From the NCBI GenBank assembly GCA_013388855.1, contig JACAEM010000026.1:1-64000 (forward strand): a stretch of DNA of 64,000 nucleotides, written 5' to 3'. This stretch comes from Chloroflexota bacterium (lineage in GTDB: Bacteria; Chloroflexota; Anaerolineae; Anaerolineales; Villigracilaceae). The translations under genes were made by a program, and so were the position numbers. This document shows, in pieces, positions 1 through 64,000 of this stretch. Under the pieces are notes generated by a model that saw only the letters and a program-made list of their open reading frames with translations, was not told the DNA's origin and did no database searches. Position 1 is the first letter of the stretch, and the number at the start of each line of letters is the position of its first letter.

Positions 1-330
1 GACCCGGACGCCGCGTCCGACCGAAACGCCGATCCCGACCCGGACGCCAAGACCGACGCGCACGTTTACGCCCACCTTCACGGCGACGTTCACCCCGACG
101 GTGACGTTCACCCCGTCCAACACACCGACGCAGACGCCGACCCGGACATCTACTGTGACATTTACAGCCACGCGCACACCAACAAAAACTTTCACACCAA
201 CGTTGACCCCCTCACGCACGCCAACCTTCACACCATCGCAGACACCAACCCGCACGCCGACACGAACACCGACATTGACTCCTTCGCGCACTCCCACCCG
301 GACTCCTCTCCAGACGCGCACCCCGACTGC
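1..330 (+). repeat. Low-complexity Thr/Pro coding repeat
   Basis: Degenerate 6- and 12-bp units of the type ACGCCGACCCGG encode alternating Thr-Pro, Thr-Arg and Thr-Phe residues. The tract forms the linker of the first gene. Shorter tracts of the same kind occur at about 1545-1680, 49500-49980 and 51940-52060 inside other genes. Such tracts commonly vary in length between strains. Confidence 0.8.
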
Positions 331-1210
331 GAATCTTGGCTGTGACCGCATCGAATTTGTCAAAGATGTGACCGTACCGGATGGTTCCGTTTTCGCGCCG
401 GGCTCCTCCTTCACAAAAGTCTGGCGGCTGAAGAACAATGGCACTTGCACATGGAAGACGACCTATCGTGTCATATTGGTTAGCGGTGACGCTTTGGGCG
501 GACAGAACCTGATGCCGCTTCCCGTGGAAGTGACTCCCGGCCAGACCATTGACTTGACGATGAATTTCACCGCACCACTTATCGAGGGCGACTATCGCGG
601 TAACTGGCAGATTCGCAACGACAAGGGTGAGATTTTCGGCGCTACAACCACTGCCAACCGACCGTTCTGGGTTGCCATCAAGGTGAAATCTCCGCCCCTA
701 ACCGGCACCGCCTACGACTTTGTCGCGAACGCCTGCTCCGCCCGGTGGTTCACCGGCGTCGGGACATTGGACTGCCCGGGCGTTAACAACGACAGGAACG
801 GCTTTGTGTTGAAGCAAAACACATCGAGATTGGAAGATGGCACGCTTACTTTCCAACCCGGCTTGTTGACTGCGCCGCAGGATTTGTTCAACGGTTACAT
901 CCGCGCTGTATATCCATCCTTCAAAGTGCAAAATGGCGACCGCTTCCGGGCAATCGTCAATTGCGAAGGGAACGCCACCGCTTGCGGTGTGCTTTTCCGT
1001 GTGGATTACCAGCTTTCTGACGGTATCGTGCGCGATTTTTGGGCTTTTGGCGAACGATATGACGGGCAATATTTCACCGTTGACCTTGATTTGACTTCAC
1101 TGGCGGGGCAGGATGTCCGATTTGTGTTGACGGTCCTCTCGCTGGGACCCGCCTCCGGCGACCGCGCCCTGTGGGTCGAGCCGCGCATCGTGCGAACTGT
1201 CACACGTTGA
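2..1210 (+). CDS. Surface protein: Thr/Pro linker plus NBR1-type Ig-like domain (5' partial)
   Basis: The frame is open from base 2, so the true start lies left of the window; 402 residues are visible. Residues 1 to about 110 are a degenerate TPTxTPT linker, typical of surface proteins in Chloroflexota. From about residue 115 (CDRIEFVKDVTVPDG) to 225 the sequence matches the Ig-like domain first described in NBR1: FAPGSSFTKVWRLKNNGTCTW, then a TPGQ turn and a GxYRGNWQI strand. The last 170 residues are Cys-containing, predicted beta-rich, and not recognised. There is no membrane segment after the linker, so the protein is probably anchored upstream or secreted. It ends in TGA 96 bp before the next gene, another Thr/Pro-linker protein, suggesting a shared surface role. 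The function is unknown. Confidence 0.8.
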   Translation, partial: TRTPRPTETPIPTRTPRPTRTFTPTFTATFTPTVTFTPSNTPTQTPTRTSTVTFTATRTPTKTFTPTLTPSRTPTFTPSQTPTRTPTRTPTLTPSRTPTRTPLQTRTPTANLGCDRIEFVKDVTVPDGSVFAPGSSFTKVWRLKNNGTCTWKTTYRVILVSGDALGGQNLMPLPVEVTPGQTIDLTMNFTAPLIEGDYRGNWQIRNDKGEIFGATTTANRPFWVAIKVKSPPLTGTAYDFVANACSARWFTGVGTLDCPGVNNDRNGFVLKQNTSRLEDGTLTFQPGLLTAPQDLFNGYIRAVYPSFKVQNGDRFRAIVNCEGNATACGVLFRVDYQLSDGIVRDFWAFGERYDGQYFTVDLDLTSLAGQDVRFVLTVLSLGPASGDRALWVEPRIVRTVTR

Positions 1211-1290
1211 GCGGAAATTGACTTCCTCGACTTGCAGTCGAAGCGCGTTCCTCGCCTTGTCGGATTCATCCTTCATCCTTCTTTTTCCCC

Positions 1291-1299
1291 TGCTATAAT
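1291..1299 (+). promoter_or_regulatory. Extended -10 promoter for a leaderless gene
   Basis: TGCTATAAT fits the extended -10 consensus TGnTATAAT. It ends 7 nt before the ATG at 1307. The start point should therefore fall at or next to the ATG, and no Shine-Dalgarno sequence precedes it. No convincing -35 box is seen. Confidence 0.5.
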
Positions 1300-1306
1300 C
1301 TTTCCC

Positions 1307-2155
1307 ATGGATATTCGTGCAGGCATCATCGCCACGATTGTTCTGTCGACAGTCGGCGCGTTACTGGTCTTTCGCGCCGGGTACCGCGCCTGGATGTCGG
1401 CGAGAAGACTCACCTTTTACCGGATCAAACGTCAGCGCGAAAGAGCCGGGCTGTTTACCATCCTGGGCGCTCTTTTGCTGTTTGGTTTCAGCGTGATGCT
1501 CTACTTCTATGGCGAGCCGGTCGCCTATCATTACTTTCCGCCATCGCTCACGCCATCGCTCACCCCCACCATCACGCTTTCCCCGACCATCACGTTGTCA
1601 CCGACCATCACACTTACTCCAACCATCACGAACACTCCCTCGGTGACAGATACGCCCACCATCACCCCAACGCCGTTCGTCCCGCCCGCCATCGAAGCCT
1701 TGTTCGAAAGCGAAGTCACGCCCAACCCCAACGCGGTATTCAGCCCGCTTCAATTCACAGAGAACTGTTCGAACTTCAATGATTTCACCTCTGCCACCGT
1801 ATTCCAAAACCCAATCGACTACATGTGTGCTGTGTTTACCTACGACCAGATGCTTCCGAATGTACAATGGACCGCGCTCTGGTATCGTGATGGCGAACTT
1901 GTCCACTATGAAACGATCCCCTGGGATGGCGAGACCGGCGGCTTTGGATTCACCGAATGGCAGGCGACCGCCGCGGATTTTCTGCCTGGCACATACGAAG
2001 TGCAAATTTTCGTGGGGCTTGATTTGAAGGTGATCGGTCAATTCCTGTTGGAAGGCGACGCGCCTACACCCCTTCCCACCGTTTCCCCGACACCCTCGCC
2101 CTCCCCAACAGTCACTGTGACAGGAACCCCGCCTCCCAACCAAGCCGACAGTTGA
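1307..2155 (+). CDS. Membrane-anchored protein with Thr/Pro linker and extracytoplasmic domain
   Basis: The protein has 282 residues. The start is set at ATG 1307 because an extended -10 element lies 7 nt upstream; a longer in-frame TTG start would lack this support. There are two hydrophobic segments, about 5-23 and 47-68, with a basic loop between them (RRLTFYRIKRQRER). Both ends are then probably outside, or the region is a hairpin anchor. Residues 80-120 are a linker of repeated TITLSPT units. The domain at 125-250 has two cysteines (about 150 and 168) that could form a disulphide, and a short Thr/Pro tail follows. I do not recognise the domain. The architecture resembles its upstream neighbour and the protein at 51936, suggesting a lineage-specific set of envelope proteins. 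Confidence 0.75.
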   Translation: MDIRAGIIATIVLSTVGALLVFRAGYRAWMSARRLTFYRIKRQRERAGLFTILGALLLFGFSVMLYFYGEPVAYHYFPPSLTPSLTPTITLSPTITLSPTITLTPTITNTPSVTDTPTITPTPFVPPAIEALFESEVTPNPNAVFSPLQFTENCSNFNDFTSATVFQNPIDYMCAVFTYDQMLPNVQWTALWYRDGELVHYETIPWDGETGGFGFTEWQATAADFLPGTYEVQIFVGLDLKVIGQFLLEGDAPTPLPTVSPTPSPSPTVTVTGTPPPNQADS

Positions 2156-2245
2156 TCCCGTTTTTGAAGTGTATGCTTCAGATCGACACCCTTCTGTGTT
2201 CCTCATTCTCTTTGCGGTAAAAATCGTTCAACAAGGAAAACCACC

Positions 2246-2734
2246 ATGACCCAACTCTGCTTTCAAGATTACTACCCCGAGGCCCTTGCCCACTGCTACG
2301 GGTGCGGTAGGCTCAACGAGCACGGGCACCAGATCAAGAGCTATTGGGACGGTGACGAGTCGGTCTGTCACTTTATGCCCAAATCGTATCATATCGCCGT
2401 ACCGGGATATGTCTATGGCGGGTTGCTCGCCTCGCTCATCGATTGTCATGGCACAGGGACGGCCGCCGCTGCGCTCTACAAAGCTGCAAAAGAGGCCGAT
2501 CCCCATGCGGAGCCGAACACGCGTACCCTCACCGCGTCCCTGCACGTCGATTATCATAAACCCACCCCGCTTGGTATTGAGCTCGAAGTGCGCGGCAAAG
2601 TGAAGCATCTCGGCGGGCGCAAGGTCGTCATCGAGGAATGGATCATTGCCAACGGCGTTGTCACCGTGCGCGGGGAGGTGGTCGCCGTGCAAGTGCCTGA
2701 ATCCATGTTGGATGAATTATTGAAAGGGAAATAA
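2246..2734 (+). CDS. PaaI-type hotdog-fold thioesterase
   Basis: The 162-residue protein has the hotdog layout of the PaaI/YbgC-like acyl-CoA thioesterases. An N-terminal CYGCGRLNEHG segment (residues 17-27) is followed by the central helix region GGLLASLIDCHGTGTAA (residues 60-76), where the catalytic acidic residue lies (Asp68). Strands TLHVDYHKPTPLG-like and GRKVVIEEW complete the fold. The expected role is hydrolysis of a small acyl or aryl-CoA in the cytoplasm; the substrate cannot be told. ACAAGGAAAACCACC before the ATG gives a weak Shine-Dalgarno. It stands 55 bp before the broken ROK kinase gene in the same direction. Confidence 0.85.
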   Translation: MTQLCFQDYYPEALAHCYGCGRLNEHGHQIKSYWDGDESVCHFMPKSYHIAVPGYVYGGLLASLIDCHGTGTAAAALYKAAKEADPHAEPNTRTLTASLHVDYHKPTPLGIELEVRGKVKHLGGRKVVIEEWIIANGVVTVRGEVVAVQVPESMLDELLKGK

Positions 2735-2788
2735 ACTGCCTGTGTTCTTACGGCAGATAAAAAATCACACAGGAAGATGGAAAAGAAC

Positions 2789-3829
2789 ATGAACAAAGTT
2801 GTATACATCGGAACCGATGGCGGCGCGACCACATCCAAAGTGGGTGGTGTCTGGAGCGATGGTTCGACCATTTAGACGAAATTGTTGCAGGCATCCACCA
2901 ATTCGAAACTGGGACCCGAAGTCGTGGTGCGGAGTTGGGTTGAAGCCGTCACCAATTATTTATCCACCAATGGACTAACCTGGGATCAAGTCGGCGGGGT
3001 GGGGTTGGCGGTGCCCGGTCCCTTTCAGCGATACGGTGTTTTCGACCATTCTGCCAACCTGCCCGACAGTTTCACCGGCTTCGATGTGCATACCGCGTAT
3101 GGCAATGCCCTCGCCGAGCGCGCTGGGCGTCCCATCCCGCTGACGGTCGGCAATGATGGTGACATGGGCGGCGTGGCGGAGGCGCAGCATGTACGCGGTG
3201 ACAGCAACGCGACCGTCTTGATGCTGGCACCCGGCTCAGGCTTGGGATGTGCGTATATCGATGCGCGCGGTTTTGCCCTCAGCGGCGACACCTTCGCCGG
3301 GATGGAAGGCGGTCATATGCCTGCCCTCCTGCACCTTCTCGGCGCTAAACCCTATACCTGTGGTTGCGGGCGTGATTGGGGTTGTATCGAAATGTATACA
3401 TGCCTTGCGGGTCTTCCCACCCTGCTTGCCGAAAAACTGGAACAGTACCCCGATCACGACTTGGCGAAATCCTCACTAAGTATGAAGGAGCGTGCCTTCT
3501 CCCTGCGTGGATTGGCGCAGCGAGGTGACAGACTTGCCCAGGAAATATTCGATTTCCAGGCGAAGGCTCTTGGCTTGCACGTCGCCAACCTGTCGATGGC
3601 GCTCGACCCGAAGTTCGTCGTCATCGGCGGTGGATTGATGGACCCGGAGGCAACCTCCCCCGCCTTCCGCGAGCGTTACCTGAACATTGTGCGCGAAACC
3701 GCCCGCAACTATCTCTGGCCCTACCAGCGTGATTCCATTACCATTGTTCCCGCCGCGCTGGGGGATCTTTCTCAGGCAATCGGCGCCGCGCTGACGGCAT
3801 TATATAAGAGCAAAGTATCGCATCTCTGA
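2789..3829 (+). pseudogene. ROK-family sugar kinase interrupted by an in-frame TAG
   Basis: ATG 2789 (preceded by AGGAAGATGGAAAAG) opens a frame that encodes MNKVVYIGTDGGATTSKVG, the phosphate-1 ATP motif of ROK kinases. The frame hits TAG at 2873-2875 (codon 29) and then continues uninterrupted to TGA 3829. The downstream part has the ROK landmarks: VGNDGDMGG with the catalytic Asp, APGSGLG, and a zinc cluster CGCGRDWGCIEMY. The cluster has one residue more between CG and GC than the usual CxCGxxGCxE. Translation restarting at TTG 2882 would lack the ATP-binding loop, so it would not give a kinase. Either the gene is newly inactivated, or the TAG is a sequencing error, or it is read through. 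Frequent use of TAG as the normal stop in neighbouring genes argues against recoding. Confidence 0.75.
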
Positions 3830-3843
3830 ACCGATCAATAAAA

Positions 3844-3910
3844 AAGTGACGGTCACCTTCACCTCGATTCGTTTTACTTCGGGGGTGCTTTGCAAAGGTG
3901 ACCGTCACTT
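3844..3910. terminator. Long-loop 16-bp inverted repeat between convergent genes
   Basis: AAGTGACGGTCACCTT (3844-3859) and its exact reverse complement (3895-3910) flank a 35-nt loop. Each arm contains GTGAC-N-GTCAC, itself a short palindrome. The element lies between the 3' ends of the kinase gene and the chelatase gene and ends 10 bp from the latter's stop. A two-way terminator is likely. There is no strong T run. Confidence 0.6.
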
Positions 3911-3920
3911 CACTCCCTGG

Positions 3921-5980
3921 TTATTTCTTCACCGGTCTCGCCATCTCATCTTTTACCGCGTGATATAAATTCTCAGCCTTCAACTCACTGAGCGCATAGC
4001 ACGGCGCTTTGAGGTGGTTTGCCAGTTGCTGCGCCAGTCCCTGATCGAAAGCGGCGTGTTCCATGTTGATGACCACACTTTTTATCTTCTCATTGGCGAT
4101 CAAATCAGCGAAACGGTAGGATTCTTCCTGCGGAGGCAGCGCCCCGATGGAGACATTCCCTGCGCCGTCGGTCAGGACGATCAAAAGCGGTTCCACATCA
4201 GGGTGGTGGAGCTTCTCCTGCCGAAGCACGTCTGCGGCGAGGAACAAGCCTGCGGAAAGCGGGGTCTTCCCGCCTACGGGGATATCCATCAGTGCGCGTT
4301 GAGCCAGTTGCACGGAATTGGTCGGGGGGAGGACAAGAGTCGCACGATCCTTTTGGAAGACAATCAACCCGACCCGGTCCCGGCGTTGGTAGGCATCCGT
4401 CAACAGGGACAGGATCGCGCCCTTGGTCGCATTCATCCGCTCGGCGACCGCCATCGACCACGATGCATCCACCAGGAACAAAACCAAATTGGCGACACGC
4501 TTCACGCGGATCTTGCGCTGCAAGTCCGACGACTCGATGGCGAAGGCGAGGCGTTTGCGTTTTTCCACGCGGCTCTTCTGGTGCGGCGCGGCGGCGCGGA
4601 AGGTGGCGTCGAAGGCGATATCGTCCTTCTTTTCACCAGCGGGGCGCGCCTTGATGTAGCGTCCATGTTTGCGCTCGGTTTTGGTAAGCGAGCGCCTGCC
4701 CGCGTGTTTGCGGGCGAGTTTGTCGAGAGGCGTGTTTAATTTACGGGGTTGAAATTTTTCTCCCGGCTTGACCTTCTGTCCGCCTTCCCACCAGTTCGCA
4801 GAGGTGTTCGCAAACACGTCCTGCGGCATCTGTTCGGGTTTGCCTTCCTGCGGACCCTCCTCGCGCTCATCCTCGAGCTTTAAGTTTTTTTTTCCTCGGG
4901 TTTGCCTTGCTGGGATTCGGATTCGTCTTCCGCTTCGCTCGGCATGGACTGACCCGCTAGCTGCTCGATGCGCTCCTGCAATTGCTCGGTCGTCATTTCG
5001 GCTTGCTGGAAGGGAGTCCGCTTGATGCGGTGAGGCAGCGCCAATTCGGCGGCAAGCGCGATATCGTGGTCGTTGATCTTGGTGCGGCCCTCGAACGCGG
5101 CTTGCGCGCGGGCAGCTTTGAGGATGACCAAATCTGCGCGGTGACCATCCACATTGAGGGAGGCGGTCAACGCGGCAATGGACAGCAGATCGCGGCTGGT
5201 GTGAGTTACCTGCCCGACAAGTTCGCGGGCGCGTTCGATCTGGCGCGAAAGTTCTTCCTCTTTGGCTTTCCATCTTGCGCGGAAGGCTTCCGCATCCTGT
5301 TCAAAATCCAGGTTGCTTTGCATGATGGTGACGCGTTCGCGTGCCTCGCGGATACCCACGATATCGACCGAGAGAGCGAAGCGATCCAGCAGTTGAGGGC
5401 GAAGCTCACCCTCTTCCGGATTCATCGTCCCGACGAGAATGAAGCGGGCAGGGTGCGAGAAGGAAATGCCTTCGCGCTCGACCATGTTGACACCCATTGC
5501 GGCAGAGTCCAGAAGCACATCCACCACATGATCGTCGAGCAGGTTGACTTCGTCGATGTAAAGCAGACCGCGATTGGCGCTGGCGAGCACGCCCGGCTCG
5601 AAGTGGCGTTCACCTTTTTGGATGGCTTGTTCAATGTCGAGCGTTCCGACCACGCGGTCCTCGGTGGCGGAGACAGGCAGGTTGACGAAGGGGGTTGTCC
5701 GCACGTGAAATGGAAGCGGCTTTTTCCCTCCGTCTGATCGTTCCTTGCATTCGGTGCACCAGGTGTTGGGTTTATCGGGGTCGCATCCAAAGCGGCAGTC
5801 GTCCACAACCTTTACCTTGGGAAGCAGCGCGGCTAAAGCGCGTGATGCCGTGGATTTTGCAGTACCGCGCTCGCCGCGGATCAACACGCCGCCGATGCGG
5901 GTGTCGACAGCGTTGAGAATGAGCGCGCGTTTCATGCGCTCCTGTCCTACGATGGCAGTGAATGGGAAAATGGGTGGCAT
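3921..5980 (-). CDS. chlD: ChlI/ChlD-type chelatase, full-length product made by a -1 frameshift at A9
   Basis: The AAA+ frame from ATG 5980 and the VWA frame ending at TAA 3921 join if the ribosome slips back one base on the A9 tract (4885-4893). This gives GAA-AAA-AAA then AAC-TTA and a fusion of about 686 residues. Residues 1-350 are the AAA+ module. A charged linker (KLEDEREEGPQEGK) follows. The VWA domain starts near 500 with the MIDAS motif DASWSM (about 505-510) and GGKTPLSAG. This is the order of the single-chain cobalto/magnesium-chelatase D subunit. Published work describes programmed frameshifting in chlD genes giving both a small AAA+ subunit and the full D subunit. No cobN/chlH is in the window, so the metal is uncertain. 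The alternative is a one-base homopolymer error, which would simply leave one intact gene. Confidence 0.75.
4880..5980 (-). CDS. chlI: AAA+ chelatase subunit (zero-frame product)
   Basis: Normal decoding from ATG 5980 stops at TAA 4880-4882, just past the A9 tract, giving 366 residues. The start is chosen at MPPIFPFTAIVGQE because CGGAG lies 8 nt upstream; the longer frame to 6073 is not ChlI-like. Walker A is GERGTAKST (36-44), Walker B LLYIDEVNLL (139-148). Four cysteines in CRFGCDPDKPNTWCTEC (62-78) suggest a zinc site in the insert, as in cobaltochelatase-like D proteins. The AAA+ ring would power metal insertion into a tetrapyrrole together with the VWA-bearing long product. A 169-bp divergent region separates it from rpsA. 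Confidence 0.8.
   Translation of the reverse strand: MPPIFPFTAIVGQERMKRALILNAVDTRIGGVLIRGERGTAKSTASRALAALLPKVKVVDDCRFGCDPDKPNTWCTECKERSDGGKKPLPFHVRTTPFVNLPVSATEDRVVGTLDIEQAIQKGERHFEPGVLASANRGLLYIDEVNLLDDHVVDVLLDSAAMGVNMVEREGISFSHPARFILVGTMNPEEGELRPQLLDRFALSVDIVGIREARERVTIMQSNLDFEQDAEAFRARWKAKEEELSRQIERARELVGQVTHTSRDLLSIAALTASLNVDGHRADLVILKAARAQAAFEGRTKINDHDIALAAELALPHRIKRTPFQQAEMTTEQLQERIEQLAGQSMPSEAEDESESQQGKPEEKKT
4885..4893 (-). promoter_or_regulatory. chlD: A9 slippery sequence joining the two chelatase frames
   Basis: On the minus strand the run is GAGGAAAAAAAAACTTAAAG. Zero-frame codons are GAA AAA AAA ACT TAA. Slipping back one base on tandem AAA AAA codons enters the VWA frame three bases before the stop. 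GAGG sits directly upstream. Nine A are also enough for transcriptional slippage or a sequencing indel. Confidence 0.6.
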
Positions 5981-6090
5981 GATTGAACTCCGAAGAATGA
6001 TTATAACGCGTGAATCAAGAAGGTGATAGTTGGTTATTATCTGGTCGCGTTTTTCTGCGGTGGTCATTTGCAACGATTTAATTATCAGGG

Positions 6091-6119
6091 TTGCAAACTT
6101 ACCGGTTCGCCTTTATAAT
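6091..6119 (+). promoter_or_regulatory. rpsA: Sigma-70-type promoter of rpsA
   Basis: TTGCAA (6091-6096), a 17-bp spacer and TATAAT (6114-6119) form a near-consensus promoter. Its start point should be near 6126, leaving a leader of about 24 nt before GTG 6150. Confidence 0.8.
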
Positions 6120-6149
6120 CCGTCTACATTTTCTTAATTGGAGCCTCAA

Positions 6150-7430
6150 GTGACAGATCAGAATCAAGCCCTGCCCACCCAAGGGAGCGATGTGAATCAG
6201 CAGGGAGAACAACACAACCATAATAACAATCAAACGATGGAGTCCCTGCTGAAGGAGCAGGAACTTAACGTTGATTTGCCCCAACCCGGCGAAATCCGCA
6301 CGGGTGTCATTGCAAGCATCAGTCAGAGCCAGATCCTCGTGAGTATTGGCGCAAAATCTGAAGGTGTTGTTTCTGGTCGTGAGTTGGACCAATTGTCGGC
6401 GGAGGAGCGTGACGCGCTCAAGGTCGGGCAGGAAGTCCACGTCTTTGTGGTCAATGCCGAGGATGCCAACGGAAACGTCGTCCTCTCGCTGAAACGCGCG
6501 CAGGAACAACTTTCGTGGGAAAATGTCGAAAAACTGCTTGAAAACGATGAAGTCATCGAAAGCAAGATCATCGGTTTCAACAAGGGTGGTTTGATTGTCG
6601 GGGTGGAAGGGCTGCGCGGCTTTGTGCCCTCCTCGCAGATCAGCGCCCTGCGCCGCAGTCAGTCGACCGGCGATACGCCCGAACAACGCTGGCAAAAGAT
6701 GATCGGGCAGCCGATCTCTGTCCGCGTGGTGGAAGTGGACCGCGAACGCCGCCGCCTCATCCTCTCGGAACGCGCCGCCAGCACCGAGTCGCGACAGTCG
6801 ATCAAAGAACGCGTCATCGAAGAACTTGAAGAAGGCAAGGTGTACACGGGTCGCGTCACCAGCCTTGCCAATTTCGGCGCGTTCATCAATATCAACGGCG
6901 CAGACGGGCTTGTTCACCTCTCCGAACTTTCGTGGGATCACATCGAACACCCGCGCGAAGTGCTTGAGGTGGGGCAAGAAGTCAAAGTCAAAGTCATCAA
7001 TGTAGACCGCGAGAAGAAGCGCATCGGACTCTCCGTCCGGGCTCTGCAGGAAGACCCGTGGCGTTCCCGCGTCGAAAAATACAGCGTCGGTCAACTGGTC
7101 GAAGGAGTCATCACCCGCCTGACGAAGTTTGGCGCATTTGCCCGCCTCGAAGGTGATATCGAAGGCTTGATCCACATTTCCGAGATCGCCGATCATCGCA
7201 TCGAACACCCAAAGGAAGTGCTTAAGGAAGGCGATGTCAAGAGCCTGCGCGTCATCCGCATCGATGCCGATCAGCACCGCATCGGTTTGAGCCTTCGCAA
7301 AGTGGACTCGGCGGCGTTTGCCGACAAAGATTTCAAACTACTCACGGCAGAGTTTGGCGCCGACGAAACGCCGGAACCTGCTTCCGATGAAACCGCAGGG
7401 GAATCGAGTTCGGACAAACCGGAAGCCTGA
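6150..7430 (+). CDS. rpsA: 30S ribosomal protein S1
   Basis: The protein has 426 residues with a GTG start at 6150; TTGGAG lies 7 nt upstream, and an in-frame TTG at 6138 overlaps that site, so it is rejected. After a polar N terminus rich in Gln and Asn there are four S1 RNA-binding repeats at about 48-118, 135-210, 227-297 and 312-383. The last two carry the classic GxVTSLANFGAFI and LVHLSELS signatures. S1 brings mRNA to the 30S subunit. Four repeats is the usual number outside the six-repeat proteobacterial form. An acidic Ser-rich tail ends the protein. It is a single transcription unit bounded by a strong promoter and an intrinsic terminator. Confidence 0.92.
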   Translation: MTDQNQALPTQGSDVNQQGEQHNHNNNQTMESLLKEQELNVDLPQPGEIRTGVIASISQSQILVSIGAKSEGVVSGRELDQLSAEERDALKVGQEVHVFVVNAEDANGNVVLSLKRAQEQLSWENVEKLLENDEVIESKIIGFNKGGLIVGVEGLRGFVPSSQISALRRSQSTGDTPEQRWQKMIGQPISVRVVEVDRERRRLILSERAASTESRQSIKERVIEELEEGKVYTGRVTSLANFGAFININGADGLVHLSELSWDHIEHPREVLEVGQEVKVKVINVDREKKRIGLSVRALQEDPWRSRVEKYSVGQLVEGVITRLTKFGAFARLEGDIEGLIHISEIADHRIEHPKEVLKEGDVKSLRVIRIDADQHRIGLSLRKVDSAAFADKDFKLLTAEFGADETPEPASDETAGESSSDKPEA

Positions 7431-7438
7431 TTGGAAAC

Positions 7439-7470
7439 AAAGAGCGTCCCACCAGAGTGGGACGCTCTTT
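7439..7470 (+). terminator. rpsA: Intrinsic terminator of rpsA
   Basis: AAAGAGCGTCCCAC (7439-7452), loop CAGA, then GTGGGACGCTCTTT (7457-7470): a perfect 14-bp stem ending in TTT. It ends only 7 nt before the ATG of the dipeptidase gene, so it occupies the place of that gene's ribosome-binding site. Confidence 0.85.
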
Positions 7471-7477
7471 CACCACC

Positions 7478-8572
7478 ATGCCCCTGATCATCGATTCGCA
7501 TCAAGATATAGCATTCAACATGCTCAACTACGGGCGCGATTACACGCGTTCGGCGCTCGAAACCCGCCGCCTCGAAATCGGGACTACCATCCCGGACCGC
7601 AACGGCGACGCGACCGCCGGTTGGCCCGAATATCAGCGGGGGAAAGTGGCGGTGGTCTTTGCCACGCTGTTTGTTACGCCTGCCAAAAGCAGGGATGCTG
7701 AAGACATTGTCTGGTATTCGGATTCTGAATCTGCACACCGCATGTACCGTGCCCAAGTCGATGTCTACCGCAAACTGGTGGACCAGCATCCCGATAAATT
7801 CCGCTTCATTGCCTCAACAAAGGAACTTGATTCTGTTATCGAACACTGGTCCAAACCCGGGACGGAGAACGAGAGCCATCCCGTCGGGCTGATCTACCTT
7901 ATGGAAGGCGCGGATGGGATCCGCTCGCCGCGTGAACTCGCCGAATGGTGGGACTTGGGATTGCGTATGATTGGTCTTGCCTGGGCGGGGACGCGCTACT
8001 GTGGCGGGACCGGCGACCCCGGTCCATTGACCGATGAAGGTCGCAAACTGCTCTCTGCCATGGCGGAGTACAATTTCATCCTAGACCTGAGCCACATGGA
8101 TGAAGCAGCCGCGTATGAGTCGCTTGACCGCTACGAAGGGCCTGTGATGGCAACGCACGCCAATTGCGCCGCCTTGATGAAAGGTTCCGAAACGAACCGC
8201 CATCTGCCGGACCGCGTCATTCGCGGAATGATCGAGCGCAATGGAGTGATTGGCGTTATTCCGTTGAATTCCTTTCTCAAGGTTGGATGGAACCGTAAAA
8301 CAGGCAGTCGCCGCGAAGAGGTACCTTTGGATGTGTTGATCGCTCATATCGATCACATCTGTCAACTGGCGGGGAGCGCCAATCATGCAGCGATTGGCTC
8401 GGATTTGGACGGGGGGTTCGGACTTCAATCCATTCCTCCCGAGTTGGATACGATTGCCGACCTGCAGATCATTGCCTCGAAGCTGGTGACGCGCGGATAC
8501 ACTGAAACGGATGCGGCGAACATTCTGGGCGGGAACTGGCTGAGATTTCTTCGGGAGAATCTTCCGGCATGA
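7478..8572 (+). CDS. Membrane dipeptidase-like metallohydrolase (peptidase M19)
   Basis: The 364-residue protein matches the renal dipeptidase family. Zinc ligands are visible: DSHQD (6-10), the bridging Glu in YLMEGADG, His in ILDLSHM and in ATHANC, and Asp in AIGSDLDGG. M19 enzymes hydrolyse dipeptides at two zinc ions, and bacterial members often accept D-amino-acid dipeptides. There is no signal peptide, so it acts in the cytoplasm. The start at ATG 7478 follows a terminator hairpin and has no Shine-Dalgarno. A GTG at 7457 lies inside the hairpin and is less likely. The stop overlaps the next start (ATGA), so the two genes are coupled. Confidence 0.85.
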   Translation: MPLIIDSHQDIAFNMLNYGRDYTRSALETRRLEIGTTIPDRNGDATAGWPEYQRGKVAVVFATLFVTPAKSRDAEDIVWYSDSESAHRMYRAQVDVYRKLVDQHPDKFRFIASTKELDSVIEHWSKPGTENESHPVGLIYLMEGADGIRSPRELAEWWDLGLRMIGLAWAGTRYCGGTGDPGPLTDEGRKLLSAMAEYNFILDLSHMDEAAAYESLDRYEGPVMATHANCAALMKGSETNRHLPDRVIRGMIERNGVIGVIPLNSFLKVGWNRKTGSRREEVPLDVLIAHIDHICQLAGSANHAAIGSDLDGGFGLQSIPPELDTIADLQIIASKLVTRGYTETDAANILGGNWLRFLRENLPA

Positions 8573-9024
8573 CCGCTGAACCTGTATTTCGCGTCTCCAA
8601 TTTGCGGATCCGTTTTAGCTTGATTACGGTCTTTATCGGTTTGTTCGTATTCGTGGTGGGAGCAAAGCCCGGTTGGTTTGGCTGGGATCGAAGTCCCGTG
8701 GTTGGTTTCATTCAGATTTCCGTCTTTTTGATTGGACTTGCCATTATTTGTCTTGGCGGTTATGTGGGTTTGATCGCATTATGGGGAAAGGAACAGCGCA
8801 GTATCATTGCCGATATTGGACTGCGATTGATCAGCACCGGTTATGTGATTGCCGTCTTTGCCGGTATGGCGGATGTGTTCGGCATGGGGTCACAGCCTCT
8901 GCCGGGTGTCCCGCACTTTGGTCGCTGGCAATCGAGTGGCGTGTTGATTGGGCAGGTTATCATCGCCATCGGCTTTCTGATGATGATTCCCTATCATTTG
9001 CACAAGGATGAAACACGAAAATAA
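8569..9024 (+). CDS. Small integral membrane protein, unknown
   Basis: The 151-residue protein overlaps the dipeptidase gene by 4 nt (ATGA). Four hydrophobic segments are visible at about 18-34, 46-70, 82-104 and 122-142. A conserved-looking GMADVFGMGSQPLPGVPHFG stretch lies in the third loop. I do not recognise the family. Coupling to the dipeptidase is the only functional clue. An intrinsic terminator follows directly. Confidence 0.7.
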   Translation: MTAEPVFRVSNLRIRFSLITVFIGLFVFVVGAKPGWFGWDRSPVVGFIQISVFLIGLAIICLGGYVGLIALWGKEQRSIIADIGLRLISTGYVIAVFAGMADVFGMGSQPLPGVPHFGRWQSSGVLIGQVIIAIGFLMMIPYHLHKDETRK

Positions 9025-9052
9025 AAAATCTCCGTTTGGCGGAGATTTTTTT
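9024..9052. terminator. Bidirectional intrinsic terminator
   Basis: AAAAATCTCCG, loop TTTGG, CGGAGATTTTT with T7 on the plus strand and an A run on the other side. It serves the plus-strand membrane protein gene and the convergent gene ending at 9051. Confidence 0.85.
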
Positions 9053-9443
9053 ATGCTGGTTGAGAGTTGCCAGTCCAAGGGTTGAGAAATACTTTTATGA
9101 GCATTGTATTTGCCTCAAGCAATTTGTCCCCGACCATTGTGGCAATTTTATCGAGCCAGATAAAGATGAAAGGCTTTCGAATCGCAACCAAGGCCACGGT
9201 CAGTAATAAAAGGAAAATGCCATAAAATATTGCCTTGAGGATAAAGAGAGAAATCATCCCAAACAAGAAGAGTGGCCATGTGAACGGTGCCAGAAAGACT
9301 GCAGCAGGATGGAAATCTTTCTTTTTGGGATCATCTTCTGGTCGTTGTGTGTTGACGCGATAGGCATATCCTGCAAAAGCCCAAAGAATGAGACAAAGCA
9401 GGATATAACCTTTACAAAACTCATCTGTGTAGGCAGATAACAT
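9051..9443 (-). CDS. Small membrane protein, unknown
   Basis: The 130-residue protein has an N-terminal hydrophobic segment (about 10-28), a charged loop QRPEDDPKKKD, and a long hydrophobic block from about 48 to 92 that would cross the membrane twice or more. No family is recognised. It stands alone, convergent with the preceding gene across a shared terminator. Base composition is more AT-rich than its neighbours. Confidence 0.6.
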   Translation of the reverse strand: MLSAYTDEFCKGYILLCLILWAFAGYAYRVNTQRPEDDPKKKDFHPAAVFLAPFTWPLFLFGMISLFILKAIFYGIFLLLLTVALVAIRKPFIFIWLDKIATMVGDKLLEANTMLIKVFLNPWTGNSQPA

Positions 9444-9548
9444 TAAGCCCCAATAGAGCTCCCTGTAAACATTTTATAACAAATTTTGTATTCTGTGGGG
9501 AAAACTGTAACAAACATCCCGTATCGCGGTGACATGGCAAAAACCTTT

Positions 9549-10718
9549 TCATGATTGGTCTTCACTGCGCAGGAAACGAAGCGCCGTTTCCACCAGCACC
9601 GCCGTGCCGATAGGCAGGGCGCGCTCGTCGATGTCGAATTTGGGATGATGGAGCAGGTATTTCTCATGCCCCGCTTTTTGTGTGCCAAGGGTGAACATCG
9701 CACCGGGAGCGTGTTTGAGGAATTCGCCGAAATCCTCAGCGCCCAGTGTCTTCTCGATCTCGTGGACATTTTCCTCACCCAGCAGGTCTTTTCCCGTTTT
9801 TTCGATCATATCCGAAACCAGTTTATCGTTGATCATCGGCGGACCGCCATACTCAAATCGGAGTTCATACTCCCCGCCCAATGTTTTGGAAATCTCGAAC
9901 GCGCGTATCATTTCTTCCCGAATTTGCCTGTGCACACTCATATCCGTAAACCTCAATGTGCCAGAAATGTTAACGCTTTCAGGGATGACATTCTCAGTCA
10001 AACCGCCATTGACCCTCCCAATGCTGACCACCGCCGGTTCAAACGGATTGATTCTGCGGGAGACAATTGCATTCAATGCAATAATGACATGCGCCATGAT
10101 GTGGAACGGGTCAATGGTCTTGTCTGGATGCGCCCCGTGCCCGCCGACACCTTTGATTGTGGCAAACCAGGTATCCACGCCGCCGGAATTGGGACCGGGG
10201 TTGATCCCGATTGTGCCGACAGGTCTACCCGGATCGACGTGCTGGGCAATGACGTAGTCCACACCGTCCATCGCGCCTTCATCCGACATGCGCTGCGCAC
10301 CGCTCTTGCCTTCCTCATCGGCGGTCTCCTCGCAGGGTTGAAACAGAAAACGCACGCGTCCCGGAAGTTTTTCTTTTGCCAATAACATTGCCGCCCCAAG
10401 TGCCATCGCTGTGTGACTGTCATGCCCGCAGGCGTGCATGGCGCCCGGAGTCTTCGATGCATATTCATAGTCATTCTGCTCGAGGATGGGCAGGGCATCC
10501 ATATCTGCGCGGATGGCGATCAGCTTGCCGCCCTCGCCGATCTCGGCGACGACCCCGGTCTTTCCGACCCCGCGCCTGACTCGGTATCCCATTTTTTCGA
10601 GTTCATCCGCGACGATCTTCGCGGTGCGATGAACGTCGAATCCCAGTTCCGGGTGCATGTGGAAGTCGCGCCGCCATTCGATGATTTCTTCGGAGATTGC
10701 GTGGGCTTGTTTGAGCAT
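9549..10718 (-). CDS. M20 family amidohydrolase (IAA-amino acid/hippurate hydrolase-like)
   Basis: The 389-residue protein has the M20D pattern. RRDFHMHPELGF is at the N terminus. The metal ligands are in MHACGHDSHTAMALG, the catalytic Glu pair in QPCEETADEEG, then IAQHVDPGRPVG, GGHGAHPDKTIDP in the dimerisation domain, and FGEFLKHAPGAMF near the end. Relatives remove an acyl group from N-acyl amino acids or open related amides. GAGAGGTAAAAA before the ATG is a good binding site. It is the last gene of the minus-strand MttB cluster, 63 bp after an MttB gene, so it may release the methylamine substrate from a conjugate or process the product. That link is inference. Confidence 0.85.
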   Translation of the reverse strand: MLKQAHAISEEIIEWRRDFHMHPELGFDVHRTAKIVADELEKMGYRVRRGVGKTGVVAEIGEGGKLIAIRADMDALPILEQNDYEYASKTPGAMHACGHDSHTAMALGAAMLLAKEKLPGRVRFLFQPCEETADEEGKSGAQRMSDEGAMDGVDYVIAQHVDPGRPVGTIGINPGPNSGGVDTWFATIKGVGGHGAHPDKTIDPFHIMAHVIIALNAIVSRRINPFEPAVVSIGRVNGGLTENVIPESVNISGTLRFTDMSVHRQIREEMIRAFEISKTLGGEYELRFEYGGPPMINDKLVSDMIEKTGKDLLGEENVHEIEKTLGAEDFGEFLKHAPGAMFTLGTQKAGHEKYLLHHPKFDIDERALPIGTAVLVETALRFLRSEDQS

Positions 10719-10781
10719 TTTTTACCTCTCATTACCTGTCACTGATTACCAATTACTGATCACTCCATCACTTTCCGATTT

Positions 10782-12200
10782 CTATTGCCTCTTCTCGAAT
10801 TCCTTCTCTGCTGCTGCAAAGATTCTGTCCAATTCCTGTTCCTGCTGAGGCTCCAGCGGCGGGACGACATGCTCACGTAGAATCCTCTCCGCCTCATCGG
10901 TGGCATGATCCGCCATTTGTTTGCGCTCGAATTTTTCCTCCCACGTGTCCCACGAGTTGCGCTCGGCGAGTTTTGTGAGCGCGATCTCCCCGGCTTTGAG
11001 ATATTTCATCGTGTGTTTCTGCCCGAGGAAATTGCGCGTGCCGTTCATTACATTGCCGATGATCTCGACTGCCAGATGTTCGGCGTCGGCGGATAGACCC
11101 GCGCGCAGGCGCAGCACACTGCTCGCGAGTTCGTTGTCCAGCACCATCTGGGCAAACGAACCCATCACGCCCGCCTCCATTTCACCGATACCGGAGAGTT
11201 CGTCCGCGCCGGCGAGAGCCGGGATCGCGGCGTTGAGTCCGCGCTCGAATGCGTTTTGCGCGTCGAGGGTGTGCGCGTTCGTGGAAAATCCATACACGTT
11301 GACCGAGAACCCGTAGAAATGTCCGAGTTGAACCGTCGCGGCGGAGGCGAGACCCAGTTCCACGCCCGCCCAGAGCAATCCGGTGCGCGGTTCCAGCGAC
11401 GCGAATCTTCCGCAATAAACGACGCCGCATCCCGGATGAATGATTTGCGCCAGCACCAGCGGAGCCAGCGTTTCGGCGCTTTGCTGGACGATGCTGCCCG
11501 TGATGGTCATAGGCGAAGTCGCGCCGCCGGTGGGGCAGGGCAGGTTGGCATGGATGACGCCGTACTTTGCCATTTCCATGATCGCTTCAGCGGCAACGTC
11601 GTGGATCGTCAGCGGACTGACCGGCGAGAGCGAGAGCGTCAACTCGTGCGCGGGCGTGCCGACCACTGCCGCCATCTCCACCGCATACCTGACCTCATGC
11701 CCGAACTGGATGCCTGGTCCCTGCACCGGTTTGACGGTGTTTGAGAGCGCGTGGCGGTACATGTGTAGCGCCATCATCTCGTTGGCGACATCGGGCGGAG
11801 TGAAGAACGGCGTGACCGTGTGACAGTTCGGAAGAGCGTCGAGCAGGCGGATGGCATTGCAGGCATCTTCGTTCGTCGCGGCGTGACGCGTCCCCGTGCG
11901 CGCATCGAAGACATCGCGTGCGCCGCCGAGATTGTGGAAATACAGGTTCCCGCCGCCCAGTTCATTGACTTGTCCGTTGCGCCCGCGAATGACGGGACGT
12001 TTGTTGGCTTTGGCGATGCAGTCCATGACGAGATTAGGAGGAAAGCAGACGCGGTTGCCGTTCATCGTGCAGCCCGCGTCCATCAGGATTTTCAGGCTGG
12101 GTTGGTGTGTCCAGATGACGCCCACCTCGTGCAGCACCCGGAGCGTGGCTTCGTGCATGGCCTGGATTTCTTCGCTCGATAAAAACTTTAATGGCTCCAT
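10782..12200 (-). CDS. MttB-family corrinoid methyltransferase, paralogue A (no pyrrolysine)
   Basis: The 472-residue protein is a trimethylamine methyltransferase (MttB/COG5598) homologue: LSSEEIQAMHEATLRVLHEVG at the start, LPCPTGGATSPMTITGS, SGIGEMEAGVMGSFAQMV and a GNVMNGTRNFLGQKHT segment near the C terminus. There is no in-frame TAG inside the gene, so it belongs to the non-pyrrolysine group. Members of that group with known activity demethylate betaines (glycine betaine, proline betaine, carnitine). They pass the methyl group to a corrinoid protein, and one is encoded at 18890. AAGGAG lies 5 nt before the ATG. It is the most diverged of the four copies here and lies behind the S9 peptidase gene. 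Confidence 0.85.
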   Translation of the reverse strand: MEPLKFLSSEEIQAMHEATLRVLHEVGVIWTHQPSLKILMDAGCTMNGNRVCFPPNLVMDCIAKANKRPVIRGRNGQVNELGGGNLYFHNLGGARDVFDARTGTRHAATNEDACNAIRLLDALPNCHTVTPFFTPPDVANEMMALHMYRHALSNTVKPVQGPGIQFGHEVRYAVEMAAVVGTPAHELTLSLSPVSPLTIHDVAAEAIMEMAKYGVIHANLPCPTGGATSPMTITGSIVQQSAETLAPLVLAQIIHPGCGVVYCGRFASLEPRTGLLWAGVELGLASAATVQLGHFYGFSVNVYGFSTNAHTLDAQNAFERGLNAAIPALAGADELSGIGEMEAGVMGSFAQMVLDNELASSVLRLRAGLSADAEHLAVEIIGNVMNGTRNFLGQKHTMKYLKAGEIALTKLAERNSWDTWEEKFERKQMADHATDEAERILREHVVPPLEPQQEQELDRIFAAAEKEFEKRQ

Positions 12201-12226
12201 GTCAACTCCTTGAAATACGCTTCTGC

Positions 12227-14131
12227 CTATTTGTCTTTCTCCAGCGCTTTCGCCAAAAACTCCGCGCGCTTCGTTTCTGAAGCGATCACGTTCTCGATCT
12301 TCAAAAAAGCATGACTCTCGTCTTCGTACAAAAGCAATTCCACATCCTTGCCCAGTGTGACAAGTTTATCACGCGCCTCCATGGAATCAACGGCGGGGCA
12401 GCGCGGGTCGTTGCCGCCGCAGATCAATTGCACGGGCGCGTTGATTTTATCGAGAAAGAAATAAGGCGAGGCGTTGTACCATCGTTCGTAATTCTCTTTT
12501 GGGTTGCCCATGTTTTCGATGTCCCAGTGCTGTACATCTTCGCGCGAATTTTCATGGGTTTTGAACCAATTCATGAACGGGACCACCGCCGAGCCGCCGC
12601 ACCACAATTCCGGGAATTGCGTCAGGCAGGTCATCGTCAGATAACCGCCATGACTTCGACCGGTCACCGCGATTCGTTTTGGATCGGCAATTCCTTCGCG
12701 GATCAACCATTGCGCGCCCGCCGCCACATCGCGCGTATCCGCGCCGCCTAGGTCAAACCGCGCCGCGTACTGCCACGCGCGCCCGTAACCGGTCGAGCCG
12801 CAATAATTGGGCGCAAGCACCGCGTACCCGCGGCTGGCGAAATGCGCCATCATCGGATTCCATTCCATCGAATAGTGCCAATTCGGTCCGCCGTGAATCA
12901 TCACCACTGTCGGCGAGGGCATTTTGGCGGGGCGAAACAACAGCGCCGGAACAGGCGCACCGTCCATGCCGGGGTATTCGATCTCCTCCGGCATCACAAA
13001 TTCTTCCCTGGCTAATTCCTCTGGCATCGAATGAGTCAATTGGATGGATTCCCCCGACTCCATATCAATCAGCCACAGATCGGGCGGCTGACTTGGACTG
13101 CTGAAGGTGGTCACCATCCGCTTCGAGTCGGGAGTGAACCCTTCGACCTTGCTCAGGGCAAATTTGATTCCGCGATGGATGCCTTTTCCTGCCTGATATT
13201 TTTTTCTTTCCCCTCGCTCATTGACGGTTTCGGTCCAGTTGAAGACGCCTTTGTTTTGCGCGTAGGCAATAAGAAAATCTTCGGCGTCTGAATTTGGCGC
13301 GAACACGGGAGACTGCGAATCCCCTTCATTTTTTGCGACCCATGAAATCTCCCTCGATGCCAAATCATAGATTCCAATCTCAAACCGCCCGCGCGGATCG
13401 GCGTGGAAGGCAAGCCTCGTTCCGTCTGGCGACCATTTGGGATCGTGGGCATTGAGCATGTCATTCTGAGCGGAGCGAAGAATCTCCTCGTCTATGGTAG
13501 AGACCCTTCGCTGTCGCTCAGGGTAGCATAGAGGTGTGACTTCTTTGGTCTCCAACTCAACAATAAAAACGCCGTAATCCTGTCCGTGCATTTCACAGCA
13601 GACGGCGAGATGTTTTCCATCCGGCGACCATTCCACCTGCCAGGCTGGGTGACCGGTATCGAGGACGAGTTGCGGGTCGCCGCCGTATGATGAAATGACA
13701 TACGCGCTGAAATGTCCATGCTGGTCGCTAAGAAACGCGATTTGACTGCTGTCCGGCGACCAGCAGAAATTGGGCTGCAAAGCGTGAGCGATGTTCGGTG
13801 TGAGGTCCGTGTGCCTGCCGGTCGCGCGGTCATAAACGAAGAGATGATAACTTTCGCTACCGTCGAAATCCAGCGCGTAGGCGAGACGCGTCCCATCGGG
13901 GGAGTAGCGCGGGTTGAATTTGCCGCCGGCGGATGAGGTGAGTTGTGTGATTTCGCCCTCGCCTCTGACCCCTCTCCCGAAGGGAGAGGGGAGCTCTAAC
14001 TCCAATTCATAAATCTGCCATTCGCCTGTTTTGTTCCAGGCGAAGGCGAGACGAGTCTCGTCGGGAGATATGTCGAATCCCGCGTCCACGCGCGGGACTC
14101 GGAGGAGTTGGGTGAGATCGAGCATGGTCAT
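12227..14131 (-). CDS. Prolyl-oligopeptidase-family serine peptidase (S9) with two inserted repeat units
   Basis: From ATG 14131 (or 14125) the protein has about 634 residues. The first 380 form a WD-like beta-propeller (repeated SPDGTRLAFA-type motifs). The C-terminal alpha/beta-hydrolase has GRSHGGY (nucleophile Ser), GGNDPRCP (Asp) and DESHAFLK (His). It is cytoplasmic by lack of a signal. It lies between MttB genes in the same direction, 26 bp before the next, so it is probably co-transcribed. Two stretches look like intergenic repeats that were captured in frame: residues about 47-55 (SPFGRGVRGEGE, from a hairpin at 13969-13991) and about 204-222 (ERQRRVSTIDEEILRSAQND, from a palindrome at 13466-13521). 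They fall in propeller loops, so the enzyme may still fold. Confidence 0.85.
   Translation of the reverse strand: MTMLDLTQLLRVPRVDAGFDISPDETRLAFAWNKTGEWQIYELELELPSPFGRGVRGEGEITQLTSSAGGKFNPRYSPDGTRLAYALDFDGSESYHLFVYDRATGRHTDLTPNIAHALQPNFCWSPDSSQIAFLSDQHGHFSAYVISSYGGDPQLVLDTGHPAWQVEWSPDGKHLAVCCEMHGQDYGVFIVELETKEVTPLCYPERQRRVSTIDEEILRSAQNDMLNAHDPKWSPDGTRLAFHADPRGRFEIGIYDLASREISWVAKNEGDSQSPVFAPNSDAEDFLIAYAQNKGVFNWTETVNERGERKKYQAGKGIHRGIKFALSKVEGFTPDSKRMVTTFSSPSQPPDLWLIDMESGESIQLTHSMPEELAREEFVMPEEIEYPGMDGAPVPALLFRPAKMPSPTVVMIHGGPNWHYSMEWNPMMAHFASRGYAVLAPNYCGSTGYGRAWQYAARFDLGGADTRDVAAGAQWLIREGIADPKRIAVTGRSHGGYLTMTCLTQFPELWCGGSAVVPFMNWFKTHENSREDVQHWDIENMGNPKENYERWYNASPYFFLDKINAPVQLICGGNDPRCPAVDSMEARDKLVTLGKDVELLLYEDESHAFLKIENVIASETKRAEFLAKALEKDK
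13466..13521. repeat. Palindromic repeat captured inside the S9 peptidase gene
   Basis: CTGAGCGGAGCGAAG (13466-13480) pairs imperfectly with CTTCGCTGTCGCTCAG (13506-13521). The translated form LRSAQND is familiar as the product of a short palindromic element usually found between genes in many bacteria. Here it is read in frame with no stop codon. Confidence 0.7.
13969..13991. repeat. Short perfect hairpin inside the S9 peptidase gene
   Basis: CCCCTCTCCC, loop GAA, GGGAGAGGGG. The encoded SPFGRGVRGEG insert looks foreign to the propeller and is likely a second captured intergenic repeat. Confidence 0.6.
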
Positions 14132-14153
14132 GCAGAGGGGATGGTGTCTCGTT

Positions 14154-15629
14154 CTACGCGGGCTGAAAATCCTCAATGACTGGGAGTTGCTCCATGCCTG
14201 CCTGTCTGGCGAGGTCCAGCACAAAGGCGTGGAGTTGACTCACTTTGGCGGGATCCAGTTCCGGGCGTCGGTAGGAAGCGAGAATTTCCTGGACGCGAAT
14301 CTTCGCGCGGGTGAACGTGTCCATTGCGCCGGATTCCTTCCAGCCGCGCATCGAGTCCCGGTCAATGACCTTGCTTGGCATGTGCTGTTCCTTTTGGAAG
14401 AGCTGCATGGTGATCTTCTGCTTGAGGAAATCGCCGCCCTTGAAGTTGACGCCTTCGTAAAAGCCGGTGGCGAGCGTTTCGGTGTGAATCTTCATGCCCT
14501 CCACCATGCGCTTTGCCATGGCGATCCCCTCCGCGTCAATGACGAGTTTTTCCGGGCTTTGACAGAGGAGCGAATCCAACATGCCCGCGCCGGAGATCAT
14601 GTTGATGCCGCTCAACGCGCCGACCAGCGCGCCCATGCCGCTTTCGAGACCCGCCTGCATGTCGGGCAGTTTCGATTCGGTCACGCCGAGATACGCGTGC
14701 GTGGGAAGTCCGAGGGATTTGCCGACCTGCGCGTATGAAGAATCGATCATGGCGGTTTCCACGGATCCGAACGGCGTGCTTCCCTTGCGCATGTCGAACG
14801 TGGACGGCGCGCCGCCCCAGACGATGGGCGAGCCGGGCTGCGCAAGTTGGTGAATGGTGATGCCCGACAGACATTCCGCCGCGTGCTGTGTGACCGCGCC
14901 GATCAAGGTCACCGGCGCCGCCGCGCCCGCCAGCGGCATCGAGACGATTTCGGCAGGCACGCCCGCGCGCGCCAGCGCAATGAGATTGCCCGCGCCGAAG
15001 TTCGACCAGATCAACGGCGGCGATGGACAGACATCGAAGACAGCGCGCGGCTTTTTGCGCAGTTCCTCGCGGCTGCCGGCGAAGATGGCGAGCATGTCCA
15101 TCATGTAATGCACAGTCTTGTTTGTAAACGCGCCCGTGACGATGGGCTTTTTCGAAAACAGCATGACCAGATACAAGCGATACAGGTCGTGAATATCTTT
15201 CGGGACATCATGACAAACGATTGCCGTGGATTGCGCGTCGTATTGCGGCAGGCTCTCGGCGACTTTGACCACGCGGATCAAGTCGGGGGTTTCGGATGTC
15301 TTGTGTTCGAGCGTTTCCGGAATCAGGATGGCGACTCCCGACGAACCCGGATCGAACTGAACCGCATCGCCTCCATACTGGACCTTGGGGTTGCCCTCGT
15401 AATCATAGAGATGGAACTGGCGAGGGACGGTTTCCAGCGCCTTTCGGACGATCTGCTCGGGGATGCGGACGATCATCGTTTCCTCGTCCACCTGCGCGCC
15501 GGACTCCGCGAGCAATTGACGCGCTTCGGCGTTCTGTACTTTGATGCCGGGTTTGAGCATCAATTGACAGGCTTCGCCGAGGATGCGCTTGATCAGTTCA
15601 TCGTTCAGCAGGGATAACTTTGGCTGCAT
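14154..15629 (-). CDS. MttB-family corrinoid methyltransferase, paralogue B
   Basis: The start is ATG 15629 because AAGGAG lies 6 nt upstream; a longer ATG at 15644 contains that binding site within its own codons. That gives 491 residues. It matches paralogue C (15657) over its whole length, with only scattered changes, so the two are a recent tandem duplication. Shared landmarks are VQFDPGSSGVAILIPETLEH, SQHDVPKD-type and VFDVCPSPPLIWSNFGAGN, IVWGGAPSTFDMRKGSTPFG and SGAGMLDSLLCQSPEKLVID. No internal TAG is present. The gene ends in TAG 22 bp before the S9 peptidase start. The expected reaction is methyl transfer from a quaternary amine to the Co(I) corrinoid protein. Confidence 0.88.
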   Translation of the reverse strand: MQPKLSLLNDELIKRILGEACQLMLKPGIKVQNAEARQLLAESGAQVDEETMIVRIPEQIVRKALETVPRQFHLYDYEGNPKVQYGGDAVQFDPGSSGVAILIPETLEHKTSETPDLIRVVKVAESLPQYDAQSTAIVCHDVPKDIHDLYRLYLVMLFSKKPIVTGAFTNKTVHYMMDMLAIFAGSREELRKKPRAVFDVCPSPPLIWSNFGAGNLIALARAGVPAEIVSMPLAGAAAPVTLIGAVTQHAAECLSGITIHQLAQPGSPIVWGGAPSTFDMRKGSTPFGSVETAMIDSSYAQVGKSLGLPTHAYLGVTESKLPDMQAGLESGMGALVGALSGINMISGAGMLDSLLCQSPEKLVIDAEGIAMAKRMVEGMKIHTETLATGFYEGVNFKGGDFLKQKITMQLFQKEQHMPSKVIDRDSMRGWKESGAMDTFTRAKIRVQEILASYRRPELDPAKVSQLHAFVLDLARQAGMEQLPVIEDFQPA

Positions 15630-15656
15630 GATTGGCTCCTTCATGGTAATAGGAGT

Positions 15657-17135
15657 TCACGTGGGTTGGTAATCTTCGAGCGCGGGCAGTTGTTCGAGGC
15701 CGGCTTTTTGAGCGAGGTCGCGCATGAAGGCGTGGAGTCGATTCACTTTATCGAGGTCCAGTTCCGGTCGGCGGTAGGAGGCGAGCAATTCCTTCACGCG
15801 GAGTTTGGCGCGTCCGAAGGCGTCCAATCCGCCTGCGGCTTTCCAGGCGCGGGTCGAGTCGCGGTCAATGACGCTGCTCGGCAGATGCTGTTCCTCGCGG
15901 AAGAGTTGCATGGTGATCTTTTGCTTGAGGAAATCGCCGCCTTTGAAATTGATCTTCTCGTCGTAAAAGCCGGTGGCGAGCGTTTCGGTATGCTGTTTGA
16001 TGCCGATGACCATGCGCTTTGCCATGGCGATGGCTTCCGCGTCTATGACGAGTTTTTCGGCGCTGTGACAGGCGAGGAAATCCAGCATTCCCGCGCCGGA
16101 GATCATGTTGATTCCGCTCAGCGCGCCGACCATGGCGGTGATGCCGCTTTCGAGACCAGCTTGCGCGTCCACGAGTTTCGAGTCTGTTGCGCCGAGGTAG
16201 GCATGCGTAGGCATGTGAAGCGACTTGGCGACCTGCGCGTACGAACAATCGAGCATGGCGGTTTCGACCGCGCCCATCGGCGTCGCGCCTTTACGCATGT
16301 CGAAGATCGCCGCCGCGCCGCCCCATACGATGGGGGAGCCGGGCTTGGCGAGTTGATGGATGGTGATGCCGGCGAGGACCTCCGCCGTGTGCTGTGTGAC
16401 CGTTCCCAGCATGGTGACCGGAGCCGCCGCGCCTGCCAAGGGGACGGACACAATCTCAGCCGGGATGCCGGCCTTTGCCAGCGCGATGAGGTTGCCCGCG
16501 CCGAAGTTCGACCAGATCAGCGGTGGGGCGGGACACACGTCGAAGATGGCGCGCGGTTTTTCGCGCGCGGCTTCGGCGCTGCCGCCGAAGAGCGTAAGCA
16601 TCTCGATCATTTCCTGCACGGTCTTGTTGGTGAACGCGCCGGTGACGATGGGCTTCTTCGAGTAGAGCAGGGCGAGATACAGGCGGTAGGAATCCTGTAT
16701 GTCCTTGGGAACCTCGTGACAGATGACGGCGGTGGACTGTGCGTCGTATTGCGGGAGTTGTTCCGCAACCTTGAGCAGGCGGATCAAATGCGGCGTTTCG
16801 GTGGTTTCGTGTTCCAGTGTATCGGGATTCAGCATGGCAATGCCCGATGAGCCGGGGTCGAAGTGGATCGAATCGCCGCCGTAATGAATGACCGGATTGC
16901 CGTCGTAGTCGTATAAATAGAATTCGCGCGGGACGCTTTCCAGCGCTTTTTGAACGAGCGATTTGGAAATCCCTACGACCTGGGTGTCGGGATAAAGTTT
17001 TGCGCCTGCCGACGCAAGCAGTTCCCGCGCTTCGGGGTTTTGAACCTTGACGGCGGGACAGCGCAGAAGTTCAAAGGCTTCTTCCAGGATTTTGGCGATG
17101 AGTTCGTCATCGAGGAGGGCAAGTTTGGGCTGCAT
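15657..17135 (-). CDS. MttB-family corrinoid methyltransferase, paralogue C
   Basis: The 492-residue protein is the close tandem copy of paralogue B. It begins MQPKLALLDDELIAKILEEA, which confirms the start chosen for B. The same substrate-barrel motifs are present (HFDPGSSGIAMLNPDTLEH, IFDVCPAPPLIWSNFGAGN, AAIFDMRKGATPMG), and there is no internal TAG. GAGGTG sits a few bases before the ATG. A 14-bp intercistronic hairpin at 17244-17283 separates it from paralogue D, so the ratio of products in the operon may be adjusted there. Keeping two near-identical enzymes suggests related but different substrates, or a dosage need. Confidence 0.88.
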   Translation of the reverse strand: MQPKLALLDDELIAKILEEAFELLRCPAVKVQNPEARELLASAGAKLYPDTQVVGISKSLVQKALESVPREFYLYDYDGNPVIHYGGDSIHFDPGSSGIAMLNPDTLEHETTETPHLIRLLKVAEQLPQYDAQSTAVICHEVPKDIQDSYRLYLALLYSKKPIVTGAFTNKTVQEMIEMLTLFGGSAEAAREKPRAIFDVCPAPPLIWSNFGAGNLIALAKAGIPAEIVSVPLAGAAAPVTMLGTVTQHTAEVLAGITIHQLAKPGSPIVWGGAAAIFDMRKGATPMGAVETAMLDCSYAQVAKSLHMPTHAYLGATDSKLVDAQAGLESGITAMVGALSGINMISGAGMLDFLACHSAEKLVIDAEAIAMAKRMVIGIKQHTETLATGFYDEKINFKGGDFLKQKITMQLFREEQHLPSSVIDRDSTRAWKAAGGLDAFGRAKLRVKELLASYRRPELDLDKVNRLHAFMRDLAQKAGLEQLPALEDYQPT

Positions 17136-17243
17136 AAGACACCTCTAAGTAAATGATGAATGCTGAAGGATGAAAGATGAAAGATGAACTCAGCATTCGA
17201 GTCTCTTTGGCGAAGAGAGCGAAAAACTTTCGAACGTTTTCGG

Positions 17244-17283
17244 GTTTGCAGGTTGTAACTCTAATGCGATACAACCTGCAAAC
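17244..17283 (-). repeat. 14-bp perfect intercistronic hairpin in the MttB operon
   Basis: GTTTGCAGGTTGTA (17244-17257) and TACAACCTGCAAAC (17270-17283) with a 12-nt loop. It lies between paralogues D and C. There is no T run downstream on the minus strand, so an mRNA processing or stabilising element fits better than a terminator. Confidence 0.6.
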
Positions 17284-17302
17284 ATTTCAACCCGTCAACT
17301 TT

Positions 17303-18757
17303 CTAAGTTTGCTTTTCCACCGACTTGATGATTCTGTCGAACTCCCGGCTGATCTTCTCATCGAGCGGATCGGGCTGGTGTTCTTTCAGAATTTTCCTGG
17401 CTTTTGCCAGCGCCCAGTCGCGCGCGTCGTCTTTTTTGGTTTCCCACTCGCTATAGGGACGGCGGTCGAGGAACTGAGGCAGGAAGATGTCGCGCATGTG
17501 GTTGCGGGTGTGCTTCTGCGCGAGGAAATGTCCGCCGGGACCGACATTGGCAATGGTTTCCAGCGCGAGCGTTTCGTCGTTGATCACGATGCCCTGCATC
17601 ATTTTGTGGATGATGGAAAAGATTTCGCAGTCCATCATCATTTCGGCATAGGACCAGATACGGCTGCCATGCAGGAATCCGCATCCCAGCAGCATATCGG
17701 ACATGACGACGCTTGCCATGAAAGTGGACAACGCGCCCTCGAGTCCCGCCTGCCAGTTGGGTTCCTTTGCGCCGGTGGCAAACGATCCCATGGAGAGCGG
17801 GATGTTGTAAAAGTCCGAGAGCACGTTGGTCGCTGCGCCGAAGAGGAAATCCTCGGGTCCGCCGCCGGTGTACGCGCCCGAGCGCGGATCGGAGGCAGTC
17901 TGCGCCGCCGCGTAGAAGACGGGCGCGCCGGGGTATGCCAGTTGCAGGAGCGCGGTCGCGGCGATGACCTCCGCGTTGCCGACTGCCAGTGTCCCTGCCA
18001 TGGTGGCGGGACCGGTGGTGAGGCAGGCGGTCATGGTCATGAATCCCGTCGGGATTCCGGCTTCCGCCGCGAGCAGCGCGGCGTCGAGCGAGCCGCCGTC
18101 GTGACCGAGCGGGGGAGCGGTGCATTGCATCAACGAGAGGACGGGACGCTCGCGGAGTTTGTCCTTTCCGCCGGCGATGATTGCCGCCATCTCGATTGCG
18201 GCTTTGGCTTCCGCCGCGTTGTAAATGGACTCGGTCTGCACGTGCTTGGTGGAGTTCTCCCAAATGGCTTTGATCTCGTGCAGTCCTCGCGATTCGACGG
18301 GCATGTCCTGGGCGGAAACCGGCACCCAATGGAAGCCGACCTCCTCCGTCGCGTCCGCCACGCGGGCAATCTCTTGTACGTCGCGCAGGCACGAGGTCCG
18401 TTTTTGACCCGTTTCGATGTCAATCACTTCCACGCCGCAGCCGTCCGTTCCAAGATAGACGTGGTTGCCGTCCAGCGAGCAATCCTGCTGCGGGTCGCGC
18501 GCCGCGAGGATGTATTTCGGCGGGCATTTCTTCAACGCGTCCTCGATCAACTGCGGTTTGGCGCGCACGATCTTTTTCTCGTGGTCCACGTTCGCGCCGT
18601 TGACTTCCCAGATTTCGAGCGCGCGCTTCGACGGGAACCGCACGCCGACGTGTTCGATGATCCATAACGTGGCGTCGTGGATCTTCTGCACTTCTTCGGT
18701 TGTTAAGATTTCGAGTTTCAGCTTTGGATCGCTGATGGATTTTATTTTTTTGGACAT
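17303..18757 (-). CDS. MttB-family corrinoid methyltransferase, paralogue D
   Basis: The 484-residue protein is a distinct MttB subtype. It opens with LTTEEVQKIHDATLWIIEHV, has LGTDGCGVEVIDIETGQKR, a Cys-containing MQCTAPPLGHDGG and a C-terminal GGHFLAQKHTRNHMRDIFLP. The last pattern is typical of the family's closing barrel segment. No internal TAG is present, so it is non-pyrrolysine. GGGAGG lies 6 nt before ATG. It directly follows the corrinoid protein gene (133 bp), which marks it as the probable primary partner. The long gap contains a dispersed palindrome (18811-18878). Confidence 0.87.
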   Translation of the reverse strand: MSKKIKSISDPKLKLEILTTEEVQKIHDATLWIIEHVGVRFPSKRALEIWEVNGANVDHEKKIVRAKPQLIEDALKKCPPKYILAARDPQQDCSLDGNHVYLGTDGCGVEVIDIETGQKRTSCLRDVQEIARVADATEEVGFHWVPVSAQDMPVESRGLHEIKAIWENSTKHVQTESIYNAAEAKAAIEMAAIIAGGKDKLRERPVLSLMQCTAPPLGHDGGSLDAALLAAEAGIPTGFMTMTACLTTGPATMAGTLAVGNAEVIAATALLQLAYPGAPVFYAAAQTASDPRSGAYTGGGPEDFLFGAATNVLSDFYNIPLSMGSFATGAKEPNWQAGLEGALSTFMASVVMSDMLLGCGFLHGSRIWSYAEMMMDCEIFSIIHKMMQGIVINDETLALETIANVGPGGHFLAQKHTRNHMRDIFLPQFLDRRPYSEWETKKDDARDWALAKARKILKEHQPDPLDEKISREFDRIIKSVEKQT

Positions 18758-18810
18758 AGCGCCCTCCCGAGGCTTATGTCTCTACTCTCTCTGAGTTGCT
18801 GTAAGCATTT

Positions 18811-18878
18811 AACCGTAAGGGCACAAAGGATTTGGGACGAGAAGATTTTCCTTCGTATACTTTGTGTCCTTAGTGGTA
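18811..18878. repeat. Dispersed palindrome of the AACCAC...CACAAAG type, copy 1
   Basis: ACCGTAAGGGCACAAAG (about 18812-18828) faces ACTTTGTGTCCTTAGTGGT (about 18859-18877) as an imperfect inverted repeat. A diverged relative lies at 37941-38008. It sits between the corrinoid protein gene and paralogue D. Confidence 0.55.
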
Positions 18879-18889
18879 AAACGGTTTTC

Positions 18890-19540
18890 CTATTCCTTGC
18901 CAACCAGTTTCTTCGCCAATTGCACCGCCCCGACCGCGTCCTCCGATGTGCCGTCTGCCTTGATCTTTTCCGCCCACTCTTTTGTAATCGGCGCGCCGCC
19001 GACCATGACCTTGATGCGCGGACGCAAGCCCTCCTTATCGAGTTCCTCGATCACCTCGCGCTGGCGCACCATCGTCGTCGTGAGCAACGCGCTCATGCCG
19101 ATAATGTCGGCGTTGATCTCCAGCGCCTTGCCGATGATCTTCTCGGCGGGCTGGTCCACTCCCAGGTCGGTGACTTCAAAGCCCGAGGCGCTCAGCATCG
19201 TACCGACGAGCGTCTTGCCGATCTCGTGGATGTCGCCTTCGACGGTGGCTAGCACCACGCGCCCCATGGTCTCGCGCGCCTCACCAAGTTTGAGCAATTC
19301 CGGTTCCAGTGTGGCGACGGCGGCTTTCATGGCTTCGCCTGCCATCACCAATTCCGGCAGGAAGGCCTCGCCCTTACCAAACTGATCGCCGATGTAATTG
19401 ACACCCACCACGAACCCCTTTGTGATCGTGTCCAATGGGTGCATCTGCAACTCAATGGATTTCTTCGCCAATTCAACGGATTTTTCCGAATCCCCGTCGA
19501 TGATGCTTTGAGCCATCTCCTTATATAGTTCTTCGCTCAT
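18890..19540 (-). CDS. Corrinoid (cobalamin-binding) methyl-carrier protein, MttC/MtbC type
   Basis: The 216-residue protein has the two-part methyltransferase corrinoid layout. An N-terminal four-helix cap at about 1-90 is followed by the B12-binding Rossmann domain. The lower-axial His lies in EGDIHEIGKTLVG (DxHxxG), followed by SGFEVTDLGVD and KVMVGGAPITKEWAEKIKAD. It carries the methyl group from the MttB enzymes to a downstream acceptor. The gene overlaps the GntR regulator by 4 nt (ATGA), and AAGGAG precedes it. It is the only corrinoid protein in a cluster with four MttB genes, so it probably serves all of them. No RamA-like activase or MtrH-like acceptor enzyme is in the window. Confidence 0.92.
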   Translation of the reverse strand: MSEELYKEMAQSIIDGDSEKSVELAKKSIELQMHPLDTITKGFVVGVNYIGDQFGKGEAFLPELVMAGEAMKAAVATLEPELLKLGEARETMGRVVLATVEGDIHEIGKTLVGTMLSASGFEVTDLGVDQPAEKIIGKALEINADIIGMSALLTTTMVRQREVIEELDKEGLRPRIKVMVGGAPITKEWAEKIKADGTSEDAVGAVQLAKKLVGKE

Positions 19541-20307
19541 GCTGCATTCTCCTTATTTTTCATTTTCAACAGAAATGAAGCCTGTTCTTCTTTTTCACGG
19601 ATGAGTTCCGCAGGCACATCCAGGTATTCAGCGAGCCACTTTCCCGATTCCATCAAATGGTCGATGGATTTCTGGATGGACTTCTCAGGATCATGTTTTT
19701 TAAGTGCATCGAGAATGGCGGTATGCTCCCGCTGCATATCATCCATACTGCTTTTCAACAGTTCCGGTTTACGGAAGATCGCTTCGTACAGCAGCCAATC
19801 GGGAAATGCGTTCGCAACGACCGCATAGACCTTGACCAGTAATTCATTGTTCGACGACTCTGCAATGATGGTATGAAATTCCCGGCTCAATTGCCGGATG
19901 TGGGACACATCTTTCAGCGAGCGATACTTCCCCATCTCCGCCAGCATCTTTTCCAGGACCCTGACCTGCTCAGGCGTTATATGCTTTGCCGCCTCTTGAG
20001 CAATCATCGCTTCGAGGATCATGCGCAAGCCATATGCTTCGACAATTTCCTTGGTGACCATCTCCCGCACGCGAACACCCCGGTAGGGGACCCGTTCCGC
20101 CAGCCCCGCTGCCACCAGCAGGTCGAGCGCCTCGCGCACCGGGGTCATGCTGACGCCGAGCCCCGTGGCGATATCGTCCTGCCTCAGCCATTCGCCGGGC
20201 TTGTACTTTCCCGAGACGATCTTTTCGTGCAGGGCATCGAAAACGTCCTCCTTGAGAGGGCGCTTCTGGATGGTCTCCGCTTCGCTTGTTTGTGCCAGAC
20301 TTGCCAT
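19537..20307 (-). CDS. GntR/FadR-family transcriptional regulator of the MttB cluster
   Basis: The 256-residue protein has an N-terminal winged helix (about 20-85) with the GntR core PGEWLRQDDIATGLGVSMTPVREAL, then an all-helical FCD ligand domain with the metal-site residues in the FHTIIAESSNN and H-rich DDMQREHTAIL segments. FadR-type regulators usually sense small organic acids. It is the first gene of the minus-strand catabolic operon and overlaps the corrinoid gene, so it probably regulates the operon including itself. AT-rich DNA at 20320-20350 contains the promoter and likely operator. GAGGA lies before the ATG. Confidence 0.9.
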   Translation of the reverse strand: MASLAQTSEAETIQKRPLKEDVFDALHEKIVSGKYKPGEWLRQDDIATGLGVSMTPVREALDLLVAAGLAERVPYRGVRVREMVTKEIVEAYGLRMILEAMIAQEAAKHITPEQVRVLEKMLAEMGKYRSLKDVSHIRQLSREFHTIIAESSNNELLVKVYAVVANAFPDWLLYEAIFRKPELLKSSMDDMQREHTAILDALKKHDPEKSIQKSIDHLMESGKWLAEYLDVPAELIREKEEQASFLLKMKNKENAA

Positions 20308-20331
20308 GTGTCCTCACTTTAATTAAAATTG

Positions 20332-20361
20332 ATTATACATTATATATAATTTTGCCTGCAA
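20332..20361 (-). promoter_or_regulatory. Promoter of the GntR-corrinoid-MttB operon
   Basis: On the minus strand TTGCAG (20361-20356), an 18-bp spacer and TATAAT (20337-20332) precede ATG 20307. The spacer is an AT-rich run (ATTATATATAATG) that could also hold the operator of the GntR protein. Confidence 0.65.
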
Positions 20362-20465
20362 CTGCTTTTTGTCATGTCGAGGGGTGGTTGTATCATGTTT
20401 TTGACAGTCGAATCTAAACAAAAGCACCTGCTTCCAAGTGTTTTCTCAGTCTTTAGCAAGGTGCG

Positions 20466-20478
20466 CATGGGGATTCGA
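20466..20478 (-). other. Candidate distal attachment site (tRNA-Glu 3'-end remnant)
   Basis: On the minus strand TCGAATCCCCATG matches the T-loop and 3' arm of tRNA-Glu (TCGAATCCCCGTG at 28670-28658) in the same orientation, 12 of 13 bases. It lies just outside the recombinase gene, where the far end of an element inserted at the tRNA 3' end would be. The match is short, so this is tentative. Confidence 0.35.
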
Positions 20479-20515
20479 GAATCATCTGCTTAAGGGGATG
20501 CCGGTCGTTTAAACA

Positions 20516-20539
20516 AAAACACGCCTCAAGGCGCGTTTT
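20516..20539 (-). terminator. Terminator of the recombinase gene
   Basis: On the minus strand AAAACGCGCCTTGAGGCGTGTTTTTGTTT: stem with one mismatch and a T-rich tail. It spans the TGA stop of the recombinase (20526-20528). Confidence 0.75.
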
Positions 20540-22103
20540 CCTTGTCTGTGCCCCCACGAAGCGGGTAAGCATGGCGTGAGGAATTGCCAGGGAGTGAGAA
20601 GTCAATCAATGGGTAGGTGAAATATATTCGAGCGCGATTATATCCAAGTTCGACTTTGGACACGAAGCGATAAAGCCAGGTTCTAATAAATCTTATATTG
20701 TTGCTTTCCCTCGCTTGGTTGAATTGATCGCGCCAGGCATCCAGGACAAGAGTCATCGCCTCGGGCGTGATCTCTATCTTTGCCGCCGCGAGCTGGGACT
20801 CCATGTGATCTATCTCCGCTTTGCCCTGTGCGCGTTCCTGTTCAAGTTGTGCGTGTCTCTGATAGGCTAGATCGGAGTCGGTCTTTTCAATTGCCCTTAG
20901 TGTCCTATGGATCGCAATCTCTAAATCTTCTACGTTGCGCCTTGCGAGGGCGATTCGTCTCTCAAGGTCTGACGTGTCACCAAATTGCAAACGGGCTGAT
21001 TCGATGACCTGCTCCAAATAAGCAGGGGAAAGGATTTTATCTCTGATCGTTTCAAGGATCGCATCCTCGGCGGGTTTCTCTCCCACGCGGCGAGAGGTGC
21101 AGGACTGGACTCCCTGCTTGTCTTTCTTCCCGCAAATATAAAAGCGCCATGATCGGTCTTTATGTCCTGGGGAATGAGTCATCATCGCGCCACATTCCAG
21201 GCAGTAAGTAAAGCCGGTCAACAGGGAAGGATTACCAACACGCCTCGGGTGTCTCAAATGGTTTTTGTGCAATGGATTGTCATCTCGAATCTTTTTCACG
21301 GCTTCCCAGACATCTTCCGTTATAGCGGGTTCGTGGTGGTCGGGATACTCCTTACCTCCAAAGGTGAAACTTCCAAGATAATTTTTATTTTTGAAAAACG
21401 AACACCAACAGGGGAGAGATTTATAAATCCTTCCTTCGGTGGCTTCCTGAATCTCTTTGTATGATTTTCCCTCTGCTCTCATTTGCCAGGCTAGGACAAC
21501 AGAGTCCCATAAAGCCGGATCGCGTTCCCACTTGCTGACTATTCGCGGCGTGCCGTCTCGCTTGAATCCAATTTCAACAGGCACGCGGATATAACCTTTC
21601 GGAGGCGTGCCAGGTGCAAAGCCTTGACTAACAAGCGAAGCCAGCCCACGCTTTACATCGCGTGAATTTTGACGGCGCTTCTCTGCATTGGCAAAATCTA
21701 CCAGGGATTCAATCACTGGGGCAAATTCATCAGTAGGGATCGGATCGGTGAGGGAGTGAATGATAATGCCGCGCTTGCGAAGTAATGCTCTGTAAAATTT
21801 TGAATCATTCTCGTCACGCGAAAAGCGGGCAAAGTTCCAAATGAGCAAACCATGAGGAGGCTTTATTTCGCTCATATCTATCATTCGCTCAAAGCCATCA
21901 CGCGAGATTGTACTGCCTCCGCTTTTGGCAACGTCTCGGAATGTTTCAACAAGTGCTAAATTGTGACGGTCACAATAAGCATGAATTTCTGTCTCTTGTT
22001 GTGTGACGCTGTTCTCCTGGGTCGGACCTCCTGAATCGCGGAGGTATGCCCACACGGTAGAGCCTGGGCGAAGATCGCGGGGAGGGGGGAAGTAATCAGC
22101 CAT
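20526..22103 (-). CDS. Large serine recombinase (integrase)
   Basis: From ATG 22103 the protein has 525 residues; the longer frame to 22307 overlaps a small gene and has no recombinase-like sequence. The resolvase domain (about 15-165) has the nucleophile Ser in AYLRDSGGPTQENS, ISRDGFERMI and WNFARFSRDEND. A recombinase domain with PPKGYIRVP follows. The zinc ribbon is CLECGAMMTHSP...CGKK...C at about 315-355, then comes a coiled coil of 60-70 residues rich in Glu, Arg and Gln. It would catalyse integration and excision of the surrounding element. It is the last gene of the element's minus-strand block, as is usual next to an attachment site. The ATG has only a weak binding site and lies 9 nt after the small gene's stop, suggesting coupling. 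Confidence 0.9.
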   Translation of the reverse strand: MADYFPPPRDLRPGSTVWAYLRDSGGPTQENSVTQQETEIHAYCDRHNLALVETFRDVAKSGGSTISRDGFERMIDMSEIKPPHGLLIWNFARFSRDENDSKFYRALLRKRGIIIHSLTDPIPTDEFAPVIESLVDFANAEKRRQNSRDVKRGLASLVSQGFAPGTPPKGYIRVPVEIGFKRDGTPRIVSKWERDPALWDSVVLAWQMRAEGKSYKEIQEATEGRIYKSLPCWCSFFKNKNYLGSFTFGGKEYPDHHEPAITEDVWEAVKKIRDDNPLHKNHLRHPRRVGNPSLLTGFTYCLECGAMMTHSPGHKDRSWRFYICGKKDKQGVQSCTSRRVGEKPAEDAILETIRDKILSPAYLEQVIESARLQFGDTSDLERRIALARRNVEDLEIAIHRTLRAIEKTDSDLAYQRHAQLEQERAQGKAEIDHMESQLAAAKIEITPEAMTLVLDAWRDQFNQARESNNIRFIRTWLYRFVSKVELGYNRARIYFTYPLIDFSLPGNSSRHAYPLRGGTDKENAP

Positions 22104-22111
22104 GAATTTAT

Positions 22112-22300
22112 TTACCTGTCTGTGTTGGGGATGATCTTGCCGTTGACCTGTGCCAGGACTCCACGTGCCAGCAGGTCGCGGATCGTTTGCGCCATGTGCG
22201 CCGCCAGCGGATCGAGCGCCGCACGTTGCGCCGCGTCCAGGCTTGCGAAGTGATCGCCTGGGATTTCCTGAATTTCGATTGATGGTGATTTCCTTGCCAT
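22112..22300 (-). CDS. Small protein upstream of the recombinase, unknown
   Basis: The 62-residue protein (MARKSPSIEIQEIPGDHF...) is helical in its second half, with DAAQRAALDPLAAHMAQTIRD. It ends in TAA 8 nt before the recombinase ATG. AGGTTGAG is upstream of the ATG. The codon pattern and tight spacing suggest a real, coupled gene, possibly a recombinase accessory or directionality factor; there is no sequence proof of that. Confidence 0.55.
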   Translation of the reverse strand: MARKSPSIEIQEIPGDHFASLDAAQRAALDPLAAHMAQTIRDLLARGVLAQVNGKIIPNTDR

Positions 22301-22359
22301 GTCTCAACCTGCCTTTGTGGATTCGCTGTTTGCCACGTAGAAGCCCTACAAACGATTTT

Positions 22360-23343
22360 CTAGGGGATCCTCGAGTCTTTCATCGTCTCGCGTAAAAACT
22401 CGGATAACAAGCCTTTTTGCAGTAGTGCGTTTGCATCGTATTTCACGCCATCAATCACAGGACTGCAAAGGGCATCAGCAGAACGGGCAAGGGATGATTG
22501 AATGACTTGTGATCTCTCCGCATCATCAGCCCAAATAATCACGCGCTTGTAATCCTGCGCGACTCGTTGCAGGATTTTTTCGCGGCTTCCTGATTGACTG
22601 CCGAAAGATAGCGCGTCAATCTTCAAACCGTAATGATCGCTTGTGCGTGTGATACTCATCGCGTTGATCTCGCCCTCGATGAAAATCAAAACGTCATGAC
22701 CTGCCGCGGCATGTAAACCAAAAAGGATTGGAACACTGCCCGCCGCCATCATGTACCGATGTTTTGGATCGCGTGCCTGATCGTCAATAAAACGATATTT
22801 GATCGCGGTGATGGTCTCGAAGGTATCCACGTCCCACCAGGGGATGAAGATCGCCGGTCGGTTGAAAACATATCCGAAGCCAAGCAGGTATATTTCCCAT
22901 GTGGCACGGTCGAGGAATCGACTCAAGAGATAGTCACGCCCTGGGTGTGCCTGTGGCGATTCGATTAGGTCTTTCGATACTCTTTCGACTTCGCGCCATT
23001 GTTGGGATTGCCAGGACTGATCGGGCAAAGTGATCGCGGGCAGTTGTGGCTTGACCATTTCACGCGGGCGAGGTTCAACACTACCACCAAGAGACTCAAG
23101 AGCTTGTTTGAAGTCTAGGTGATCGCGCCGCATGATGTAGTCAATCGCGCCGTGATATTTATCATCTCCGCATTTCCGGCAAAACCATCGCCAGCCCTCG
23201 GGAGTCTGTTTCAAGTTGAATCGGTCACGCCCTCCACAAAAGGGACACGCGCCAATGTAGAACGCGCCGGAGCGTTTTAGTTTGGTGTCACCCATTGCCA
23301 GGGCGAGAAGGTCATAAGATTGGTTTATGGTTTGGGCGTCCAT
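22360..23343 (-). CDS. Primase with CHC2-like zinc finger and Toprim domain
   Basis: The 327-residue protein begins with a CHC2-type zinc finger (CPFCGGRDRFN...WFCRKCG, about 33-60). A Toprim core follows: LIFIEGEINAMSI carries the catalytic Glu, and VIIWADDAERS the Asp pair. This is the short mobile-element type of DnaG-like primase, without a helicase-interaction domain. AAGGTG precedes the ATG, and the gene lies 14 bp after the helicase gene, so the two probably form the element's replication module. The element may therefore replicate autonomously after excision. Confidence 0.88.
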   Translation of the reverse strand: MDAQTINQSYDLLALAMGDTKLKRSGAFYIGACPFCGGRDRFNLKQTPEGWRWFCRKCGDDKYHGAIDYIMRRDHLDFKQALESLGGSVEPRPREMVKPQLPAITLPDQSWQSQQWREVERVSKDLIESPQAHPGRDYLLSRFLDRATWEIYLLGFGYVFNRPAIFIPWWDVDTFETITAIKYRFIDDQARDPKHRYMMAAGSVPILFGLHAAAGHDVLIFIEGEINAMSITRTSDHYGLKIDALSFGSQSGSREKILQRVAQDYKRVIIWADDAERSQVIQSSLARSADALCSPVIDGVKYDANALLQKGLLSEFLRETMKDSRIP

Positions 23344-23357
23344 AGCGTCACCTTACC

Positions 23358-24581
23358 CTATCCAGCGATTCCAGGGCTTCCAGCCCTCCGAACACGGGGA
23401 GAAGCGTTGGAAGTGCTGGAATCGCTGGACTCGTTTATAAGTTCATAAAAAACGTTTTGAGTCTGTGCGTCTGCAATACGGCGCACGAGTCCAGCGTTCA
23501 CCAGGTCTTGTAATCTTGTGTGGCAGTGGTTCTGCCTCTGCCCTGCCCCATCGGCTATTGCTTTGAGTTGTGATCGTCCAAGATCGCGGAGCGCCTCAAG
23601 GATCGCTCTCCTTTGACTTGTCAATTCAACATCGAGGGCAGTACCTTCGCAATGCCAGAAAAATAGCCGAGTATCAAAAGTCAATTTCAATTCTGTTTCA
23701 GGTACATCGCGTCCAGTGATCGCTAATTTTGCTCCTGCTTTCCCCTGCTCTTTGTAGAGTCCCCAAAGCGAATCGGTGATACCTGCTTTGGCTACACTCC
23801 CATAAACATGATCTATCGGATTTTGTGAGGGTGAGTTTTTTGGCATGTGATCCACGATGACAAGCGCCACGCCCTTACTCAATGCGTATTGTTGAAGAGG
23901 ACCGACTGCCTTTGTCATTTGTTCGGGGTCGAGTTGATCGCCCTGAATGGAACGGCTGAAAGTATCCACTATCACAAGCCTGTACTTTTTCTTTTCGATG
24001 AACTTCAAAAGACGTTTGCCGCCGCCAGTGTTCAGGGCGGCAATTTGATCTCTGAAAGTATCAGCAAGCATGAAGTCAACACTTCCAGGCTTGATATTCC
24101 ATCCCTGCATTTTCATTCTGTCATTCAAGCGCCTTTCGTTGTCCTCGAGCGCCAGGATTAGAACTCTGCCTGATTTCACATCTCTGTCAAACATCTTGCC
24201 GCCAGTCAAAACAGATTGGGCTAATTGCAGGGCTAACCAGGATTTCCCTACTTTTGGTTTTCCTACGATAAAGGTTAGACCAGGCGCAAGATAGTCTTTT
24301 ACGATCCAGTCAATCGGCGGGTACTCCGTGCTTAGGATTGTTGCCGCGTCAATGATCTTTATTTCAGGAAGTAGATTTTCAATGATCGGATTCGCCTGAT
24401 CGTTATTTGCCGCGTTGGTAATCACGCGGTTGTTGTAGATTTCTAATTTTGCACGAAGTTCAGTAGGGAGTCCGCTTAGATAGGTTTCAAAAGCCTGTTT
24501 CATTTCGTCTGAATTTGGCTTCTTATTGCGGGCGGGTACTTTGGCTTTTTCGGTGATCTCTTTGAGTGTGGCAGTTGTCAT
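23358..24581 (-). CDS. RepA-like hexameric helicase (AAA_25/RecA-fold)
   Basis: The 407-residue protein has a RecA-fold ATPase core from about 90 to 300. The Walker A motif is GKPKVGKSW, a second motif is LALEDNERRLNDRM, Walker B is YRLVIVDTFSRSI, and a sensor-like VDHMPKNSPSQNPIDHVYGS is present. This is the RSF1010 RepA/phage-helicase type found in plasmids and satellites. A C-terminal winged-helix-like region (QRRAILEALRDLG...) may bind DNA. AAGGA precedes the ATG. Together with the primase it suggests a self-replicating element. Confidence 0.88.
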   Translation of the reverse strand: MTTATLKEITEKAKVPARNKKPNSDEMKQAFETYLSGLPTELRAKLEIYNNRVITNAANNDQANPIIENLLPEIKIIDAATILSTEYPPIDWIVKDYLAPGLTFIVGKPKVGKSWLALQLAQSVLTGGKMFDRDVKSGRVLILALEDNERRLNDRMKMQGWNIKPGSVDFMLADTFRDQIAALNTGGGKRLLKFIEKKKYRLVIVDTFSRSIQGDQLDPEQMTKAVGPLQQYALSKGVALVIVDHMPKNSPSQNPIDHVYGSVAKAGITDSLWGLYKEQGKAGAKLAITGRDVPETELKLTFDTRLFFWHCEGTALDVELTSQRRAILEALRDLGRSQLKAIADGAGQRQNHCHTRLQDLVNAGLVRRIADAQTQNVFYELINESSDSSTSNASPRVRRAGSPGIAG

Positions 24582-24655
24582 TGTGAGTCCTTTTTGCTAT
24601 AATGCAAATGTCGGTGAGAGTACTTAACTTTGCGGTTTGGTCTCTCTGTTGGTGT

Positions 24656-24682
24656 GACGCCTCGAGTTATGATCGGGGCGTC
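24656..24682. repeat. Hairpin between element genes
   Basis: GACGCC and GGCGTC flank a 15-nt loop containing TCGAG. It lies in the 106-bp gap before the helicase gene. It has no T run on the minus strand, so its role (attenuation, processing or none) is open. Confidence 0.4.
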
Positions 24683-24687
24683 TTGCT

Positions 24688-24783
24688 TTATGGGGTCGTG
24701 CATCGCGCCAAGTAGAGCGCAAATGAAATGAGCGAACACATGAGAATAAAATACGCTCCTCGGGCGATTGACCTTTTGCTCAT
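24688..24783 (-). CDS. Very small single-span membrane protein, probable
   Basis: ATG 24783 overlaps the stop of the preceding gene (ATGA at 24783-24780). It encodes 31 residues, MSKRSIARGAYF..., with one hydrophobic span (about 10-27) after a basic start. The overlap and the positive-inside pattern support a real gene. Its function is unknown. Confidence 0.4.
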   Translation of the reverse strand: MSKRSIARGAYFILMCSLISFALYLARCTTP

Positions 24784-24974
24784 CGCGTCTCCATGTTCGC
24801 CGTGATCGGGTTGCTGGGATCGGGCACGAGTGCGCCCAGGGTTATCAACTGCGAGCGCAAGAGATAGCGGGCTTGTTCCCAGGTGAGACGACATTCACGG
24901 GTTGCAAGTGCATCGAGCGCCTGCCCTTCTTCCTGGGTGAGTTCTAAGCGGATTAGATACAAGTTGTCTGTCAT
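24780..24974 (-). CDS. Small element protein, unknown
   Basis: The start is ATG 24974 with AGGAG 8 nt upstream; the longer frame from 25037 runs through a terminator hairpin. The 64-residue protein begins MTDNLYLIRLELTQEEGQAL and is predicted helical, with LTWEQARYLLRSQL. It resembles small accessory or ribbon-helix-helix-size proteins but has no clear motif. It is coupled to the next tiny gene by ATGA. Confidence 0.6.
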   Translation of the reverse strand: MTDNLYLIRLELTQEEGQALDALATRECRLTWEQARYLLRSQLITLGALVPDPSNPITANMETR

Positions 24975-24986
24975 AATTGACTCCTG

Positions 24987-25027
24987 AAAAATAAAAGAGA
25001 CGGTAAGCATTTTGCTTTTCCGTCTCT
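24987..25027 (-). terminator. Intrinsic terminator inside the element
   Basis: On the minus strand AGAGACGG, loop with inner AAGCAAAATGCTT, CCGTCTCT, then TTTTATTTTT. It ends transcription from the membrane-anchored gene at 25066 and makes the replication genes a separate unit. Confidence 0.75.
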
Positions 25028-25065
25028 GTGATACCATGCCTATCAGGCACGCACTGGCACGATTT

Positions 25066-25524
25066 CTATTTTGCTAATATTTTCTTTCGCCTTCGCTTCA
25101 TCGCTTCATAAAATGCTTCCCTGTCATCATCTGTCAATGATCCGATTCTGATTTGCATATTTGCTTTCTTGTCGAATCTTTCTTTACTAAATGCTACCCA
25201 CGCTTCGGGGTTCTCAAGTTTTCGTTTCACAATATATTCATGGTAAGACAAGTCCCAAAGATTTTCTTTTTTGTTGTCGTAAGGTTTGCGTTTGAGTTGT
25301 GACTTCTTAGGGTATTGAAATATGGTTTCACCCTCAGGAATGAGGGATGCTTCTTGAGGGGTAATAAATTTGAGTTGTCCTTTGTATCTTCCGACAAGTG
25401 GAGTCCCACGTTTTCGATTTTCTTTTCTCAGATTCTCTTTTACCCTCACGATTCTTTCAGCATATAACCAGGCCGCTATACTTGCGCCAAGTGCCCCCAA
25501 AATAAGACCTAGATAGAATTTCAT
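25066..25524 (-). CDS. Membrane-anchored basic protein of the element, unknown
   Basis: The 152-residue protein has an N-terminal membrane segment (about 3-21, FYLGLILGALGASIAAW). A highly basic cytoplasmic region follows (RVKENLRKENRKRG, KKSQLKRKPYDNKKEN) and a C-terminal REAFYEAMKRRRKK. No family is recognised. It lies 10 bp after the MerR-type gene in the same direction. Confidence 0.6.
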   Translation of the reverse strand: MKFYLGLILGALGASIAAWLYAERIVRVKENLRKENRKRGTPLVGRYKGQLKFITPQEASLIPEGETIFQYPKKSQLKRKPYDNKKENLWDLSYHEYIVKRKLENPEAWVAFSKERFDKKANMQIRIGSLTDDDREAFYEAMKRRRKKILAK

Positions 25525-25534
25525 CCCGCCTCCC

Positions 25535-26131
25535 TCATCCTAGCAGATTCCGAAGTAAACCTTTTTTCTCTTGCTTGATCTCTGGCATCGGTTCGTTGGG
25601 GTCGTTCTGGGTGTAGGGATTGAAAGCCGGATCGAGCCGCATCATAAACAATTGCCAGTCACGGAATTTTCCTAAAGTTTTATTTGCTTCTGCCAATTGA
25701 TTCCGCATGGCTTGAATTTCTAACCTTGTTTGCTTTAGTAAATCCTGGGCGGATTTCTCCATCAGTTTTGCATCGTGGATTCTCTCCTCGGCATCCTCGA
25801 GGATCTCCTGCGCGTTCTCGAAAATCTCCAGGCTGTGCGCCGCCATATCCATAACCTCGGCGGTGCTGAATTGGTGCGCCATTTTGAAAGGCAGTTCAAT
25901 CTCTCCCGATAGATATTTTTCAATCTCATCATCGGGGATTCGTTCACTGCGGAGGCGCTTTATCACATGGAGTTTTTCAACATCGGCGGGCAAGAATCGC
26001 CTCCCCTTTTTTGGTTGCCCTGCCTGTTCTGAAAAGTATTTTCTGAACGTGGTCACATAGTCTTGAATGGTGCGGATCGGGATTTTGGTCATCCCTGAAA
26101 CGTAGGCGGTCGGGTAGTTGTGATCGGTCAT
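25535..26131 (-). CDS. MerR-type HTH protein with coiled coil
   Basis: The start is ATG 26131 because GAAAGGAC lies 6 nt upstream. The 198-residue protein has a MerR-like winged helix at about 10-75: AYVSGMTKIPIRTIQDYVTTF, then GRRFLPADVEKLHVIKRLRSE. A long coiled coil (about 105-160) is followed by a tail. The layout resembles phage and plasmid DNA-binding proteins of the RacA type, which link DNA binding to oligomerisation. It probably controls the element or its partition. The 256-bp gap upstream contains two inverted repeats that could be its binding sites. Confidence 0.7.
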   Translation of the reverse strand: MTDHNYPTAYVSGMTKIPIRTIQDYVTTFRKYFSEQAGQPKKGRRFLPADVEKLHVIKRLRSERIPDDEIEKYLSGEIELPFKMAHQFSTAEVMDMAAHSLEIFENAQEILEDAEERIHDAKLMEKSAQDLLKQTRLEIQAMRNQLAEANKTLGKFRDWQLFMMRLDPAFNPYTQNDPNEPMPEIKQEKKGLLRNLLG

Positions 26132-26201
26132 TCGAGTCCTTTCTACGATGGGCATAATGTCCTCACGGGCGATACTATCACAAAACGGGCTTATGGAAAC
26201 G

Positions 26202-26247
26202 TCCCATAGCTTTACATTGGCAATAAATCAAGCGTAGTCTATGGGAC
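26202..26247. repeat. Inverted repeat upstream of the MerR-type gene
   Basis: GTCCCATAG (26202-26210) and CTATGGGAC (26239-26247) flank 28 nt; flanking AACGGGCTT and ACTTACCCGT extend the symmetry loosely. It could be an operator or part of a replication origin. The 26156-26387 gap holds no gene I can support. Confidence 0.45.
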
Positions 26248-26343
26248 ACTTACCCGTAGAATTTCAGCGTCTTGTGGTGCAAGTTCCGAAAAAACGGGCA
26301 CAGATACCCCCTCATACAAAATTTTCGATACGCACATAGTCTT

Positions 26344-26381
26344 ACCCGTCACGCGCCCAAGGGATCGAGCGCGTGACGGGT
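26344..26381. repeat. 13-bp perfect inverted repeat in the element
   Basis: ACCCGTCACGCGC (26344-26356) and GCGCGTGACGGGT (26369-26381) with a 12-nt loop. It ends 7 bp from the stop of the zinc-finger gene. No T run follows on either strand, so a terminator is possible but incomplete. Confidence 0.5.
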
Positions 26382-26387
26382 TTCCTG

Positions 26388-26597
26388 TCAAAATGTCCGC
26401 AACCGTGCGCGGTTTTTTCGCTTGCGGTGGGCGTCTGATTTGTAGATTTTGCGCGGGTCGGTAGTGGTGAATTTCTTCCCGCATCCACAGGCACACACAC
26501 ACTTTATTTTCGGTCGCCGCTTGCCCGTGAAGAGATTTGAGTCCACTTGTGCGGGCAATGGGTCGTGAATAACCAGGGCTTGCCCTCCTGCCTGCAC
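26388..26597 (-). CDS. Small Cys-rich zinc-finger-like protein, start uncertain
   Basis: The C-terminal sequence CVCACGCGKKFTTTDPRK...YKSDAHRKRKNRARLRTF looks like a compact zinc finger with a basic tail. The frame continues upstream into the gene at 26614, but that part is a shadow. GTG 26597 is the first reasonable start (69 residues); no clear binding site is present, so coupling to the preceding gene, whose stop is 16 nt away, is likely. It may be a DNA-binding protein. Confidence 0.5.
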   Translation of the reverse strand: MQAGGQALVIHDPLPAQVDSNLFTGKRRPKIKCVCACGCGKKFTTTDPRKIYKSDAHRKRKNRARLRTF

Positions 26598-26613
26598 ACT
26601 TGGCAGTATATCG

Positions 26614-27420
26614 CTAGGCGTGATCGGGTCGGGTCGTGGGGGTGTCCGAGGGCGAGTCCTTTGGCTGGTTTCCCAGAAAAGGGGCGGGCGGTGTGGCCCC
26701 CTCCGACTCTGACACTGCGGGCACGGTTGCCTGATAGGATACTTTCGGCTTTGACTTTGCCCAGGTGAACGGTAGCAGGTTCGCCAGGGAGAATGAGGCG
26801 GGCTTTTGTGCGGGCGTGTCCAGGATCGGCAGGGCGGGGAGGTCCAACACTTGCCCACGCGATAATCCAAGATCGCGCTTGACCTGATTCACAATATCAC
26901 GATGGATATTTTCAGCAAGCGCCGCTTTCTGGACTTCGAGCGAATCCGTTGCTTGTTTGATCGCCTCGGTGACAATCTCGCCGCGTGCTATGCCTACGTT
27001 GATCTTTTCGTGTATCTCTGGGGCGGTGGCATGGTGGGCATACAACAAAGCGGAATGTAACGCGGTCATTATCACGTACCCATACACAAGCCATTCACCA
27101 ACCCATGACTCTACTTCGATGAACGTTTGCCCGCCAAGCATGACCTCGACGGCGACCATTCCAAGCGTGCCCAGGAACGCGGCTATAAAACCGATTGCCG
27201 AGAGTGCGTATTGCATGGTTGACTCGGACTTGAACACGAACACAAGCGCCCAGATCATCGCGGCAATGTCGAAGAGGACGAGTCCCCAGATTTGATTCAT
27301 GAAGTTGTCAGGGAAGAGTTTCCCGAGAGCGCCGAAGGTAAGGGACATCAGCAATCCCAGAATGGCAATGCTGAACACGGCGAAGAGGATACCCGCCGCA
27401 CTTTGTAATACTTTTTTCAT
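26614..27420 (-). CDS. Four-span membrane protein of the element, unknown
   Basis: The 268-residue protein has four hydrophobic segments at about 8-30, 43-62, 72-95 and 108-128. A cytoplasmic helical region (EIHEKINVGIARGEIVTEAI...) and a Pro/Ser-rich C-terminal tail follow. No family is recognised. Membrane proteins of this size in integrative elements can belong to conjugation or exclusion functions, but no conjugation gene is nearby. AAGGAAAAACACACC precedes the ATG. Confidence 0.65.
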   Translation of the reverse strand: MKKVLQSAAGILFAVFSIAILGLLMSLTFGALGKLFPDNFMNQIWGLVLFDIAAMIWALVFVFKSESTMQYALSAIGFIAAFLGTLGMVAVEVMLGGQTFIEVESWVGEWLVYGYVIMTALHSALLYAHHATAPEIHEKINVGIARGEIVTEAIKQATDSLEVQKAALAENIHRDIVNQVKRDLGLSRGQVLDLPALPILDTPAQKPASFSLANLLPFTWAKSKPKVSYQATVPAVSESEGATPPAPFLGNQPKDSPSDTPTTRPDHA

Positions 27421-27435
27421 GGTGTGTTTTTCCTT

Positions 27436-27585
27436 TCACGAGATTCCCATATAGGATGAATGAGCCGGTTTGTTTACTATCTTCAATCCGCATTTTGGGC
27501 ATTTCCAATAGAGACTTTTTTCCACAAGCACAAAGAAGCGGAATGACGTACATCGAGGGCAATACTTAAATGCTGTTTTCGCCAT
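27436..27585 (-). CDS. 49-residue zinc-ribbon protein
   Basis: ATG 27585 follows GAGGTGAAAG. The protein reads MAKTAFKYCPRCTSFRFF, then a strand segment, YWKCPKCGLKIVNK and a short tail. Two CxxC pairs 20 residues apart make a rubredoxin-type zinc ribbon. Such mini-ribbons occur in phages and elements as transcription or nucleic-acid adaptors. It starts 4 bp after the lipoprotein gene's stop. Confidence 0.65.
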   Translation of the reverse strand: MAKTAFKYCPRCTSFRFFVLVEKSLYWKCPKCGLKIVNKPAHSSYMGIS

Positions 27586-27588
27586 CTT

Positions 27589-27936
27589 TCACCTCACACA
27601 ATATTTTGAGTTGATCCAGCCGGGGAGATTTTCAGCCTGTACGAAGATCCAATTTTCAACGGGTGGATCGGGGAGGATGGTCAACACGTCGCCCGCATAA
27701 AGCCAGGCGATTACATGGGACTCATACCCTGCAAGGTCTGGAGCGTCTCGAAGGTTCAAAGAGTCCGCTGTGACCTTGCACGCCTCGCGGGTCGCTGTGG
27801 CTGTGGGGGCGGGTATACCCGTCTCTGGTGGGGTAGGGGATATTGTGGGCAATGGTTCGATTTGTGCCGCTGGTGCTGTGATCGTGCAAGCCAGGACGAA
27901 AGGCAACAGAAACAAAAGTATTTTTTTATTTGTCAT
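27589..27936 (-). CDS. SH3b-domain lipoprotein
   Basis: The 115-residue protein has a lipoprotein signal (MTNKKILLFLLPFVLAC, lipobox LAC with Cys17) and a Pro/Thr linker. A bacterial SH3 domain follows from about 55 to 115: ADSLNLRDAPDLAGY, VLTILPDPPVENWIFVQ, LPGWINSKYC. SH3b domains usually bind peptidoglycan or surface peptides. A surface lipoprotein in a mobile element may give superinfection exclusion or another host-envelope effect; that is inference. AAAGGA precedes the ATG. Confidence 0.75.
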   Translation of the reverse strand: MTNKKILLFLLPFVLACTITAPAAQIEPLPTISPTPPETGIPAPTATATREACKVTADSLNLRDAPDLAGYESHVIAWLYAGDVLTILPDPPVENWIFVQAENLPGWINSKYCVR

Positions 27937-27963
27937 GATGTGCTAAAATCCTTTTGGTGTTTC

Positions 27964-28020
27964 AGCGTGCCCCCCTCACGCTGGAGACTGGACTCGCAGA
28001 AATGCGAGTCCTTTTTATTT
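27964..28020. terminator. Double hairpin with T run (plus-strand orientation)
   Basis: AGCGTG/CACGCT (27964-27982) is followed by GGACTCGCA GAAA TGCGAGTCC (27990-28011) and TTTTTATTT. It points against the surrounding minus-strand genes, so it may block antisense transcription or end a short antisense RNA. On the minus strand it lies in the leader of the lipoprotein gene. Confidence 0.55.
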
Positions 28021-28165
28021 ATGCGGGCTTACGTGATACTTTCTTGTGTTCCATCCAGCCAAGCTGTTTTGAAAGTAAGAGCCGCGCATACTTCAAAACA
28101 TCTTGCTTATTGTCATCGTTCAATTGGGCAAAGACTTTCAAGATTGCCTTTGTTTTGCTGTCCAT
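28019..28165 (-). CDS. 48-residue helical protein
   Basis: ATG 28165 has a near-perfect binding site, AAAGGAGGTGAGAAC. The protein, MDSKTKAILKVFAQLNDDNK..., is predicted helical and basic. It is too small for a family call. The strong translation signal supports a real gene. It is the second gene of the element's minus-strand block, after the excisionase-like gene. Confidence 0.6.
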   Translation of the reverse strand: MDSKTKAILKVFAQLNDDNKQDVLKYARLLLSKQLGWMEHKKVSRKPA

Positions 28166-28324
28166 GTTCTCACCTCCTTTCGGGTGGATTTATGCCGCGC
28201 TGACACTTTCCCGTTTTATTGTTCGCGGGATACACGTCAAGCGGTTATGAAGTTGTAAAGGTGCAAAACTAAATACTTCCTATCATAATAACATTATCAT
28301 GATAGGAAGTAAAGGTAAGAAAAA

Positions 28325-28347
28325 ACGCCTCCGTCTATTGGAGGCGT
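28325..28347 (-). terminator. Terminator after the excisionase-like gene
   Basis: On the minus strand ACGCCTCC AATAGAC GGAGGCGT TTTTTCTT, immediately after the TAG stop at 28348. Confidence 0.8.
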
Positions 28348-28605
28348 CTACTTCTTGACTTTGCGTCTTGGGTCTCGCTTACTCATGCCCTTTGTCTTTT
28401 CGAGATATTCTTGCACAGACTTTCGAGAGACAAGCCAGTCACGCCCAAAACGTTCACCATCAAGAATCTTGTCTCGTAACATCTTGGGAATTGATCGGAC
28501 GTGAAAGCCTAATTTCAAGGCGGCTTCCTGGGTGGTCATAAATTCGTTGAGGTCGGGCATTGTGGTATTTCGTGATCGTGCATTTGTTCGAGTGAGCATA
28601 GTCAT
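28348..28605 (-). CDS. Excisionase-like HTH_17 DNA-binding protein
   Basis: The start is ATG 28605 with GGAG 6 nt upstream; the ATG at 28617 overlaps that site. The 85-residue protein has the MerR-superfamily excisionase pattern MTTQEAALKLGFHVRSIPKML, then GRDWLVSRKSVQEYLEK. It would bend DNA at the attachment site and set the direction of the serine recombinase, or repress it. It is the element's first gene next to tRNA-Glu, so recombinase and excisionase lie at opposite ends. Confidence 0.75.
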   Translation of the reverse strand: MTMLTRTNARSRNTTMPDLNEFMTTQEAALKLGFHVRSIPKMLRDKILDGERFGRDWLVSRKSVQEYLEKTKGMSKRDPRRKVKK

Positions 28606-28651
28606 TTTGTACTCCATTCAATCATGATTGGAGTCTCACTCTTTAGAGGTG

Positions 28652-28724
28652 TGCCCCCACGGGGATTCGAACCCCGGTCGTAGCCTTGAAAGGGCTGCGT
28701 CCTAGTCCACTAGACGATGGGGGC
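28652..28724 (-). tRNA. tRNA-Glu (TTC)
   Basis: The minus strand folds as a 73-nt cloverleaf. The acceptor stem is GCCCCCA/TGGGGGC with discriminator A, the D arm is CGTCTAGTGGACTAGGACG, the anticodon loop CTTTCAA carries TTC, and the T arm is CCGGGGTTCGAATCCCCG. The base of the anticodon stem has one C-A mismatch. CCA is not encoded. The 3' end faces the integrated element. Confidence 0.93.
28658..28670 (-). other. Candidate proximal attachment site in tRNA-Glu
   Basis: TCGAATCCCCGTG in the T arm matches the site at 20466-20478, in the same orientation. An 8.2-kb segment lies between. Large serine recombinases need only a 2-bp core, so the match may be fortuitous. Confidence 0.35.
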
Positions 28725-28783
28725 ATTGATTGTTAAGCGGGCGGATTTTATCACCCTACCCGGTGACGGTCAAGCGTTTGCGG

Positions 28784-29326
28784 TTACTTGTCTTCCTTGG
28801 CGCGCTGGTTGAGGAAAGCAAGCATATCGATTTTTTCACGGTTGAACAACGCGCCCGGTGATTCCACTTTCAAGTTGGGAATGAGAATGGCGGTCAATGT
28901 CGCGTTGAAGATGGGAACAAAGTTGCGCGTCTTATCGGCAATCAGGGTGACGAAGTCGAAACGCCCTGCCACTTCGAGTTTCCCCTCGAGTTCATAGGTG
29001 CTGGTCGTCAGGCGGGCCGGGAGTTCGGTGATCTGTGAGTATCCACCACGGACAATGCCCGATGGACCGAGATCCTCGCGGCGCGCGGCGCAGAGTACAA
29101 AAACCTGGGCTTTGACCAGGCGGACCACTTCGAAATGGTCCACCAGTTTGGTCGGCATGTGGATGCGTGCCAGGCGGGCATCGTGGACCTCAAGATGAGA
29201 CTTGGTCACATCGTTCAACACGCCCATCAAGCCGTTGGTGGAAACCATCACTTTTCCCACTACGCGGTAACCGGCAGTATAAACGTCTGCGGGAAGGAAG
29301 CGGTAGGTTCGCTGGGCTGATTCCAT
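28784..29326 (-). CDS. Unknown cytoplasmic protein
   Basis: The 180-residue protein has no signal or membrane segment and alternates short strands, with MVSTNGLMGVLNDVTKSHLE and a C-terminal NREKIDMLAFLNQR. It looks like a small beta-rich domain with a helical end, but I do not recognise it. It starts 19 bp after the zinc-finger gene at 29346, in the same direction, so the two may be co-expressed. It is the first chromosomal gene outside the integrated element. Confidence 0.65.
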   Translation of the reverse strand: MESAQRTYRFLPADVYTAGYRVVGKVMVSTNGLMGVLNDVTKSHLEVHDARLARIHMPTKLVDHFEVVRLVKAQVFVLCAARREDLGPSGIVRGGYSQITELPARLTTSTYELEGKLEVAGRFDFVTLIADKTRNFVPIFNATLTAILIPNLKVESPGALFNREKIDMLAFLNQRAKEDK

Positions 29327-29345
29327 GTCTGTCCTTGGAGTGGGA

Positions 29346-29648
29346 TCAGTCGAAGGAGGGTTGGGAAATATTCGGTGTACGGGGATCAGGCCGGCGGGTC
29401 CGTTGGACGCGGCGGGTGGGTTTCCCGGCGTTCGGGCTGAGGAGCATCGTCAACCAGGAGATAGCTTGCTCATCATATTCGCGCTTTCCACACATATCGC
29501 ATACCCAGGCCGGGAAGTTGGGAACGGTGATCAATTCCTGCCCGAGCCAAGTGAAGTAGGTGATATGGCGCAGGTGCATGACGCCGGCAGGGCATTCATT
29601 GCACGGGGAAGTTTCAGGGACGAACAGGGGGCGGGAGGTTTCGTTCAT
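29346..29648 (-). CDS. YgiT/MqsA-like zinc-finger protein
   Basis: The 100-residue protein has CNEC (about 17-20) and CDMCGKREYDEQAI (about 50-63), the YgiT-type zinc-finger layout in which the second Cys pair is followed by a turn into a helix. Proteins of this type can be antitoxins of the MqsA class. The MqsA C-terminal HTH is absent here and no toxin gene is adjacent, so an antitoxin role is not supported. The C terminus is basic and disordered. Confidence 0.7.
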   Translation of the reverse strand: MNETSRPLFVPETSPCNECPAGVMHLRHITYFTWLGQELITVPNFPAWVCDMCGKREYDEQAISWLTMLLSPNAGKPTRRVQRTRRPDPRTPNISQPSFD

Positions 29649-29663
29649 AAGCGAATCCTTGGC

Positions 29664-30290
29664 TTATTGACCGGCGTAGACTTCCTTCACATGGTTGATG
29701 ATCTGCCATTCGGGTGGGGGCCAGTAGATCAACACAGCTTTGCCGACCACGTTCTCCAGCGGCAGCAAGCCCCATTGGTGCGAATCCTTCGATTCGTTGC
29801 GGTTGTCACCGAGCACAAAGAGTTGACCTTCTGTGACGACCCACTCACCATCATAGAGCGGCGCGGCGGCGATGTATGGCTCATTGAGCGGAACATCATT
29901 GACGGTAACCTTGCCATTGTGGATGGCGATTCTCTCGCCGGGGAGCCCGATGACGCGCTTAATCAGATCCTCCTGCGGATTGGCTGGGTAAACAAACACC
30001 ACAATATCGCCGCGCGCGGGCGTTCCGACCTTGTAGGCAAGTTTGTTGACGAGGATGTATTCGCCATTTTGCAGGGTGGGGGTCATGCTGTACCCATCCA
30101 CGCGGACGCGCACCGATACGGCATTGATTCCAAAATATAAGACAACAGCCAGAATCAGGGTTTCCAGAATATCCAAAGCAACTCGTTTCCAATCGGTCGG
30201 CTTTTCAGTTTCAGTGCCGGGCTGGTTCTGCATATCTGGCTGGGTTTGTAGTTCAGGTTGGGTCGTTTCCAAGCGATTATTTCTCCGCAA
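29664..30290 (-). CDS. lepB: Signal peptidase I
   Basis: The 208-residue protein has a polar Gln-rich start, one membrane segment (about 36-56) and the S26 catalytic domain. The nucleophile is Ser in GYSMTPTLQNGEY, the general base Lys in LIKRVIGLPGE, and the box E motif is VLGDNRNESKDSHQWG. It cleaves ordinary Sec signal peptides on the outer face of the membrane. It differs from the SipW-like enzyme at 45110, which uses His in place of Lys. It is followed by the zinc-finger gene 15 bp on. Confidence 0.92.
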   Translation of the reverse strand: MRRNNRLETTQPELQTQPDMQNQPGTETEKPTDWKRVALDILETLILAVVLYFGINAVSVRVRVDGYSMTPTLQNGEYILVNKLAYKVGTPARGDIVVFVYPANPQEDLIKRVIGLPGERIAIHNGKVTVNDVPLNEPYIAAAPLYDGEWVVTEGQLFVLGDNRNESKDSHQWGLLPLENVVGKAVLIYWPPPEWQIINHVKEVYAGQ

Positions 30291-30368
30291 AAGATTATAC
30301 TGCCTTTTGGAATGAACTCGCCCGGACTTAAGGTTGAGTTAACTTAATTGTAACGCGGACGAAGAATG

Positions 30369-30908
30369 TTATTTTCTCTCGTGTTCCGCCCAGTTGAGGA
30401 CAAATTCCACCTGTTCGCGTGTTTCGGGCGAATGGGTATGGATGATGCTCTTGGGGACCTTCCGCCACCATTCCGCCAGTTGACGGAGCGCCTCCTCGCC
30501 GGATTTTCCCCGCCTCACCAGATAACAGCCGACGGTTGTTCCCGTGCGACCGATTCCGCCCCAGCAATGAAGGTAGACCTTCCGCCCCGCCTGCAATTCG
30601 GCGTCGATTGTGTCGAGGATGGATTTCATCAACTCGGGGGTGGGCAGTCCAAAATCCCCGATGGGGAAGCGATGATGTTTGACTTCCATGTCGTACAGTT
30701 TTGCTTCATCCAGCAACAGACGCACGTAAGCCACGGTCTCATTCGGTTTGGTCAGGTCGATAAAAGTGTCAAATCCAGCCTGAAGCAGGGCGTCGATCCG
30801 TTTGCGGGCGTTCTCCGTTTCGTAATGGGCGGGATATTCCCCCGCCAGCAAACGACCCGGCTCAACCCAGTAGGATTCGGGAATGGGGCGATGCTCCTGC
30901 TCTGTCAT
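30369..30908 (-). CDS. Dual-specificity / cyclin-phosphatase-like phosphatase
   Basis: From ATG 30908 the protein has 179 residues. The catalytic loop is HCWGGIGRTGT (HCx5R) near residue 120, and the general acid Asp lies in the FPIGDFGLPTPE loop. This matches small bacterial cysteine phosphatases of the tyrosine/dual-specificity group. The substrate is unknown. It lies 16 bp after the gene at 30925. Confidence 0.85.
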   Translation of the reverse strand: MTEQEHRPIPESYWVEPGRLLAGEYPAHYETENARKRIDALLQAGFDTFIDLTKPNETVAYVRLLLDEAKLYDMEVKHHRFPIGDFGLPTPELMKSILDTIDAELQAGRKVYLHCWGGIGRTGTTVGCYLVRRGKSGEEALRQLAEWWRKVPKSIIHTHSPETREQVEFVLNWAEHERK

Positions 30909-30924
30909 ATCCGTCGATTTTACA

Positions 30925-31935
30925 TCAGGGGAGATTAATCCAGCCTGCATCGAGCAGATACAGGTAAAGATACCCGACAAGCAACAATACCCAACCGAGC
31001 AGTTGCAGTTTGTCCATGAGGTTCTCCCAAGACATGGTGAAATTATCCTTGATGGTTTCCACAATGTTCTCCAGGTTATCGAGCTTGCTGCGTACGCTTT
31101 CCTTCCAGTCCTTGAGATAAAACTCATTCTGAATGGACTCGTACAGTTTGGCGGTATACCAATCACCGATGAGAAGCAGGCTTTGCTCGGCGCGCTCGAA
31201 ATCGAGCATCACCTCGAGACGGTGTTCTGCAATCTGGCGAATCAGCCCGCGCGTGGGGCGCGGCCGGCGCCTATTCTGGAAGAACGCTTCGCTGATCTTG
31301 TCCAACATTTCTTCTATGGACTGATCCAGCATGCGGTAACGCAGCAACTGATAATTGCCGATCTTGAGCAGGGCAATATCGGAGCGGTAATCCGCTTTAG
31401 GGGCGATGATGACCGCGCCCTCCCAATCGATGAGGGTCAGTTCCTCGGCGGAGTAGCGCGTGCGCGAGCCGAGGATTTCGTTGACCTCCTCCTTATCGAA
31501 CACTTCACGTTGTGAACGGATGAAATTGGCGATGGCGAGCGCATTCTTGTCGATCCATTTGTCCGGCGTGGGTTTGGCATCCTGCACCAGCAGGATGGAA
31601 TATTCCTCGAACAACCCGCTCCGTCGATGCGCTTCGGGAATGTACCGGCTTTGCAGCGCGCTCTGGATCTTGGTGCGCACTTGAAAAACGGAACCAGCAA
31701 ACGGGTCGGGAAGATCGAAGCGGCATTCCACCATCTGCACGCGGTCATCGTAACGGTGCCGCATCACCGAGACGGCAAATCCCTCAATCACGATGGTCTC
31801 ATCACCGAGCGTCACAAGGTCAATATCCACCGGCTGGAAGTACGGCGCGTCCTTGATCAATCCCTTGAACTGTTCCGGCGGCGGCGCGACCCCCTCCCCT
31901 GAATCAGGAAAAGCGAGAAGATAACAAATTTCCAT
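30925..31935 (-). CDS. Tail-anchored-like protein, DUF155/RMD1-like layout
   Basis: The 336-residue protein is soluble up to about residue 300. Conserved-looking blocks are LLKIGNYQLLRYRMLDQSIEE and a helical region rich in charged residues, and a single hydrophobic segment (about 308-330, LGWVLLLVGYLYLYLLDAGW) lies at the very C terminus. This is the layout of DUF155/RMD1 proteins, but the similarity is only in overall form, so the family call is weak. The C-terminal anchor makes it a possible client of Get3-like ATPases such as those at 56138-58105; that is speculation. Confidence 0.6.
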   Translation of the reverse strand: MEICYLLAFPDSGEGVAPPPEQFKGLIKDAPYFQPVDIDLVTLGDETIVIEGFAVSVMRHRYDDRVQMVECRFDLPDPFAGSVFQVRTKIQSALQSRYIPEAHRRSGLFEEYSILLVQDAKPTPDKWIDKNALAIANFIRSQREVFDKEEVNEILGSRTRYSAEELTLIDWEGAVIIAPKADYRSDIALLKIGNYQLLRYRMLDQSIEEMLDKISEAFFQNRRRPRPTRGLIRQIAEHRLEVMLDFERAEQSLLLIGDWYTAKLYESIQNEFYLKDWKESVRSKLDNLENIVETIKDNFTMSWENLMDKLQLLGWVLLLVGYLYLYLLDAGWINLP

Positions 31936-31957
31936 GGCTTAAGTGTAGCATGGAAAA

Positions 31958-32686
31958 TTAGACCTGCCCCCACACAAAATGTGTTGGTACATGCAGAACG
32001 CGCCTCCCTTGTGCGCGGGCTTGCTGGTCGAGATCTTTCATTTGTTGGATGTCTTTGCCCGAAATGAATCCTGTCAGGTCGGATTCGATCACCGCCCATT
32101 CCATCTCCCATTCCTCGGCTGATGGTTCTTTTTCCGCGCCTTGAATTGTTCCCGTTTCATTGATTTTTATCCCCGCCTCAAAAAAGGATTCTGCCAACCG
32201 CACCCCGAAACCGGGATCCGCACCCTGTCGTTTCAATGCTTCAATTTGCCATCTTCCCAGCGGGGTCAATTCAGCGGGCTGATCCACCCGGCGCGAATAA
32301 TTCGGTTCTGCAAAGGCAAGGATATGTCCGCCGGATTTTGTCACACGCTTCATTTCGGTCAATGCCTGCAGGGGATCGCGTACCCAAAGCAACAGGAAAT
32401 GACAGTATACAATATCGAACAATCTACCCGAATAGGGGAGTGACAGCGCGTTTCCATGAACCAGTGAAGCGCCTGGAACATGAGCCCGGCATTCCGCCAG
32501 CGCGGCAAAGTTAATATCCAGTCCGTGAAGCGATGCAGGCGTGATCAATTCATGCAAAATGGCGCCAGTGCCGCATCCCACCTCAAGTACGCGCTGGGCG
32601 TGTTTCAATCCCACCTTCTCGAAAAGATAAACGCGCAGGTCGCGAGTCCACGCGGCTTGTTGGATGTAGCGTTGGTGCCAATTCAT
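31958..32686 (-). CDS. Class I SAM-dependent methyltransferase
   Basis: The 242-residue protein has motif I RVLEVGCGTGAILHEL (about 36-51), the acidic loop HGLDINFAAL and YSGRLFDIVYCHFLLLWV. These are the SAM-binding motifs of small-molecule or polyketide/ubiquinone-type methyltransferases. The acceptor substrate cannot be told from sequence. It is separated from the radical-SAM cluster by a dispersed palindrome at 32700-32752. Confidence 0.85.
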   Translation of the reverse strand: MNWHQRYIQQAAWTRDLRVYLFEKVGLKHAQRVLEVGCGTGAILHELITPASLHGLDINFAALAECRAHVPGASLVHGNALSLPYSGRLFDIVYCHFLLLWVRDPLQALTEMKRVTKSGGHILAFAEPNYSRRVDQPAELTPLGRWQIEALKRQGADPGFGVRLAESFFEAGIKINETGTIQGAEKEPSAEEWEMEWAVIESDLTGFISGKDIQQMKDLDQQARAQGRRVLHVPTHFVWGQV

Positions 32687-32699
32687 ATCATAAACAGAA

Positions 32700-32752
32700 T
32701 GTCCCGCAGGTTTTTCAAAAGAAATAAGTCTTTGAACAATACCTGCGGGACA
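32700..32752. repeat. Dispersed palindrome family, copy 1
   Basis: TGTCCCGCAGGT (32700-32711) and ACCTGCGGGACA (32741-32752) flank 29 nt, followed on the plus strand by GTTTTTTG. The reverse complement of a second copy at 39708-39761 shares the arm and the adjoining loop sequence GGTTTTT-CAA. It separates the radical-SAM cluster from the methyltransferase gene and may act as a terminator. Confidence 0.65.
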
Positions 32753-32764
32753 GTTTTTTGTTCA

Positions 32765-33910
32765 CTACTGATATATCTTCTCCCACTCGTCTCGCAGGAA
32801 GTTGCCCAGCACTTGGTCTGCCGTGCCTTGGGCGGGGAGCACATCGCCGTCGGGTTCCACGTACAACCAGACTTTGCCCGCGCCGGATGGGAGATCATCC
32901 TCCTCTGTCTCCAGGGCAACCGGGTTCTGCGCGGAGTAGGGGACGGGCAGATCGAATGCCAATGTAATGTTCAAGTCCGCGGCTTTTTGCATCAAAGCAT
33001 CCAGTTGAGATCTCAGTGACATATCCGCGAGGCCGACGGAAATGCTTTTCACCCCCAATTGGGCGAGTCTTTCAAGTGTGGCAGGTATGTTCGGAGAGAC
33101 TTCTTTGTTGACCGTGATGTGCACTGTGACGAACAGATCTTCGGGCATGACGGTTCCGAGCGCTTTCCATGATTTTTCGTTGTCAGGCTGGAGCAGAAAG
33201 AGCAGGTGGTCGAGTCCTGTTTGCAGGAGGGTGTGGAGATATTCCTTGTCTGCCAGTTTCAAACCGTCGCTGAGTAGACCGCAGACCTGTCCGAGGCTTT
33301 CGGCGTGAGCAATCAGCGCGGGAAGGTCTTCGCGCAAAGTGGGTTCTCCGCCCGTAAATGTGATGTGAGGAATCCCAGCCCGCCAGGCTTTATCGAGGAT
33401 GGACTTCCATTCGTCGGTGGTCAGTTCACGGTCGACGCGCTTGGCAGGGGCGTATTCTGCCTGGGTGCCTGGGGGCAATTTGTAGGTCAAGGCACAGTCG
33501 AGGCGGAGCGGAGCGGTGAGGTCGGCTGAATGGGGCGCGACCCGCTCAAAGTCCAGATAGGAGACGGGGTCCAGGTCCGGTGTGGAGATCAGGGTCTGGA
33601 TGCGGTCCATGAAGTCATGGAAATCCTGAAGCGCCACTTCCTTTTTGACGCGATAGCGCGCGGAAACCTGCTTCGCAGCTTCGTCCGGATCGGTGCCTTT
33701 GATAAAGTGGAAGGCATATTCGGCGGCAGTGGGATTGAGGTGCAGGACAGTAGCGGCGTTGACGATCAGGATGCCAGAGCCATCCTTGCGCAGACGCAAA
33801 TGCAGGCGGAAAGGGCGTTCGTGTTCATGAGCAGCTTGCATGTGATGCAGCCCCTCGGGCAGAGGCGTGACCTTTGAAAAACGCTCGGTGAGACGGTGGA
33901 AAAAGTTCAT
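32765..33910 (-). CDS. PqqD-like/radical-SAM homologue without cluster cysteines (pseudoenzyme)
   Basis: The start is ATG 33910 with AGGAG 8 nt upstream. The 381-residue protein has the PqqD-like N-terminal domain (about 35-108; GILIVNAATVLHLNPTAAEY). A radical-SAM barrel follows that keeps the SAM-binding GGEPTLR. Where its neighbour has CNNDCAHC it reads LPPGTQAE (residues 145-152), so Leu145, Thr149 and Glu152 replace the three cluster ligands. It stops at VEPDGDVLPAQGTADQVLGNF, lacking the SPASM cysteines. It cannot bind the 4Fe-4S cluster and is probably a partner subunit that recruits or positions a peptide substrate. It is the last gene of the cluster, 12 bp after the PAS gene. Confidence 0.85.
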   Translation of the reverse strand: MNFFHRLTERFSKVTPLPEGLHHMQAAHEHERPFRLHLRLRKDGSGILIVNAATVLHLNPTAAEYAFHFIKGTDPDEAAKQVSARYRVKKEVALQDFHDFMDRIQTLISTPDLDPVSYLDFERVAPHSADLTAPLRLDCALTYKLPPGTQAEYAPAKRVDRELTTDEWKSILDKAWRAGIPHITFTGGEPTLREDLPALIAHAESLGQVCGLLSDGLKLADKEYLHTLLQTGLDHLLFLLQPDNEKSWKALGTVMPEDLFVTVHITVNKEVSPNIPATLERLAQLGVKSISVGLADMSLRSQLDALMQKAADLNITLAFDLPVPYSAQNPVALETEEDDLPSGAGKVWLYVEPDGDVLPAQGTADQVLGNFLRDEWEKIYQ

Positions 33911-33921
33911 TTTATTTCTCC

Positions 33922-34263
33922 TCAAGAGCGGATGAAATGCGGCAGTTCGAATGGAATTTCAAGTGAGAGTTCGACAAACCCGGCGTACTCTCCGTTGCGA
34001 TACCAAGGCGACTGGTAGATCAATTTTTTGACGCCGTTCTTTTCGATGGTGTAGACGTTCTTCTCACGCGCGGCGAGCAGACGTTCGGTTTTGGTGCGCG
34101 CCGGTTCGGGGTGACAATCGAGCACGTTCGAGCCGATCAGTTTGCGACCGCCGTCCGCTTCAAAGGTTTTAGCGGCTTTGTCGTTCATTTCGATGATGAT
34201 GCCCTCCTCGTCACAGACGGTGACCGCGGCAGGGAATTCCTTGACCCAGTCTAATTCATTCAT
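33922..34263 (-). CDS. Small single PAS-domain protein
   Basis: The 113-residue protein is one PAS domain: FPAAVTVCDEEGIIIEMNDKAAKTF with the N-box, then LIGSNVLDCHPEP, and the C-terminal strands YQSPWYRNGEYAGFVELSLE. No output domain is attached. It overlaps the radical-SAM gene by 4 nt (ATGA) and is followed at once by the pseudoenzyme gene, so it belongs to the same complex or operon. PAS domains sense redox state, gases or small ligands, or mediate contacts between proteins. Confidence 0.82.
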   Translation of the reverse strand: MNELDWVKEFPAAVTVCDEEGIIIEMNDKAAKTFEADGGRKLIGSNVLDCHPEPARTKTERLLAAREKNVYTIEKNGVKKLIYQSPWYRNGEYAGFVELSLEIPFELPHFIRS

Positions 34264-35624
34264 GCAGGTATCTCCAATGAAATCAATGATGAATTCTCAA
34301 ATTTGAGCGGACATCCGCCGCCGCACTCTGCCAGGACGGGACAGCCTTCACATTTAATGGGTAGATTCTGCCGCTCGCGCAACTGCACCGATAGCTTGTG
34401 ATTCCAGATCGAGTCCCAGGGGTCGGTGAGGATGTTTCCAAGCGCTGTGTAGTACGACTGACAAGGCAGTACATCTCCGTTCGATTCGATGCACATGCTG
34501 TATAACGCCGCTGTACAGCCTTTGACACCCAAATTACTGGCGGTGGGATCGAACTCGCAGTATTGCGTAGGCGTGTACCAGATGAGGCGCTGCCCGCGCT
34601 CGCTGGTCTTGCGGGTGGCAAGGTCGAGAATGGGTTGTAATTCGCTTTCCTTGAGTCCGGTGCCTACCGTCAGACCGTTGCCGGAGTAGATGAGCGCGTT
34701 CAAACCGATGGTCGGTACGCCAATATCGGCGAGAAAATCCAGCGTATCGGGAATCGTGTGGACGTTCGTGCGGAGCATGGTGGTGTTGGTCATCACATAG
34801 AGTTTGGATGCCAGCGCGTTCTTCAATCCTTGAATGGTTTGTCTGTGCGCACCCTTGGCTCGCATCATCTCATCGTGGATCTGCTCATCGCACGACTCAA
34901 CCGTAATCTGCACATGATCCAGCCCGGCATCGACCAGCTTTTGCAAATACTTTTCATCGGATAGCCGCCGTGCGTTTGTGTTGAGACAGGTGATCTGTCC
35001 GTTCGATTCGGCGTGATGGATGAGTTCGGGCAGGTCGTTTCGCAGCGTCGCTTCGCCGCCGGTGAAGACGATATGCGGGACACCCAACGCCCAGAGTTGG
35101 TCCAGCACCTTGAACCATTGTTCCGTGCTCAGTTCGGGAAAGTTCCGTTCGCGGGCGTTGTAGCAGTGAGCACAGTCGTTGTTGCAGCGATAGGTGACCG
35201 CCAGGTCCATGCGGTAGGGCGCGGTGGGCCGGGCGCTGAACGGCATGTTCATTTCAAGATCGAGTTCATGGATGGGACAGGCGCCATCAGGGCGTATCAA
35301 TTCTTCGAATTGAAAGAGGAAAGAAGAAAGATCGCTTTCGGCTTGCGCTTTGCCGACGGAATAGCGTGACCTCATTGCACGCACACTTTCCTCTTTCGTC
35401 TTTCCTTCCAGGATCATCCACGCCATGAATGTAGCCGTAGGGTTCAAGTGCATCACGCTGCTGGCATTGACGATCAACGTGCCATTGCCATCCGGGTTCA
35501 CGCGCAGATGAATGCGGGATTTTTCTTCCGCGTTTTCGCGGAGGTAGTGATAAAGTCCCGCTGATGGGCCGTGGACAATGGACGATGGTTTCAGGAACGA
35601 TTTGAAGGTATCCAACAAAGCCAT
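34260..35624 (-). CDS. PqqD-like/radical-SAM/SPASM peptide maturase
   Basis: The 454-residue protein has three parts. A PqqD-like peptide-binding domain lies at about 37-112 (NASSVMHLNPTATFMAWM). The radical-SAM barrel has the cluster motif CNNDCAHC (Cys147, 151, 154) and GGEATLR. A SPASM-type C-terminal region carries auxiliary-cluster cysteines in KCEGCPVLAECGGGC (Cys425, 428, 434, 438), plus CQSYYTALGN. This is the layout of enzymes that modify ribosomal peptides or protein tails. AGAGGTG precedes the ATG. The gene lies 44 bp after the gene for a membrane protein ending in a Cys-Ala repeat tail, the obvious candidate substrate. The chemistry is not known. Confidence 0.9.
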   Translation of the reverse strand: MALLDTFKSFLKPSSIVHGPSAGLYHYLRENAEEKSRIHLRVNPDGNGTLIVNASSVMHLNPTATFMAWMILEGKTKEESVRAMRSRYSVGKAQAESDLSSFLFQFEELIRPDGACPIHELDLEMNMPFSARPTAPYRMDLAVTYRCNNDCAHCYNARERNFPELSTEQWFKVLDQLWALGVPHIVFTGGEATLRNDLPELIHHAESNGQITCLNTNARRLSDEKYLQKLVDAGLDHVQITVESCDEQIHDEMMRAKGAHRQTIQGLKNALASKLYVMTNTTMLRTNVHTIPDTLDFLADIGVPTIGLNALIYSGNGLTVGTGLKESELQPILDLATRKTSERGQRLIWYTPTQYCEFDPTASNLGVKGCTAALYSMCIESNGDVLPCQSYYTALGNILTDPWDSIWNHKLSVQLRERQNLPIKCEGCPVLAECGGGCPLKFENSSLISLEIPA

Positions 35625-35668
35625 GTATCACCTCTAAAAACTGACAGCTAATGGCTGAAAGCTAAAAG

Positions 35669-37333
35669 CTATCTTCCTCCACCCGCGCAGGCGCAGGCGC
35701 AACCGGCGCAGGCACACGCGCAGGCGCAGGAACGTCCGCCGCCACCGCCGCGATAGCCGCCTCCACTTCTGGAGGAAGGGGGAGGAGGGTTGGTCACGTT
35801 GGTGACGCGGCTGGTAAAGTCGTTGACGTTGCCGATGACTTTGTTCGAGAAGGTTTGTACACCGGTGACCACCGAGGCGGCGAAGTCCGCACCGGGCAGG
35901 GCGGAGGGGCCCCTGCCAGGACCGGGCGTCGAAACGGAGGCAGGTCGGGCGATGGTCGAACCGCCGCCGCCCCAGACCGGATCATACCGACCCCACCAAT
36001 TGGGCAGGAAGATCGGTCCAGTGAAGACGCGGCGCGTCCGGTCATCGTAGTCCTTGTCGAGCATGGTCCATTCGAGGGCTTCGTCGAATTTCTGGCTTTT
36101 GACCTCCGGCGTATCGGCGGCTTCCACCTGCTGCCAGGCTTTTTCCATGATGCTCTTGTAATAGGCAATCGTTTCGCGGCGGCTAAAGCCCTTCATCTTT
36201 TCGGAGACGGACCGTACCAACTTGACTGTCATCTCCTGTAATAGTTTGCGGCGTTCCCTGAGGTCTTTGACCTTGAAGGCATCGAGGAAGTTGATCTCGT
36301 ATTCGTGCAATTTTTCAGGCAGGGGCGCAGCGACATGCAGCTCGAGCGGATCGCGTTTGACCACCTCCGCCGCGTTCTTCTTGACCACGCCGAACAGGAT
36401 CATGGTCATCACCTTATCGAGCGGCTGCTCCATCAGGATCGCCGATTCGACCGCCGTCAGTCCACGCTTGATGCCGTGACCTTCGATAGAGATCTTCGGC
36501 GGCAGGTATTGCAGTTTGCGGCGGTTCCCGGCGATGGCGCTCAGGATCGGGATGCCCAGGAACATGAAGCCGAAGAAGCCAAAACAGATCAGGCTGAAGA
36601 TCGTATCGGGTGAAACGGAGAAGGAAGGCAGTTGTACCGTCACGATACTGTCTGCCGGAACGTTGCTCTTGGGGAATGACGCGCCGAATTTGTAGGAAAC
36701 ATCCGGCGCGGCGTTGGGATTGCGCCATGTGTAGGTGACACGTCCCTCCGCATCAAGGGCGGTCTCCGGCTCGGAAGGGAACCCGGACGGCGCGGAATGC
36801 CAGCGCGGTTCTTCGGGCTGGACACTCGGCGGCAGATGGTAGATGACTGTGATATCGGTGCTGCCGGTCACCACACTGCTTTGGTAATACAGCGGAGCGA
36901 ACACTGCACTGACGTAATTTTCATCTTCATAGTCTTTATACAGGACACCGGAAACGCGTCCAACAGAGACGTGAACGGTTCCCGTTTCCCCGGGCGGAAT
37001 CGCGTACGGACCCATCTCCACGGCAAAGCCATAGCCGCCGATCCCTTGAAAGTCGCTGGAGATCGAAAGTGGATTCCCGTTGATGGTCGCTTGGATGCTG
37101 TTAAAATCGAAATTACCGTTGGGCATGCCCACATCCACGAATTCGATGGCATGACCACTGGGCTGGTTCGTGAATGTGAGCAGATAATCCAGCGCCTGCG
37201 TCCCGTCCGAATTCCAATAGACGTTGACGACCTCCTTGTCGAGGCTGAAATAATAATCCTGCGCAAAGACGGATGTTGTAACGCTGAACGTGAGAATTAG
37301 GACCAATATAATCGTCAGAAGTCTTTTCTTCAT
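35669..37333 (-). CDS. DUF2207-like membrane protein with seven-cysteine Cys-Ala tail
   Basis: The 554-residue protein has a signal peptide (1-25, cut after VFA), an extracellular beta domain of about 210 residues, and a membrane span near 240-262 (FSLICFGFFGFMFLGIPI). A cytoplasmic region follows, then a Gly/Ser-rich linker. The last 20 residues (535-554) are SCACACACAGCACACAGGGR, with cysteines at 536, 538, 540, 542, 545, 547 and 549. DUF2207 proteins commonly end in a Gly-rich tail without cysteine. A repetitive Cys tail next to PqqD-like/radical-SAM genes suggests a modification target; a metal-binding tail is the alternative. GGAGG precedes the ATG. Confidence 0.85.
   Translation of the reverse strand: MKKRLLTIILVLILTFSVTTSVFAQDYYFSLDKEVVNVYWNSDGTQALDYLLTFTNQPSGHAIEFVDVGMPNGNFDFNSIQATINGNPLSISSDFQGIGGYGFAVEMGPYAIPPGETGTVHVSVGRVSGVLYKDYEDENYVSAVFAPLYYQSSVVTGSTDITVIYHLPPSVQPEEPRWHSAPSGFPSEPETALDAEGRVTYTWRNPNAAPDVSYKFGASFPKSNVPADSIVTVQLPSFSVSPDTIFSLICFGFFGFMFLGIPILSAIAGNRRKLQYLPPKISIEGHGIKRGLTAVESAILMEQPLDKVMTMILFGVVKKNAAEVVKRDPLELHVAAPLPEKLHEYEINFLDAFKVKDLRERRKLLQEMTVKLVRSVSEKMKGFSRRETIAYYKSIMEKAWQQVEAADTPEVKSQKFDEALEWTMLDKDYDDRTRRVFTGPIFLPNWWGRYDPVWGGGGSTIARPASVSTPGPGRGPSALPGADFAASVVTGVQTFSNKVIGNVNDFTSRVTNVTNPPPPSSRSGGGYRGGGGGRSCACACACAGCACACAGGGR
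35672..35731 (-). repeat. Cys-Ala coding repeat of the tail
   Basis: Alternating TGC/TGT and GCC/GCG codons form GC-rich 6-bp units encoding (Cys-Ala)4-Gly-(Cys-Ala)3-Gly3. Third-base variation (TGT once, GCG twice) suggests selection on the protein rather than a recent DNA expansion. Confidence 0.75.
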
Positions 37334-37358
37334 AACGATCCTCCAATCGTAAATCGAA

Positions 37359-37760
37359 TCACCACTTTGGTTCTTCGGTCAACTGATATGTCGTCCCGCA
37401 GAAGGGACACTCCACCGTGGGCGCGCCCGCGATCATCTTGACATTGTCCGCGCTGAGCGAACCGCCGCAGGAACGGCATTTCATCTGTTCGATCCTGGTC
37501 TCGCCGGGCAGGTCCACTTTCATGGTGACGTGCTGGACGACCTCGGTCTTGGTTCCGCGCTGGGCGGCGTAGACCAGTCCCGCACCGCCCGCCAGGAAGA
37601 GTATCCCGACACAGCCAAAGCCGATTCCAAAAGTCAACCAGTTGGAACCGCCCTGGGCGGAGGTCGAGCCGATCACGTTCAAAATTCCGTAGCCAAACAG
37701 GCATACGCCGATCAAAAATAATATCCCCGCGCCGATCTAGAGAAGTGTTTTGCTCGTCAT
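37359..37760 (-). pseudogene. Zinc-ribbon membrane protein with in-frame TAG at codon 8
   Basis: ATG 37760 follows AGGAG at 7 nt and encodes MTSKTLL, then TAG (37739-37737), then an open frame with IGAGILFLIGVCLFGYGIL, a first membrane span that needs the residues around the TAG for its start. A second span follows (about 40-58), and a cytoplasmic zinc ribbon CRSCGGSLSADN...ECPFCGTTY at the C terminus. Restart at TTG 37715 would give 118 residues and cut the first span short. The gene is 26 bp upstream of the Cys-Ala-tail gene. It is intact apart from one codon, so a recent nonsense change, a sequencing error or readthrough are all possible. Confidence 0.7.
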
Positions 37761-37817
37761 GAAATGACTCCTGTCACTGTATACGAAAAGTCTAGCATTT
37801 CCGTTGTTTCGGGGCAA

Positions 37818-37845
37818 TTGACATTCATCTTGATTTTTGTACTAT
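37818..37845 (+). promoter_or_regulatory. Promoter upstream of methylmalonyl-CoA mutase
   Basis: TTGACA (37818-37823), 16-bp spacer, TACTAT (37840-37845). The leader to ATG 38011 is about 160 nt and contains two hairpins: a broken stem at about 37857-37906 and the dispersed palindrome at 37941-38008. Confidence 0.6.
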
Positions 37846-37940
37846 TTTGGTGGAATTTGTAGAAGGGACGTTCCTCGTCAAAAGAGGGTGTCACTCGTCC
37901 TACAAGTTAATTTGGCTTGGCTTTATACTTGAAGAAAATT

Positions 37941-38008
37941 TTAACCACAGAAGCGTGCAATGGTTTGAACCTTTCCCTTCGTGACGCTTTGTGACACTTC
38001 ATGGTGAA
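37941..38008. repeat. Dispersed palindrome of the AACCAC...CACAAAG type, copy 2 (diverged)
   Basis: TTAACCACAGAAGC and, about 30 nt later, GCTTTGTGACACTTCATGGT form an imperfect inverted repeat resembling 18811-18878. It lies just before the mutase ATG. Confidence 0.5.
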
Positions 38009-38010
38009 AA

Positions 38011-39663
38011 ATGACAATTCAAGATCAATACAACCGATGGAAAGAAACGACACTCAAAAAATCTCTGGATAAATTCAAAGAGCGGAAGGATCGCTTCGAG
38101 ACCTCCGCCGGGATCGAGATTCCGCGTCTCGGACTGCCATCACAGCCTGATCCCGATTACGAAACGAAGTTGGGATTCCCCGGCGAATATCCGTTTACAC
38201 GCGGAGTCCAGCCGACGATGTACCGTTCCCGCTTCTGGACCATGCGCCAGTACGCCGGTTTTTCCACTGCGGAAGAATCCAACAAGCGCTATCGCTATCT
38301 GCTCCAAAACGGACAGACCGGACTCAGCGTCGCCTTCGACCTGCCGACCCAGATTGGCTACGACGCGGACGACCCCATCGCGGCAGGAGAGGTGGGCAAG
38401 GTGGGCGTGTCGATCTCGTCCATTCGGGACATGGAGCAGTTGTTCGACCAGATTCCCCTCGATAAAGTTTCCACCTCGATGACCATCAACGCGCCCGCGG
38501 GAGTTCTGCTGGCAATGTATATTGCCGTGGCGAAACGCCAGGGCGTAGACATGAAGCAATTGCGCGGCACGATCCAGAACGACATCCTCAAGGAATATGT
38601 GGCGCGCGGCACGTATATTTTCCCGCCCGCGCCGTCGATGCGGCTCATCACCGATATCTTCTCGTTCTGTTCCCGGAATGTGCCGAACTGGAACACCATC
38701 TCGATCTCGGGCTATCACATCCGTGAAGCGGGCTCGACCTCCGTGCAGGAAGTGGCGTTTACGCTGGCGAATGGAATTGCCTACGTGGAAGCGGCGTTGA
38801 AAGCAGGCTTGAACGTGGATGATTTTGCCGGTCAGCTTTCATTCTTCTTCAACGCGCACAACAACTTTTTGGAAGAGGTGGCGAAGTTTCGGGCGGCGCG
38901 CAGGTTATGGGCAAAGGTGATGCGCGAACGGTTCAAGGCGCAGAAACCGTCCTCCTGGCAGTTACGCTTCCACACACAGACCGCCGGTTCGACGCTCACT
39001 GCCCAGCAGCCAGAGAACAACGTGGTGCGCGTCACAATACAAGCTCTTTCCGCCGTCCTCGGCGGGACGCAGTCCCTGCACACCAACAGCATGGACGAAG
39101 CGTTGTGGCTGCCTACCGAGAAGTCTGTGCGGGTGGCGCTGCGCACCCAGCAAATCATCGCCTACGAATCGGGTGTGGCGGACTCGGTCGATCCGCTGGC
39201 GGGATCGTACCTGATCGAATATCTCACCGACGAGATCGAAAAAGGCGCGCAGGATTACCTCGCCAAAATTGATGAAATGGGCGGAGCGCTCAAGTCCATC
39301 GAGCGCGGATTCATGCAGAATGAAATTCAGAACGCCGCCTATGCCGCCCAGCAGGCCATTGAGAAAAAGGAACAGATCGTGGTGGGCGTCAATCAGTTCC
39401 AGGTGGAGGAGGATTTGACACTTGAACGCCTGAAGGTCGATCCCGCCATCGAAATCGGGCAAAGGGAACGCTTGAAGAAATTAAGGGAGACCAGAGATCA
39501 GAGATTGGTCGAACAGTTGCTCGGCAAATTGGTAAATGCCGCTAAGGGCACTGAGAACCTGATGCCGCTGTTCATCGAATGTGTGGAAAACGACATCACC
39601 CTCGGCGAGATTTGTAATACTTTACGAAGCGTCTGGGGAGAATATGTGGCAGAAGGGTTTTAG
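38011..39663 (+). CDS. Methylmalonyl-CoA mutase, large-subunit catalytic domain
   Basis: The 550-residue protein is the (beta/alpha)8 substrate domain of the acyl-CoA mutases: [38 protein letters not shown], then [16 protein letters not shown] and [18 protein letters not shown]. The cobalamin-binding domain is missing, so a separate small subunit must be encoded elsewhere. The reaction interconverts methylmalonyl-CoA and succinyl-CoA. The [13 protein letters not shown] pattern favours methylmalonyl-CoA over isobutyryl-CoA. It stands alone, with its own promoter, and no methylmalonyl-CoA epimerase or MeaB-like chaperone is in the window. B12 use fits the corrinoid enzymes and chelatase nearby. 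Confidence 0.92.
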
Positions 39664-39707
39664 GGCTTTCTCTCGAACAAAATAGACTTTATTGGGAATA
39701 AGAAAAA

Positions 39708-39761
39708 CGTCCCGAAGGTTCGTATTTGCCCTTTGATTTGCTTGAAAAAACCTTCGGGACG
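39708..39761. repeat. Dispersed palindrome family, copy 2
   Basis: CGTCCCGAAGGTT (39708-39720) and AACCTTCGGGACG (39749-39761) flank 28 nt. Read in reverse it aligns with the copy at 32700-32752, arm and loop. It lies between convergent gene ends and could terminate both. Confidence 0.65.
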
Positions 39762-39844
39762 ATTAGTTCAGATAAAGTCTAACCATGATCCGCCCCTTAC
39801 CCACTGTGTATGGTTCGACCTTGACACGACCGGATTGACCGGTT

Positions 39845-40318
39845 CTATAGCTTTGACACCTTCACCAGCGCATCCGGCACAAGATTAAAGGCGCGACCAA
39901 ACCCTGCCACGAATCTGCCTCCCTTGGGTGTGATTCGCCATAGATGAAAATCGCCCAGACTGAAAAGTTTTTCCGCTTCCGGGAAGCGCGTCAGATAGAT
40001 GTTTCTGACGCGTTCGTAACGCGGATCGACCCTCGGCACCACCCCAGCCGTCCCCTGGAGCGAGAGGCGTGCCAGAGTCTGCGGATCGACGCGGTGGTCA
40101 TCGGTCTCAGTAATAAGCAGACCAACACGCGGATCCCTTTCCATATCCCCGGTGTGTTTTCCCAGTTTGCTGACATGGATGTAGAATGCCGAACAATCAC
40201 TTTCCATGGCAATTGCGACCATGGCAAGTTGCGGCTCACCATCATGGATGGTTCCGAGCGCGGCGATGCGCGTATTTCGTAGAAGACGCGCCAGAGTAAG
40301 TTCCGAGGCAGGATCCAT
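39845..40318 (-). CDS. FMN-binding split-barrel (pyridoxamine oxidase-like) protein
   Basis: The 157-residue protein matches the PNPOx-like split barrel: LARLLRNTRIAALGTIHDGE at the start, FYIHVSKLGKHTGDMERDPR in the middle and LSLQGTAGVV. Such proteins bind FMN or haem and reduce small molecules; some are haem-iron utilisation proteins. It begins 2 nt after the htpG stop (TAG GC ATG), so the two genes are translated together. The substrate is unknown. Confidence 0.85.
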   Translation of the reverse strand: MDPASELTLARLLRNTRIAALGTIHDGEPQLAMVAIAMESDCSAFYIHVSKLGKHTGDMERDPRVGLLITETDDHRVDPQTLARLSLQGTAGVVPRVDPRYERVRNIYLTRFPEAEKLFSLGDFHLWRITPKGGRFVAGFGRAFNLVPDALVKVSKL

Positions 40319-40320
40319 GC

Positions 40321-42192
40321 CTATATTGTACGCCTATTTAGCGCCGCTTCCATGATCTGTTGCACGCGCACCACCATGCTGGAGGGGTCGGGGTGCAAAC
40401 CTTCAACCAGAAGTGCGCTATCGTAGATTTGCTCGATGATCGCCGTCTGTAATTCCGAGCCGGGGTCAAGGTTGAGCAGATTCTTCAAAATGTTGTGCGA
40501 TGGATTCAACTCCAGGATTTTCTTTGGGATTTCATACTCCTTGCCCAGCAGTCGGTAGACGCGCTGGAGTTCGGGGTTGAGCGTGCCATCCGGGTCCACC
40601 AGCCGCGCCACGGATTGCGAGAGCCGGTTACTGGCGCGGACGCCCACCACACGTTCACCCAGGACCTGCTTGAAGCGTTCGACGAGGGAATTGAAATCGG
40701 CATCCGGAATTTTCTCCGCTTCATTCTTTGCCTCGGCCTGTTTCCCCGCATCAACCTCCGCCTGTGCGACATTTTTGAATTCGTACTCCTTGTAACTCCG
40801 CAAACCCATCAGCATGAACGAGTCCATGGGGTCGGTGAGCAGGAGCACTTCGGTCCCCTGCGCGCTGAAATAATCCAGATGCGGGCTGCGCAGCACGGAC
40901 TTCGGATCATCGCCAATGATGTAGTAAATGGTCTTCTCACCGTCTTTCAGGCGGGAAATATAGTCATCCAGCGAAGACCATGTCTCGCTTTGCAGGTTGG
41001 TCTTGAAGCGCAATAATGGTTTTAGCGAATCGGCGTCTGCCGGGCTTGACGCGACGCCATGTTTCAAGTGCCCGCCGAATTCCTTCCAGAAGGTTTGATA
41101 TTTTTCCGCATTATTCTTCGCCAGTGTTTCCAGTTCCTTGATGACCTGATTGGTCAGCACCTTTTTCAGCTTGGGCATCAGTCCGCTGGATTGCACTGTC
41201 TCGCGTGAGACATTGAGAGGCAGATCCTCCGAATCCACCACGCCTTGCACGAAACGCAAATAGTCTGGCAGGAGGTCCTTGTTGTATTCGTCAATCAGGA
41301 TATTCCGTGAGTACAATTTCAAGCCGTCATCTTTTCGCAAGGCAAAAATGCCGCGTTCCGCCTTGCCGGGTACAAAAAGCAGCGCATACAACTGCACTGG
41401 CGCATCTGTGACCATATGGATGTGCAGCAACGGCTCTTCGTAATCGAGCGTAGTCTGCTTGTAGAACTCCCTGTATTGTTCATCGGTCACGTCTTTGCGC
41501 GGGGTGCGCCACAGGGATGTCTGCTTGTTGACCGGCGCTTTGCCGTCACCGATGTAAATGGGGAAGCCGATGTAGTCGGAGTGTTTGTGGATGATGTTTC
41601 TGAGGCGGTAGTCCTCGGCGAATTCAACGGCATCCTCTTTCAGCTTGATCTCGACCCGTGTACCTCGTTCGGTCATGGCTCCCACGCCGACCGTGTAATT
41701 GTCCTCGCCGGTGGCGTACCATGTCACAGCCTCGGCGTCCGGGCGGTATGAGCGGGAGGTGACCTTCACCGATTCCGCCACCATGAATACGGAATAAAAC
41801 CCAACGCCAAATTGACCGATGAGCTGTGAAAAGTCCACCTTCTTATCTTTGGTCGCTTCAATGAACCTCCGCGCGCCCGATTGGGCGATGGTACCCAAAT
41901 TCTCGATGATCTCACCGCGGGTCATGCCAATGCCGGTATCGGTGATGGTAAGCGTGCGGGAGTCTTTATCCGCTTTGATGTGGATGCTCAGTTCGGCAGC
42001 CGGGTCGAGCACGTTCTGGTTGGTGACCATTTCAAAGCGCAGGCGGTTGAGCGCGTCCGAGGCGTTCGAGAGCAGTTCGCGCAGGAAAACTTCGCGGTCC
42101 TTATACAACGAATGGATCAGAATGTTCAGCAGTTGTTTGGTCTCTGCCTTGAAAGTAAATTGTTCCACGGGGGAGGAATTTGAGTCCGTCAT
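40321..42192 (-). CDS. htpG: Hsp90-family chaperone HtpG
   Basis: The 623-residue protein is a full-length bacterial Hsp90. The N-terminal ATPase region has LLSNASDALNRLRFE, DTGIGMTRGEI and GQFGVGFYSVFMV. The middle domain has the catalytic Arg region LPLNVSRETVQSS. A C-terminal dimerisation domain follows (HPDPSSMV-like end). There is no MEEVD tail, as expected in bacteria. GGAG lies 6 nt before ATG. It is co-transcribed with the FMN protein gene that follows. Confidence 0.95.
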   Translation of the reverse strand: MTDSNSSPVEQFTFKAETKQLLNILIHSLYKDREVFLRELLSNASDALNRLRFEMVTNQNVLDPAAELSIHIKADKDSRTLTITDTGIGMTRGEIIENLGTIAQSGARRFIEATKDKKVDFSQLIGQFGVGFYSVFMVAESVKVTSRSYRPDAEAVTWYATGEDNYTVGVGAMTERGTRVEIKLKEDAVEFAEDYRLRNIIHKHSDYIGFPIYIGDGKAPVNKQTSLWRTPRKDVTDEQYREFYKQTTLDYEEPLLHIHMVTDAPVQLYALLFVPGKAERGIFALRKDDGLKLYSRNILIDEYNKDLLPDYLRFVQGVVDSEDLPLNVSRETVQSSGLMPKLKKVLTNQVIKELETLAKNNAEKYQTFWKEFGGHLKHGVASSPADADSLKPLLRFKTNLQSETWSSLDDYISRLKDGEKTIYYIIGDDPKSVLRSPHLDYFSAQGTEVLLLTDPMDSFMLMGLRSYKEYEFKNVAQAEVDAGKQAEAKNEAEKIPDADFNSLVERFKQVLGERVVGVRASNRLSQSVARLVDPDGTLNPELQRVYRLLGKEYEIPKKILELNPSHNILKNLLNLDPGSELQTAIIEQIYDSALLVEGLHPDPSSMVVRVQQIMEAALNRRTI

Positions 42193-42284
42193 GATGATCT
42201 CCGTTACGGATACTAAATTTCAGCGATTGCTGGCATCTATTCTATGTGGAGAGAATAAAAAATTTGTAAGAAGAATTTATGAAT

Positions 42285-42911
42285 TTACCCTTTTGTGAAT
42301 GTAAATGAAGCCAGCCGCGGCGATTTGCCGGGGTCTTGCTCATGCCAGTATTCGTTGAAGCGTTCCAGCAGCAAACCGTTTGCCTCCGCAGTATGGATAA
42401 ACTCGGAAATGTGATGTACGAAGGCTTCCACTTCGACGGTCTGGTCAGCGCGTTCGAAGCGGGCTTTGGTTCCGCCATACTGCTTGAATGGATGCAATTC
42501 GTTGATAAGGAATTTGCCATTTGGTTTTAGAACGCGTAGTGCCTCGCTAAAAATGGGGGAGATGTCTTTGATGTGCTCCAGCACCAGACAACAGACGATG
42601 AGATTGTAACTTCTGTCTCTACATGGCCAGTCCTTCGTAAGGTCTGCCGTCTCGAACCGGACGTTTCCCGCCTTGACTTTTTCTCTTGCTTTGGCGAGCA
42701 TCCCTGCTGAAAAATCCAGCGCATGGACATGTCCCCCGATCTGGGCGAGGAAGGCGGTGTTCTTGCCGGTACCGCAACCGATTTCCAGAATGGACTCAAA
42801 TCGTCGATTGCCGAGCAGGTTTCGGGTCACGGTTGAATCGAGATCGCGCGTCAGATTGATGTTCGAATCATAGATGTCCGACCACTCGTTGTAAGAATCT
42901 TGAATGTTCAT
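42285..42911 (-). CDS. Class I SAM-dependent methyltransferase
   Basis: The 208-residue protein has motif I ESILEIGCGTGKNTAFL (about 38-54), then VHALDFSAGMLAKAREK and the TADLTKDWPC acidic loop. The C-terminal region has FLINELHPFKQYGGTKARFE, typical of the UbiE/COQ5-like small-molecule group. The substrate is unknown. AGAGGTAAG precedes the ATG. It is divergent from the CoA-binding protein gene, with 149 bp between the starts. Confidence 0.85.
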   Translation of the reverse strand: MNIQDSYNEWSDIYDSNINLTRDLDSTVTRNLLGNRRFESILEIGCGTGKNTAFLAQIGGHVHALDFSAGMLAKAREKVKAGNVRFETADLTKDWPCRDRSYNLIVCCLVLEHIKDISPIFSEALRVLKPNGKFLINELHPFKQYGGTKARFERADQTVEVEAFVHHISEFIHTAEANGLLLERFNEYWHEQDPGKSPRLASFTFTKG

Positions 42912-43060
42912 CTTACCTCTGAATTAATCCTGAAATGCACGTGCTGAAAAGTAGGGACATTTGTAACCTGCATTTCAGAATAACGGTAGTCAACTTTTTG
43001 TTTTCTCGTGCGTACAATGAATTGTCCGAAAATATCTTAAATCAGAGAAGGAGTATTCTC

Positions 43061-43552
43061 ATGGCAAAGATCGATACGATGGTGCAGGATTTCCTTGCAC
43101 AGAAAAAGGTTGCCGTTGTCGGTGTGTCGGATAAGCGCGAAACAGGCTGTAATATGGCGTATGCCAAATTCAAGGAAAATGGATATCAAGTATACGCCGT
43201 CAATCCGCGCATTTCCACTTTCAATGGGGAACCCTGCTTCCCGGATTTGAAGTCCATCCCTGAAAAACCGGATGCGGTTTTCATCCTTGCCAGCCCCAAA
43301 GTGACCGACCGGATCGTCCAGCAGTGCGTGGATTTGGGCGTCAAACATGTCTGGATGCATTGCATGATGGGGACCAAGCCGGGTCTGGCGGCAGGCATGA
43401 CCAGTGTCTCACAGGAGGCGGTGGAAAAGTGCAAAGCCAACGGTATCGCGGTCATTCCGGGGTCGTGTCCGAATCAGTTTCTGAAGGCGGATTTCGGTCA
43501 TGCGATGATGCGCGGGCTGTGGCGGTTGTTTGGGTTCATGAATGTAAACTGA
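43061..43552 (+). CDS. CoA-binding domain protein
   Basis: The start is ATG 43061 with GAAGGAG just upstream; the longer frame from 42935 has no such signal. The 163-residue Rossmann protein has VAVVGVSDKRETGCNMAYAK (about 20-39), VYAVNPRISTFNGEPCFPDL and the conserved WMHCMMGTKPG turn. The fold is that of succinyl-CoA synthetase's CoA-binding domain. Stand-alone members are common and mostly uncharacterised. An intrinsic terminator follows. Confidence 0.85.
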   Translation: MAKIDTMVQDFLAQKKVAVVGVSDKRETGCNMAYAKFKENGYQVYAVNPRISTFNGEPCFPDLKSIPEKPDAVFILASPKVTDRIVQQCVDLGVKHVWMHCMMGTKPGLAAGMTSVSQEAVEKCKANGIAVIPGSCPNQFLKADFGHAMMRGLWRLFGFMNVN

Positions 43553-43558
43553 AAAATT

Positions 43559-43586
43559 AAAGAGACTCCGATAACGGAGTCTCTTT
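43559..43586 (+). terminator. Intrinsic terminator
   Basis: AAAGAGACTCCG, loop ATAA, CGGAGTCTCTTT, 7 nt after the TGA of the CoA-binding protein gene. Confidence 0.85.
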
Positions 43587-43735
43587 AATATGGCTGGTCT
43601 CCCCTCTGATGTTCCCCTTTCAATCTATCGTCTGTGCCCCCAGACAGATCGAAGTCATGAATAAGCGCGTTTTTGCACAAACGCTTTTTCATTATCGGCG
43701 TTTCGAGAAAAAAGTCCAGCATTAAATTTTTAGAT

Positions 43736-43768
43736 TGACTCAAAGATTTTTTTGAGTCATGGTATAAC
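43736..43768 (+). promoter_or_regulatory. Operator-promoter of the XRE/MmyB regulator gene
   Basis: TGACTCAAA (43736-43744) and TTTGAGTCA (43751-43759) form a 9-bp inverted repeat with a 6-nt spacer. It abuts an extended -10, TGGTATAAC (43760-43768). ATG 43778 is 9 nt further, so the mRNA is probably leaderless and the gene self-repressing. The region 43587-43735 holds nothing else I can support. Confidence 0.6.
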
Positions 43769-43777
43769 TTTAACGCC

Positions 43778-44671
43778 ATGAATCGGAAGCAATTTGGATT
43801 ACTTTTGGCGACGTTGCGTCAGGATATGGATTGGACTCAATTCCGACTTTCCGAATATGCCGGTGTGGATAACGCGGTGATCAGCCAGATCGAGCGGGGA
43901 GTGAAGAAATTCTTTGAGCCAGATCTATTGCTTCGCCTCGCCAATGCCCTCCAGTTGACCACCCTGGAACGGCGGGAATTTTTCCTGGCGGCGAGTGGCT
44001 TGGATAACAGTCAACTGGTGCGCCAGCCATCCATGGGCACCGCGACCGACACCCACCATCCAGGCAAGATTCTCGAGAAGTTACTGGGAATTTTGAGACA
44101 GGTGCGCGCTCCTTCTTTCCTGAACGATGTCTATGGGGATGTCATCGCCGCGAATACGGCGGTGATCCGGTTTTTCAATATTCCTGCCTCCATGATCGAA
44201 TCCGCCCCTCACATGCCGGGAGGATTCAATGCCATGCGCATGACCTTTGGCAATGAACTGGTGGGGCGCACACACGTCTCCGAAAATTGGGATGCCTATG
44301 CCATGTCTTCCATGCGGTCCTATCGTGACTCCACCCTCCGCTACCGGGCGGAGCCTTACTTTAAGTATTTAATGAAGACCTTCCGTGACCCGTCGAAATA
44401 CCCATTATTCGACCGCTACTGGAAACGAGTGTCCTCCGTCGAACAGGACAAGATTATGAACTCCGATACGTTCGAGTACGACCATGAGAGCCATGGTCAC
44501 ATCAAATATCTCACCACGGGAATCACAACGACCACTGCTTTCGGCGAACTATTTCTCACCACCTATCTGCCGCTCGACAATCATACAAAGGACGTGTTCG
44601 ATGGTTTGCTCATGGATGGCGGAGACTCCGTTATCCGCCTTGCTCCCTGGCCAGAAAAGCCAATGCCCTGA
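43778..44671 (+). CDS. XRE-family regulator with MmyB-like sensor domain
   Basis: The 297-residue protein has an N-terminal XRE helix-turn-helix (about 7-65; QDMDWTQFRLSEYAGVDNAVISQIERG). An MmyB-type PAS-like ligand domain follows (about 95-290), with DVYGDVIAANTAVIRFF. MmyB-like domains bind fatty acids or other small hydrophobic ligands. No Shine-Dalgarno precedes the ATG; the promoter is 9 nt away. A symmetric operator overlaps the promoter, so autoregulation is likely. A terminator follows the stop. Confidence 0.85.
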   Translation: MNRKQFGLLLATLRQDMDWTQFRLSEYAGVDNAVISQIERGVKKFFEPDLLLRLANALQLTTLERREFFLAASGLDNSQLVRQPSMGTATDTHHPGKILEKLLGILRQVRAPSFLNDVYGDVIAANTAVIRFFNIPASMIESAPHMPGGFNAMRMTFGNELVGRTHVSENWDAYAMSSMRSYRDSTLRYRAEPYFKYLMKTFRDPSKYPLFDRYWKRVSSVEQDKIMNSDTFEYDHESHGHIKYLTTGITTTTAFGELFLTTYLPLDNHTKDVFDGLLMDGGDSVIRLAPWPEKPMP

Positions 44672-44681
44672 TGAATAAATC

Positions 44682-44712
44682 AAAATTCCCGAAGCAAGGC
44701 TTCGGGAATTTT
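44682..44712. terminator. Bidirectional intrinsic terminator
   Basis: AAAATTCCCGAAGC, loop AAG, GCTTCGGGAATTTT. It serves the regulator gene and the convergent exported-protein gene that ends at 44715. Confidence 0.85.
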
Positions 44713-44714
44713 GT

Positions 44715-45113
44715 CTACTGGATTTGCACTTCGCAAGTATTGAAAGTGTCGAAGTCCGGACCACCGATGCAAATATCGCTTCTATTGTTGCCCACCAAAT
44801 TATCGTCGCCACCGCCGCCCAGGATGCAGTCGTTACCGCCGCGTCCTCTGATTCGCTCGCTGCTCGATGTTCCCAGGATTAATTCATTTTGATTTGTCCC
44901 ATCGCAATTACCTCCCGTGCAGACCACTACACGGGACAGGGTAATTGCCGAACAGGATGCTGGCTTCAAAGCATTGGCTGTAATTGCCTGAGCCTGATTC
45001 GTGAGACGGGTGGCAGGCACATTGATGTTAGCCGCGAATGCCGATGCGATGCTCAGAATGACCAGGATTCCCAGCACGACAACAAACAACCGTCGGATAT
45101 TGATGCGGATCAT
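44715..45113 (-). CDS. Exported protein with RTX-like Ca-binding repeats and SipW-type signal
   Basis: The 132-residue protein starts with a long signal segment (IRRLFVVVLGILVILSIASAFA), followed by ANINVPATRLT as in SipW-dependent proteins. The second half has hemolysin-type nonapeptides (ILGTSSSERIRGRGGND, ILGGGGDDNLVGNNRSD), which bind calcium in parallel beta rolls. Five cysteines may form disulphides. It overlaps the stop of the signal peptidase gene (ATGATATG), so the enzyme and this protein are translated together. It is probably a surface or extracellular protein. Confidence 0.8.
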   Translation of the reverse strand: MIRINIRRLFVVVLGILVILSIASAFAANINVPATRLTNQAQAITANALKPASCSAITLSRVVVCTGGNCDGTNQNELILGTSSSERIRGRGGNDCILGGGGDDNLVGNNRSDICIGGPDFDTFNTCEVQIQ

Positions 45114-46753
45114 ATCATCGCCTCTTTCGCAGGGATGGTTGATCCCGTTTCAGCGGGTATGACAAACCGATACACGATCCCATCACCCCGGACGTAATAC
45201 GTGTGCGAATCGCTGTTCTCCGTGTGCAGGATCATCGTGTTGAATTTTTCTGCCAGTTTTGCTAGATCATCGACGGTGGTGACATCCACCAAGCCGGATA
45301 GGTTTACGGTGTCTACAGTGTGGGCATCGATCACCATGGAGCCATATTTCATGCGGATGTATTTGTCCTGGTCGTTTCTGGAGAGGTGTTGCAATCTCAT
45401 GCCGAGGAAGGCGCCCCCAGCCAATGACCCAACCAGACCGATCACGGCAAACCATCGTAATGCCGGGACTGCGAATTCCGTGCCAAACAGCAGGACGGTG
45501 TTTACTTCCTGACGTTCCTCGCTCAAAGCTCCTGTCTCGGTCGGGTTGAGCGGATTTTCCTGCTCTTCCCCGTGTGCAAGATAAAAATGGACGCGGTCAT
45601 AATTGAAAGTCAGGCTGGGATTGAAAGAACTGTCCAGTAACCGACCCGAAATATCCCCTGTAAGTTTGATGTTTGGGGAGATGGTCAGGATGTAGGAACC
45701 CGGATGGAAATCCGTGCCTTCCTCCATGGACTGAGCAAGTTTTTCCATTTGGCACAAGTTAAGTTTGGCGGAACTGCCAAACGCATTCCCGCTAAATGCC
45801 GTTTCATTCTGCAATGGAACACTCCGTTGCCAGCCGCTGACCGGTTCCACAATGGTTGCAGTGAGTTGATGTGTTCCTTTGAGAGCCCCAATGTTCTGTG
45901 CAATGAACGTGTACTGAAAATTGACATCGATGGAACAAGTCAATCTGGGGAAGATCGGGTCGCCGCTTTTGATGGCACTCGAATCATAGACATCTTGCGG
46001 GCCGGACGCCGAATAGGAGAAAAAGCCGACATGCTCAAATGGAAAGTCTTCTTTGACAATGCGGGAAGCGGGTCGGGAAAAGGAAATAATTCCGAAGATC
46101 AAGGAAATCAGCGCAAGAACTCCCAGTGCAAAGAACGAACCTTCGAGCATGTTCCCCTGAAATGTGTCCGACAACTGCCCAGATTCGGACTTGTTGGTTG
46201 GCGTGAACCAGTTTTGCATCTTTTGCCTAAAAGAAGCAAATTGTCCCTGGATGGATGGATTTGCCATATGTTTGTTACCTCTTGATTTGCCCCGGATCAT
46301 GCCGATGGCAAGGAAGCCTCCCAAAGCTCCTGCGGCCATGGCCATCGCAAGCGGAGCGCGCATCTTTTGAACGTACACCCCGCCTTTCGGGATATGAAGC
46401 CATAACCTGCCGATGATTTCCTCACGGGATGGCTGATAAGTGTCGATCCATGAATTGTTATCTCCCTGGAGGGTAAACCTGCCCATATCCTCGGAAATAA
46501 TGCGGTGAAATACGAAGTTGCCCAGTTCAAGATTGCGATATACAACTGCTTCCCCGATCTGGTAATTTGTCTCTTTGTGGGTAATCACCAGGTCACCGAT
46601 GTGGAAGCCCGGCTCCATACTGTTACCGACAACGATGATATAGGAAGCCATCCCGCCCGCCTGTGTGGGCGCGAATGCCAGCCAGGTGACGATCATCAGC
46701 ACGACCCAGAAGGCAGAAGCAAGATTGGGAGAGAAGCGTTTGAAAACTGCCAT
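45110..46753 (-). CDS. SipW-like signal peptidase fused to an extracytoplasmic domain
   Basis: The start is set at ATG 46753; an upstream in-frame TTG (46774) lies in the tail of a terminator. The N-terminal 120 residues are an S26B protease: Ser45 in VVGNSMEPG, His83 in NFVFHRIIS and Asp98 in LQGDNNSW, the Ser-His-Asp type of SipW and the ER/archaeal enzymes. The rest (about 547 residues in all) has a mid-protein membrane span, an extracytoplasmic DUF5305-like beta domain with paired cysteines, and a second span near 430 before a cytoplasmic tail. It would cleave the special signals of the exported proteins on either side and perhaps hold them at the membrane. Confidence 0.85.
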   Translation of the reverse strand: MAVFKRFSPNLASAFWVVLMIVTWLAFAPTQAGGMASYIIVVGNSMEPGFHIGDLVITHKETNYQIGEAVVYRNLELGNFVFHRIISEDMGRFTLQGDNNSWIDTYQPSREEIIGRLWLHIPKGGVYVQKMRAPLAMAMAAGALGGFLAIGMIRGKSRGNKHMANPSIQGQFASFRQKMQNWFTPTNKSESGQLSDTFQGNMLEGSFFALGVLALISLIFGIISFSRPASRIVKEDFPFEHVGFFSYSASGPQDVYDSSAIKSGDPIFPRLTCSIDVNFQYTFIAQNIGALKGTHQLTATIVEPVSGWQRSVPLQNETAFSGNAFGSSAKLNLCQMEKLAQSMEEGTDFHPGSYILTISPNIKLTGDISGRLLDSSFNPSLTFNYDRVHFYLAHGEEQENPLNPTETGALSEERQEVNTVLLFGTEFAVPALRWFAVIGLVGSLAGGAFLGMRLQHLSRNDQDKYIRMKYGSMVIDAHTVDTVNLSGLVDVTTVDDLAKLAEKFNTMILHTENSDSHTYYVRGDGIVYRFVIPAETGSTIPAKEAMI

Positions 46754-46772
46754 TTGTTCCGCAAAGTTCTTC

Positions 46773-46822
46773 AAAAAAAGACCCGCAGACCCTCCCTTTC
46801 AGGTGCCTGCAGGTCTTTTTTT
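46773..46822 (-). terminator. Terminator after the SipW-type exported protein gene
   Basis: On the minus strand AAAAAAAGACCTGCAG, 18-nt loop, CTGCGGGTCTTTTTTT with one mismatch. It lies between the exported protein gene and the signal peptidase gene, so the abundant substrate is made from a shorter transcript and the enzyme from readthrough or its own promoter. Confidence 0.8.
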
Positions 46823-46850
46823 CAGGGTATATAACCCCTTGCTTTACGAA

Positions 46851-47207
46851 TTATTGCGTGGCAACAACGCGGAATTCATCCGCCGCGGCAACGGTGACAC
46901 CGGCAGTGGTACAGCTCCAGTTGAAACCGGCTGTGTTGGTGCAATTGAAGTATGAGCCGGTCGTGACTAGGCGGACCTTCACAGTGGAGGCTGCGGCATT
47001 CAAGGTGAAGGTGACACTGTCAACGTTAGAGGGGGTGGTGGCGTTCAGGTTGTAGACCACGTTCGAGACGGTGTAACCACTGGTGACGCTTGCGCCTTCA
47101 CCGGCGTAGCTGGCGGGCACTGTGTTGGATGCGGCGAACGCGAAAGCCGCGGTGGCAAAGACCAGCACTACAAGCACGACGACGAACAACTTGGACGAGC
47201 GAAACAT
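46851..47207 (-). CDS. Exported protein with SipW-dependent-type signal
   Basis: From ATG 47207 (AAGGAG upstream) the protein has 118 residues. A hydrophobic signal FVVVLVVLVFATAAFAFA leads into ASNTVPASYAGEGASVTSGY, the typical start of SipW-dependent exported proteins. A compact beta domain follows (VSNVVYNLN, VDSVTFTLNAAASTVKVRLV), with one cysteine pair (Cys in YFNC and WSC). It may form surface fibres, as TasA does, or a camelysin-like layer. A nested palindrome lies 150 bp upstream. Confidence 0.8.
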   Translation of the reverse strand: MFRSSKLFVVVLVVLVFATAAFAFAASNTVPASYAGEGASVTSGYTVSNVVYNLNATTPSNVDSVTFTLNAAASTVKVRLVTTGSYFNCTNTAGFNWSCTTAGVTVAAADEFRVVATQ

Positions 47208-47656
47208 GATAGAGAAACTCCTTTTATGAAATGAATTGTTGCGGCTACTATAACAACAAAAAAGAGGAATGAAATTTACAGAATCGCAAGAACCGATTTC
47301 AAAGGTGGAAGGCGCGCAGTCATGTTCTTGCAATGAATCGCACTTGACGAATCGTAATTTTGGGTATGGGGGTTTCCCCTACCTTTTGAGGAAAATTACC
47401 CCCAAATGACAAAACAGATAATCTTGTCATATTTTGAAATAAGAGGTCGTTGCAGATATCGCATGGATGACGTTCCAGGTACGGTAACAGCCTCCAGCGT
47501 GGAAAGAGGCGCCTGTGTGGGTCACTCAGAGCATATAATCGAATTTGCCCATTCCCCTCAGCCTTCCACTTTCGACAGCGTGAATCGTGGTAAAATACGC
47601 CGCCGGGCGTAGTACCCTTCGCCCGAAAATCTTCAAAGCACGAAAGGGCTTGAACC
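47208..47656. other. Intergenic region between the exported protein gene and rplI
   Basis: No gene is supported in this 449-bp gap; the open frames here are not protein-like. It holds a nested palindrome (47354-47399), a weak rplI promoter with TAAAAT at 47591-47596, and a leader hairpin CGGGCG/CGCCCG (47604-47625) before rplI. Confidence 0.5.
47354..47399. repeat. Nested palindrome (operator or RNA switch candidate)
   Basis: Outer arms GTAATTTT (47354-47361) and AAAATTAC (47392-47399) enclose inner arms GGTATGGGG and CCCCTACC around a GTTT loop. Both levels are symmetric. It lies about 150 bp upstream of the minus-strand exported protein gene. Confidence 0.55.
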
Positions 47657-48181
47657 ATGAAAGTAATGTTAGTCAAGGACGTTTACAAATTGGGGCGCGC
47701 GGGCGATATTAAAAAAGTCGCCGACGGCTACGGACGCAATTTCCTCATCCCGCAGGGGTTGGCTGTACTCGCCACCGCAGGCGCGCTCAAACAGGTCGAA
47801 AAGATCCGTGCACAGGCTGAGATCCGCCGCACCGAACTCAACTCGGAATTGAAGGACCTCGCCGCGCATATCAACGGTTTAATGCTTTCCTTCTCTGCCA
47901 AAGCCGGTGAGACCGGAAAATTGTACGGTTCCATCACTACGCAGGATGTGGCGACCGCCATTCAGGAAAAGACCCGGTACGAGGTCAAGAAGTCGCAGAT
48001 CGACATGCAGCCGATTCGCAACCTCGGTGAGTTTACTGCACATGTCCGCCTCACCGTCGATCTGATCCCCGAGGTCAAAATCCTTGTTCACCGCGAGGGA
48101 GAGGCAGGCGAAGAGGAAGTGGTGAAAGAGGAAACCGCGCCCGAAGCGCCCGCTGCAGAGACCGAGACTGCCGAAGCCTGA
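47657..48181 (+). CDS. rplI: 50S ribosomal protein L9
   Basis: The 174-residue protein has the N-terminal L9 domain (MKVMLVKDVYKLGRAGDIKKVADGYGRNFLIPQGLA), the long connecting helix and the C-terminal domain (LYGSITTQDVATAI). It is longer than the usual 148-150 residues because of an acidic tail, EAGEEEVVKEETAPEA. L9 binds 23S rRNA at the base of the L1 stalk. It is not in the rpsF-ssb-rpsR-rplI operon seen in many bacteria; only rodZ-like and rimO follow. Confidence 0.95.
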   Translation: MKVMLVKDVYKLGRAGDIKKVADGYGRNFLIPQGLAVLATAGALKQVEKIRAQAEIRRTELNSELKDLAAHINGLMLSFSAKAGETGKLYGSITTQDVATAIQEKTRYEVKKSQIDMQPIRNLGEFTAHVRLTVDLIPEVKILVHREGEAGEEEVVKEETAPEAPAAETETAEA

Positions 48182-48202
48182 TTTCGAAACCATCCGCCCA
48201 TG

Positions 48203-48244
48203 ACATCACCAGTTCATTCCCGTTCGATGGGGTGCTGGTGATGT
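48203..48244 (+). terminator. Hairpin after rplI
   Basis: ACATCACCAG (48203-48212) and CTGGTGATGT (48235-48244) with a 22-nt loop, followed by TTCGTTT. It is a weak terminator or attenuator before the double-HTH gene. Confidence 0.55.
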
Positions 48245-48259
48245 TTCGTTTACCCGCAA

Positions 48260-49984
48260 ATGATGCAAACCATCGGTCAAAAACTCAGAAAAGCCCGTGA
48301 AGCAAAACGCCTCACGCTCGAACAAGTCTTCGAAGCGACCCGCATTCGCGTGCAATACTTGCAGGCGTTGGAAATGGATGACCTTTCCATCATGCCGTCG
48401 CCCGTGCAGGCGCGCGGCTACTTGCGAAATTATGCTGATTTCCTTGGGCTGAACTTTGAGCAATTGCTCGAAACCATGCGCGTTGCGACCAAGGCTGCGG
48501 ACGGGATTGTCGGACCCATGGACCTGACCGACGAACCCGCAGCGTCATCCCCCGAACCTGTTTCCGTTGCGCCAGCAGCGCCTCTCCCCGCGTCAATATC
48601 TGATCCCGCTGCCCAAACCGAATCCCAGCCGGAGATTCCACTCTCGAAACCGAAAACTTCCCGCCGCAAAAAGACGGATTCAAAATCCGCCGTTGAACCG
48701 ACCACCACCCGGCGACGCGGTCGCAAAAAAGCGGGACCCGACCCGGAGGTAATTCCAGTCGTCGAGTCTCGGGCTGAGGTCATTGCAGAGCCGGTCGAGC
48801 AAGCAGAACCGGAACCTGCCCTTGTCGAAGAAGTAGCCGAATCGCAACCCGAAGCGGCGCAACAGCCGAATGTCAGTGAAAATCTCTGGCAGAGTTGGTT
48901 GAACCGATTGAGTTCCGTAATCGCATCACGAAAGGCCCGGAAAGCGGAACCTTCGTCGGAGCAGGGCATTGGACAGGTCGAATCCATCGAGGCTGAAATT
49001 CCGCAGCCCGAAACTGTGTCCAATGCGATAGAGACCGACCCGGATTCCAGGGAATCGACCCGGATATTCCAGGAGGTCGGTGCGGAGCTTCGCAAACGCC
49101 GCGAATTGCTGAGCCTGCATCTTGAAGAAGTGGAGCGTAGTACGCGCGTCAAAGCGCATTACCTGGAGGCGCTTGAAAAAGGCGCGATGGATGACCTGCC
49201 CTCGACCGTACAGACGCGCGGCATGTTGTCGAATTACGCCACCTTCCTCGACCTGGATGTGGACGCGTTGCTCCTTCGTTTTGCGGACGCGCTCCAGGCA
49301 CGGCACCGCGAAAACAATCCGCAGAAGCCCCCGCGGAAACCGGGACAGCCCATCACCGCAAACATGCCCGCGTTGACCAACTTCATCGCGGGTGACATGA
49401 TCTTCGGCGTCGGGATCGCCATCCTGCTGGTGGGATTCTCCATCTGGGGGGTGAGCCGTGTGATGACGCTTCAAAGCGAACAGGATGTGGAACCGACCGC
49501 GCCCTCCATTTCGGATGTTCTGCTGGCTACCCCCGATCCTTCCCTGTTCACAGAGACTCCCACGTTCCAACCGCTTGACTCCCTGCCCGGTGAAGCCACG
49601 GTGACTGTCGTCATCCCCACCTTGAACGCAGATGTGAACGTGCAGGTCAATTTGGTGGCAGTGGAGCGCACATACATGCGTGTGATCTCGGATGGAGAGG
49701 TGGTCTTTGACGGGCGCGTGCTGCCCGGAAACGCATACTTCTTCGAAGCTGAAAGCCAGGTCGAGGTGCTGGTGGGAAGCGGCGCCGCAATCCGCATCGT
49801 GTACAATGGGCGCGATCTCGGCTTGCTGGGCGCGTTCGGTCAGGTGGTGAACAATATTTATCTTGCAGACGGAATCATCACCCCAACGCCGCTCCCTTCC
49901 GCCATCCCGACCAATACGCCGACACCCACTGCCACCCTCCCGCCGACGAGAACGCCTGTCCCATCGAACACTCCCGAACAATAA
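48260..49984 (+). CDS. RodZ-like protein with two HTH domains and a DUF4115-type domain
   Basis: The 574-residue protein (ATG 48260 or 48263) has a first RodZ-type helix-turn-helix at about 5-75 (TIGQKLRKAREAKRLTLEQV) and an Ala/Pro/Glu-rich linker. A second, separate RodZ-type HTH lies at about 267-345 (EVGAELRKRRELLSLHLEEV). A membrane span (about 378-400), a DUF4115-like beta domain with ERTYMRVISDGEVVFDG, and a Thr/Pro tail complete it. RodZ links the MreB cytoskeleton to the membrane. The duplication of the cytoplasmic HTH is unusual. No Shine-Dalgarno is visible. It lies upstream of rimO, with no mreB in the window. Confidence 0.85.
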   Translation: MMQTIGQKLRKAREAKRLTLEQVFEATRIRVQYLQALEMDDLSIMPSPVQARGYLRNYADFLGLNFEQLLETMRVATKAADGIVGPMDLTDEPAASSPEPVSVAPAAPLPASISDPAAQTESQPEIPLSKPKTSRRKKTDSKSAVEPTTTRRRGRKKAGPDPEVIPVVESRAEVIAEPVEQAEPEPALVEEVAESQPEAAQQPNVSENLWQSWLNRLSSVIASRKARKAEPSSEQGIGQVESIEAEIPQPETVSNAIETDPDSRESTRIFQEVGAELRKRRELLSLHLEEVERSTRVKAHYLEALEKGAMDDLPSTVQTRGMLSNYATFLDLDVDALLLRFADALQARHRENNPQKPPRKPGQPITANMPALTNFIAGDMIFGVGIAILLVGFSIWGVSRVMTLQSEQDVEPTAPSISDVLLATPDPSLFTETPTFQPLDSLPGEATVTVVIPTLNADVNVQVNLVAVERTYMRVISDGEVVFDGRVLPGNAYFFEAESQVEVLVGSGAAIRIVYNGRDLGLLGAFGQVVNNIYLADGIITPTPLPSAIPTNTPTPTATLPPTRTPVPSNTPEQ

Positions 49985-50025
49985 GATATCGACCTTGCTT
50001 GTACTACAAACTGCAGGATTTACCC

Positions 50026-51375
50026 GTGCCCAAAAATTCCTTTCACCTTGTTTCCCTCGGTTGCGCCAAAAATACAGTTGACTCAGATTCGATGGCGCAA
50101 CTGCTCATCCGCGACGGTTACCATGCTGTGGATGACCCCTCCCGCGCCGCTGTGTTGATCGTGAACACCTGCGGTTTTATCGGCCCGGCAAAAGAGGAGT
50201 CGATCAACGTCCTGCGCGAATTGGCGGACGGCAAAAAGAAGAACCAAATCCTCATCGCGGCGGGATGCCTGACCCAGCGTTACGGCTCGGAAGTGGCGGT
50301 CAAAGTCCCCGGTATCGACGGTGTGTTGGGTACGCGCCGCTGGATGGACATTGTGCAGGTGGTGCGTGAACTGCGCAACGGCCCGCACCCTGAGCCGCTG
50401 TATCACCTCCCCGACGAAGCGAAAACCGTCGGCGCGGATGAACATGAAGCATTGCGCGCCTCTGTTGCCGGGGCAAGCGCGTACCTCAAAGTAGCCGATG
50501 GATGCCGCCGCCCGTGCGCCTTCTGCGCCATTCCTCTTATCAAGGGGACGGCGGTTTCCCGTCCCGTGGATGTGATTGTGGACGAGGCGCGCCGCTTGCG
50601 GGATGCAGGTGTACGCGAGTTGGTCCTCATCGCGCAGGATACCACCGATTACGGTCATGACCTGGGGATGAAAGATGGGCTGGCAATTCTGCTGGAACGG
50701 CTCACCGCCTCCGTCCCGGACCTGGACTGGATTCGCGTCATGTACGCCTATCCCGGCTACGTAACCGACCGTCTGATCGATGTGATGGCTTCGAGTAAAC
50801 AAGTCCTGCCATATCTTGATATGCCGTTGCAACATGCGCATCCCAAGACTTTATACCGCATGAAGCGCCCATCGAATATTGAGTGGGTGCATAAAACGCT
50901 GGGGAAGATGCGTTCGAAGATTCCGAATTTGGCCATCCGCACCACGTTTATTGTCGGGTACCCCGGCGAGACGGATGAAGAATATCAGGCGCTGGTGGAT
51001 TTTGTGCGGGAGATCCGTTTCGACCGCGTGGGCGCGTTTCAGTTTTCGTTCGAGCCGGGGACCTCGAGCGAGCCGCTTGGCGACCCAATCCCTGCCGAGG
51101 TCAAGCAGGCGCGCTTCGAGCAGTTGATGGAATTGCAACAGGGAATTTCCCTGCAGGTGAATCAATCCTTTGTGGGGAAGACGCTCGATGTGCTGGTTGA
51201 GGGGAAGGATAAGGGGATTTCCATCGGGCGTTCGTATCGCGATGCGCCCGAGATCGACGGTCTGGTGTTCATCGAAGGTGAAGCGAAGATCGGGGAGATC
51301 GTTCCGGTGAGGATCACAGGCGCAATGGTGTACGACCTGACCGGGACTCCCGCTCCAGCGTTGATCAAGTTATAA
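50026..51375 (+). CDS. rimO: Ribosomal protein S12 methylthiotransferase RimO
   Basis: The start is taken at GTG 50026 (AGGA at 8 nt); TTG 49999 in frame is an alternative. The 449-residue protein has the UPF0004 domain with cluster cysteines in LGCAKN (Cys13), VNTCGFI and AAGCLTQR. The radical-SAM domain has CRRPCAFCAIP, and the C terminus is a TRAM domain. The order and the VSLGCAKNTVDSD signature identify RimO rather than MiaB. It adds a methylthio group to an Asp of S12, using SAM and two 4Fe-4S clusters. A terminator follows. Confidence 0.93.
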   Translation: MPKNSFHLVSLGCAKNTVDSDSMAQLLIRDGYHAVDDPSRAAVLIVNTCGFIGPAKEESINVLRELADGKKKNQILIAAGCLTQRYGSEVAVKVPGIDGVLGTRRWMDIVQVVRELRNGPHPEPLYHLPDEAKTVGADEHEALRASVAGASAYLKVADGCRRPCAFCAIPLIKGTAVSRPVDVIVDEARRLRDAGVRELVLIAQDTTDYGHDLGMKDGLAILLERLTASVPDLDWIRVMYAYPGYVTDRLIDVMASSKQVLPYLDMPLQHAHPKTLYRMKRPSNIEWVHKTLGKMRSKIPNLAIRTTFIVGYPGETDEEYQALVDFVREIRFDRVGAFQFSFEPGTSSEPLGDPIPAEVKQARFEQLMELQQGISLQVNQSFVGKTLDVLVEGKDKGISIGRSYRDAPEIDGLVFIEGEAKIGEIVPVRITGAMVYDLTGTPAPALIKL

Positions 51376-51383
51376 AATAACGG

Positions 51384-51420
51384 AAACAGCCCATCCCTGA
51401 GAAAGGAGGCGGGCTGTTTT
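51384..51420 (+). terminator. rimO: Intrinsic terminator of rimO
   Basis: AAACAGCCC (51384-51392), 18-nt loop, GGGCTGTTT (51411-51419) followed by TGATTT. It also lies at the 3' side of the convergent gene ending at 51433. Confidence 0.75.
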
Positions 51421-51432
51421 GATTTCTGATGA

Positions 51433-51939
51433 TTAAGATGCCCTTGCGAATGCCGTTGCGAGCAGAATCAGGATCGAAAGTCCGAAGTTGATGCGGATGA
51501 GCAGGGTTTCCTTTTTTTGCAGTGCGATGACCTGACCTTCATCCACCACTTTTTTCAGCAGTGTTCTGCGGATGGCGGGGATGACCTCCCACGTCTGGAT
51601 GGCGCTGGCGACGACCATGAGGATGCCCAGAAGGTGTTTGACGAGGATTGCCACAGACCATTGTGTGCTGACCGAAATGAAGCCGTCGTAATGCGGGTTG
51701 ACGCTCATCTGGAACAAGCCGGTGAGGAGTAGAAGGCTCATGCAGAACCACGCAATGGGTTCGAGCCTTTTTTGCACGGCGTCGATCAAGGCCAGATGGT
51801 TCGCAGGTTGAAGAACCTTGCCCGCGGCAGGCAGGATCAAAATGGAAAGCGAGATGATGCAGCCGATCCACGCGACGGTGGCGAGCAGGTGCAGCCAGAA
51901 TGTGAGCGCCAGCGCCCAGGTCGGGGGCGATTCGATCAT
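51433..51939 (-). CDS. CopD-like integral membrane protein
   Basis: From ATG 51939 the protein has 168 residues with four or five membrane spans. WLHLLATVAWIGCIISLSILILP near the start and HYDG, then KHLLGILMVVASAIQTW in the middle, recall the CopD/DUF2269 group, whose conserved His residues in the spans may bind haem or copper. The ATG overlaps the stop of the TPR-like gene (ATGA), so the two are coupled. The function is not known. Confidence 0.75.
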   Translation of the reverse strand: MIESPPTWALALTFWLHLLATVAWIGCIISLSILILPAAGKVLQPANHLALIDAVQKRLEPIAWFCMSLLLLTGLFQMSVNPHYDGFISVSTQWSVAILVKHLLGILMVVASAIQTWEVIPAIRRTLLKKVVDEGQVIALQKKETLLIRINFGLSILILLATAFARAS

Positions 51940-52994
51940 GGGGTGGGTGTATCGGTCGGCGGAGCCGGGGTGTCGGTTGGAGGCGCGGGCGGGGTATCGG
52001 TCGGCGTCGAGACCACACCGGTATCGGTTGTGACAATCACCGGCACGGTGACGGTCGGGGTTGCTGTGGCGGGGTAACATTCGCGGGTGGCTTGATTCAA
52101 GCCCTTGACGGCTGCTTCGTCGAGCGCGCCGACAAGCTGCGCATTGGTGTACTGGGCATAGGCATCGCAGTACCTTTCCTCTGCCAGTAGTTGGTCGCCG
52201 TAGCGCATCGAAGCAATGCGGAAACGGTCTGCCGCGGTCAATGTGCCGTCCCACAGGCTGGGCCATCCGCTGTAGACCTGGGTGAAGTAATAGACCGCCT
52301 GTTCCCAATCGAGGTCCCAGAAGGATGCGCCGAGGAGATAGAAACGTGCACCTTCACGCAAACCGTTCGTCGAGTTGTCGAGCGTGCCGAAACGTTCCGC
52401 CAGAGTCAGCTGGTAGATGCCGCCCTCCAGGTTGCCCTGCTGGGTGATGAGGTTGTATCCATAATTACGCAGGGCGAAATAATACATGCCGTCGACCTGT
52501 GAGGTCTGGTAGGTGGGGTCGAGTTTGCGCAGCGTATCGAGCGCGCCAATGGCGCCAGGCCAATCCTGTGCGGCAATGAGTTGCTGGGCGCGTGTGAACG
52601 CCTCCTGCGCGCCGCTGAAATCAGGTGTGGTGGTCGGCGCGACCGTAGGGGTGGGGGTCGGGGCGTTCATCAGTACCAGCACCTCAGTCAATTTTTCCTG
52701 CGCGCCGGGGAAGGTCGGGTCATTCGCGATGATAAACTCCAGCCGTTGTTTGGCGTTTTCGTATCTCAAAAATTGAATATCCACGAGCGCGTACTGGAAC
52801 TGTTCCCCCAGCTGTTGTGAAATGGCGGCGCGCTGGTTCGCTTGACGGGTGGCAATGGCGGAGCGATAGGCACCCAGCCCCGAAAGAGCCAGGATGATTA
52901 TCAAGCCGAGCGCGTTGAACAGAAACCTGCGCCCACGGCCGCTTTTCTTTTGTTCTTTGTCGATGGTTTGATTGGGTTGTGTGTTTCCTAACAT
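51936..52994 (-). CDS. Membrane-anchored TPR-like protein with Thr/Pro linkers
   Basis: The 352-residue protein has a basic N terminus, one membrane span (about 25-43) and helical repeats of the tetratricopeptide kind (ALVDIQFLRYENAKQRLEFI, IGALDTLRKLDPTYQ). They are split by a Thr/Pro linker near 110-120, and a long Thr/Pro/Asp tail follows. It is envelope-associated, with the repeats probably outside. A TATAAT 7 nt before the ATG makes a leaderless mRNA likely. It is coupled to the CopD-like gene. Confidence 0.75.
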   Translation of the reverse strand: MLGNTQPNQTIDKEQKKSGRGRRFLFNALGLIIILALSGLGAYRSAIATRQANQRAAISQQLGEQFQYALVDIQFLRYENAKQRLEFIIANDPTFPGAQEKLTEVLVLMNAPTPTPTVAPTTTPDFSGAQEAFTRAQQLIAAQDWPGAIGALDTLRKLDPTYQTSQVDGMYYFALRNYGYNLITQQGNLEGGIYQLTLAERFGTLDNSTNGLREGARFYLLGASFWDLDWEQAVYYFTQVYSGWPSLWDGTLTAADRFRIASMRYGDQLLAEERYCDAYAQYTNAQLVGALDEAAVKGLNQATRECYPATATPTVTVPVIVTTDTGVVSTPTDTPPAPPTDTPAPPTDTPTP

Positions 52995-53001
52995 GATGAG
53001 T

Positions 53002-53007
53002 ATTATA
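53002..53007 (-). promoter_or_regulatory. -10 element of the TPR-like gene
   Basis: On the minus strand TATAAT ends 7 nt before ATG 52994, with no room for a leader or Shine-Dalgarno. It lies between the murJ stop (53021) and the TPR-like gene start. No clear -35 box is present. Confidence 0.5.
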
Positions 53008-53020
53008 TCCCAACGTAAAT

Positions 53021-54520
53021 TTACAGTTTTAAGAGCAATTTAATCTCAGACCAGATGAATGGAAGAGCGACAACCCCGCCGATGACCATTCCCAGCAGAG
53101 CGGTCATCACCGCCGAGCCGGGCACGATCACGGCCACGCCGTAGGCTGTCGCGCCTCCGATCAGCGCGGCGACCACTCCCCTGCCGACCGCGCTCCAGAC
53201 GAGGATCGGTTCGTGCATCTTGTTGCTCAGCCAGCCGAAGAGGATGATCGATTCGATCAGCAAGGCAATCTCCGCAAAGGCGATGACCGGGGCGCCGACG
53301 GTTTGGAAAAGCGTTACACCCAGATAACCGATGCCAATGAACATTGCCAGCCGCAGGATGACCGCGTACAAGGGGTAAAGTGGTTCTTTCCGTGCATAGA
53401 AGGAGCGCGCCGCCACCTCTTGGATGGAAAAGCCTGTCAATGTGAGGAGGTAGGCGCGTGTCGTCCAGGTGATGAGCGTGGACGTTTCCGCATCCAAGCC
53501 GAAAGCCGCCCGCACGAGCGGGTTGATTCCCGCCGCCAGCACCGCCGCAATGGGGATGGTTAACGCGATCAGGATGCGGAGGGCGCGCTCGACGGTTAAA
53601 CGGAATTCATGCCAGTTTTCGCGCGAGGCGAGTTCGGCGAGGGTCGGGAGCATGGCAGTGGCAATCGCCGTCCCAAGCAGAGTCTCCGGCACCTGCATGA
53701 TCATCCAGCCGTATGCCAGTGAAGTCACTGCGCCGGGCTGTCCCAGCAGGGAGGCAAGGTAGTCGCGCGCGATGACGATCAACTGGATGCCGCCCATCGT
53801 CAGCAAACGCGGACCGAGCAGTTTGAGCGCTTCAAGCAGACCGGTATTCCGCAGGTCGAGGGCGGGTGTCCACTTAAAGCCGTATTTGAACAGAGCTGGA
53901 ATTTGAATTGCCAGATGGAACGCCGCTCCGAGAATAACGCCGTAGACCAGACCGTGAATGCCAAAGCGCGGCACGAAAAGGATCGCACCGATGATCTGCC
54001 CGACGTTGTAGAGGACCGGTGCCATCGCGGGCAACAGGAAGTGCTGGTTGGCTTGCAGGCTTGCCATCACCAGTCCGCTGATCGAAAAGATGATGGTACT
54101 GATGAGATTTAACCGCATCAGTTCAGCGACCAGCACTCTTTGCTCCGCCGTGAAACCGGGGACGATGACATTATCCACCAGTTGCTGGGCAAAGATGGCG
54201 ACGAAGAGTGCCGCCGCGCCCGTTACGATGAATGCCAGGTTCGCTACGCGTGAGAACAGGTCCCAGGCGGCGTCACGCCCGCGTGTGGTGAGGTAGTCGC
54301 TCATCAACGGGATGAAAGCCATCGCCAGCGCACCGCCGGAGATCAACGCGAACAACACATCCGGCACATTGTTCGCCGAATTGAACACATCCAGCAGGTG
54401 CACTTCATCGGTGTAAATGCGCGAGGTGATCCCCACCCGCACGAAGGCAAGGATTTTGTCGATGAAAAAGAAGAACGCAATCAGGATGGATGTTTTTGCC
54501 AGAAAGGAAAGTTTGCTCAC
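53021..54520 (-). CDS. murJ: Lipid II flippase MurJ
   Basis: The start is GTG 54520 (VSKLSFLAKTSI), with AAAGG upstream; the longer frame to 54568 has no better signal. The 499-residue protein has about 14 membrane spans. The MATE-like N-half motifs are present: TSRIYTDEVHLLDVFNSAN, and GGALAMAFIPLMSDY with the substrate-groove residues. MurJ flips lipid II outward for peptidoglycan synthesis. It fits with a RodZ-like protein 4 kb away. A small zinc-ribbon gene lies just upstream. Confidence 0.9.
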   Translation of the reverse strand: MSKLSFLAKTSILIAFFFFIDKILAFVRVGITSRIYTDEVHLLDVFNSANNVPDVLFALISGGALAMAFIPLMSDYLTTRGRDAAWDLFSRVANLAFIVTGAAALFVAIFAQQLVDNVIVPGFTAEQRVLVAELMRLNLISTIIFSISGLVMASLQANQHFLLPAMAPVLYNVGQIIGAILFVPRFGIHGLVYGVILGAAFHLAIQIPALFKYGFKWTPALDLRNTGLLEALKLLGPRLLTMGGIQLIVIARDYLASLLGQPGAVTSLAYGWMIMQVPETLLGTAIATAMLPTLAELASRENWHEFRLTVERALRILIALTIPIAAVLAAGINPLVRAAFGLDAETSTLITWTTRAYLLTLTGFSIQEVAARSFYARKEPLYPLYAVILRLAMFIGIGYLGVTLFQTVGAPVIAFAEIALLIESIILFGWLSNKMHEPILVWSAVGRGVVAALIGGATAYGVAVIVPGSAVMTALLGMVIGGVVALPFIWSEIKLLLKL

Positions 54521-54530
54521 GCGGATACCT

Positions 54531-54722
54531 TTAATGATCGTCAGGCGGGGGATTTTCAGAAGGTACAAAACCTGGAAGTTTCTCTGCCAGTTGATATGGT
54601 TTATGGATCAGAACCGGCAGACATTGCGGGCAAATGTAGAGTTCCGTCTTCTGGAATTTCAAAGTAATAAGCGGTCTTTCCTGTTCGGATGTGTCGCAAT
54701 TCAGGCAAGTCGATTCAGTCAT
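54531..54722 (-). CDS. 63-residue zinc-ribbon protein upstream of murJ
   Basis: From ATG 54722 (GGAG 9 nt upstream) the protein reads MTESTCLNCDTSEQERPL, then LYICPQCLPVLIH and an acidic Pro tail. Two CxxC pairs form a zinc ribbon. It ends 10 bp before the murJ GTG, so the two are probably one operon. The function is unknown. Confidence 0.65.
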   Translation of the reverse strand: MTESTCLNCDTSEQERPLITLKFQKTELYICPQCLPVLIHKPYQLAEKLPGFVPSENPPPDDH

Positions 54723-54767
54723 GGAATACTCCAAAATGGGGAATAACGGGCGAAGTGTACCATAATG

Positions 54768-54805
54768 AAAACGCCTCAGAACGGATATTCGTTCCAAGGC
54801 GTTTT
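54768..54805 (-). terminator. Intrinsic terminator of the quinone oxidoreductase gene
   Basis: AAAACGCCT (54768-54776) and AGGCGTTTT (54797-54805) with an inner GAACG/CGTTC stem. It is symmetric, so it can end transcription from either side. Confidence 0.8.
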
Positions 54806-54828
54806 GCAATGTTTGCGGTTAAAACTGG

Positions 54829-55797
54829 TTATGGTATCAACAATATTTTCCCCTTCGATTGCCGTCCTTCTAGATAACGATGCGCTTCGGCGGCCTCGGC
54901 GAGCGGGAAGGTCTTGTCGATTCGGACTTTCAATTCACCCTTTGCCACCCAGTTGAATATGTCATTTGCTCTACTCAACAACTCCGCGCGATCGACGGTA
55001 TAGTGCCCGAGGAAGGGGCGGGTGAGATAAAGCGAGCCTTTGGCATTCAGGACTTGCGGATCAAGCGGCGGGACCGCACCGGACGAAGCGCCATAAAGGA
55101 CCATGCAGCCTCTCCGCCGGAGGCAGTTCAGGCTTTTATCGAACGTGTCCTTGCCGACCGAGTCATAGACCACATCCACGCCTGCATTATTTGTCAGGCG
55201 TTTGACTTCGACATCGAATTCGACTTGAGTGTAATTGATGACTTCGTCCGCGCCTGCCTCGCGCGCCAACGCAGCTTTTTCCTCCGTGGACACGGTTCCG
55301 ATCACGCGCGCGCCACACCGTTTTGCAATCTGCACCAGAAGTTGCCCGGTTCCACCGCCTGCCGCGTGCACGAGGACTGTATCACCTTTTTTTAGCGGAT
55401 ATGTGCTAAGGGCTAGATAGTGAGCTGTCATTCCTTGCAGGAGAGCCGCCGCCGCCGTTTGCGAATCCACACCAGCGGGGATCGGAAGGAGTCGCCATGT
55501 CGGAGCAACGGCAAAATCGGCATACGTTCCCTGCACGCTCGCGAAAGCCACGCGATCACCGGGCTTGACATCTGTCACACCAGGTCCCACCGCATCTACC
55601 GTCCCCGCAGCTTCCTGTCCAAGAGTGAGCGGTAACGATCCCTGATACCGTCCGATGCGGTGGTAGATGTCGATGAAATTGACGCCTGCCGCCTCGATTT
55701 TGACTCTCGCTTCACCCTCACCCGGCTCTGGTACCGGGACATCTTCATATTTCAACGCTTCAAGCCCCCCGTATTGATGCACACGAACAGCTTTCAT
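54829..55797 (-). CDS. Zinc-independent NADPH:quinone oxidoreductase (MDR family)
   Basis: The start is ATG 55797 with GGAGGAGAATCC upstream; the longer frame overlaps the neighbouring small gene. The 322-residue protein is a medium-chain dehydrogenase: [51 protein letters not shown] and the NADPH site [17 protein letters not shown]. No structural zinc Cys cluster is present, as expected for the quinone reductase subgroup. It reduces quinones or enals in the cytoplasm. It follows the small ArsA-linked protein gene at 55811 in the same direction. Confidence 0.9.
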
Positions 55798-55810
55798 GGA
55801 TTCTCCTCCG

Positions 55811-56068
55811 TTAGAAAATCGCATCCATCAGATCCCGTTCCCGCAACATGCGGCGTTTCCAGTTGCCGATGAGTGGAACGACGAAAGGCAGCAACTTGAT
55901 GCTGTAATACGGCGGCAGGATCGGCATGCCGAGCAGGTCGCCAAAACTGATCAACACGAAGAGATGCTCCAGACTGCCGCGTTGCCGCGCCAGGGTGCGC
56001 ACCTGGTCGTGGATGGCCATGCCGTAAAGGATCTCGGTGAAGGAACGGGAGATACGTTTAAGAACCAA
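55811..56068 (-). CDS. Small ArsA-linked protein, copy 3
   Basis: The 85-residue protein is a paralogue of the proteins at 58115 and 58442. The shared core is EILYGMAxHD...[23 protein letters not shown], then KLLPFVVP and a basic [16 protein letters not shown] end. A hydrophobic stretch (about 35-66) lies close to the C terminus and is followed by a positive cluster, as in tail-anchored or hairpin-inserted proteins. It directly follows the second ArsA-like gene's operon across a hairpin. The recurrent link with Get3-like ATPases suggests a client or regulatory subunit; no family is known to me. Confidence 0.75.
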
Positions 56069-56085
56069 TTTTCATCCTTAAGTGA

Positions 56086-56125
56086 ATCGTGAGGCGCGAA
56101 AGCATTGTAACGCACCTCACGATTT
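56086..56125. repeat. Inverted repeat between the ArsA operon and small copy 3
   Basis: AATCGTGAGG (56086-56095) and CCTCACGATT (56116-56125), 20-nt loop, with TTT on the plus side. On the minus strand it lacks a T run, so it may only attenuate, giving less of copy 3. Confidence 0.6.
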
Positions 56126-56137
56126 TTGTCTGATTCT

Positions 56138-57118
56138 TTATGCAAACAAGGCGTCGCCCATCCGTGTCAGAGACTCAATTCCACGGACTTCATTTTCATA
56201 AAGCGGCAACTTGGCACGCACCATGTTATCGAATTTTTCCCAGATCTCGACCATGTAGCGATCCTGCATCGCCACGCGATTTTTGACGAAGTCTGGCGAC
56301 TGAGCATTCACCTGCTTTTGGTCGATCAGCATGTTGACAATCACACCGCCAACTGGGATGCCAAAATCATGGAACCAGCCGATGAAGCGCGTAATGACAG
56401 CGATAGGGAGCGCCTCCGGTAGCGTGACAAAGAAGAAGGATGTCCGGGATGGATCGGTCAGCATTTCGCGGGCTTTTCCCATCCGGTCACGGAACGCGAC
56501 CAGATATTCCATCAACGGGTCCTTTTCTTTTTTCTTGGTGAAGGAAAGCAGTTCACGCAGGGAGCGGGCTTCTTCGCGGCTCTTCAACATCTTGTTGACC
56601 CACAGCGAATAGACTTGAGACATACCCAGCAAACGCCGGGCATTGGCAGTGGGAGCGGTGTCGAAGACGTACACATCGTATTCGCCGCCCAGCATCAGGT
56701 CCACCATGTTCTCGAACATCGCGGATTCTTCGAAAGCCGGATTCATCGTTGCCGACTCTACAAAATCCTCCGCCTTGGTGGAAATGTCAGCGAATTTCAG
56801 GAACCACTGAATCTTTTCACGAATCTCCTGCTTGGAGCGTTCGATTGTGTCCTTGGTATCGATCTCATATGCCCAAAGGTTGGGCACCCCGTTGACCGCG
56901 GTTGGCTGACCGAAAACATTCTGTCCAAGCAACCCGCTCAGGCTATGGACCGGATTGGTGGATGCCAGCATGACGCGTTTTCCCTGCTTCGCCAGCCAGA
57001 TGGCGGTCGCACCTGCCATGGCGGTTTTGCCCACCCCGCCCTTGCCGCCGAAGAAAAGGTAACGAAGAGAATCGTGCTCCTTGATATAAGCCTGCATTGA
57101 AATTTCGATTTCTTTCAT
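56138..57118 (-). CDS. ArsA/Get3-like ATPase, subunit with Asn in switch I
   Basis: The 326-residue protein has the deviant P-loop GGKGGVGKT (24-32) with the intradimer Lys. Switch I reads TNPVHSLSG, so the catalytic Asp of the Get3/ArsA consensus DPAHSLSD is Asn55. Switch II reads FDTAPTANARRLL, keeping DTAPT. It has no arsenite-binding Cys pattern and no TRC40 insert. The partner at 57131 has the opposite pattern: Asp kept in switch I and DTAPT lost. The genes are 13 bp apart, so a heterodimer with one competent catalytic set is likely. The gene belongs with the small proteins at 58115 and 58442. Confidence 0.87.
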   Translation of the reverse strand: MKEIEISMQAYIKEHDSLRYLFFGGKGGVGKTAMAGATAIWLAKQGKRVMLASTNPVHSLSGLLGQNVFGQPTAVNGVPNLWAYEIDTKDTIERSKQEIREKIQWFLKFADISTKAEDFVESATMNPAFEESAMFENMVDLMLGGEYDVYVFDTAPTANARRLLGMSQVYSLWVNKMLKSREEARSLRELLSFTKKKEKDPLMEYLVAFRDRMGKAREMLTDPSRTSFFFVTLPEALPIAVITRFIGWFHDFGIPVGGVIVNMLIDQKQVNAQSPDFVKNRVAMQDRYMVEIWEKFDNMVRAKLPLYENEVRGIESLTRMGDALFA

Positions 57119-57130
57119 GGCTGATTCTCC

Positions 57131-58105
57131 TTATTTCCCATACATGATTTCAGCCAGCTGTCGGATCATATCCAGTCCGGTCACATCACGTTCCAACTCA
57201 GGCACATGTGATGCCACCTGATCGCCGAACATGGTCTTGATCTGTCCGAGATATTTATCCTGCATCTCGATGCGGTTCTTCAAGTACGCCGGGATGTTCT
57301 GCTGGAGCAGTTCGCGCGGCACTACGCGGTTGACTACATAGCCCATGATCGGTACATCGAATTTGGCGAACAAGTCAGCCGCCTTGGCTGTGTCAATCAG
57401 GATCATTTCCTCGGGGATGATGACAAAGAAGAAACCGGTCTTTTCCTTGTCGGTCAGGATTCTGGATGAGGCATTGATGCGGGTACGGATGTACTGGAGC
57501 TCTGTGAGGATCTGATCCTCCTCGGTCTCCTTCTCGCGTTTCAGGCGGGAGACCATTTCCTCGTACTCTCGCATCTCCTCGCGCAGTTTCGTGATCTTGT
57601 TGATCCATTCATCGTACACTTTTGCCATGCTCAGGTAATACAGCGCATGGCCGAGCGGCACGAGGTCGTAGATGTAATAATCGTAATCTCCGCCCACGAC
57701 GATATCCACCACCGCGTCGAAGATGGCACTCTCCTCCATGGCGGGTTCGGCAGAGGCAGCCTGGATGTATTGTTCGATCTCATCCGGCACTGCCTCAAAA
57801 CCATACATATCCAGGATCTTCTTGCGGATCTCGTTTTGATAGGTTTTGATGTGCTGATCGGCATCGATTTCCTGCGCCCACAAATTTTCCATGATCTTCA
57901 CGGGACCCTTGCCGAAAATATCCTTTTGGAAGATATCGGACAAACTTGCCTGCGGGTCCACGGAGAAGACCAGCACTTTCTTGCCCTGTTGGGCAAGCCA
58001 ATAGGCGGTGGCGGCGGAAAATGTCGTCTTCCCCAGCCCTCCCTTGCCGCCGAACATGATGTAACGTCGTTCCGGGTGCTCTTCAAAGATCTTTTTCAGT
58101 GACAT
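57131..58105 (-). CDS. ArsA/Get3-like ATPase, subunit with altered switch II
   Basis: The 324-residue protein has P-loop GGKGGLGKT (19-27). Switch I is VDPQASLSD, with the catalytic Asp50 kept but His replaced by Ala53. Switch II is YDLVPLGHALYYL, in which DTAPT has become DLVPL. A helical region with KLREEMREYEEMVSRLKREKE (about 170-195) could bind hydrophobic clients. It starts 9 bp after the small protein gene at 58115 and precedes its partner by 13 bp. These ATPases move hydrophobic tails or metal oxyanions; no arsenic gene is present, so the first is more likely here. Confidence 0.87.
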   Translation of the reverse strand: MSLKKIFEEHPERRYIMFGGKGGLGKTTFSAATAYWLAQQGKKVLVFSVDPQASLSDIFQKDIFGKGPVKIMENLWAQEIDADQHIKTYQNEIRKKILDMYGFEAVPDEIEQYIQAASAEPAMEESAIFDAVVDIVVGGDYDYYIYDLVPLGHALYYLSMAKVYDEWINKITKLREEMREYEEMVSRLKREKETEEDQILTELQYIRTRINASSRILTDKEKTGFFFVIIPEEMILIDTAKAADLFAKFDVPIMGYVVNRVVPRELLQQNIPAYLKNRIEMQDKYLGQIKTMFGDQVASHVPELERDVTGLDMIRQLAEIMYGK

Positions 58106-58114
58106 CGTGGTCTC

Positions 58115-58396
58115 CTAGAACATCGCGTCAGAAACATCTTTCTCGCGCAATAGGCGCCGCTTCCAGGTGGAAATCTGCGGCACCACGTAGGGAAGCAGGC
58201 GCAGGCTGTAATACGGCGGCAGGATCGGGATGCCAATCATGTCTCCCATCGTGATCAGGATGAACAGATGCTCCATGCTGGCGCGCGTCCGCAGGGCATA
58301 CCGGCTCATATCATGAGAAGCCATGCCGTAAAGCACTTCCTTCATATTCTGCCAAAAGCTTTTCTTCTCGGGTTTCTTGGGTTCTTCCTGGGTCAT
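58115..58396 (-). CDS. Small ArsA-linked protein, copy 2
   Basis: The 93-residue protein has a charged start (MTQEEPKKPEKKSFWQNMKE), EVLYGMASHDMSRYALRTRASMEHLF, and a hydrophobic stretch at about 43-74 with [18 protein letters not shown], then the basic WKRRLLREKD end. It is more like copy 3 (55811) than copy 1. It lies 9 bp before the ArsA-like gene at 57131, so the two are co-translated. The function is unknown; see copy 3. Confidence 0.75.
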   Translation of the reverse strand: MTQEEPKKPEKKSFWQNMKEVLYGMASHDMSRYALRTRASMEHLFILITMGDMIGIPILPPYYSLRLLPYVVPQISTWKRRLLREKDVSDAMF

Positions 58397-58441
58397 GTTG
58401 AGGCTCCTTTCAATTTCCTTCTTAGTTAGTATGCTGGAGGG

Positions 58442-58735
58442 TTAGAGTCCTTCCAGATGATAGTCATGTTCATCGCTGAATTCGCGTTCTCGCAGAACAC
58501 GGCGTTTCCAGGTTGCTATATGGGGTATCACATAAGGTAATAAACGAAGACTGTAATAAGGCGGCAGGACAGGCACACCGATCATATCCCCCACCGTTCC
58601 AAGCATGAACAGACTTTCAAGGCTGGCACGCATTTCGAGCGCGTGCTCGGCAAATTCCATTCCGAACAAGCCGTATAAGAATTCCCGTGCTGCCTGCCAA
58701 AACGTTTTCTTTTCTGGTTGACTCGGTGCATTCAT
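58442..58735 (-). CDS. Small ArsA-linked protein, copy 1
   Basis: The start is ATG 58735 (MNAPSQPEKKTFWQAAREF). The 97-residue protein shares FLYGLFGMEFAEHALEMRASLESLF and VPVLPPYYSLRLLPYVIP...WKRRVLRERE with the other two copies and has a slightly longer acidic C-terminal tail. It heads the cassette. Its start is 38 bp from that of the divergent gene at 58774, so the two share a control region. Confidence 0.75.
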   Translation of the reverse strand: MNAPSQPEKKTFWQAAREFLYGLFGMEFAEHALEMRASLESLFMLGTVGDMIGVPVLPPYYSLRLLPYVIPHIATWKRRVLREREFSDEHDYHLEGL

Positions 58736-58773
58736 ATTATACTCATGCCTATTCGTTGAATTCGAGGTGCTCC

Positions 58774-59430
58774 ATGAATGTGAATGCGCAAACAATAGTC
58801 ATTGTCGCCGTAACCATTTTCATGGGTTGGTTTGCCATCGGCATGATCTACAATCTGCGTCGTGGCGACAGGATTCTGAAATGGATGCAGGATGGTCTGC
58901 CGCTCATCGGTCAACGCACCACGTTTCGCTGGCTGGGCACTTCTGTGGCGGAGATGGGCATTGCAAAAGCCAGGCGTCCGTTCCAGCGCATGGATGTCCT
59001 GCTGGTACTCAAGCCGCGCGATGTTTTCTGGATGACGATCATCGCCCTCTTTCAGGGACGCGACGATGTCGTGATCTTTCGCGCCGCCCTCAGCACGGCT
59101 CCTCTTCTGGACCTCGAGCTGGCTGACCCAAAAACCTGGAGCGGGCGCGAGGCCCTGAGCAAGGCGACCAAACGCGGCTGGGAGGGAACCGATTATCACG
59201 GCCTGCGGCTGATGGCACCCAAGGGATTGCTCAACCTGGCGCAGCAAACACTCGACCAGCTTGCTTCTCCCATGCAGTCACTTGCGTCACAGTATGTCCG
59301 TCTCAGTCTGCGCAAGTCTGCACCGAATTTGGAAATCCATCTGCCGTTTCCCAACCCGCAGGAAACTGACGCAAGAACCTACTTCCAGTCCTTGAGCAAT
59401 TTCGGACGCGCCATCGGCGAGAGAAATTGA
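58774..59430 (+). CDS. Membrane-anchored protein divergent from the ArsA cassette
   Basis: The start is ATG 58774 (CGAGGTG upstream). The 218-residue protein has one N-terminal membrane span (about 6-26, IVIVAVTIFMGWFAIGMIY) and a cytoplasmic alpha/beta region with DRILKWMQDGLPLIGQRTTF and RMDVLLVLKPRDVFWM. The rest is unknown. The shared 38-bp control region with the small protein gene links it to the ArsA cassette. It could be the membrane receptor of that system; this is inference from position only. A strong terminator follows. Confidence 0.7.
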   Translation: MNVNAQTIVIVAVTIFMGWFAIGMIYNLRRGDRILKWMQDGLPLIGQRTTFRWLGTSVAEMGIAKARRPFQRMDVLLVLKPRDVFWMTIIALFQGRDDVVIFRAALSTAPLLDLELADPKTWSGREALSKATKRGWEGTDYHGLRLMAPKGLLNLAQQTLDQLASPMQSLASQYVRLSLRKSAPNLEIHLPFPNPQETDARTYFQSLSNFGRAIGERN

Positions 59431-59447
59431 TCCAGTAACCCTATCGC

Positions 59448-59479
59448 AAGGGAGACGCGAACCTCGCGTCTCCCTTTTT
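59448..59479 (+). terminator. Intrinsic terminator
   Basis: AAGGGAGACGCGA, loop ACC, TCGCGTCTCCCTT then TTT. It ends the gene at 58774 and faces the convergent cstA. Confidence 0.85.
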
Positions 59480-59486
59480 GATTCAG

Positions 59487-61376
59487 CTAATCATCCGCTG
59501 CGGCAGGAGCCCGCTTGGCTTGAGCGCCCTTGCCATAGCGCTGATACGCCTTGTAACCGTCCCAACCGATGATGAGAGCGGTCACAAATAACAGAACGGC
59601 AATGATAATCATTGCCCATGCACCCGCCGCGGCTGAACCACCACGCGGTACGATCGTTACGTATAGATTACGTGCCGTTACCAGCGTGGCAGCCAGTGTG
59701 GTAATGTACATGAACAGGGTCGGCCATAGAGCGAACGAAGGATTCTTCTTCTGTTCCCTCAACCAGACCGTCACAATGAGCAGGCTGAGCGCTGCCATCA
59801 GCTGATTGGCGGCACCGAACAACTGCCACAAATACACCCAGGTTCCGGTCAACACCAGCAGGATGGTCAGGAACATCGAAACGACGGTCGAGACGTGCAT
59901 ATTCTTCAACGCCGGGAAGACATCACCAGCCCACTCGGAGAGAGTCACGCGCATCACGCGGAAGACCAGTTGTGTCACCGTCAGCACGATGACCATGAAG
60001 GCGCCAAACCCGAGAGCTGTCCCGAACACGAGAAATTTGTCGCCGAACAGGACGCTGAGCAGGTTGCCAACCCCTGCCGCAAAGCGACCGGCTCCACCGC
60101 CTGTGCCTACAATGGAAACAGCCACAAGCGCCAGCAGGGCGAGCGTGTTCTCGGTGAACATCGCGCCGCCGCCAACAGGCAATCCGTCGGTTTCATATTC
60201 CAACTGGCGGGCGGTGCCGATCGATCCGATCAGCGCGTGCCATCCGGAAATGGAACCGCAGGCGATGGTGACGAAGAGCATCGGCCAGAGCGGCTGCCAG
60301 GCTTTGGTCGCTTCATAGGCAAAGCCCCAGGTCTTGAGCGGCTCGAGCGCGAACGCGCCGATTGCGGGTTTGATGAACGGCGCCAGGACCGCGCCGAGGG
60401 CGCTGAGACCGATGGTCAACAAGGTAACCCAGAAACCGATGTAGTTCACAGGTTGGGCGAAACGCCAGATCGGCAGCGTTGCCGCCAGATAGGAAAAGAC
60501 CAGCAGGAACAATGCCCAGAAGAGATACGATGGCATCGTCTTGATCTCTCCGGTGTCAGCGTTGTAAACCGCTGTAGAGGGGCGTTTCCCATCTGCGCCG
60601 GGAGCAGGGATGCGCGGGTCGGCATTGGTCGGGTCTGTCACGACCATGACCGCCTGATCGCCGCTGATCTTGTTGATCGCATTATTGAATGCAATAACAG
60701 CGGAACTGACTGGTCCCTGTGTGAGGTCCAGTTTGCCTTCCGCATTGACGGCACGGAAGGGGCCAAGCATCATCGCCGCCAGTGTTACAACGACCACGAT
60801 GGCGGTTACCAGGATCAGGTCCATTTTCCATTTATAGAGCATCTGACCTGCCAAAAAACCCATCACACCCAGCATGATGATACCCAGGGGTACATCAGCA
60901 CGGGCGGCAAGCAGGGCAGACATAATGCCCATGAAGGCTCCAGCCACCAGCATCAAATAGAAGAAAATGAACGTAAACAGGATCGGGCGGGTGCGCGGCG
61001 AAATCAACTTATGGCTGACAGCGCTCAGGCTGTTTCCATCATTTCGAACCGCGACCATGATCGCGCTGTAATCGCTCACCCAGCCGATGAACGAAACGCC
61101 GATCAATAACCAGGCCAGTGCGGGAGCCCAGCCCCAGATATTCGCCGCTGTAATAGGACCCACGATTGGCCCCGCCGCGGCAATGGACTTGAAGTGATAC
61201 CCATACAGCACATTGCGGCTGGTGGGCATGAAGTCCACGCCATCCATATACATCTTCGCAGGTGTGGCTTTTTTGGCGTCTGACTGGATGACGTTCTTGT
61301 CGATCTGCTTGGCGTAGAAATTGTATGCCAGGTAGATGACAACAACGGCAAGAACAACGATCCAAAGAGTATTCAT
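59487..61376 (-). CDS. cstA: Carbon starvation protein CstA (peptide/pyruvate transporter family)
   Basis: The start is ATG 61376 with GGAGG 8 nt upstream; the longer frame begins at the odd MRTEV. The 629-residue protein has many membrane spans. The family blocks are YAKQIDKNVI, DGVDFMPTSRNVLYGYHFKSIAAAGPIVGP, GYHF and WYGLI-like ends, ISGWHALIGSIGTARQLEYE, and GAGRFAAGVGNLLSVL. CstA-type proteins import peptides or pyruvate under carbon limitation. It follows the thioredoxin-like gene by 153 bp. Both may depend on the promoter and leader at 61926-62178. Confidence 0.93.
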   Translation of the reverse strand: MNTLWIVVLAVVVIYLAYNFYAKQIDKNVIQSDAKKATPAKMYMDGVDFMPTSRNVLYGYHFKSIAAAGPIVGPITAANIWGWAPALAWLLIGVSFIGWVSDYSAIMVAVRNDGNSLSAVSHKLISPRTRPILFTFIFFYLMLVAGAFMGIMSALLAARADVPLGIIMLGVMGFLAGQMLYKWKMDLILVTAIVVVVTLAAMMLGPFRAVNAEGKLDLTQGPVSSAVIAFNNAINKISGDQAVMVVTDPTNADPRIPAPGADGKRPSTAVYNADTGEIKTMPSYLFWALFLLVFSYLAATLPIWRFAQPVNYIGFWVTLLTIGLSALGAVLAPFIKPAIGAFALEPLKTWGFAYEATKAWQPLWPMLFVTIACGSISGWHALIGSIGTARQLEYETDGLPVGGGAMFTENTLALLALVAVSIVGTGGGAGRFAAGVGNLLSVLFGDKFLVFGTALGFGAFMVIVLTVTQLVFRVMRVTLSEWAGDVFPALKNMHVSTVVSMFLTILLVLTGTWVYLWQLFGAANQLMAALSLLIVTVWLREQKKNPSFALWPTLFMYITTLAATLVTARNLYVTIVPRGGSAAAGAWAMIIIAVLLFVTALIIGWDGYKAYQRYGKGAQAKRAPAAADD

Positions 61377-61529
61377 ATCATAGACCTCCGTTCGCATAGT
61401 GCGTTAGACGAAATTGACAGATCTTCGAACGTACGGGCCAATAGGACGATTTCTCCTCTTCTCATCCCTGGCTTGCAAAAGAACTGGTTTCCTTCCATCT
61501 ACCTCCTCTCAGCGAGCCTGCTCCTGCAT

Positions 61530-61925
61530 TTATGCCTCCATGGGTCGACTCGCCAGTTGGCGGGCGATCTCTTCGCCCGCGGACGACAGCGTTTGGACTC
61601 CTATGAATCGGGCTTTACCACTATTCACAATAACCGCCGGGTAGCGGTGGACATTGTATTTCAATGATTTATAGAAACCTTCCATTGATGCTGCATCGAC
61701 CACTTTCAGAACGACGCGGTCGCAATGCACACGGAATATCTCCCTGACCCAGTCAGATACCACCTGATATTCCTGCATCAGATCATCAGGCAGACTGCCT
61801 CCCATTTGCTCCTGATGAATTCGATTGGTTGCTCCCATCTCCCGCCAGGCTACTTCGCAATGGGTGCAGTGATAATAGGCGGTGGGCGCATAGGCAATAA
61901 TTTCCACCATTAAAGGTTCATTCAT
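61530..61925 (-). CDS. Thioredoxin-fold-like protein with CxxC
   Basis: The 131-residue protein starts MNEPLMVEIIAYAPTAYYHC, with CTHC (Cys20 and Cys23) in the position of a thioredoxin-fold active site. VVLKVVDAASMEGFYKSLKYNVHRYPAVIVNSGKARF looks like the beta-alpha-beta core with the cis-Pro loop (RYPAVIV). It is upstream of cstA in the same direction. A redox role linked to the transporter is possible. GGAGCAAGAGG precedes the ATG. Confidence 0.7.
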   Translation of the reverse strand: MNEPLMVEIIAYAPTAYYHCTHCEVAWREMGATNRIHQEQMGGSLPDDLMQEYQVVSDWVREIFRVHCDRVVLKVVDAASMEGFYKSLKYNVHRYPAVIVNSGKARFIGVQTLSSAGEEIARQLASRPMEA

Positions 61926-62149
61926 CCTCTTGCTCCTGTAAAAATAAAAACACCAGAGAACCTATACCGTGGCTCAATGGCGTTATATAAAGCCTTCAAA
62001 CAGGACGATCACCGATTGCCTGATTCGAGTAGACCGGCAAATTTGCGGATTTTCTGACGAGAGCAGCATCTCAACCTCAAACAGTTCGATCCGTTTGATG
62101 CAATGATTTTGGCAGCAATTCGTCTAAAGTTAAAAAAGTATTAAGTATT
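61926..62149 (-). ncRNA. Long structured leader or small RNA upstream of the thioredoxin-like gene and cstA
   Basis: From a start point near 62143 the minus-strand RNA runs more than 200 nt before ATG 61925. It contains stem GACGA...TCGTC enclosing TCAAAC/GTTTGA, then TTGCC/GGCAA, GGC/GCC, and finally CCA..GAGCC/GGTTC..TGG followed by TGTTTTTATTTTT (about 61937-61978). The last part looks like an intrinsic terminator placed before the coding region, as in attenuators and riboswitches; alternatively the transcript is a stand-alone RNA of about 190 nt. I cannot match a known class. Confidence 0.45.
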
Positions 62150-62178
62150 ATATTACATGTCTAAACATTGAAAGTCAA
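62150..62178 (-). promoter_or_regulatory. Strong promoter of the leader RNA / cstA unit
   Basis: On the minus strand TTGACT (62178-62173), 17-bp spacer, TAATAT (62155-62150), with AT-rich flanks. It lies 218 nt or more before the first coding start. Confidence 0.7.
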
Positions 62179-62217
62179 CTGATTTTTATCATGTTTTTAA
62201 GGCCAAAACGTGGAGAA

Positions 62218-63144
62218 TCATCTTTTTCGCGCGCTCAACTCAACCGGCAGCAGGGAGGCGTAGATCAGATCCGCGACCGGAGTGGGAACGTTCCATTCGC
62301 GTCCCTTCCGCCCGATCACGCCGATCATCGATTCCAGCTCCGTCCGGCGGCCCCTCTCCACATCGAGCTGCATGGAAGCCTTGATGTGCGGCGCCGAGTT
62401 GTCGATGAAATCCAGCGACTTCTGAATAACATCCTCATCGAGGGGGATCCCCTGTGCGCGTGCCAGGGATTCGACCTCTCGCATCAGTGCTGTGATCATC
62501 GTCCGCGTCTCGGGGACTGAGCGCCAATCTCCAATGGGCAGGCGCGTAAGCGAGCCGAGACTGCTTGCCGCCGAAATGAACACGAACTTCGTCCAGAGAA
62601 TTTTGAGGATATTCTCAGAGACCTCGACAGTAATTCCTGTATTTTTCAACACTTCGTAAATGGCTTGGATACGCTCCGAGCGAGTCCCGTCCAGTTCGCC
62701 GAAGACGACGCGCCGGAATTGGGACACCTGCTTGATGACTCCGGGCGCCTCCACCGCGGACGAGAGCCAGGTCGCGCCTCCGATGACATGCTCCAACCCG
62801 ACGACCTTCCCAATCCGTTCCACGGCATCGACTCCGTTCTGCAGGCTCAACACCGCTGTACGCGGACCGATCGCCGGTCGGATGGCTTCTGCCGCTTTAT
62901 CCGTGTCATACGTTTTGACGCAGAACAGGATGAGTTCCACATCTTTGACCTCAGCCGGGTTCTCTGTCGCCTGCGCAGGCGAGACAGTGAAATCGCCAAA
63001 AATGCTTTTGACCTGCAATCCGTTCGTGTGCATGGCTTGCAGATGCGCGCCGCGCGCAATGAAGGTGACATCGTTGCCTTGTTGGGCGAGCAGCCCTCCG
63101 TAATATGCCCCCACGCCGCCGGTCCCCATGACCATGATCTTCAT
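62218..63144 (-). CDS. panE: 2-dehydropantoate 2-reductase (ketopantoate reductase)
   Basis: The 308-residue protein has the NADPH site GTGGVGAYYGGLLAQQG (7-23), the family block DVELILFCVKTYDT and SLQNGVDAVE. The catalytic Lys lies in ILKILWTKFVFISAASSLGSLTR, and the C-terminal helical domain has KASMQLDVERGRRTELE with the catalytic Glu. It makes pantoate for CoA synthesis; related family members act on other 2-keto acids. It stands 52 bp after the DUF503 gene on the same strand, so the two may be co-transcribed. Confidence 0.9.
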   Translation of the reverse strand: MKIMVMGTGGVGAYYGGLLAQQGNDVTFIARGAHLQAMHTNGLQVKSIFGDFTVSPAQATENPAEVKDVELILFCVKTYDTDKAAEAIRPAIGPRTAVLSLQNGVDAVERIGKVVGLEHVIGGATWLSSAVEAPGVIKQVSQFRRVVFGELDGTRSERIQAIYEVLKNTGITVEVSENILKILWTKFVFISAASSLGSLTRLPIGDWRSVPETRTMITALMREVESLARAQGIPLDEDVIQKSLDFIDNSAPHIKASMQLDVERGRRTELESMIGVIGRKGREWNVPTPVADLIYASLLPVELSARKR

Positions 63145-63192
63145 GAGTTGCCTCCTTTTGCAATACTCTTCTATTTATAACCCCAAATCAGT

Positions 63193-63474
63193 TCAGATGA
63201 TTTCGATCTTCTGCTCGATCACATCTCCATCCGACCAATTCCCCTCAACCCAGCGCGCCACATTCTGCAGTGCGGACTCCAAAAAGCCGCGGTCATTCCC
63301 GATCATAGCGCAGCCGATGATTGCCTCCTGCCACTTGTCGTTCAAGTCGATCTCTGCCACGGAGACGTTGAACTCGCGATGTAGTCGGGAAATGAGCGGC
63401 TTGATTCGTCCGCGCTTTTCTTTAAGCGAAGCGCAGGCGGGGAGGTGGAGGTGAATTGTGAGGGTGGCGAGCAT
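63193..63474 (-). CDS. DUF503 family protein
   Basis: From ATG 63474 (MLATLTIHLHLPACASLKEKR) the protein has 93 residues with the DUF503/YlxP pattern: SLKEKRGRIKPLISRLHREFNVSVAEIDLNDKWQEA and GCAMIGND. YlxP is often beside rbfA and infB in Firmicutes; here it is upstream of panE. The role is unknown, though a link to ribosome assembly has been suggested for relatives. Confidence 0.85.
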   Translation of the reverse strand: MLATLTIHLHLPACASLKEKRGRIKPLISRLHREFNVSVAEIDLNDKWQEAIIGCAMIGNDRGFLESALQNVARWVEGNWSDGDVIEQKIEII

Positions 63475-63547
63475 GGTATTGGTAAACAAGTATACAAGGA
63501 AACAGGTGGACATGTTTACCTGTGTACGTGTCTATCTGTTTAAGTTT

Positions 63548-63970
63548 TTACTTCTTCATTGCCTCCCGCAACTTCTCTGCCAGTGCTGCCGCATCCTCAT
63601 CACTGCAAGAATCATCACGGGCAAGGAATTTCATTCCCTTTTCGGTGTCGGTCACTCGGCGCGGCACCAGCCAGGATTGGAAATGCGGCGCTCCGTCCAT
63701 CATGGTGACTTGGTATACTCGCTCTGCCTCGGTGAGTAATTTGAGATTGTGGTAGATCTTCCTCATCACATCTCCCAGCGAAGCTGACTCCTCATTGGTC
63801 ATTTCGGCGTAATCGAGAAAATGCCGCTTCGACTCGATGAACAGCGTCCCCAGCGGACCCAGCTTCCCCGGCGCGTGGCAAACCATCCAATGTTCATCTT
63901 CGTAGATGTACCCACCGGGAGGGGCGGACTCCAGTCCATTATGTTTGCGGCAGACGAAACAGGTATCCAT
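63548..63970 (-). CDS. HIT-superfamily-like protein with a modified His motif
   Basis: The 140-residue protein has a zinc-like CFVC at the N terminus (residues 4-7) and the HIT core YEDEHWMVCHAPGKLGPLGTLFIESKRHFLDYAEM. In the active-site region it reads APHFQSWLVPR, where classic HIT proteins have HxHxH. This is closer to the GalT/Ap4A-phosphorylase form HxQ, with the first His changed to Ala. It could be a nucleotide hydrolase, a transferase or a binding protein. The start has AGGAG about 12 nt upstream, which is long. Confidence 0.75.
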   Translation of the reverse strand: MDTCFVCRKHNGLESAPPGGYIYEDEHWMVCHAPGKLGPLGTLFIESKRHFLDYAEMTNEESASLGDVMRKIYHNLKLLTEAERVYQVTMMDGAPHFQSWLVPRRVTDTEKGMKFLARDDSCSDEDAAALAEKLREAMKK

Positions 63971-64000
63971 TCCAGATCAAGTCTCCTGATTTCTGAATTT

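Follow-up and report, generated by a model that had tools for sequence, protein, structure and literature searches.

A candidate radical-SAM maturation cassette for the Cys-Ala tail of a DUF2207-like membrane protein in Chloroflexota

The window analyzed here is a stretch of 64,000 nucleotides (positions 1 to 64,000 of contig JACAEM010000026.1, assembly GCA_013388855.1, Chloroflexota bacterium), which carries a minus-strand gene cassette built around a membrane protein that ends in a Cys-Ala repeat. The genes and features are listed below, with fractions giving their occurrence in relative loci.

37359..37715, minus strand: membrane-anchored zinc-ribbon protein (48/49 relative loci)
35669..37333, minus strand: DUF2207-like membrane protein, 554 aa (proposed substrate)
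35777..35902, minus strand: conserved helical segment of this protein, residues 478-519, ALPGADFAASVVTGVQTF...FTSRVTNVTNPPPP, preceding a variable linker (proposed leader-like recognition element)
35669..35734, minus strand: tail of this protein, RSCACACACAGCACACAGGGR plus stop (proposed core, from tail conservation)
34260..35624, minus strand: PqqD-radical SAM-SPASM enzyme, 454 aa (proposed catalyst)
33922..34263, minus strand: small single-PAS-domain protein, 113 aa (accessory; 25/49 complete relative loci)
32765..33910, minus strand: radical-SAM pseudoenzyme with a PqqD-like domain, 381 aa (proposed recognition or scaffold partner)
31958..32686, minus strand: class I SAM-dependent methyltransferase, 242 aa (accessory; 39/49 relative loci)
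30925..31935, minus strand: conserved membrane protein, 336 aa, beginning MEICYLLAFPD (33/49 relative loci)

All five genes of the original prediction, from the zinc-ribbon gene to the pseudoenzyme gene, are found at their expected place, and their tight packing is borne out: 25 bp separate the zinc-ribbon stop from the membrane-protein start and 44 bp separate the membrane-protein and radical-SAM genes, the radical-SAM and PAS genes overlap by 4 nt, and the pseudoenzyme gene begins either at an ATG 11 bp beyond the PAS gene or at an upstream TTG that overlaps it by 4 nt. The set is not limited to these five genes, however, but runs on downstream with those for the methyltransferase and the 336-aa membrane protein. 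In relatives the latter lies inside the cassette, often between the enzyme and the pseudoenzyme; it has no family match in Pfam or NCBIfam, and structure comparison gives only weak, CorA-like matches. The zinc-ribbon gene is present where expected but has an in-frame TAG at 37737-37739 if read from ATG 37760. Relatives have Tyr at this position and start upstream of 37715, at the equivalent of ATG 37760, and the start or integrity of the gene in the source genome is uncertain because of this TAG. Synteny of the cassette with methylmalonyl-CoA mutase is kept in 40/49 relative loci and a plasmid search with the enzyme gave no match, and the cassette was rejected as mobile-element or plasmid cargo on these grounds. 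A defense system was likewise rejected, PADLOC returning only generic radical-SAM (viperin) and methyltransferase similarity.

Both radical-SAM proteins contain the predicted PqqD-like domains, which are peptide-recognition domains, with scores of 31.6 bits for the enzyme and 23.1 bits, just under the Pfam cut-off of 23.4, for the pseudoenzyme. The enzyme is identified as a radical SAM/SPASM protein by Pfam (Radical_SAM 99.4 bits, SPASM 39.1 bits) and has a recognition domain of the RRE/PqqD type. It possesses the CxxxCxxC motif and the SPASM cysteines, whereas the pseudoenzyme has neither, as had been claimed. These assignments extend to relatives, with CxxxCxxC in 80/80 and the SPASM pattern (CX9-15GX4C ... 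CX2CX5CX3C) in 80/81 enzymes, compared to CxxxCxxC in 0/75 pseudoenzymes, whose C-terminal Cys are absent (69) or single (6). Cluster-binding cysteines that would make the pseudoenzyme a radical SAM/SPASM member were thus not found in these 75 cases, and yet 95 positions are near-invariant despite loss of the cluster motif and SPASM cysteines. In NCBIfam the enzyme weakly resembles PqqE, NirJ2, Ahb and sactipeptide maturases, and its scores of 70, 92 and 98 bits against the maturase families AlbA, SkfB and StsB lie below the cut-offs of 850, 300 and 625.

The membrane protein is composed, from N to C terminus, of a signal peptide, a beta-sandwich ectodomain, one TM segment (about 243-269), a helical cytoplasmic domain, a helical segment (481-514), a Gly/Ser linker and the Cys-Ala tail. 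Its single TM segment after the signal peptide and the positive-inside pattern place the tail, by prediction, in the cytoplasm. Structure comparison of the ectodomain gives a general beta-sandwich match of the M1-peptidase/ribophorin type, which tells little of the function of the protein. Its description as DUF2207-like stands at the profile level (98.9% probability and E 1e-17 in a profile-profile comparison with the order's own DUF2207 proteins), although there is no direct Pfam match, the window protein not reaching the DUF2207 (PF09972) gathering score. The protein ends in (CA)4G(CA)3GGGR, and seven Cys fall within its last 20 residues, SCACACACAGCACACAGGGR, as earlier written. Metal binding alone could be enough to conserve a Cys-rich tail.

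This tail is the best-conserved part of a protein that otherwise diverges to about 30% identity. A CA tail is present in 143/153 proteins with the same cytoplasmic domain, 113 of 150 collected tails are identical, and the mean top-residue frequency in the alignment is 0.98 for tail columns versus 0.29-0.74 elsewhere. Moreover, the last 15 residues are encoded by 141 distinct DNA versions in which synonymous sites vary in every codon, implying that selection acts on the peptide; with conservation across the order, this saturated synonymous variation places the pattern far beyond chance. Chance or a GC-rich repeat artifact was rejected as the source of the tail because the peptide is constant although third codon positions change freely, and the reading as an ordinary DUF2207 protein with a meaningless tail was rejected because the order's DUF2207 proteins have Gly/Ser ends. 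A short paralogue (L067:5221-5988) keeps only a TM segment, the cytoplasmic domain, the recognition-segment motif FTxx[IV]TxxTNP and an identical tail. A scan of viral contigs gave one match at a sequence edge, where part of a membrane protein bears a short CA tail.

We examined the association of tail and enzyme in 151 genomes of the order (Anaerolineales). A radical-SAM relative occurs in 94 and the strict tail motif in 84 of these genomes, with 57 having neither, and every tail-bearing genome (84/84) has a radical-SAM relative (tail alone, 0; Fisher 1.3e-31, a value inflated by genome relatedness). Of the ten enzyme-positive genomes lacking the strict motif, nine show at the locus a variant tail, a broken contig or probable incompleteness, and one has the pseudoenzyme alone. 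Other families of the order have the genes shuffled (zinc ribbon, enzyme, second radical-SAM, membrane protein) but still linked, and the tail-enzyme link persists through changes in gene order, loss in close relatives and changes in tail sequence. A contig search gave at least 80 loci, and the 80 listed were all titled as Chloroflexota-group organisms. The neighborhood analysis called for by the original prediction thus links the radical-SAM pair to the tail, and its suggestion that the tail is a natural target is strengthened; on this genomic evidence, the Cys-Ala tail is very likely the substrate of the radical-SAM enzyme. Because the tail protein almost always travels with the enzyme and its inactive twin, the tail is probably chemically remodeled.

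These distributions bear on two other readings. The tail might remain unmodified as a metallothionein-like metal or redox element, while the enzyme either makes a different product, for example a small cofactor, or uses the tail as a docking or metal-delivery site. Soft metals are bound by CxC repeats, His also enters a second tail type (below), and heme-pathway radical-SAM enzymes are among the best NCBIfam scores. Nevertheless, we consider this improbable given that the tail never occurs without the enzyme, that PqqD-like domains recognize peptides, and that across the 49 relative loci the cassette has no constant genes for a small-molecule pathway. Alternatively, in family f9 the enzyme lies 1-3 kb away or on another contig, beside a tail-less membrane protein of 300-340 aa that is homologous to the cytoplasmic domain and ends in ATYYG or ATFFG, and the enzyme may therefore also act on, or dock to, this domain. 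That the domain or its tail-less relative is the true substrate, and the tail a recruiting handle only, is nevertheless very improbable, since f9 genomes also keep a CA-tail protein beside the pseudoenzyme (L258, L259, L261) and conservation is highest in the tail, not in the domain.

Observed gene linkage, co-occurrence, conservation of the tail and recognition segment, intact versus lost cluster motifs, and variant tails with related enzymes lead us to infer modification of the tail in a RiPP-like pathway that would act on the C terminus of a large membrane protein. The PqqD-like domains of both the enzyme and its inactive twin would bind the helical segment 478-519 as the recognition element, with the twin serving as a non-catalytic docking partner. 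The active radical-SAM/SPASM enzyme would perform repeated radical chemistry on the tail, most likely giving S-C thioether links from Cys to neighboring backbone carbons. The tail, on the cytoplasmic side, probably stays attached and might serve the membrane as a rigid, Cys-based appendage for redox reactions or metal binding. Most RiPP pathways have a leader peptidase or exporter; no dedicated one is constant in the cassette, and an M28 peptidase gene is found in only some loci.

The strict alternation and Cys/Ala-only composition would also suit other chemistry on the same substrate, such as epimerization of alternating Ala (giving L-Cys/D-Ala) or oxidation or desaturation at Cys, so presenting metal-binding thiols on one face, and radical-SAM peptide epimerases such as PoyD do work iteratively (PMC8188230). 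The SPASM signature is, however, like that of the Cys-crosslinking group, and we regard such chemistry as rather unlikely. Known epimerases differ from SPASM-signature enzymes in auxiliary-cluster make-up, and the weak resemblances noted above (PqqE, NirJ2, Ahb, sactipeptide maturases) do not discriminate. As a whole, maturation of a membrane-tethered peptide by a thioether-forming enzyme and a docking pseudoenzyme is the best explanation and, on sequence evidence, a likely one.

A second tail type, (Cys-His-Ser/Asp-Ala)n or (CH[SD]A)n, occurs on DUF2207-type proteins and adjoins a 29-34% identical PqqD/radical-SAM/SPASM gene in 3/3 genomes found. One such protein (L257) scores 25.5 bits against DUF2207 (PF09972; cut-off 24.4). 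We tentatively suggest, at slightly under even chances, that modified tails anchored in the membrane and facing the cytosol form a new class in Chloroflexota: a radical-SAM enzyme, paired with a dedicated cluster-less pseudoenzyme, would turn the genetically fixed Cys-Ala repeat on DUF2207-like proteins into a polycyclic device for redox reactions or metal binding, (CA)n and (CHSA)n would be among several tail codes, and the system would be kept as household equipment, not as an antibiotic. If so, a whole bacterial order would direct radical-SAM peptide chemistry, with a constant pseudoenzyme partner, at the tail of a resident membrane protein. The tail would then offer a defined substrate motif with which to test how enzymes of this kind cope with dense Cys repeats, and DUF2207-type proteins, whose function is largely unknown, would gain a testable role.

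A literature search found no published description of this set of parts, in keeping with the original prediction. His-Xaa-Ser (HxsB/HxsC) and ACGX (TIGR04340) systems similarly pair a short repeated motif with SPASM-type radical-SAM proteins, but the scores here are far under family cut-offs: the enzyme reaches 70 bits against HxsC (cut-off 267.9), with no His in the tail, and the second-type enzymes 91 and 97 bits against ACGX (cut-off 400). TIGR04347 proteins share a conserved radical-SAM fold lacking the cluster motif, but the pseudoenzyme scores 40.4 bits against a cut-off of 525. DUF2207 proteins have the same signal peptide, beta-sandwich ectodomain, TM segment, cytoplasmic domain and low-complexity C terminus (hhalign 98.9%), whereas in this order their C termini are Gly/Ser-rich and lack Cys. 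Sactipeptide/ranthipeptide pathways, especially that of thuricin CD (TrnC/TrnD; PMC12093266), resemble the cassette in their Cys-rich substrate, RRE-type domains on SPASM radical-SAM proteins and, for thuricin CD, a pair of radical-SAM paralogues with the chemistry done by one of them. They differ in that the substrate here would be the tail on a membrane protein of 554 aa, all clusters have naturally been lost from the second radical-SAM protein, and there is no exported antibiotic, transporter or constant peptidase. The nearest described idea is that of TIGR04222 membrane proteins, whose C-terminal Cys-rich tails are proposed substrates of MNIO enzymes (PMC12452194). The window protein does not match TIGR04222 (NCBIfam cut-off 43 bits), second-type tail proteins do so weakly (16 and 23 bits), and Pfam gives no MNIO gene among the scanned cassette genes and neighbors of the window. 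In both cases the low-complexity Cys-rich tail belongs to a membrane protein instead of a short peptide, and the modifying enzyme is encoded next door, but here a PqqD/radical-SAM/SPASM enzyme and a pseudoenzyme, unrelated to MNIO, accompany a strict Cys-Ala repeat predicted to be cytoplasmic, whereas TIGR04222 tails are periplasmic, with Cys scattered in Ser/Gly.

The cassette forms one gene run in the window:

37.8-30.9 kb, minus strand, whole gene run

In order, it encodes a zinc-ribbon membrane protein, a 554-aa DUF2207-like membrane protein with the tail SCACACACAGCACACAGGGR, a PqqD/radical-SAM/SPASM enzyme, a PAS protein, a radical-SAM pseudoenzyme, a methyltransferase and a 336-aa membrane protein. 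All five genes of the original prediction are present, but comparison with relatives places the last two genes in the set as well, that for the 336-aa protein often lying between the enzyme and pseudoenzyme genes in relatives. The zinc-ribbon gene has an in-frame TAG at codon 8 (window 37737-37739, counted from the ATG at 37760) where relatives have Tyr; in this genome it could be disrupted, carry a sequencing error or begin at a downstream start. At 40 of 49 loci the methylmalonyl-CoA mutase large subunit gene (window 38011-39663) is a divergent neighbour of the cassette, which is probably conserved synteny only, and some relatives (L058, L110, L114) have a gene for a secreted M28-type peptidase inserted into the cassette.

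In the AlphaFold model of the 554-aa protein, the ectodomain and the cytoplasmic domain are predicted with confidence, with a single TM helix between them; residues 481-514 form a helical segment and the tail is disordered. Given the signal peptide and, by hydropathy, a single TM segment followed by RRK, the tail should lie on the cytoplasmic side, together with the enzymes. A short tandem paralogue (L067:5221-5988) lacks the ectodomain; it begins with a TM segment, continues with the cytoplasmic domain and FTKTITKATNP (FTxxITxxTNP) and ends in an identical tail, which marks the proposed recognition segment and the tail as the transferable module. Tail-less paralogues consisting only of ectodomain and TM segment lie just upstream of the full-length gene (L087:2603-3430, L092:1985-2812, L094:3306-4157). 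In one family of the order (loci L258-L261, L189, L190, L193, L184, L182), a 500-577-aa enzyme is paired with a tail-less membrane protein that is homologous to the cytoplasmic domain and ends in ATYYG or ATFFG; in this split arrangement the tail protein and pseudoenzyme genes are convergent nearby or located elsewhere.

Full-length membrane proteins of 80 named loci, chosen by similarity to the enzyme, carry the Cys-Ala tail, as do 143 of 153 distinct proteins having the cytoplasmic domain and a complete C-terminus. Of the other 10, eight are short, tail-less relatives that come from the split arrangement or from related loci, one is a frameshifted or split gene (in G045) with its tail in the next reading frame, and the last has a Cys tail of another type. 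Tails are identical in 113 of 150 collected, nearly all others varying only in the number of CA units. Synonymous variation occurs at every codon across 143 tails, the same 15 residues being encoded by 141 different 45-nt versions. In an alignment that extends to sequences sharing only about 32% identity with the window protein, mean top-residue frequency is 0.98 for tail columns, 0.74 for the cytoplasmic domain and 0.65 for the ectodomain, falling to 0.29 in the linker that precedes residue 478.

Searches of the same 151 Anaerolineales genomes were positive in 94 for the enzyme, 92 for the membrane protein and 84 for the strict tail motif. The predicted linkage of tail and radical-SAM genes is borne out, in that none of the 84 tail genomes lacks an enzyme-search match, the sole match in one of them (G033, 84% complete) being at pseudoenzyme level. 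Neither is found in 57 genomes (Fisher p = 1.3e-31, the genomes not being independent data points). Ten genomes are enzyme-positive without the strict motif: variant tails occur in G010 and G019 (CACACAGCACACACAGGGR) and in G045 (SSCACACAGGGR), the loci of G005, G037, G043, G050, G109 and G145 end at a contig edge or are too incomplete for judgement, and G095 keeps the pseudoenzyme alone. The G095 gene (L252:2598-3743) adjoins leucine-biosynthesis-type genes. Enzyme, membrane protein and tail are jointly absent from G062 and G111, of the window's genus, and from G051 and G087, of its family; G457, another genome of the genus, has the full cassette. Several within-family losses and the reshuffling of gene order speak against simple shared descent accounting for all of the co-occurrence.

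The strict tail end is present in 27 of 400 Chloroflexota genomes, and on this tail-end count alone one lies outside the order. That genome, G160, encodes a membrane protein 40% identical and, nearby, an enzyme 48-50% identical, a case to be taken with care because the assembly is 8% contaminated. A second tail code, Cys-His-Ser/Asp-Ala repeats such as CHSACHSACVHDACHSAC, ends the DUF2207-type membrane proteins of G160, G274 and G500, and one of these proteins passes the Pfam DUF2207 cut-off:

L257:4049-5794, (CH[SD]A)n-tail protein beside related radical-SAM/SPASM and coiled-coil genes
L256:8090-9808, the same
L270:3805-5646, the same

Directly after each comes a PqqD/radical-SAM/SPASM gene whose product shares 29-34% identity with the window enzyme, plus the coiled-coil gene. 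If the tails are substrates, one would expect just this: another repeat on the same type of membrane protein, with a related enzyme encoded alongside.

CxxxCxxC is present in 80/80 active enzymes and the SPASM pattern in 80/81. The pseudoenzyme has lost the SPASM cysteines and has CxxxCxxC in none of 75 sequences, yet 95 of its positions remain near-invariant, GGE and parts of the PqqD-like region among them. Most likely, the PqqD-like domains would recognise the helical segment, and the active enzyme, held by its inactive twin, would then modify the Cys-Ala repeat iteratively by radical chemistry, giving a Cys-based appendage tethered to the membrane. The Cys-rich substrate and the SPASM type make thioether links our first choice of modification, the main rival being epimerisation or other Cys chemistry on the tail. 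A redox or metal role for the modified tail is a guess.

Our literature searches found no paper describing this gene set. Nearest is a survey of the MNIO landscape in which membrane proteins of TIGR04222, with Cys-rich C-termini, are proposed to be substrates of MNIO enzymes (PMC12452194); the architectural idea is shared, but enzyme and tail differ here. A mapping of SPASM enzymes includes Asp-Cys repeat peptides (PMC9062424), which are short. In thuricin CD, TrnD binds TrnC and tolerates loss of its cluster cysteines, and its contacts in the predicted complex are mostly with the leader, providing experimental precedent for a radical-SAM partner that is dispensable in catalysis (PMC12093266).

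Follow-up and report, generated by a model that had tools for sequence, protein, structure and literature searches.

Two adjacent ATPases of the ArsA/Get3 family, each altered in a different catalytic switch and accompanied by three small proteins, raise the question of whether they act as one enzyme and what that enzyme would serve. We addressed it in a stretch of 64,000 nucleotides from a Chloroflexota genome (contig JACAEM010000026.1), hereafter the window, and in related loci from its class and from other phyla.

Organization of the locus

The five genes described in the first-pass annotation lie where it had placed them, and its reading of the catalytic motifs holds: both P-loops are kept, one ATPase (A) combines Asn with DTAPT and the other (B) combines Asp with DLVPL. 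The CstA transporter encoded next to the module is missing from that annotation. The features of the window are the following.

55811-56068, minus strand: small protein S3, 85 aa, a third copy whose presence and position vary
56138-57118, minus strand: ATPase A, 326 aa, ArsA/Get3 family, Asn in place of the catalytic Asp (PF02374, E 3.9e-74)
56648-56662, minus strand: switch II DTAPT of A, residues 153-157 (41/41 in the class, 71/71 in the cross-phylum scan)
56954-56956, minus strand: Asn55 of A in STNPVHS, at the position of the Get3 catalytic Asp (yeast D57)
57131-58105, minus strand: ATPase B, 324 aa, ArsA/Get3 family, catalytic Asp retained (PF02374, E 2.6e-75)
57653-57667, minus strand: switch II DLVPL of B, residues 147-151 (41/41 and 75/75)
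57956-57958, minus strand: Asp50 of B, the switch-I catalytic Asp in SVDPQAS (41/41 and 78/78)
58115-58396, minus strand: small protein S2, 93 aa, the best-conserved small subunit
58442-58735, minus strand: small protein S1, 97 aa, or 117 aa if translation begins at a TTG 60 bases upstream
58771-59430, plus (divergent) strand: protein of 219 aa with a single transmembrane stretch at its N terminus, possibly a CstY-like part
59487-61397, minus strand: CstA-family transporter, 636 aa (PF02554, 348 bits)
61530-61925, minus strand: 131-aa protein upstream of CstA, with weak thioredoxin-like similarity (PF13192, E 0.011, below the cut-off)

A fixed pair of unequal ATPases

Both proteins match Pfam ArsA_ATPase with one ArsA domain apiece and share the deviant P-loop of Get3/TRC40, and the AlphaFold model of A (pLDDT 82) has the archaeal Get3 3ug6 as its best PDB match. 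A carries the P-loop GGKGGVGKT, switch I STNPVHS and switch II DTAPTAN, and B carries GGKGGLGKT, SVDPQAS and DLVPLGH. Asn55 of A aligns with the Asp of the archaeal Get3 motif STDPAHS; the switch-I Asp of Get3 is thus present in B and replaced in A, and the Get3 motif DTAPTGH is found in neither. Asn in A and DLVPL in B proved to be fixed, and the two states never occur apart. The motifs of A and B are invariant in 41/41 orthologue pairs from the window's class, and a scan of 80 loci from seven named phyla (many of them metagenome assemblies, in which some phylum labels may be wrong) gave, among readable sequences, STNPVHS in 74/74 and DTAPTAN in 71/71 copies of A, and SVDPQAS in 78/78 and DLVPLGH in 75/75 copies of B. 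This invariance rules out a chance origin of the switch changes. No A or B standing alone with complete motifs, the case that would speak against the pairing, was found: the apparent singletons of the class are contig-end cuts (G075, G090, G102, G012, G131, G157, G034), and that of G188 is explained by a B-A chimera in a fragmented (collapsed) assembly. The A/B pairing is retained across at least seven bacterial phyla, with median identities across phyla of 73% and 77% for the two ATPases; in the order of a betaproteobacterial host the module occurs in 2/250 genomes only.

A divergent subtype, 40-48% identical to A and B, preserves the same split, with Asn in A (SLNPVHS) and Asp in B, as well as the gene order of the main form (CstA-S-B-A), and has DTAAV in switch II of A and DMPPF in that of B. 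In the tree, A and A2 form one clade and B and B2 another, both with full support, and the asymmetry therefore dates from one duplication. A single ancient duplication accounts for the whole pattern.

The small proteins

S1-S3 are indeed paralogues, as first noticed, of 85-97 residues and with 46-58% identity to S3. Their hydrophobic stretch had been placed near the C terminus, but it lies mid-protein, at a median of 31 residues from the C terminus, and is interrupted by conserved Gly-Asp and Pro residues; roughly half of 199 copies, and no more, reach a hydropathy of 1.6. Such a stretch does not make a clean tail anchor. AlphaFold predicts for S2, with low confidence (pLDDT 67), a two-helix hairpin with helices at residues 13-54 and 61-92.

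By profile similarity, S1-S3 are distant relatives of the cory-CC-star family (NF041419): 44/44 aligned relatives match this model at E<=0.01, and the small proteins score 31-34 bits (S1, 31), below the curated cut-off of 80. The C-terminal Cys-Cys implied by the family name is present in 0/199 small proteins. No Pfam family matched S1-S3 above chance, so any relationship to the YbdD family went undetected. An initial alignment of the small proteins had diverged too far for use as a scan query, and a plasmid search with S2 gave no matches. The name cory-CC-star had no match in the literature searched, in which CstX occurs in a single paper.

Linkage to CstA

Across 199 genomes of the class, 63 of which contain a B orthologue, B and CstA occur together in 60, B only in 3, CstA only in 2 and neither in 134 (p 1.5e-44), and the Pfam CstA model gives the same outcome. 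All of the 20 genomes from other phyla that carry the module have a CstA, which is also present in 49 of the 58 scan loci where the DNA upstream of B extends for 5.5 kb or more. Pairwise distances correlate between A and B (r 0.88), B and CstA (0.84) and B and S2 (0.73), partly due to shared ancestry or joint transfer. Co-occurrence and distance correlation together exclude a chance neighbourhood of CstA.

This arrangement was anticipated by Castillo and Saier in 2010, who described CstA-CstX-ArsA operons each holding a CstA, a single-TMS CstX of about 90 aa and an ArsA homologue that has one domain and some 330 aa, found no ars genes in them, noted tandem ATPase pairs in Pyrobaculum arsenaticum and Symbiobacterium thermophilum, and proposed that ArsA energises CstA with CstX as a linker (PMC2963123). 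The window likewise has a CstA permease and single-domain ArsA homologues of 324 and 326 aa, and S1-S3 are probably the CstX proteins of these authors: size, place and cory-CC-star similarity agree with the description, and the hydrophobic stretch is borderline. Unlike here, homodimers were assumed and no complementary split of catalytic residues was described (PMC2963123). The energising of CstA by an ArsA-type ATPase is thus an existing proposal, for which we found no experimental test in the literature searched; what is new is the two-ATPase form fixed across phyla, the invariance of the Asn/Asp split and the near-total co-occurrence with CstA.

A plasmid search with B matched Cytobacillus only and provided the lead to a simpler version of the system, the CstA / cory-CC-star / single ArsA trio of Cytobacillus, Paracoccus and Pseudochrobactrum plasmids (L188-L190). 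The order of parts is the same, but the one ATPase has complete STDPAH and DTAPTGH motifs, the CstA is without the polar insert seen in the CstA of the window, and the Cytobacillus small protein ends in Cys-Cys, which S1-S3 do not. E. coli CstA, a permease of the same family, also depends on a small partner, YbdD (PMC5847655), but is driven by the proton gradient with no ATPase involved (PMC7730263).

A proposed asymmetric engine

The fixed and always paired Asn and DLVPL states argue for A and B forming an obligate heterodimer, as had been suggested, although probably not with the single composite active site suggested along with it. In Get3 the switch-I Asp acts on the ATP of its own subunit, and we set a composite site aside as the main picture since the same is expected here. 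In SIMIBI dimers a Lys enters the partner's site (PMC9599734). With the Asp acting at home and the first P-loop Lys reaching across, two unequal sites are likelier, a competent one in B and a hydrolysis-dead one in A. The first P-loop Lys is missing in 3/78 copies of B (GGGGGVGKT) as against 0/74 of A, which is expected if the Lys that serves the dead site of A is dispensable. Mycobacterial BagA/BagB (Rv3679/Rv3680, PDB 6bs3), adjacent ArsA/Get3-like ATPases solved together, offer a precedent for a heterodimer. Their similarity to A and B is distant (E about 1e-5 to 1e-7; 39-52 bits, against curated values of 400 and 521), and their gene context differs from that of the window's module.

We consider it somewhat more probable than its negation that the locus encodes a CstA permease partnered by two or three CstX-like membrane-associated subunits and an asymmetric A/B heterodimer, with ATP use at B coupled to CstA. 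B would be the working subunit, as the Asp that activates water, the Walker B Asp and the two P-loop lysines are all kept in it. A would be naturally hydrolysis-dead, binding and holding ATP much as the laboratory trap D57N of yeast Get3, in which ATP is bound and not hydrolysed (PMC12506534), and would insert its conserved first P-loop Lys into the site of B. In each cycle one ATP may be turned over at B with A as a nucleotide clamp, and the small proteins may relay the opening and closing of the dimer so as to power, gate or unlock transport by CstA, of pyruvate or a peptide by analogy. The anatomy, the fixed pairing and motifs, the one duplication and the co-occurrence and correlated divergence with CstA are observed; the heterodimer, the choice of active site, the coupling to transport and the substrate are what we infer. 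B is without the canonical DTAPT in switch II, and its competence is not certain. Since E. coli CstA is proton-driven without an ATPase, ATP need not drive transport, and the stronger version, a primary ATP-driven CstA powered by one working and one ATP-locked Get3-fold ATPase via small linker subunits, is a tentative proposal that may well fail. Such a transporter would be a one-engine analogue of ArsA-ArsB, held together as a unit in at least seven phyla.

Alternative explanations

The A/B heterodimer could be a Get3-like targeting or assembly factor that shields the hydrophobic small proteins, or else part of CstA, and delivers them to the membrane, with ATP spent on building the transporter instead of on transport. 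We regard this as unlikely, even though the nearest solved structures by sequence and predicted fold are the archaeal Get3s (3ug6, 3zq6) rather than E. coli ArsA, and genes for hydrophobic small proteins lie directly ahead of the ATPases. Get3/TRC40 is a homodimer with two equal sites, a CXXC zinc site, a hydrophobic insert for tail anchors and a Get1/2 receptor, whereas CXXC is found in 0/115 A and 0/119 B, and where Get3 has its insert B is charged (GRAVY -1.02) and A weakly hydrophobic (0.19), compared with 0.57 in two archaeal Get3s. These features and the broken, mid-protein hydrophobic stretch speak against the suggestion that the small proteins are tail-anchored clients or Get receptors; S1-S3 are more likely transporter subunits. 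E. coli CstA, moreover, functions without any such ATPase (PMC7730263).

Rather improbable is an energy sensor, in which the heterodimer would be an ATP-state switch that restrains or releases CstA via the small proteins in response to starvation, hydrolysis only resetting it. A locked nucleotide site beside a slow one fits a sensor, and CstA is starvation-linked and already proton-driven in E. coli. The extreme conservation of A and B and their loss along with CstA suggest an integral part instead of a dispensable regulator, although they are compatible with a sensor too.

Separate homodimers of A and B with separate roles would be compatible with the fact that the heterodimer is deduced from sequence rather than physical evidence, but they are very improbable given full co-occurrence in a fixed order, the correlated divergence of the pair, an Asn/Asp split that survives deep divergence and the asymmetric loss of the cross-acting Lys. 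Arsenite efflux driven by the pair, for which only the Pfam name ArsA_ATPase speaks, has a negligible probability and was discarded on scores and gene context: arsenical-pump models give 127 and 114 bits against 650, the ArsA of such pumps has two fused ATPase halves and an ars operon whereas A and B are single-domain proteins tied to CstA, and, as already observed in the first-pass annotation, no ars gene is seen nearby.

If the proposed asymmetric transporter is real, an Asp-to-Asn trap known from laboratory Get3 has been fixed by nature over the long term in one half of a dimer. It would then be possible to ask directly why two sites are needed in ArsA/Get3 dimers and whether ATPases of the ArsA type can drive unrelated permeases. 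The CstA family, viewed as proton-driven, would gain an ATP-coupled branch, and a family of small proteins known in databases by its ending alone would have a suggested function.

Neighbouring genes

A cluster of opposite-strand neighbours overlying the ATPases consists of shadow frames and was discarded. The 219-aa protein had no match in family-model searches; its hydropathy reaches 2.37 in an N-terminal 19-residue window, and homologues, present in 71/121 loci examined (overlapping sets), mostly lie on the opposite strand, with CstA to one side and the small genes to the other. The family of the 131-aa protein is found near CstA in 42 loci, and this order is repeated in many loci of the scan.

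Gene layout and conservation of the ATPase pair

The adjacent ATPases A and B are encoded in the window with the small proteins S1, S2 and S3 and, nearby, a CstA transporter:

55811-56068, minus strand: small protein S3, fifth in transcription order
56138-57118, minus strand: ATPase A, fourth
57131-58105, minus strand: ATPase B, third
58115-58396, minus strand: small protein S2, second
58442-58735, minus strand: small protein S1, first
58771-59430, plus strand: 219-aa protein, one N-terminal transmembrane stretch, no family match
59487-61397, minus strand: CstA (PF02554, 348 bits)
61530-61925, minus strand: 131-aa protein, weakly thioredoxin-like, recurring directly upstream of CstA in ~40 loci

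Both ATPases are single-domain Pfam ArsA_ATPase proteins whose nearest sequence relative is archaeal Get3. Their motifs read GGKGGVGKT, STNPVHS and DTAPTAN in A and GGKGGLGKT, SVDPQAS and DLVPLGH in B, and the residues named in the first-pass annotation are correct. Among 199 genomes of the class, 63 hold a B orthologue (69-100% identical where full length) and 63 an A orthologue, and the four mismatches in presence are contig ends or one collapsed assembly; on contig C176 of genome G188 (locus L202) B continues into A and the small genes are fused together, which is probably an assembly collapse of paralogues. In 41 fully examined class loci neither protein shows variation in its switch motifs beyond Ser/Thr, Ala/Thr or Val/Ile swaps adjacent to these key positions, and the gene order, S-B-A on a single strand, is constant throughout. 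The small-protein alignment, searched against ~85,000 species genomes, returned 432 relatives, of which the best 80 loci, partly overlapping the class set, span Chloroflexota, Acidobacteriota, Pseudomonadota, Bacteroidota, Gemmatimonadota, Thermodesulfobacteriota and Actinomycetota (phyla from record titles); many loci come from metagenome assemblies. In these 80 loci A carries STNPVHS (74/74) and DTAPTAN (71/71), and B carries SVDPQAS (78/78) and DLVPLGH (75/75), so that by orthologue comparison over both sets the Asn of A and the DLVPL of B are fixed and paired.

Four genomes of the wider phylum (L234-L237, Chloroflexota) hold a divergent subtype that shares 40-48% identity with A and B and keeps their gene order, downstream of a CstA gene. 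Its A2 has SLNPVHS and DTAAV and its B2 STDPQAS and DMPPF; since Asn and Asp are kept and the wording of switch II varies by subtype, the Asn/Asp split between A and B is the most ancient and most stable element of the asymmetry. Maximum-likelihood trees place A and A2 in one fully supported clade and B and B2 in another, and therefore one duplication predates the subtype split.

Implications of the catalytic residues

Yeast Get3 D57N binds ATP without hydrolysing it and serves as a trap (PMC12506534), and the structures that A matches by fold include that of this mutant, 9ns5. Because the Asn of A equals this change, A is expected, by analogy, to hold ATP. In ATPase B both the switch-I Asp and that of Walker B are retained. 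In Get3 structures the switch-I Asp acts inside its own subunit, and for this reason the pair is read from its residues as one working and one putatively locked site. The complementary changes noted in the first-pass annotation stand, and its suggested single complete site made of two halves is set aside as the less likely picture, the switch-I Asp being taken to serve its own subunit. In SIMIBI dimers a P-loop Lys works on the nucleotide of the partner subunit (PMC9599734). Every A keeps this Lys, the first of the P-loop, which is missing (GGGGGVGKT) from three proteobacterial B proteins:

L130, 6286-6699
L137, 6280-7251
L172, 6283-7254

Loss in B only is what one would predict if no turnover takes place at A's own site.

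Association with CstA

Clustering of the neighbours of the module (the S, B and A genes) gave a 629-aa family ~3.3 kb upstream in 89 loci, which is CstA. It lies within reach in 49 of the 58 loci, among the best 80 of 432, that have at least 5.5 kb before B. In the class sample (n = 199) 60 genomes have B and CstA, 3 B only, 2 CstA only and 134 neither (Fisher p 1.5e-44); the Pfam CstA model recovers the same 62 CstA genomes and, at its threshold, no further ones in this sample. CstA is also present in 20/20 module-bearing genomes of other phyla. For A, B, S2, CstA and the 219-aa protein the pairwise distances are correlated in every comparison (r 0.70-0.88; p 0.001 in each case, 999 permutations), the pattern of a unit that is inherited or transferred as a whole. 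In the best 80 loci the genes most often run CstA, 219-aa protein (opposite strand), S, S, B, A; frequently a thioredoxin-like protein also precedes CstA and a third S follows A. Homologues of the 219-aa protein, possibly the counterpart of archaeal CstY, lie between CstA and the small genes in most loci, usually on the opposite strand. Presence is patchy: the module occurs in genus-mate G307 and not in genus-mate G130, and 7 of the 10 members of the window's family in the class sample lack both module and CstA.

Most likely, the A/B heterodimer would couple ATP to CstA with the small proteins as intermediaries. Because E. coli CstA is proton-driven (PMC7730263), two rivals stay serious, namely that ATP gates CstA instead of driving transport and that it serves assembly of the transporter; driving, gating and assembling would look alike at the level of sequence.

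Small proteins and known systems

S1, S2 and S3 are paralogous, as first annotated; the hydrophobic stretch placed near their C terminus instead lies mid-protein and is broken (n = 199). Their match to NCBIfam cory-CC-star is weak (31-34 bits, cut-off 80) and extends to 44/44 aligned members, and 0/199 small proteins have a C-terminal Cys-Cys. For S2 AlphaFold suggests a two-helix hairpin, at low confidence (pLDDT 67). Pyruvate uptake by E. coli CstA requires the small partner YbdD (PMC5847655), which is the best functional analogy; homology to YbdD was not detected by sequence.

The association of CstA with ArsA is already known. Castillo and Saier (2010, PMC2963123) described 26 operons that combine CstA with an ArsA homologue, 24 of which also encode CstX, put forward ArsA as the energiser of CstA and CstX as the linker, and noted tandem ATPases in two organisms, assuming homodimers; a full-text search found no other papers naming CstX together with CstA. 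The window's locus fits this operon type in its CstA and ArsA-family genes, with S1-S3 as probable CstX proteins by size and position; to this we add the fixed catalytic asymmetry, its reach across phyla and the co-occurrence statistics. The locus is not an arsenical pump and, on the features tested, does not belong to the Get3 pathway, as the pair lacks CXXC and has changed switches and B lacks the hydrophobic insert.

On annotated plasmids of Cytobacillus, Paracoccus and Pseudochrobactrum a true cory-CC-star gene is flanked by cstA and a lone arsA-family gene, whose product has both motifs in full, STDPAH and DTAPTGH. The two-ATPase form resembles an asymmetric derivative of this simpler trio, a direction that the tree cannot prove; the placement of the single-ATPase relatives is unsure owing to long branches. 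A polar insert of ~60-90 residues, absent from CstAs with a single ATPase and shorter or absent in some diverged module CstAs, is carried by the CstA of the module.
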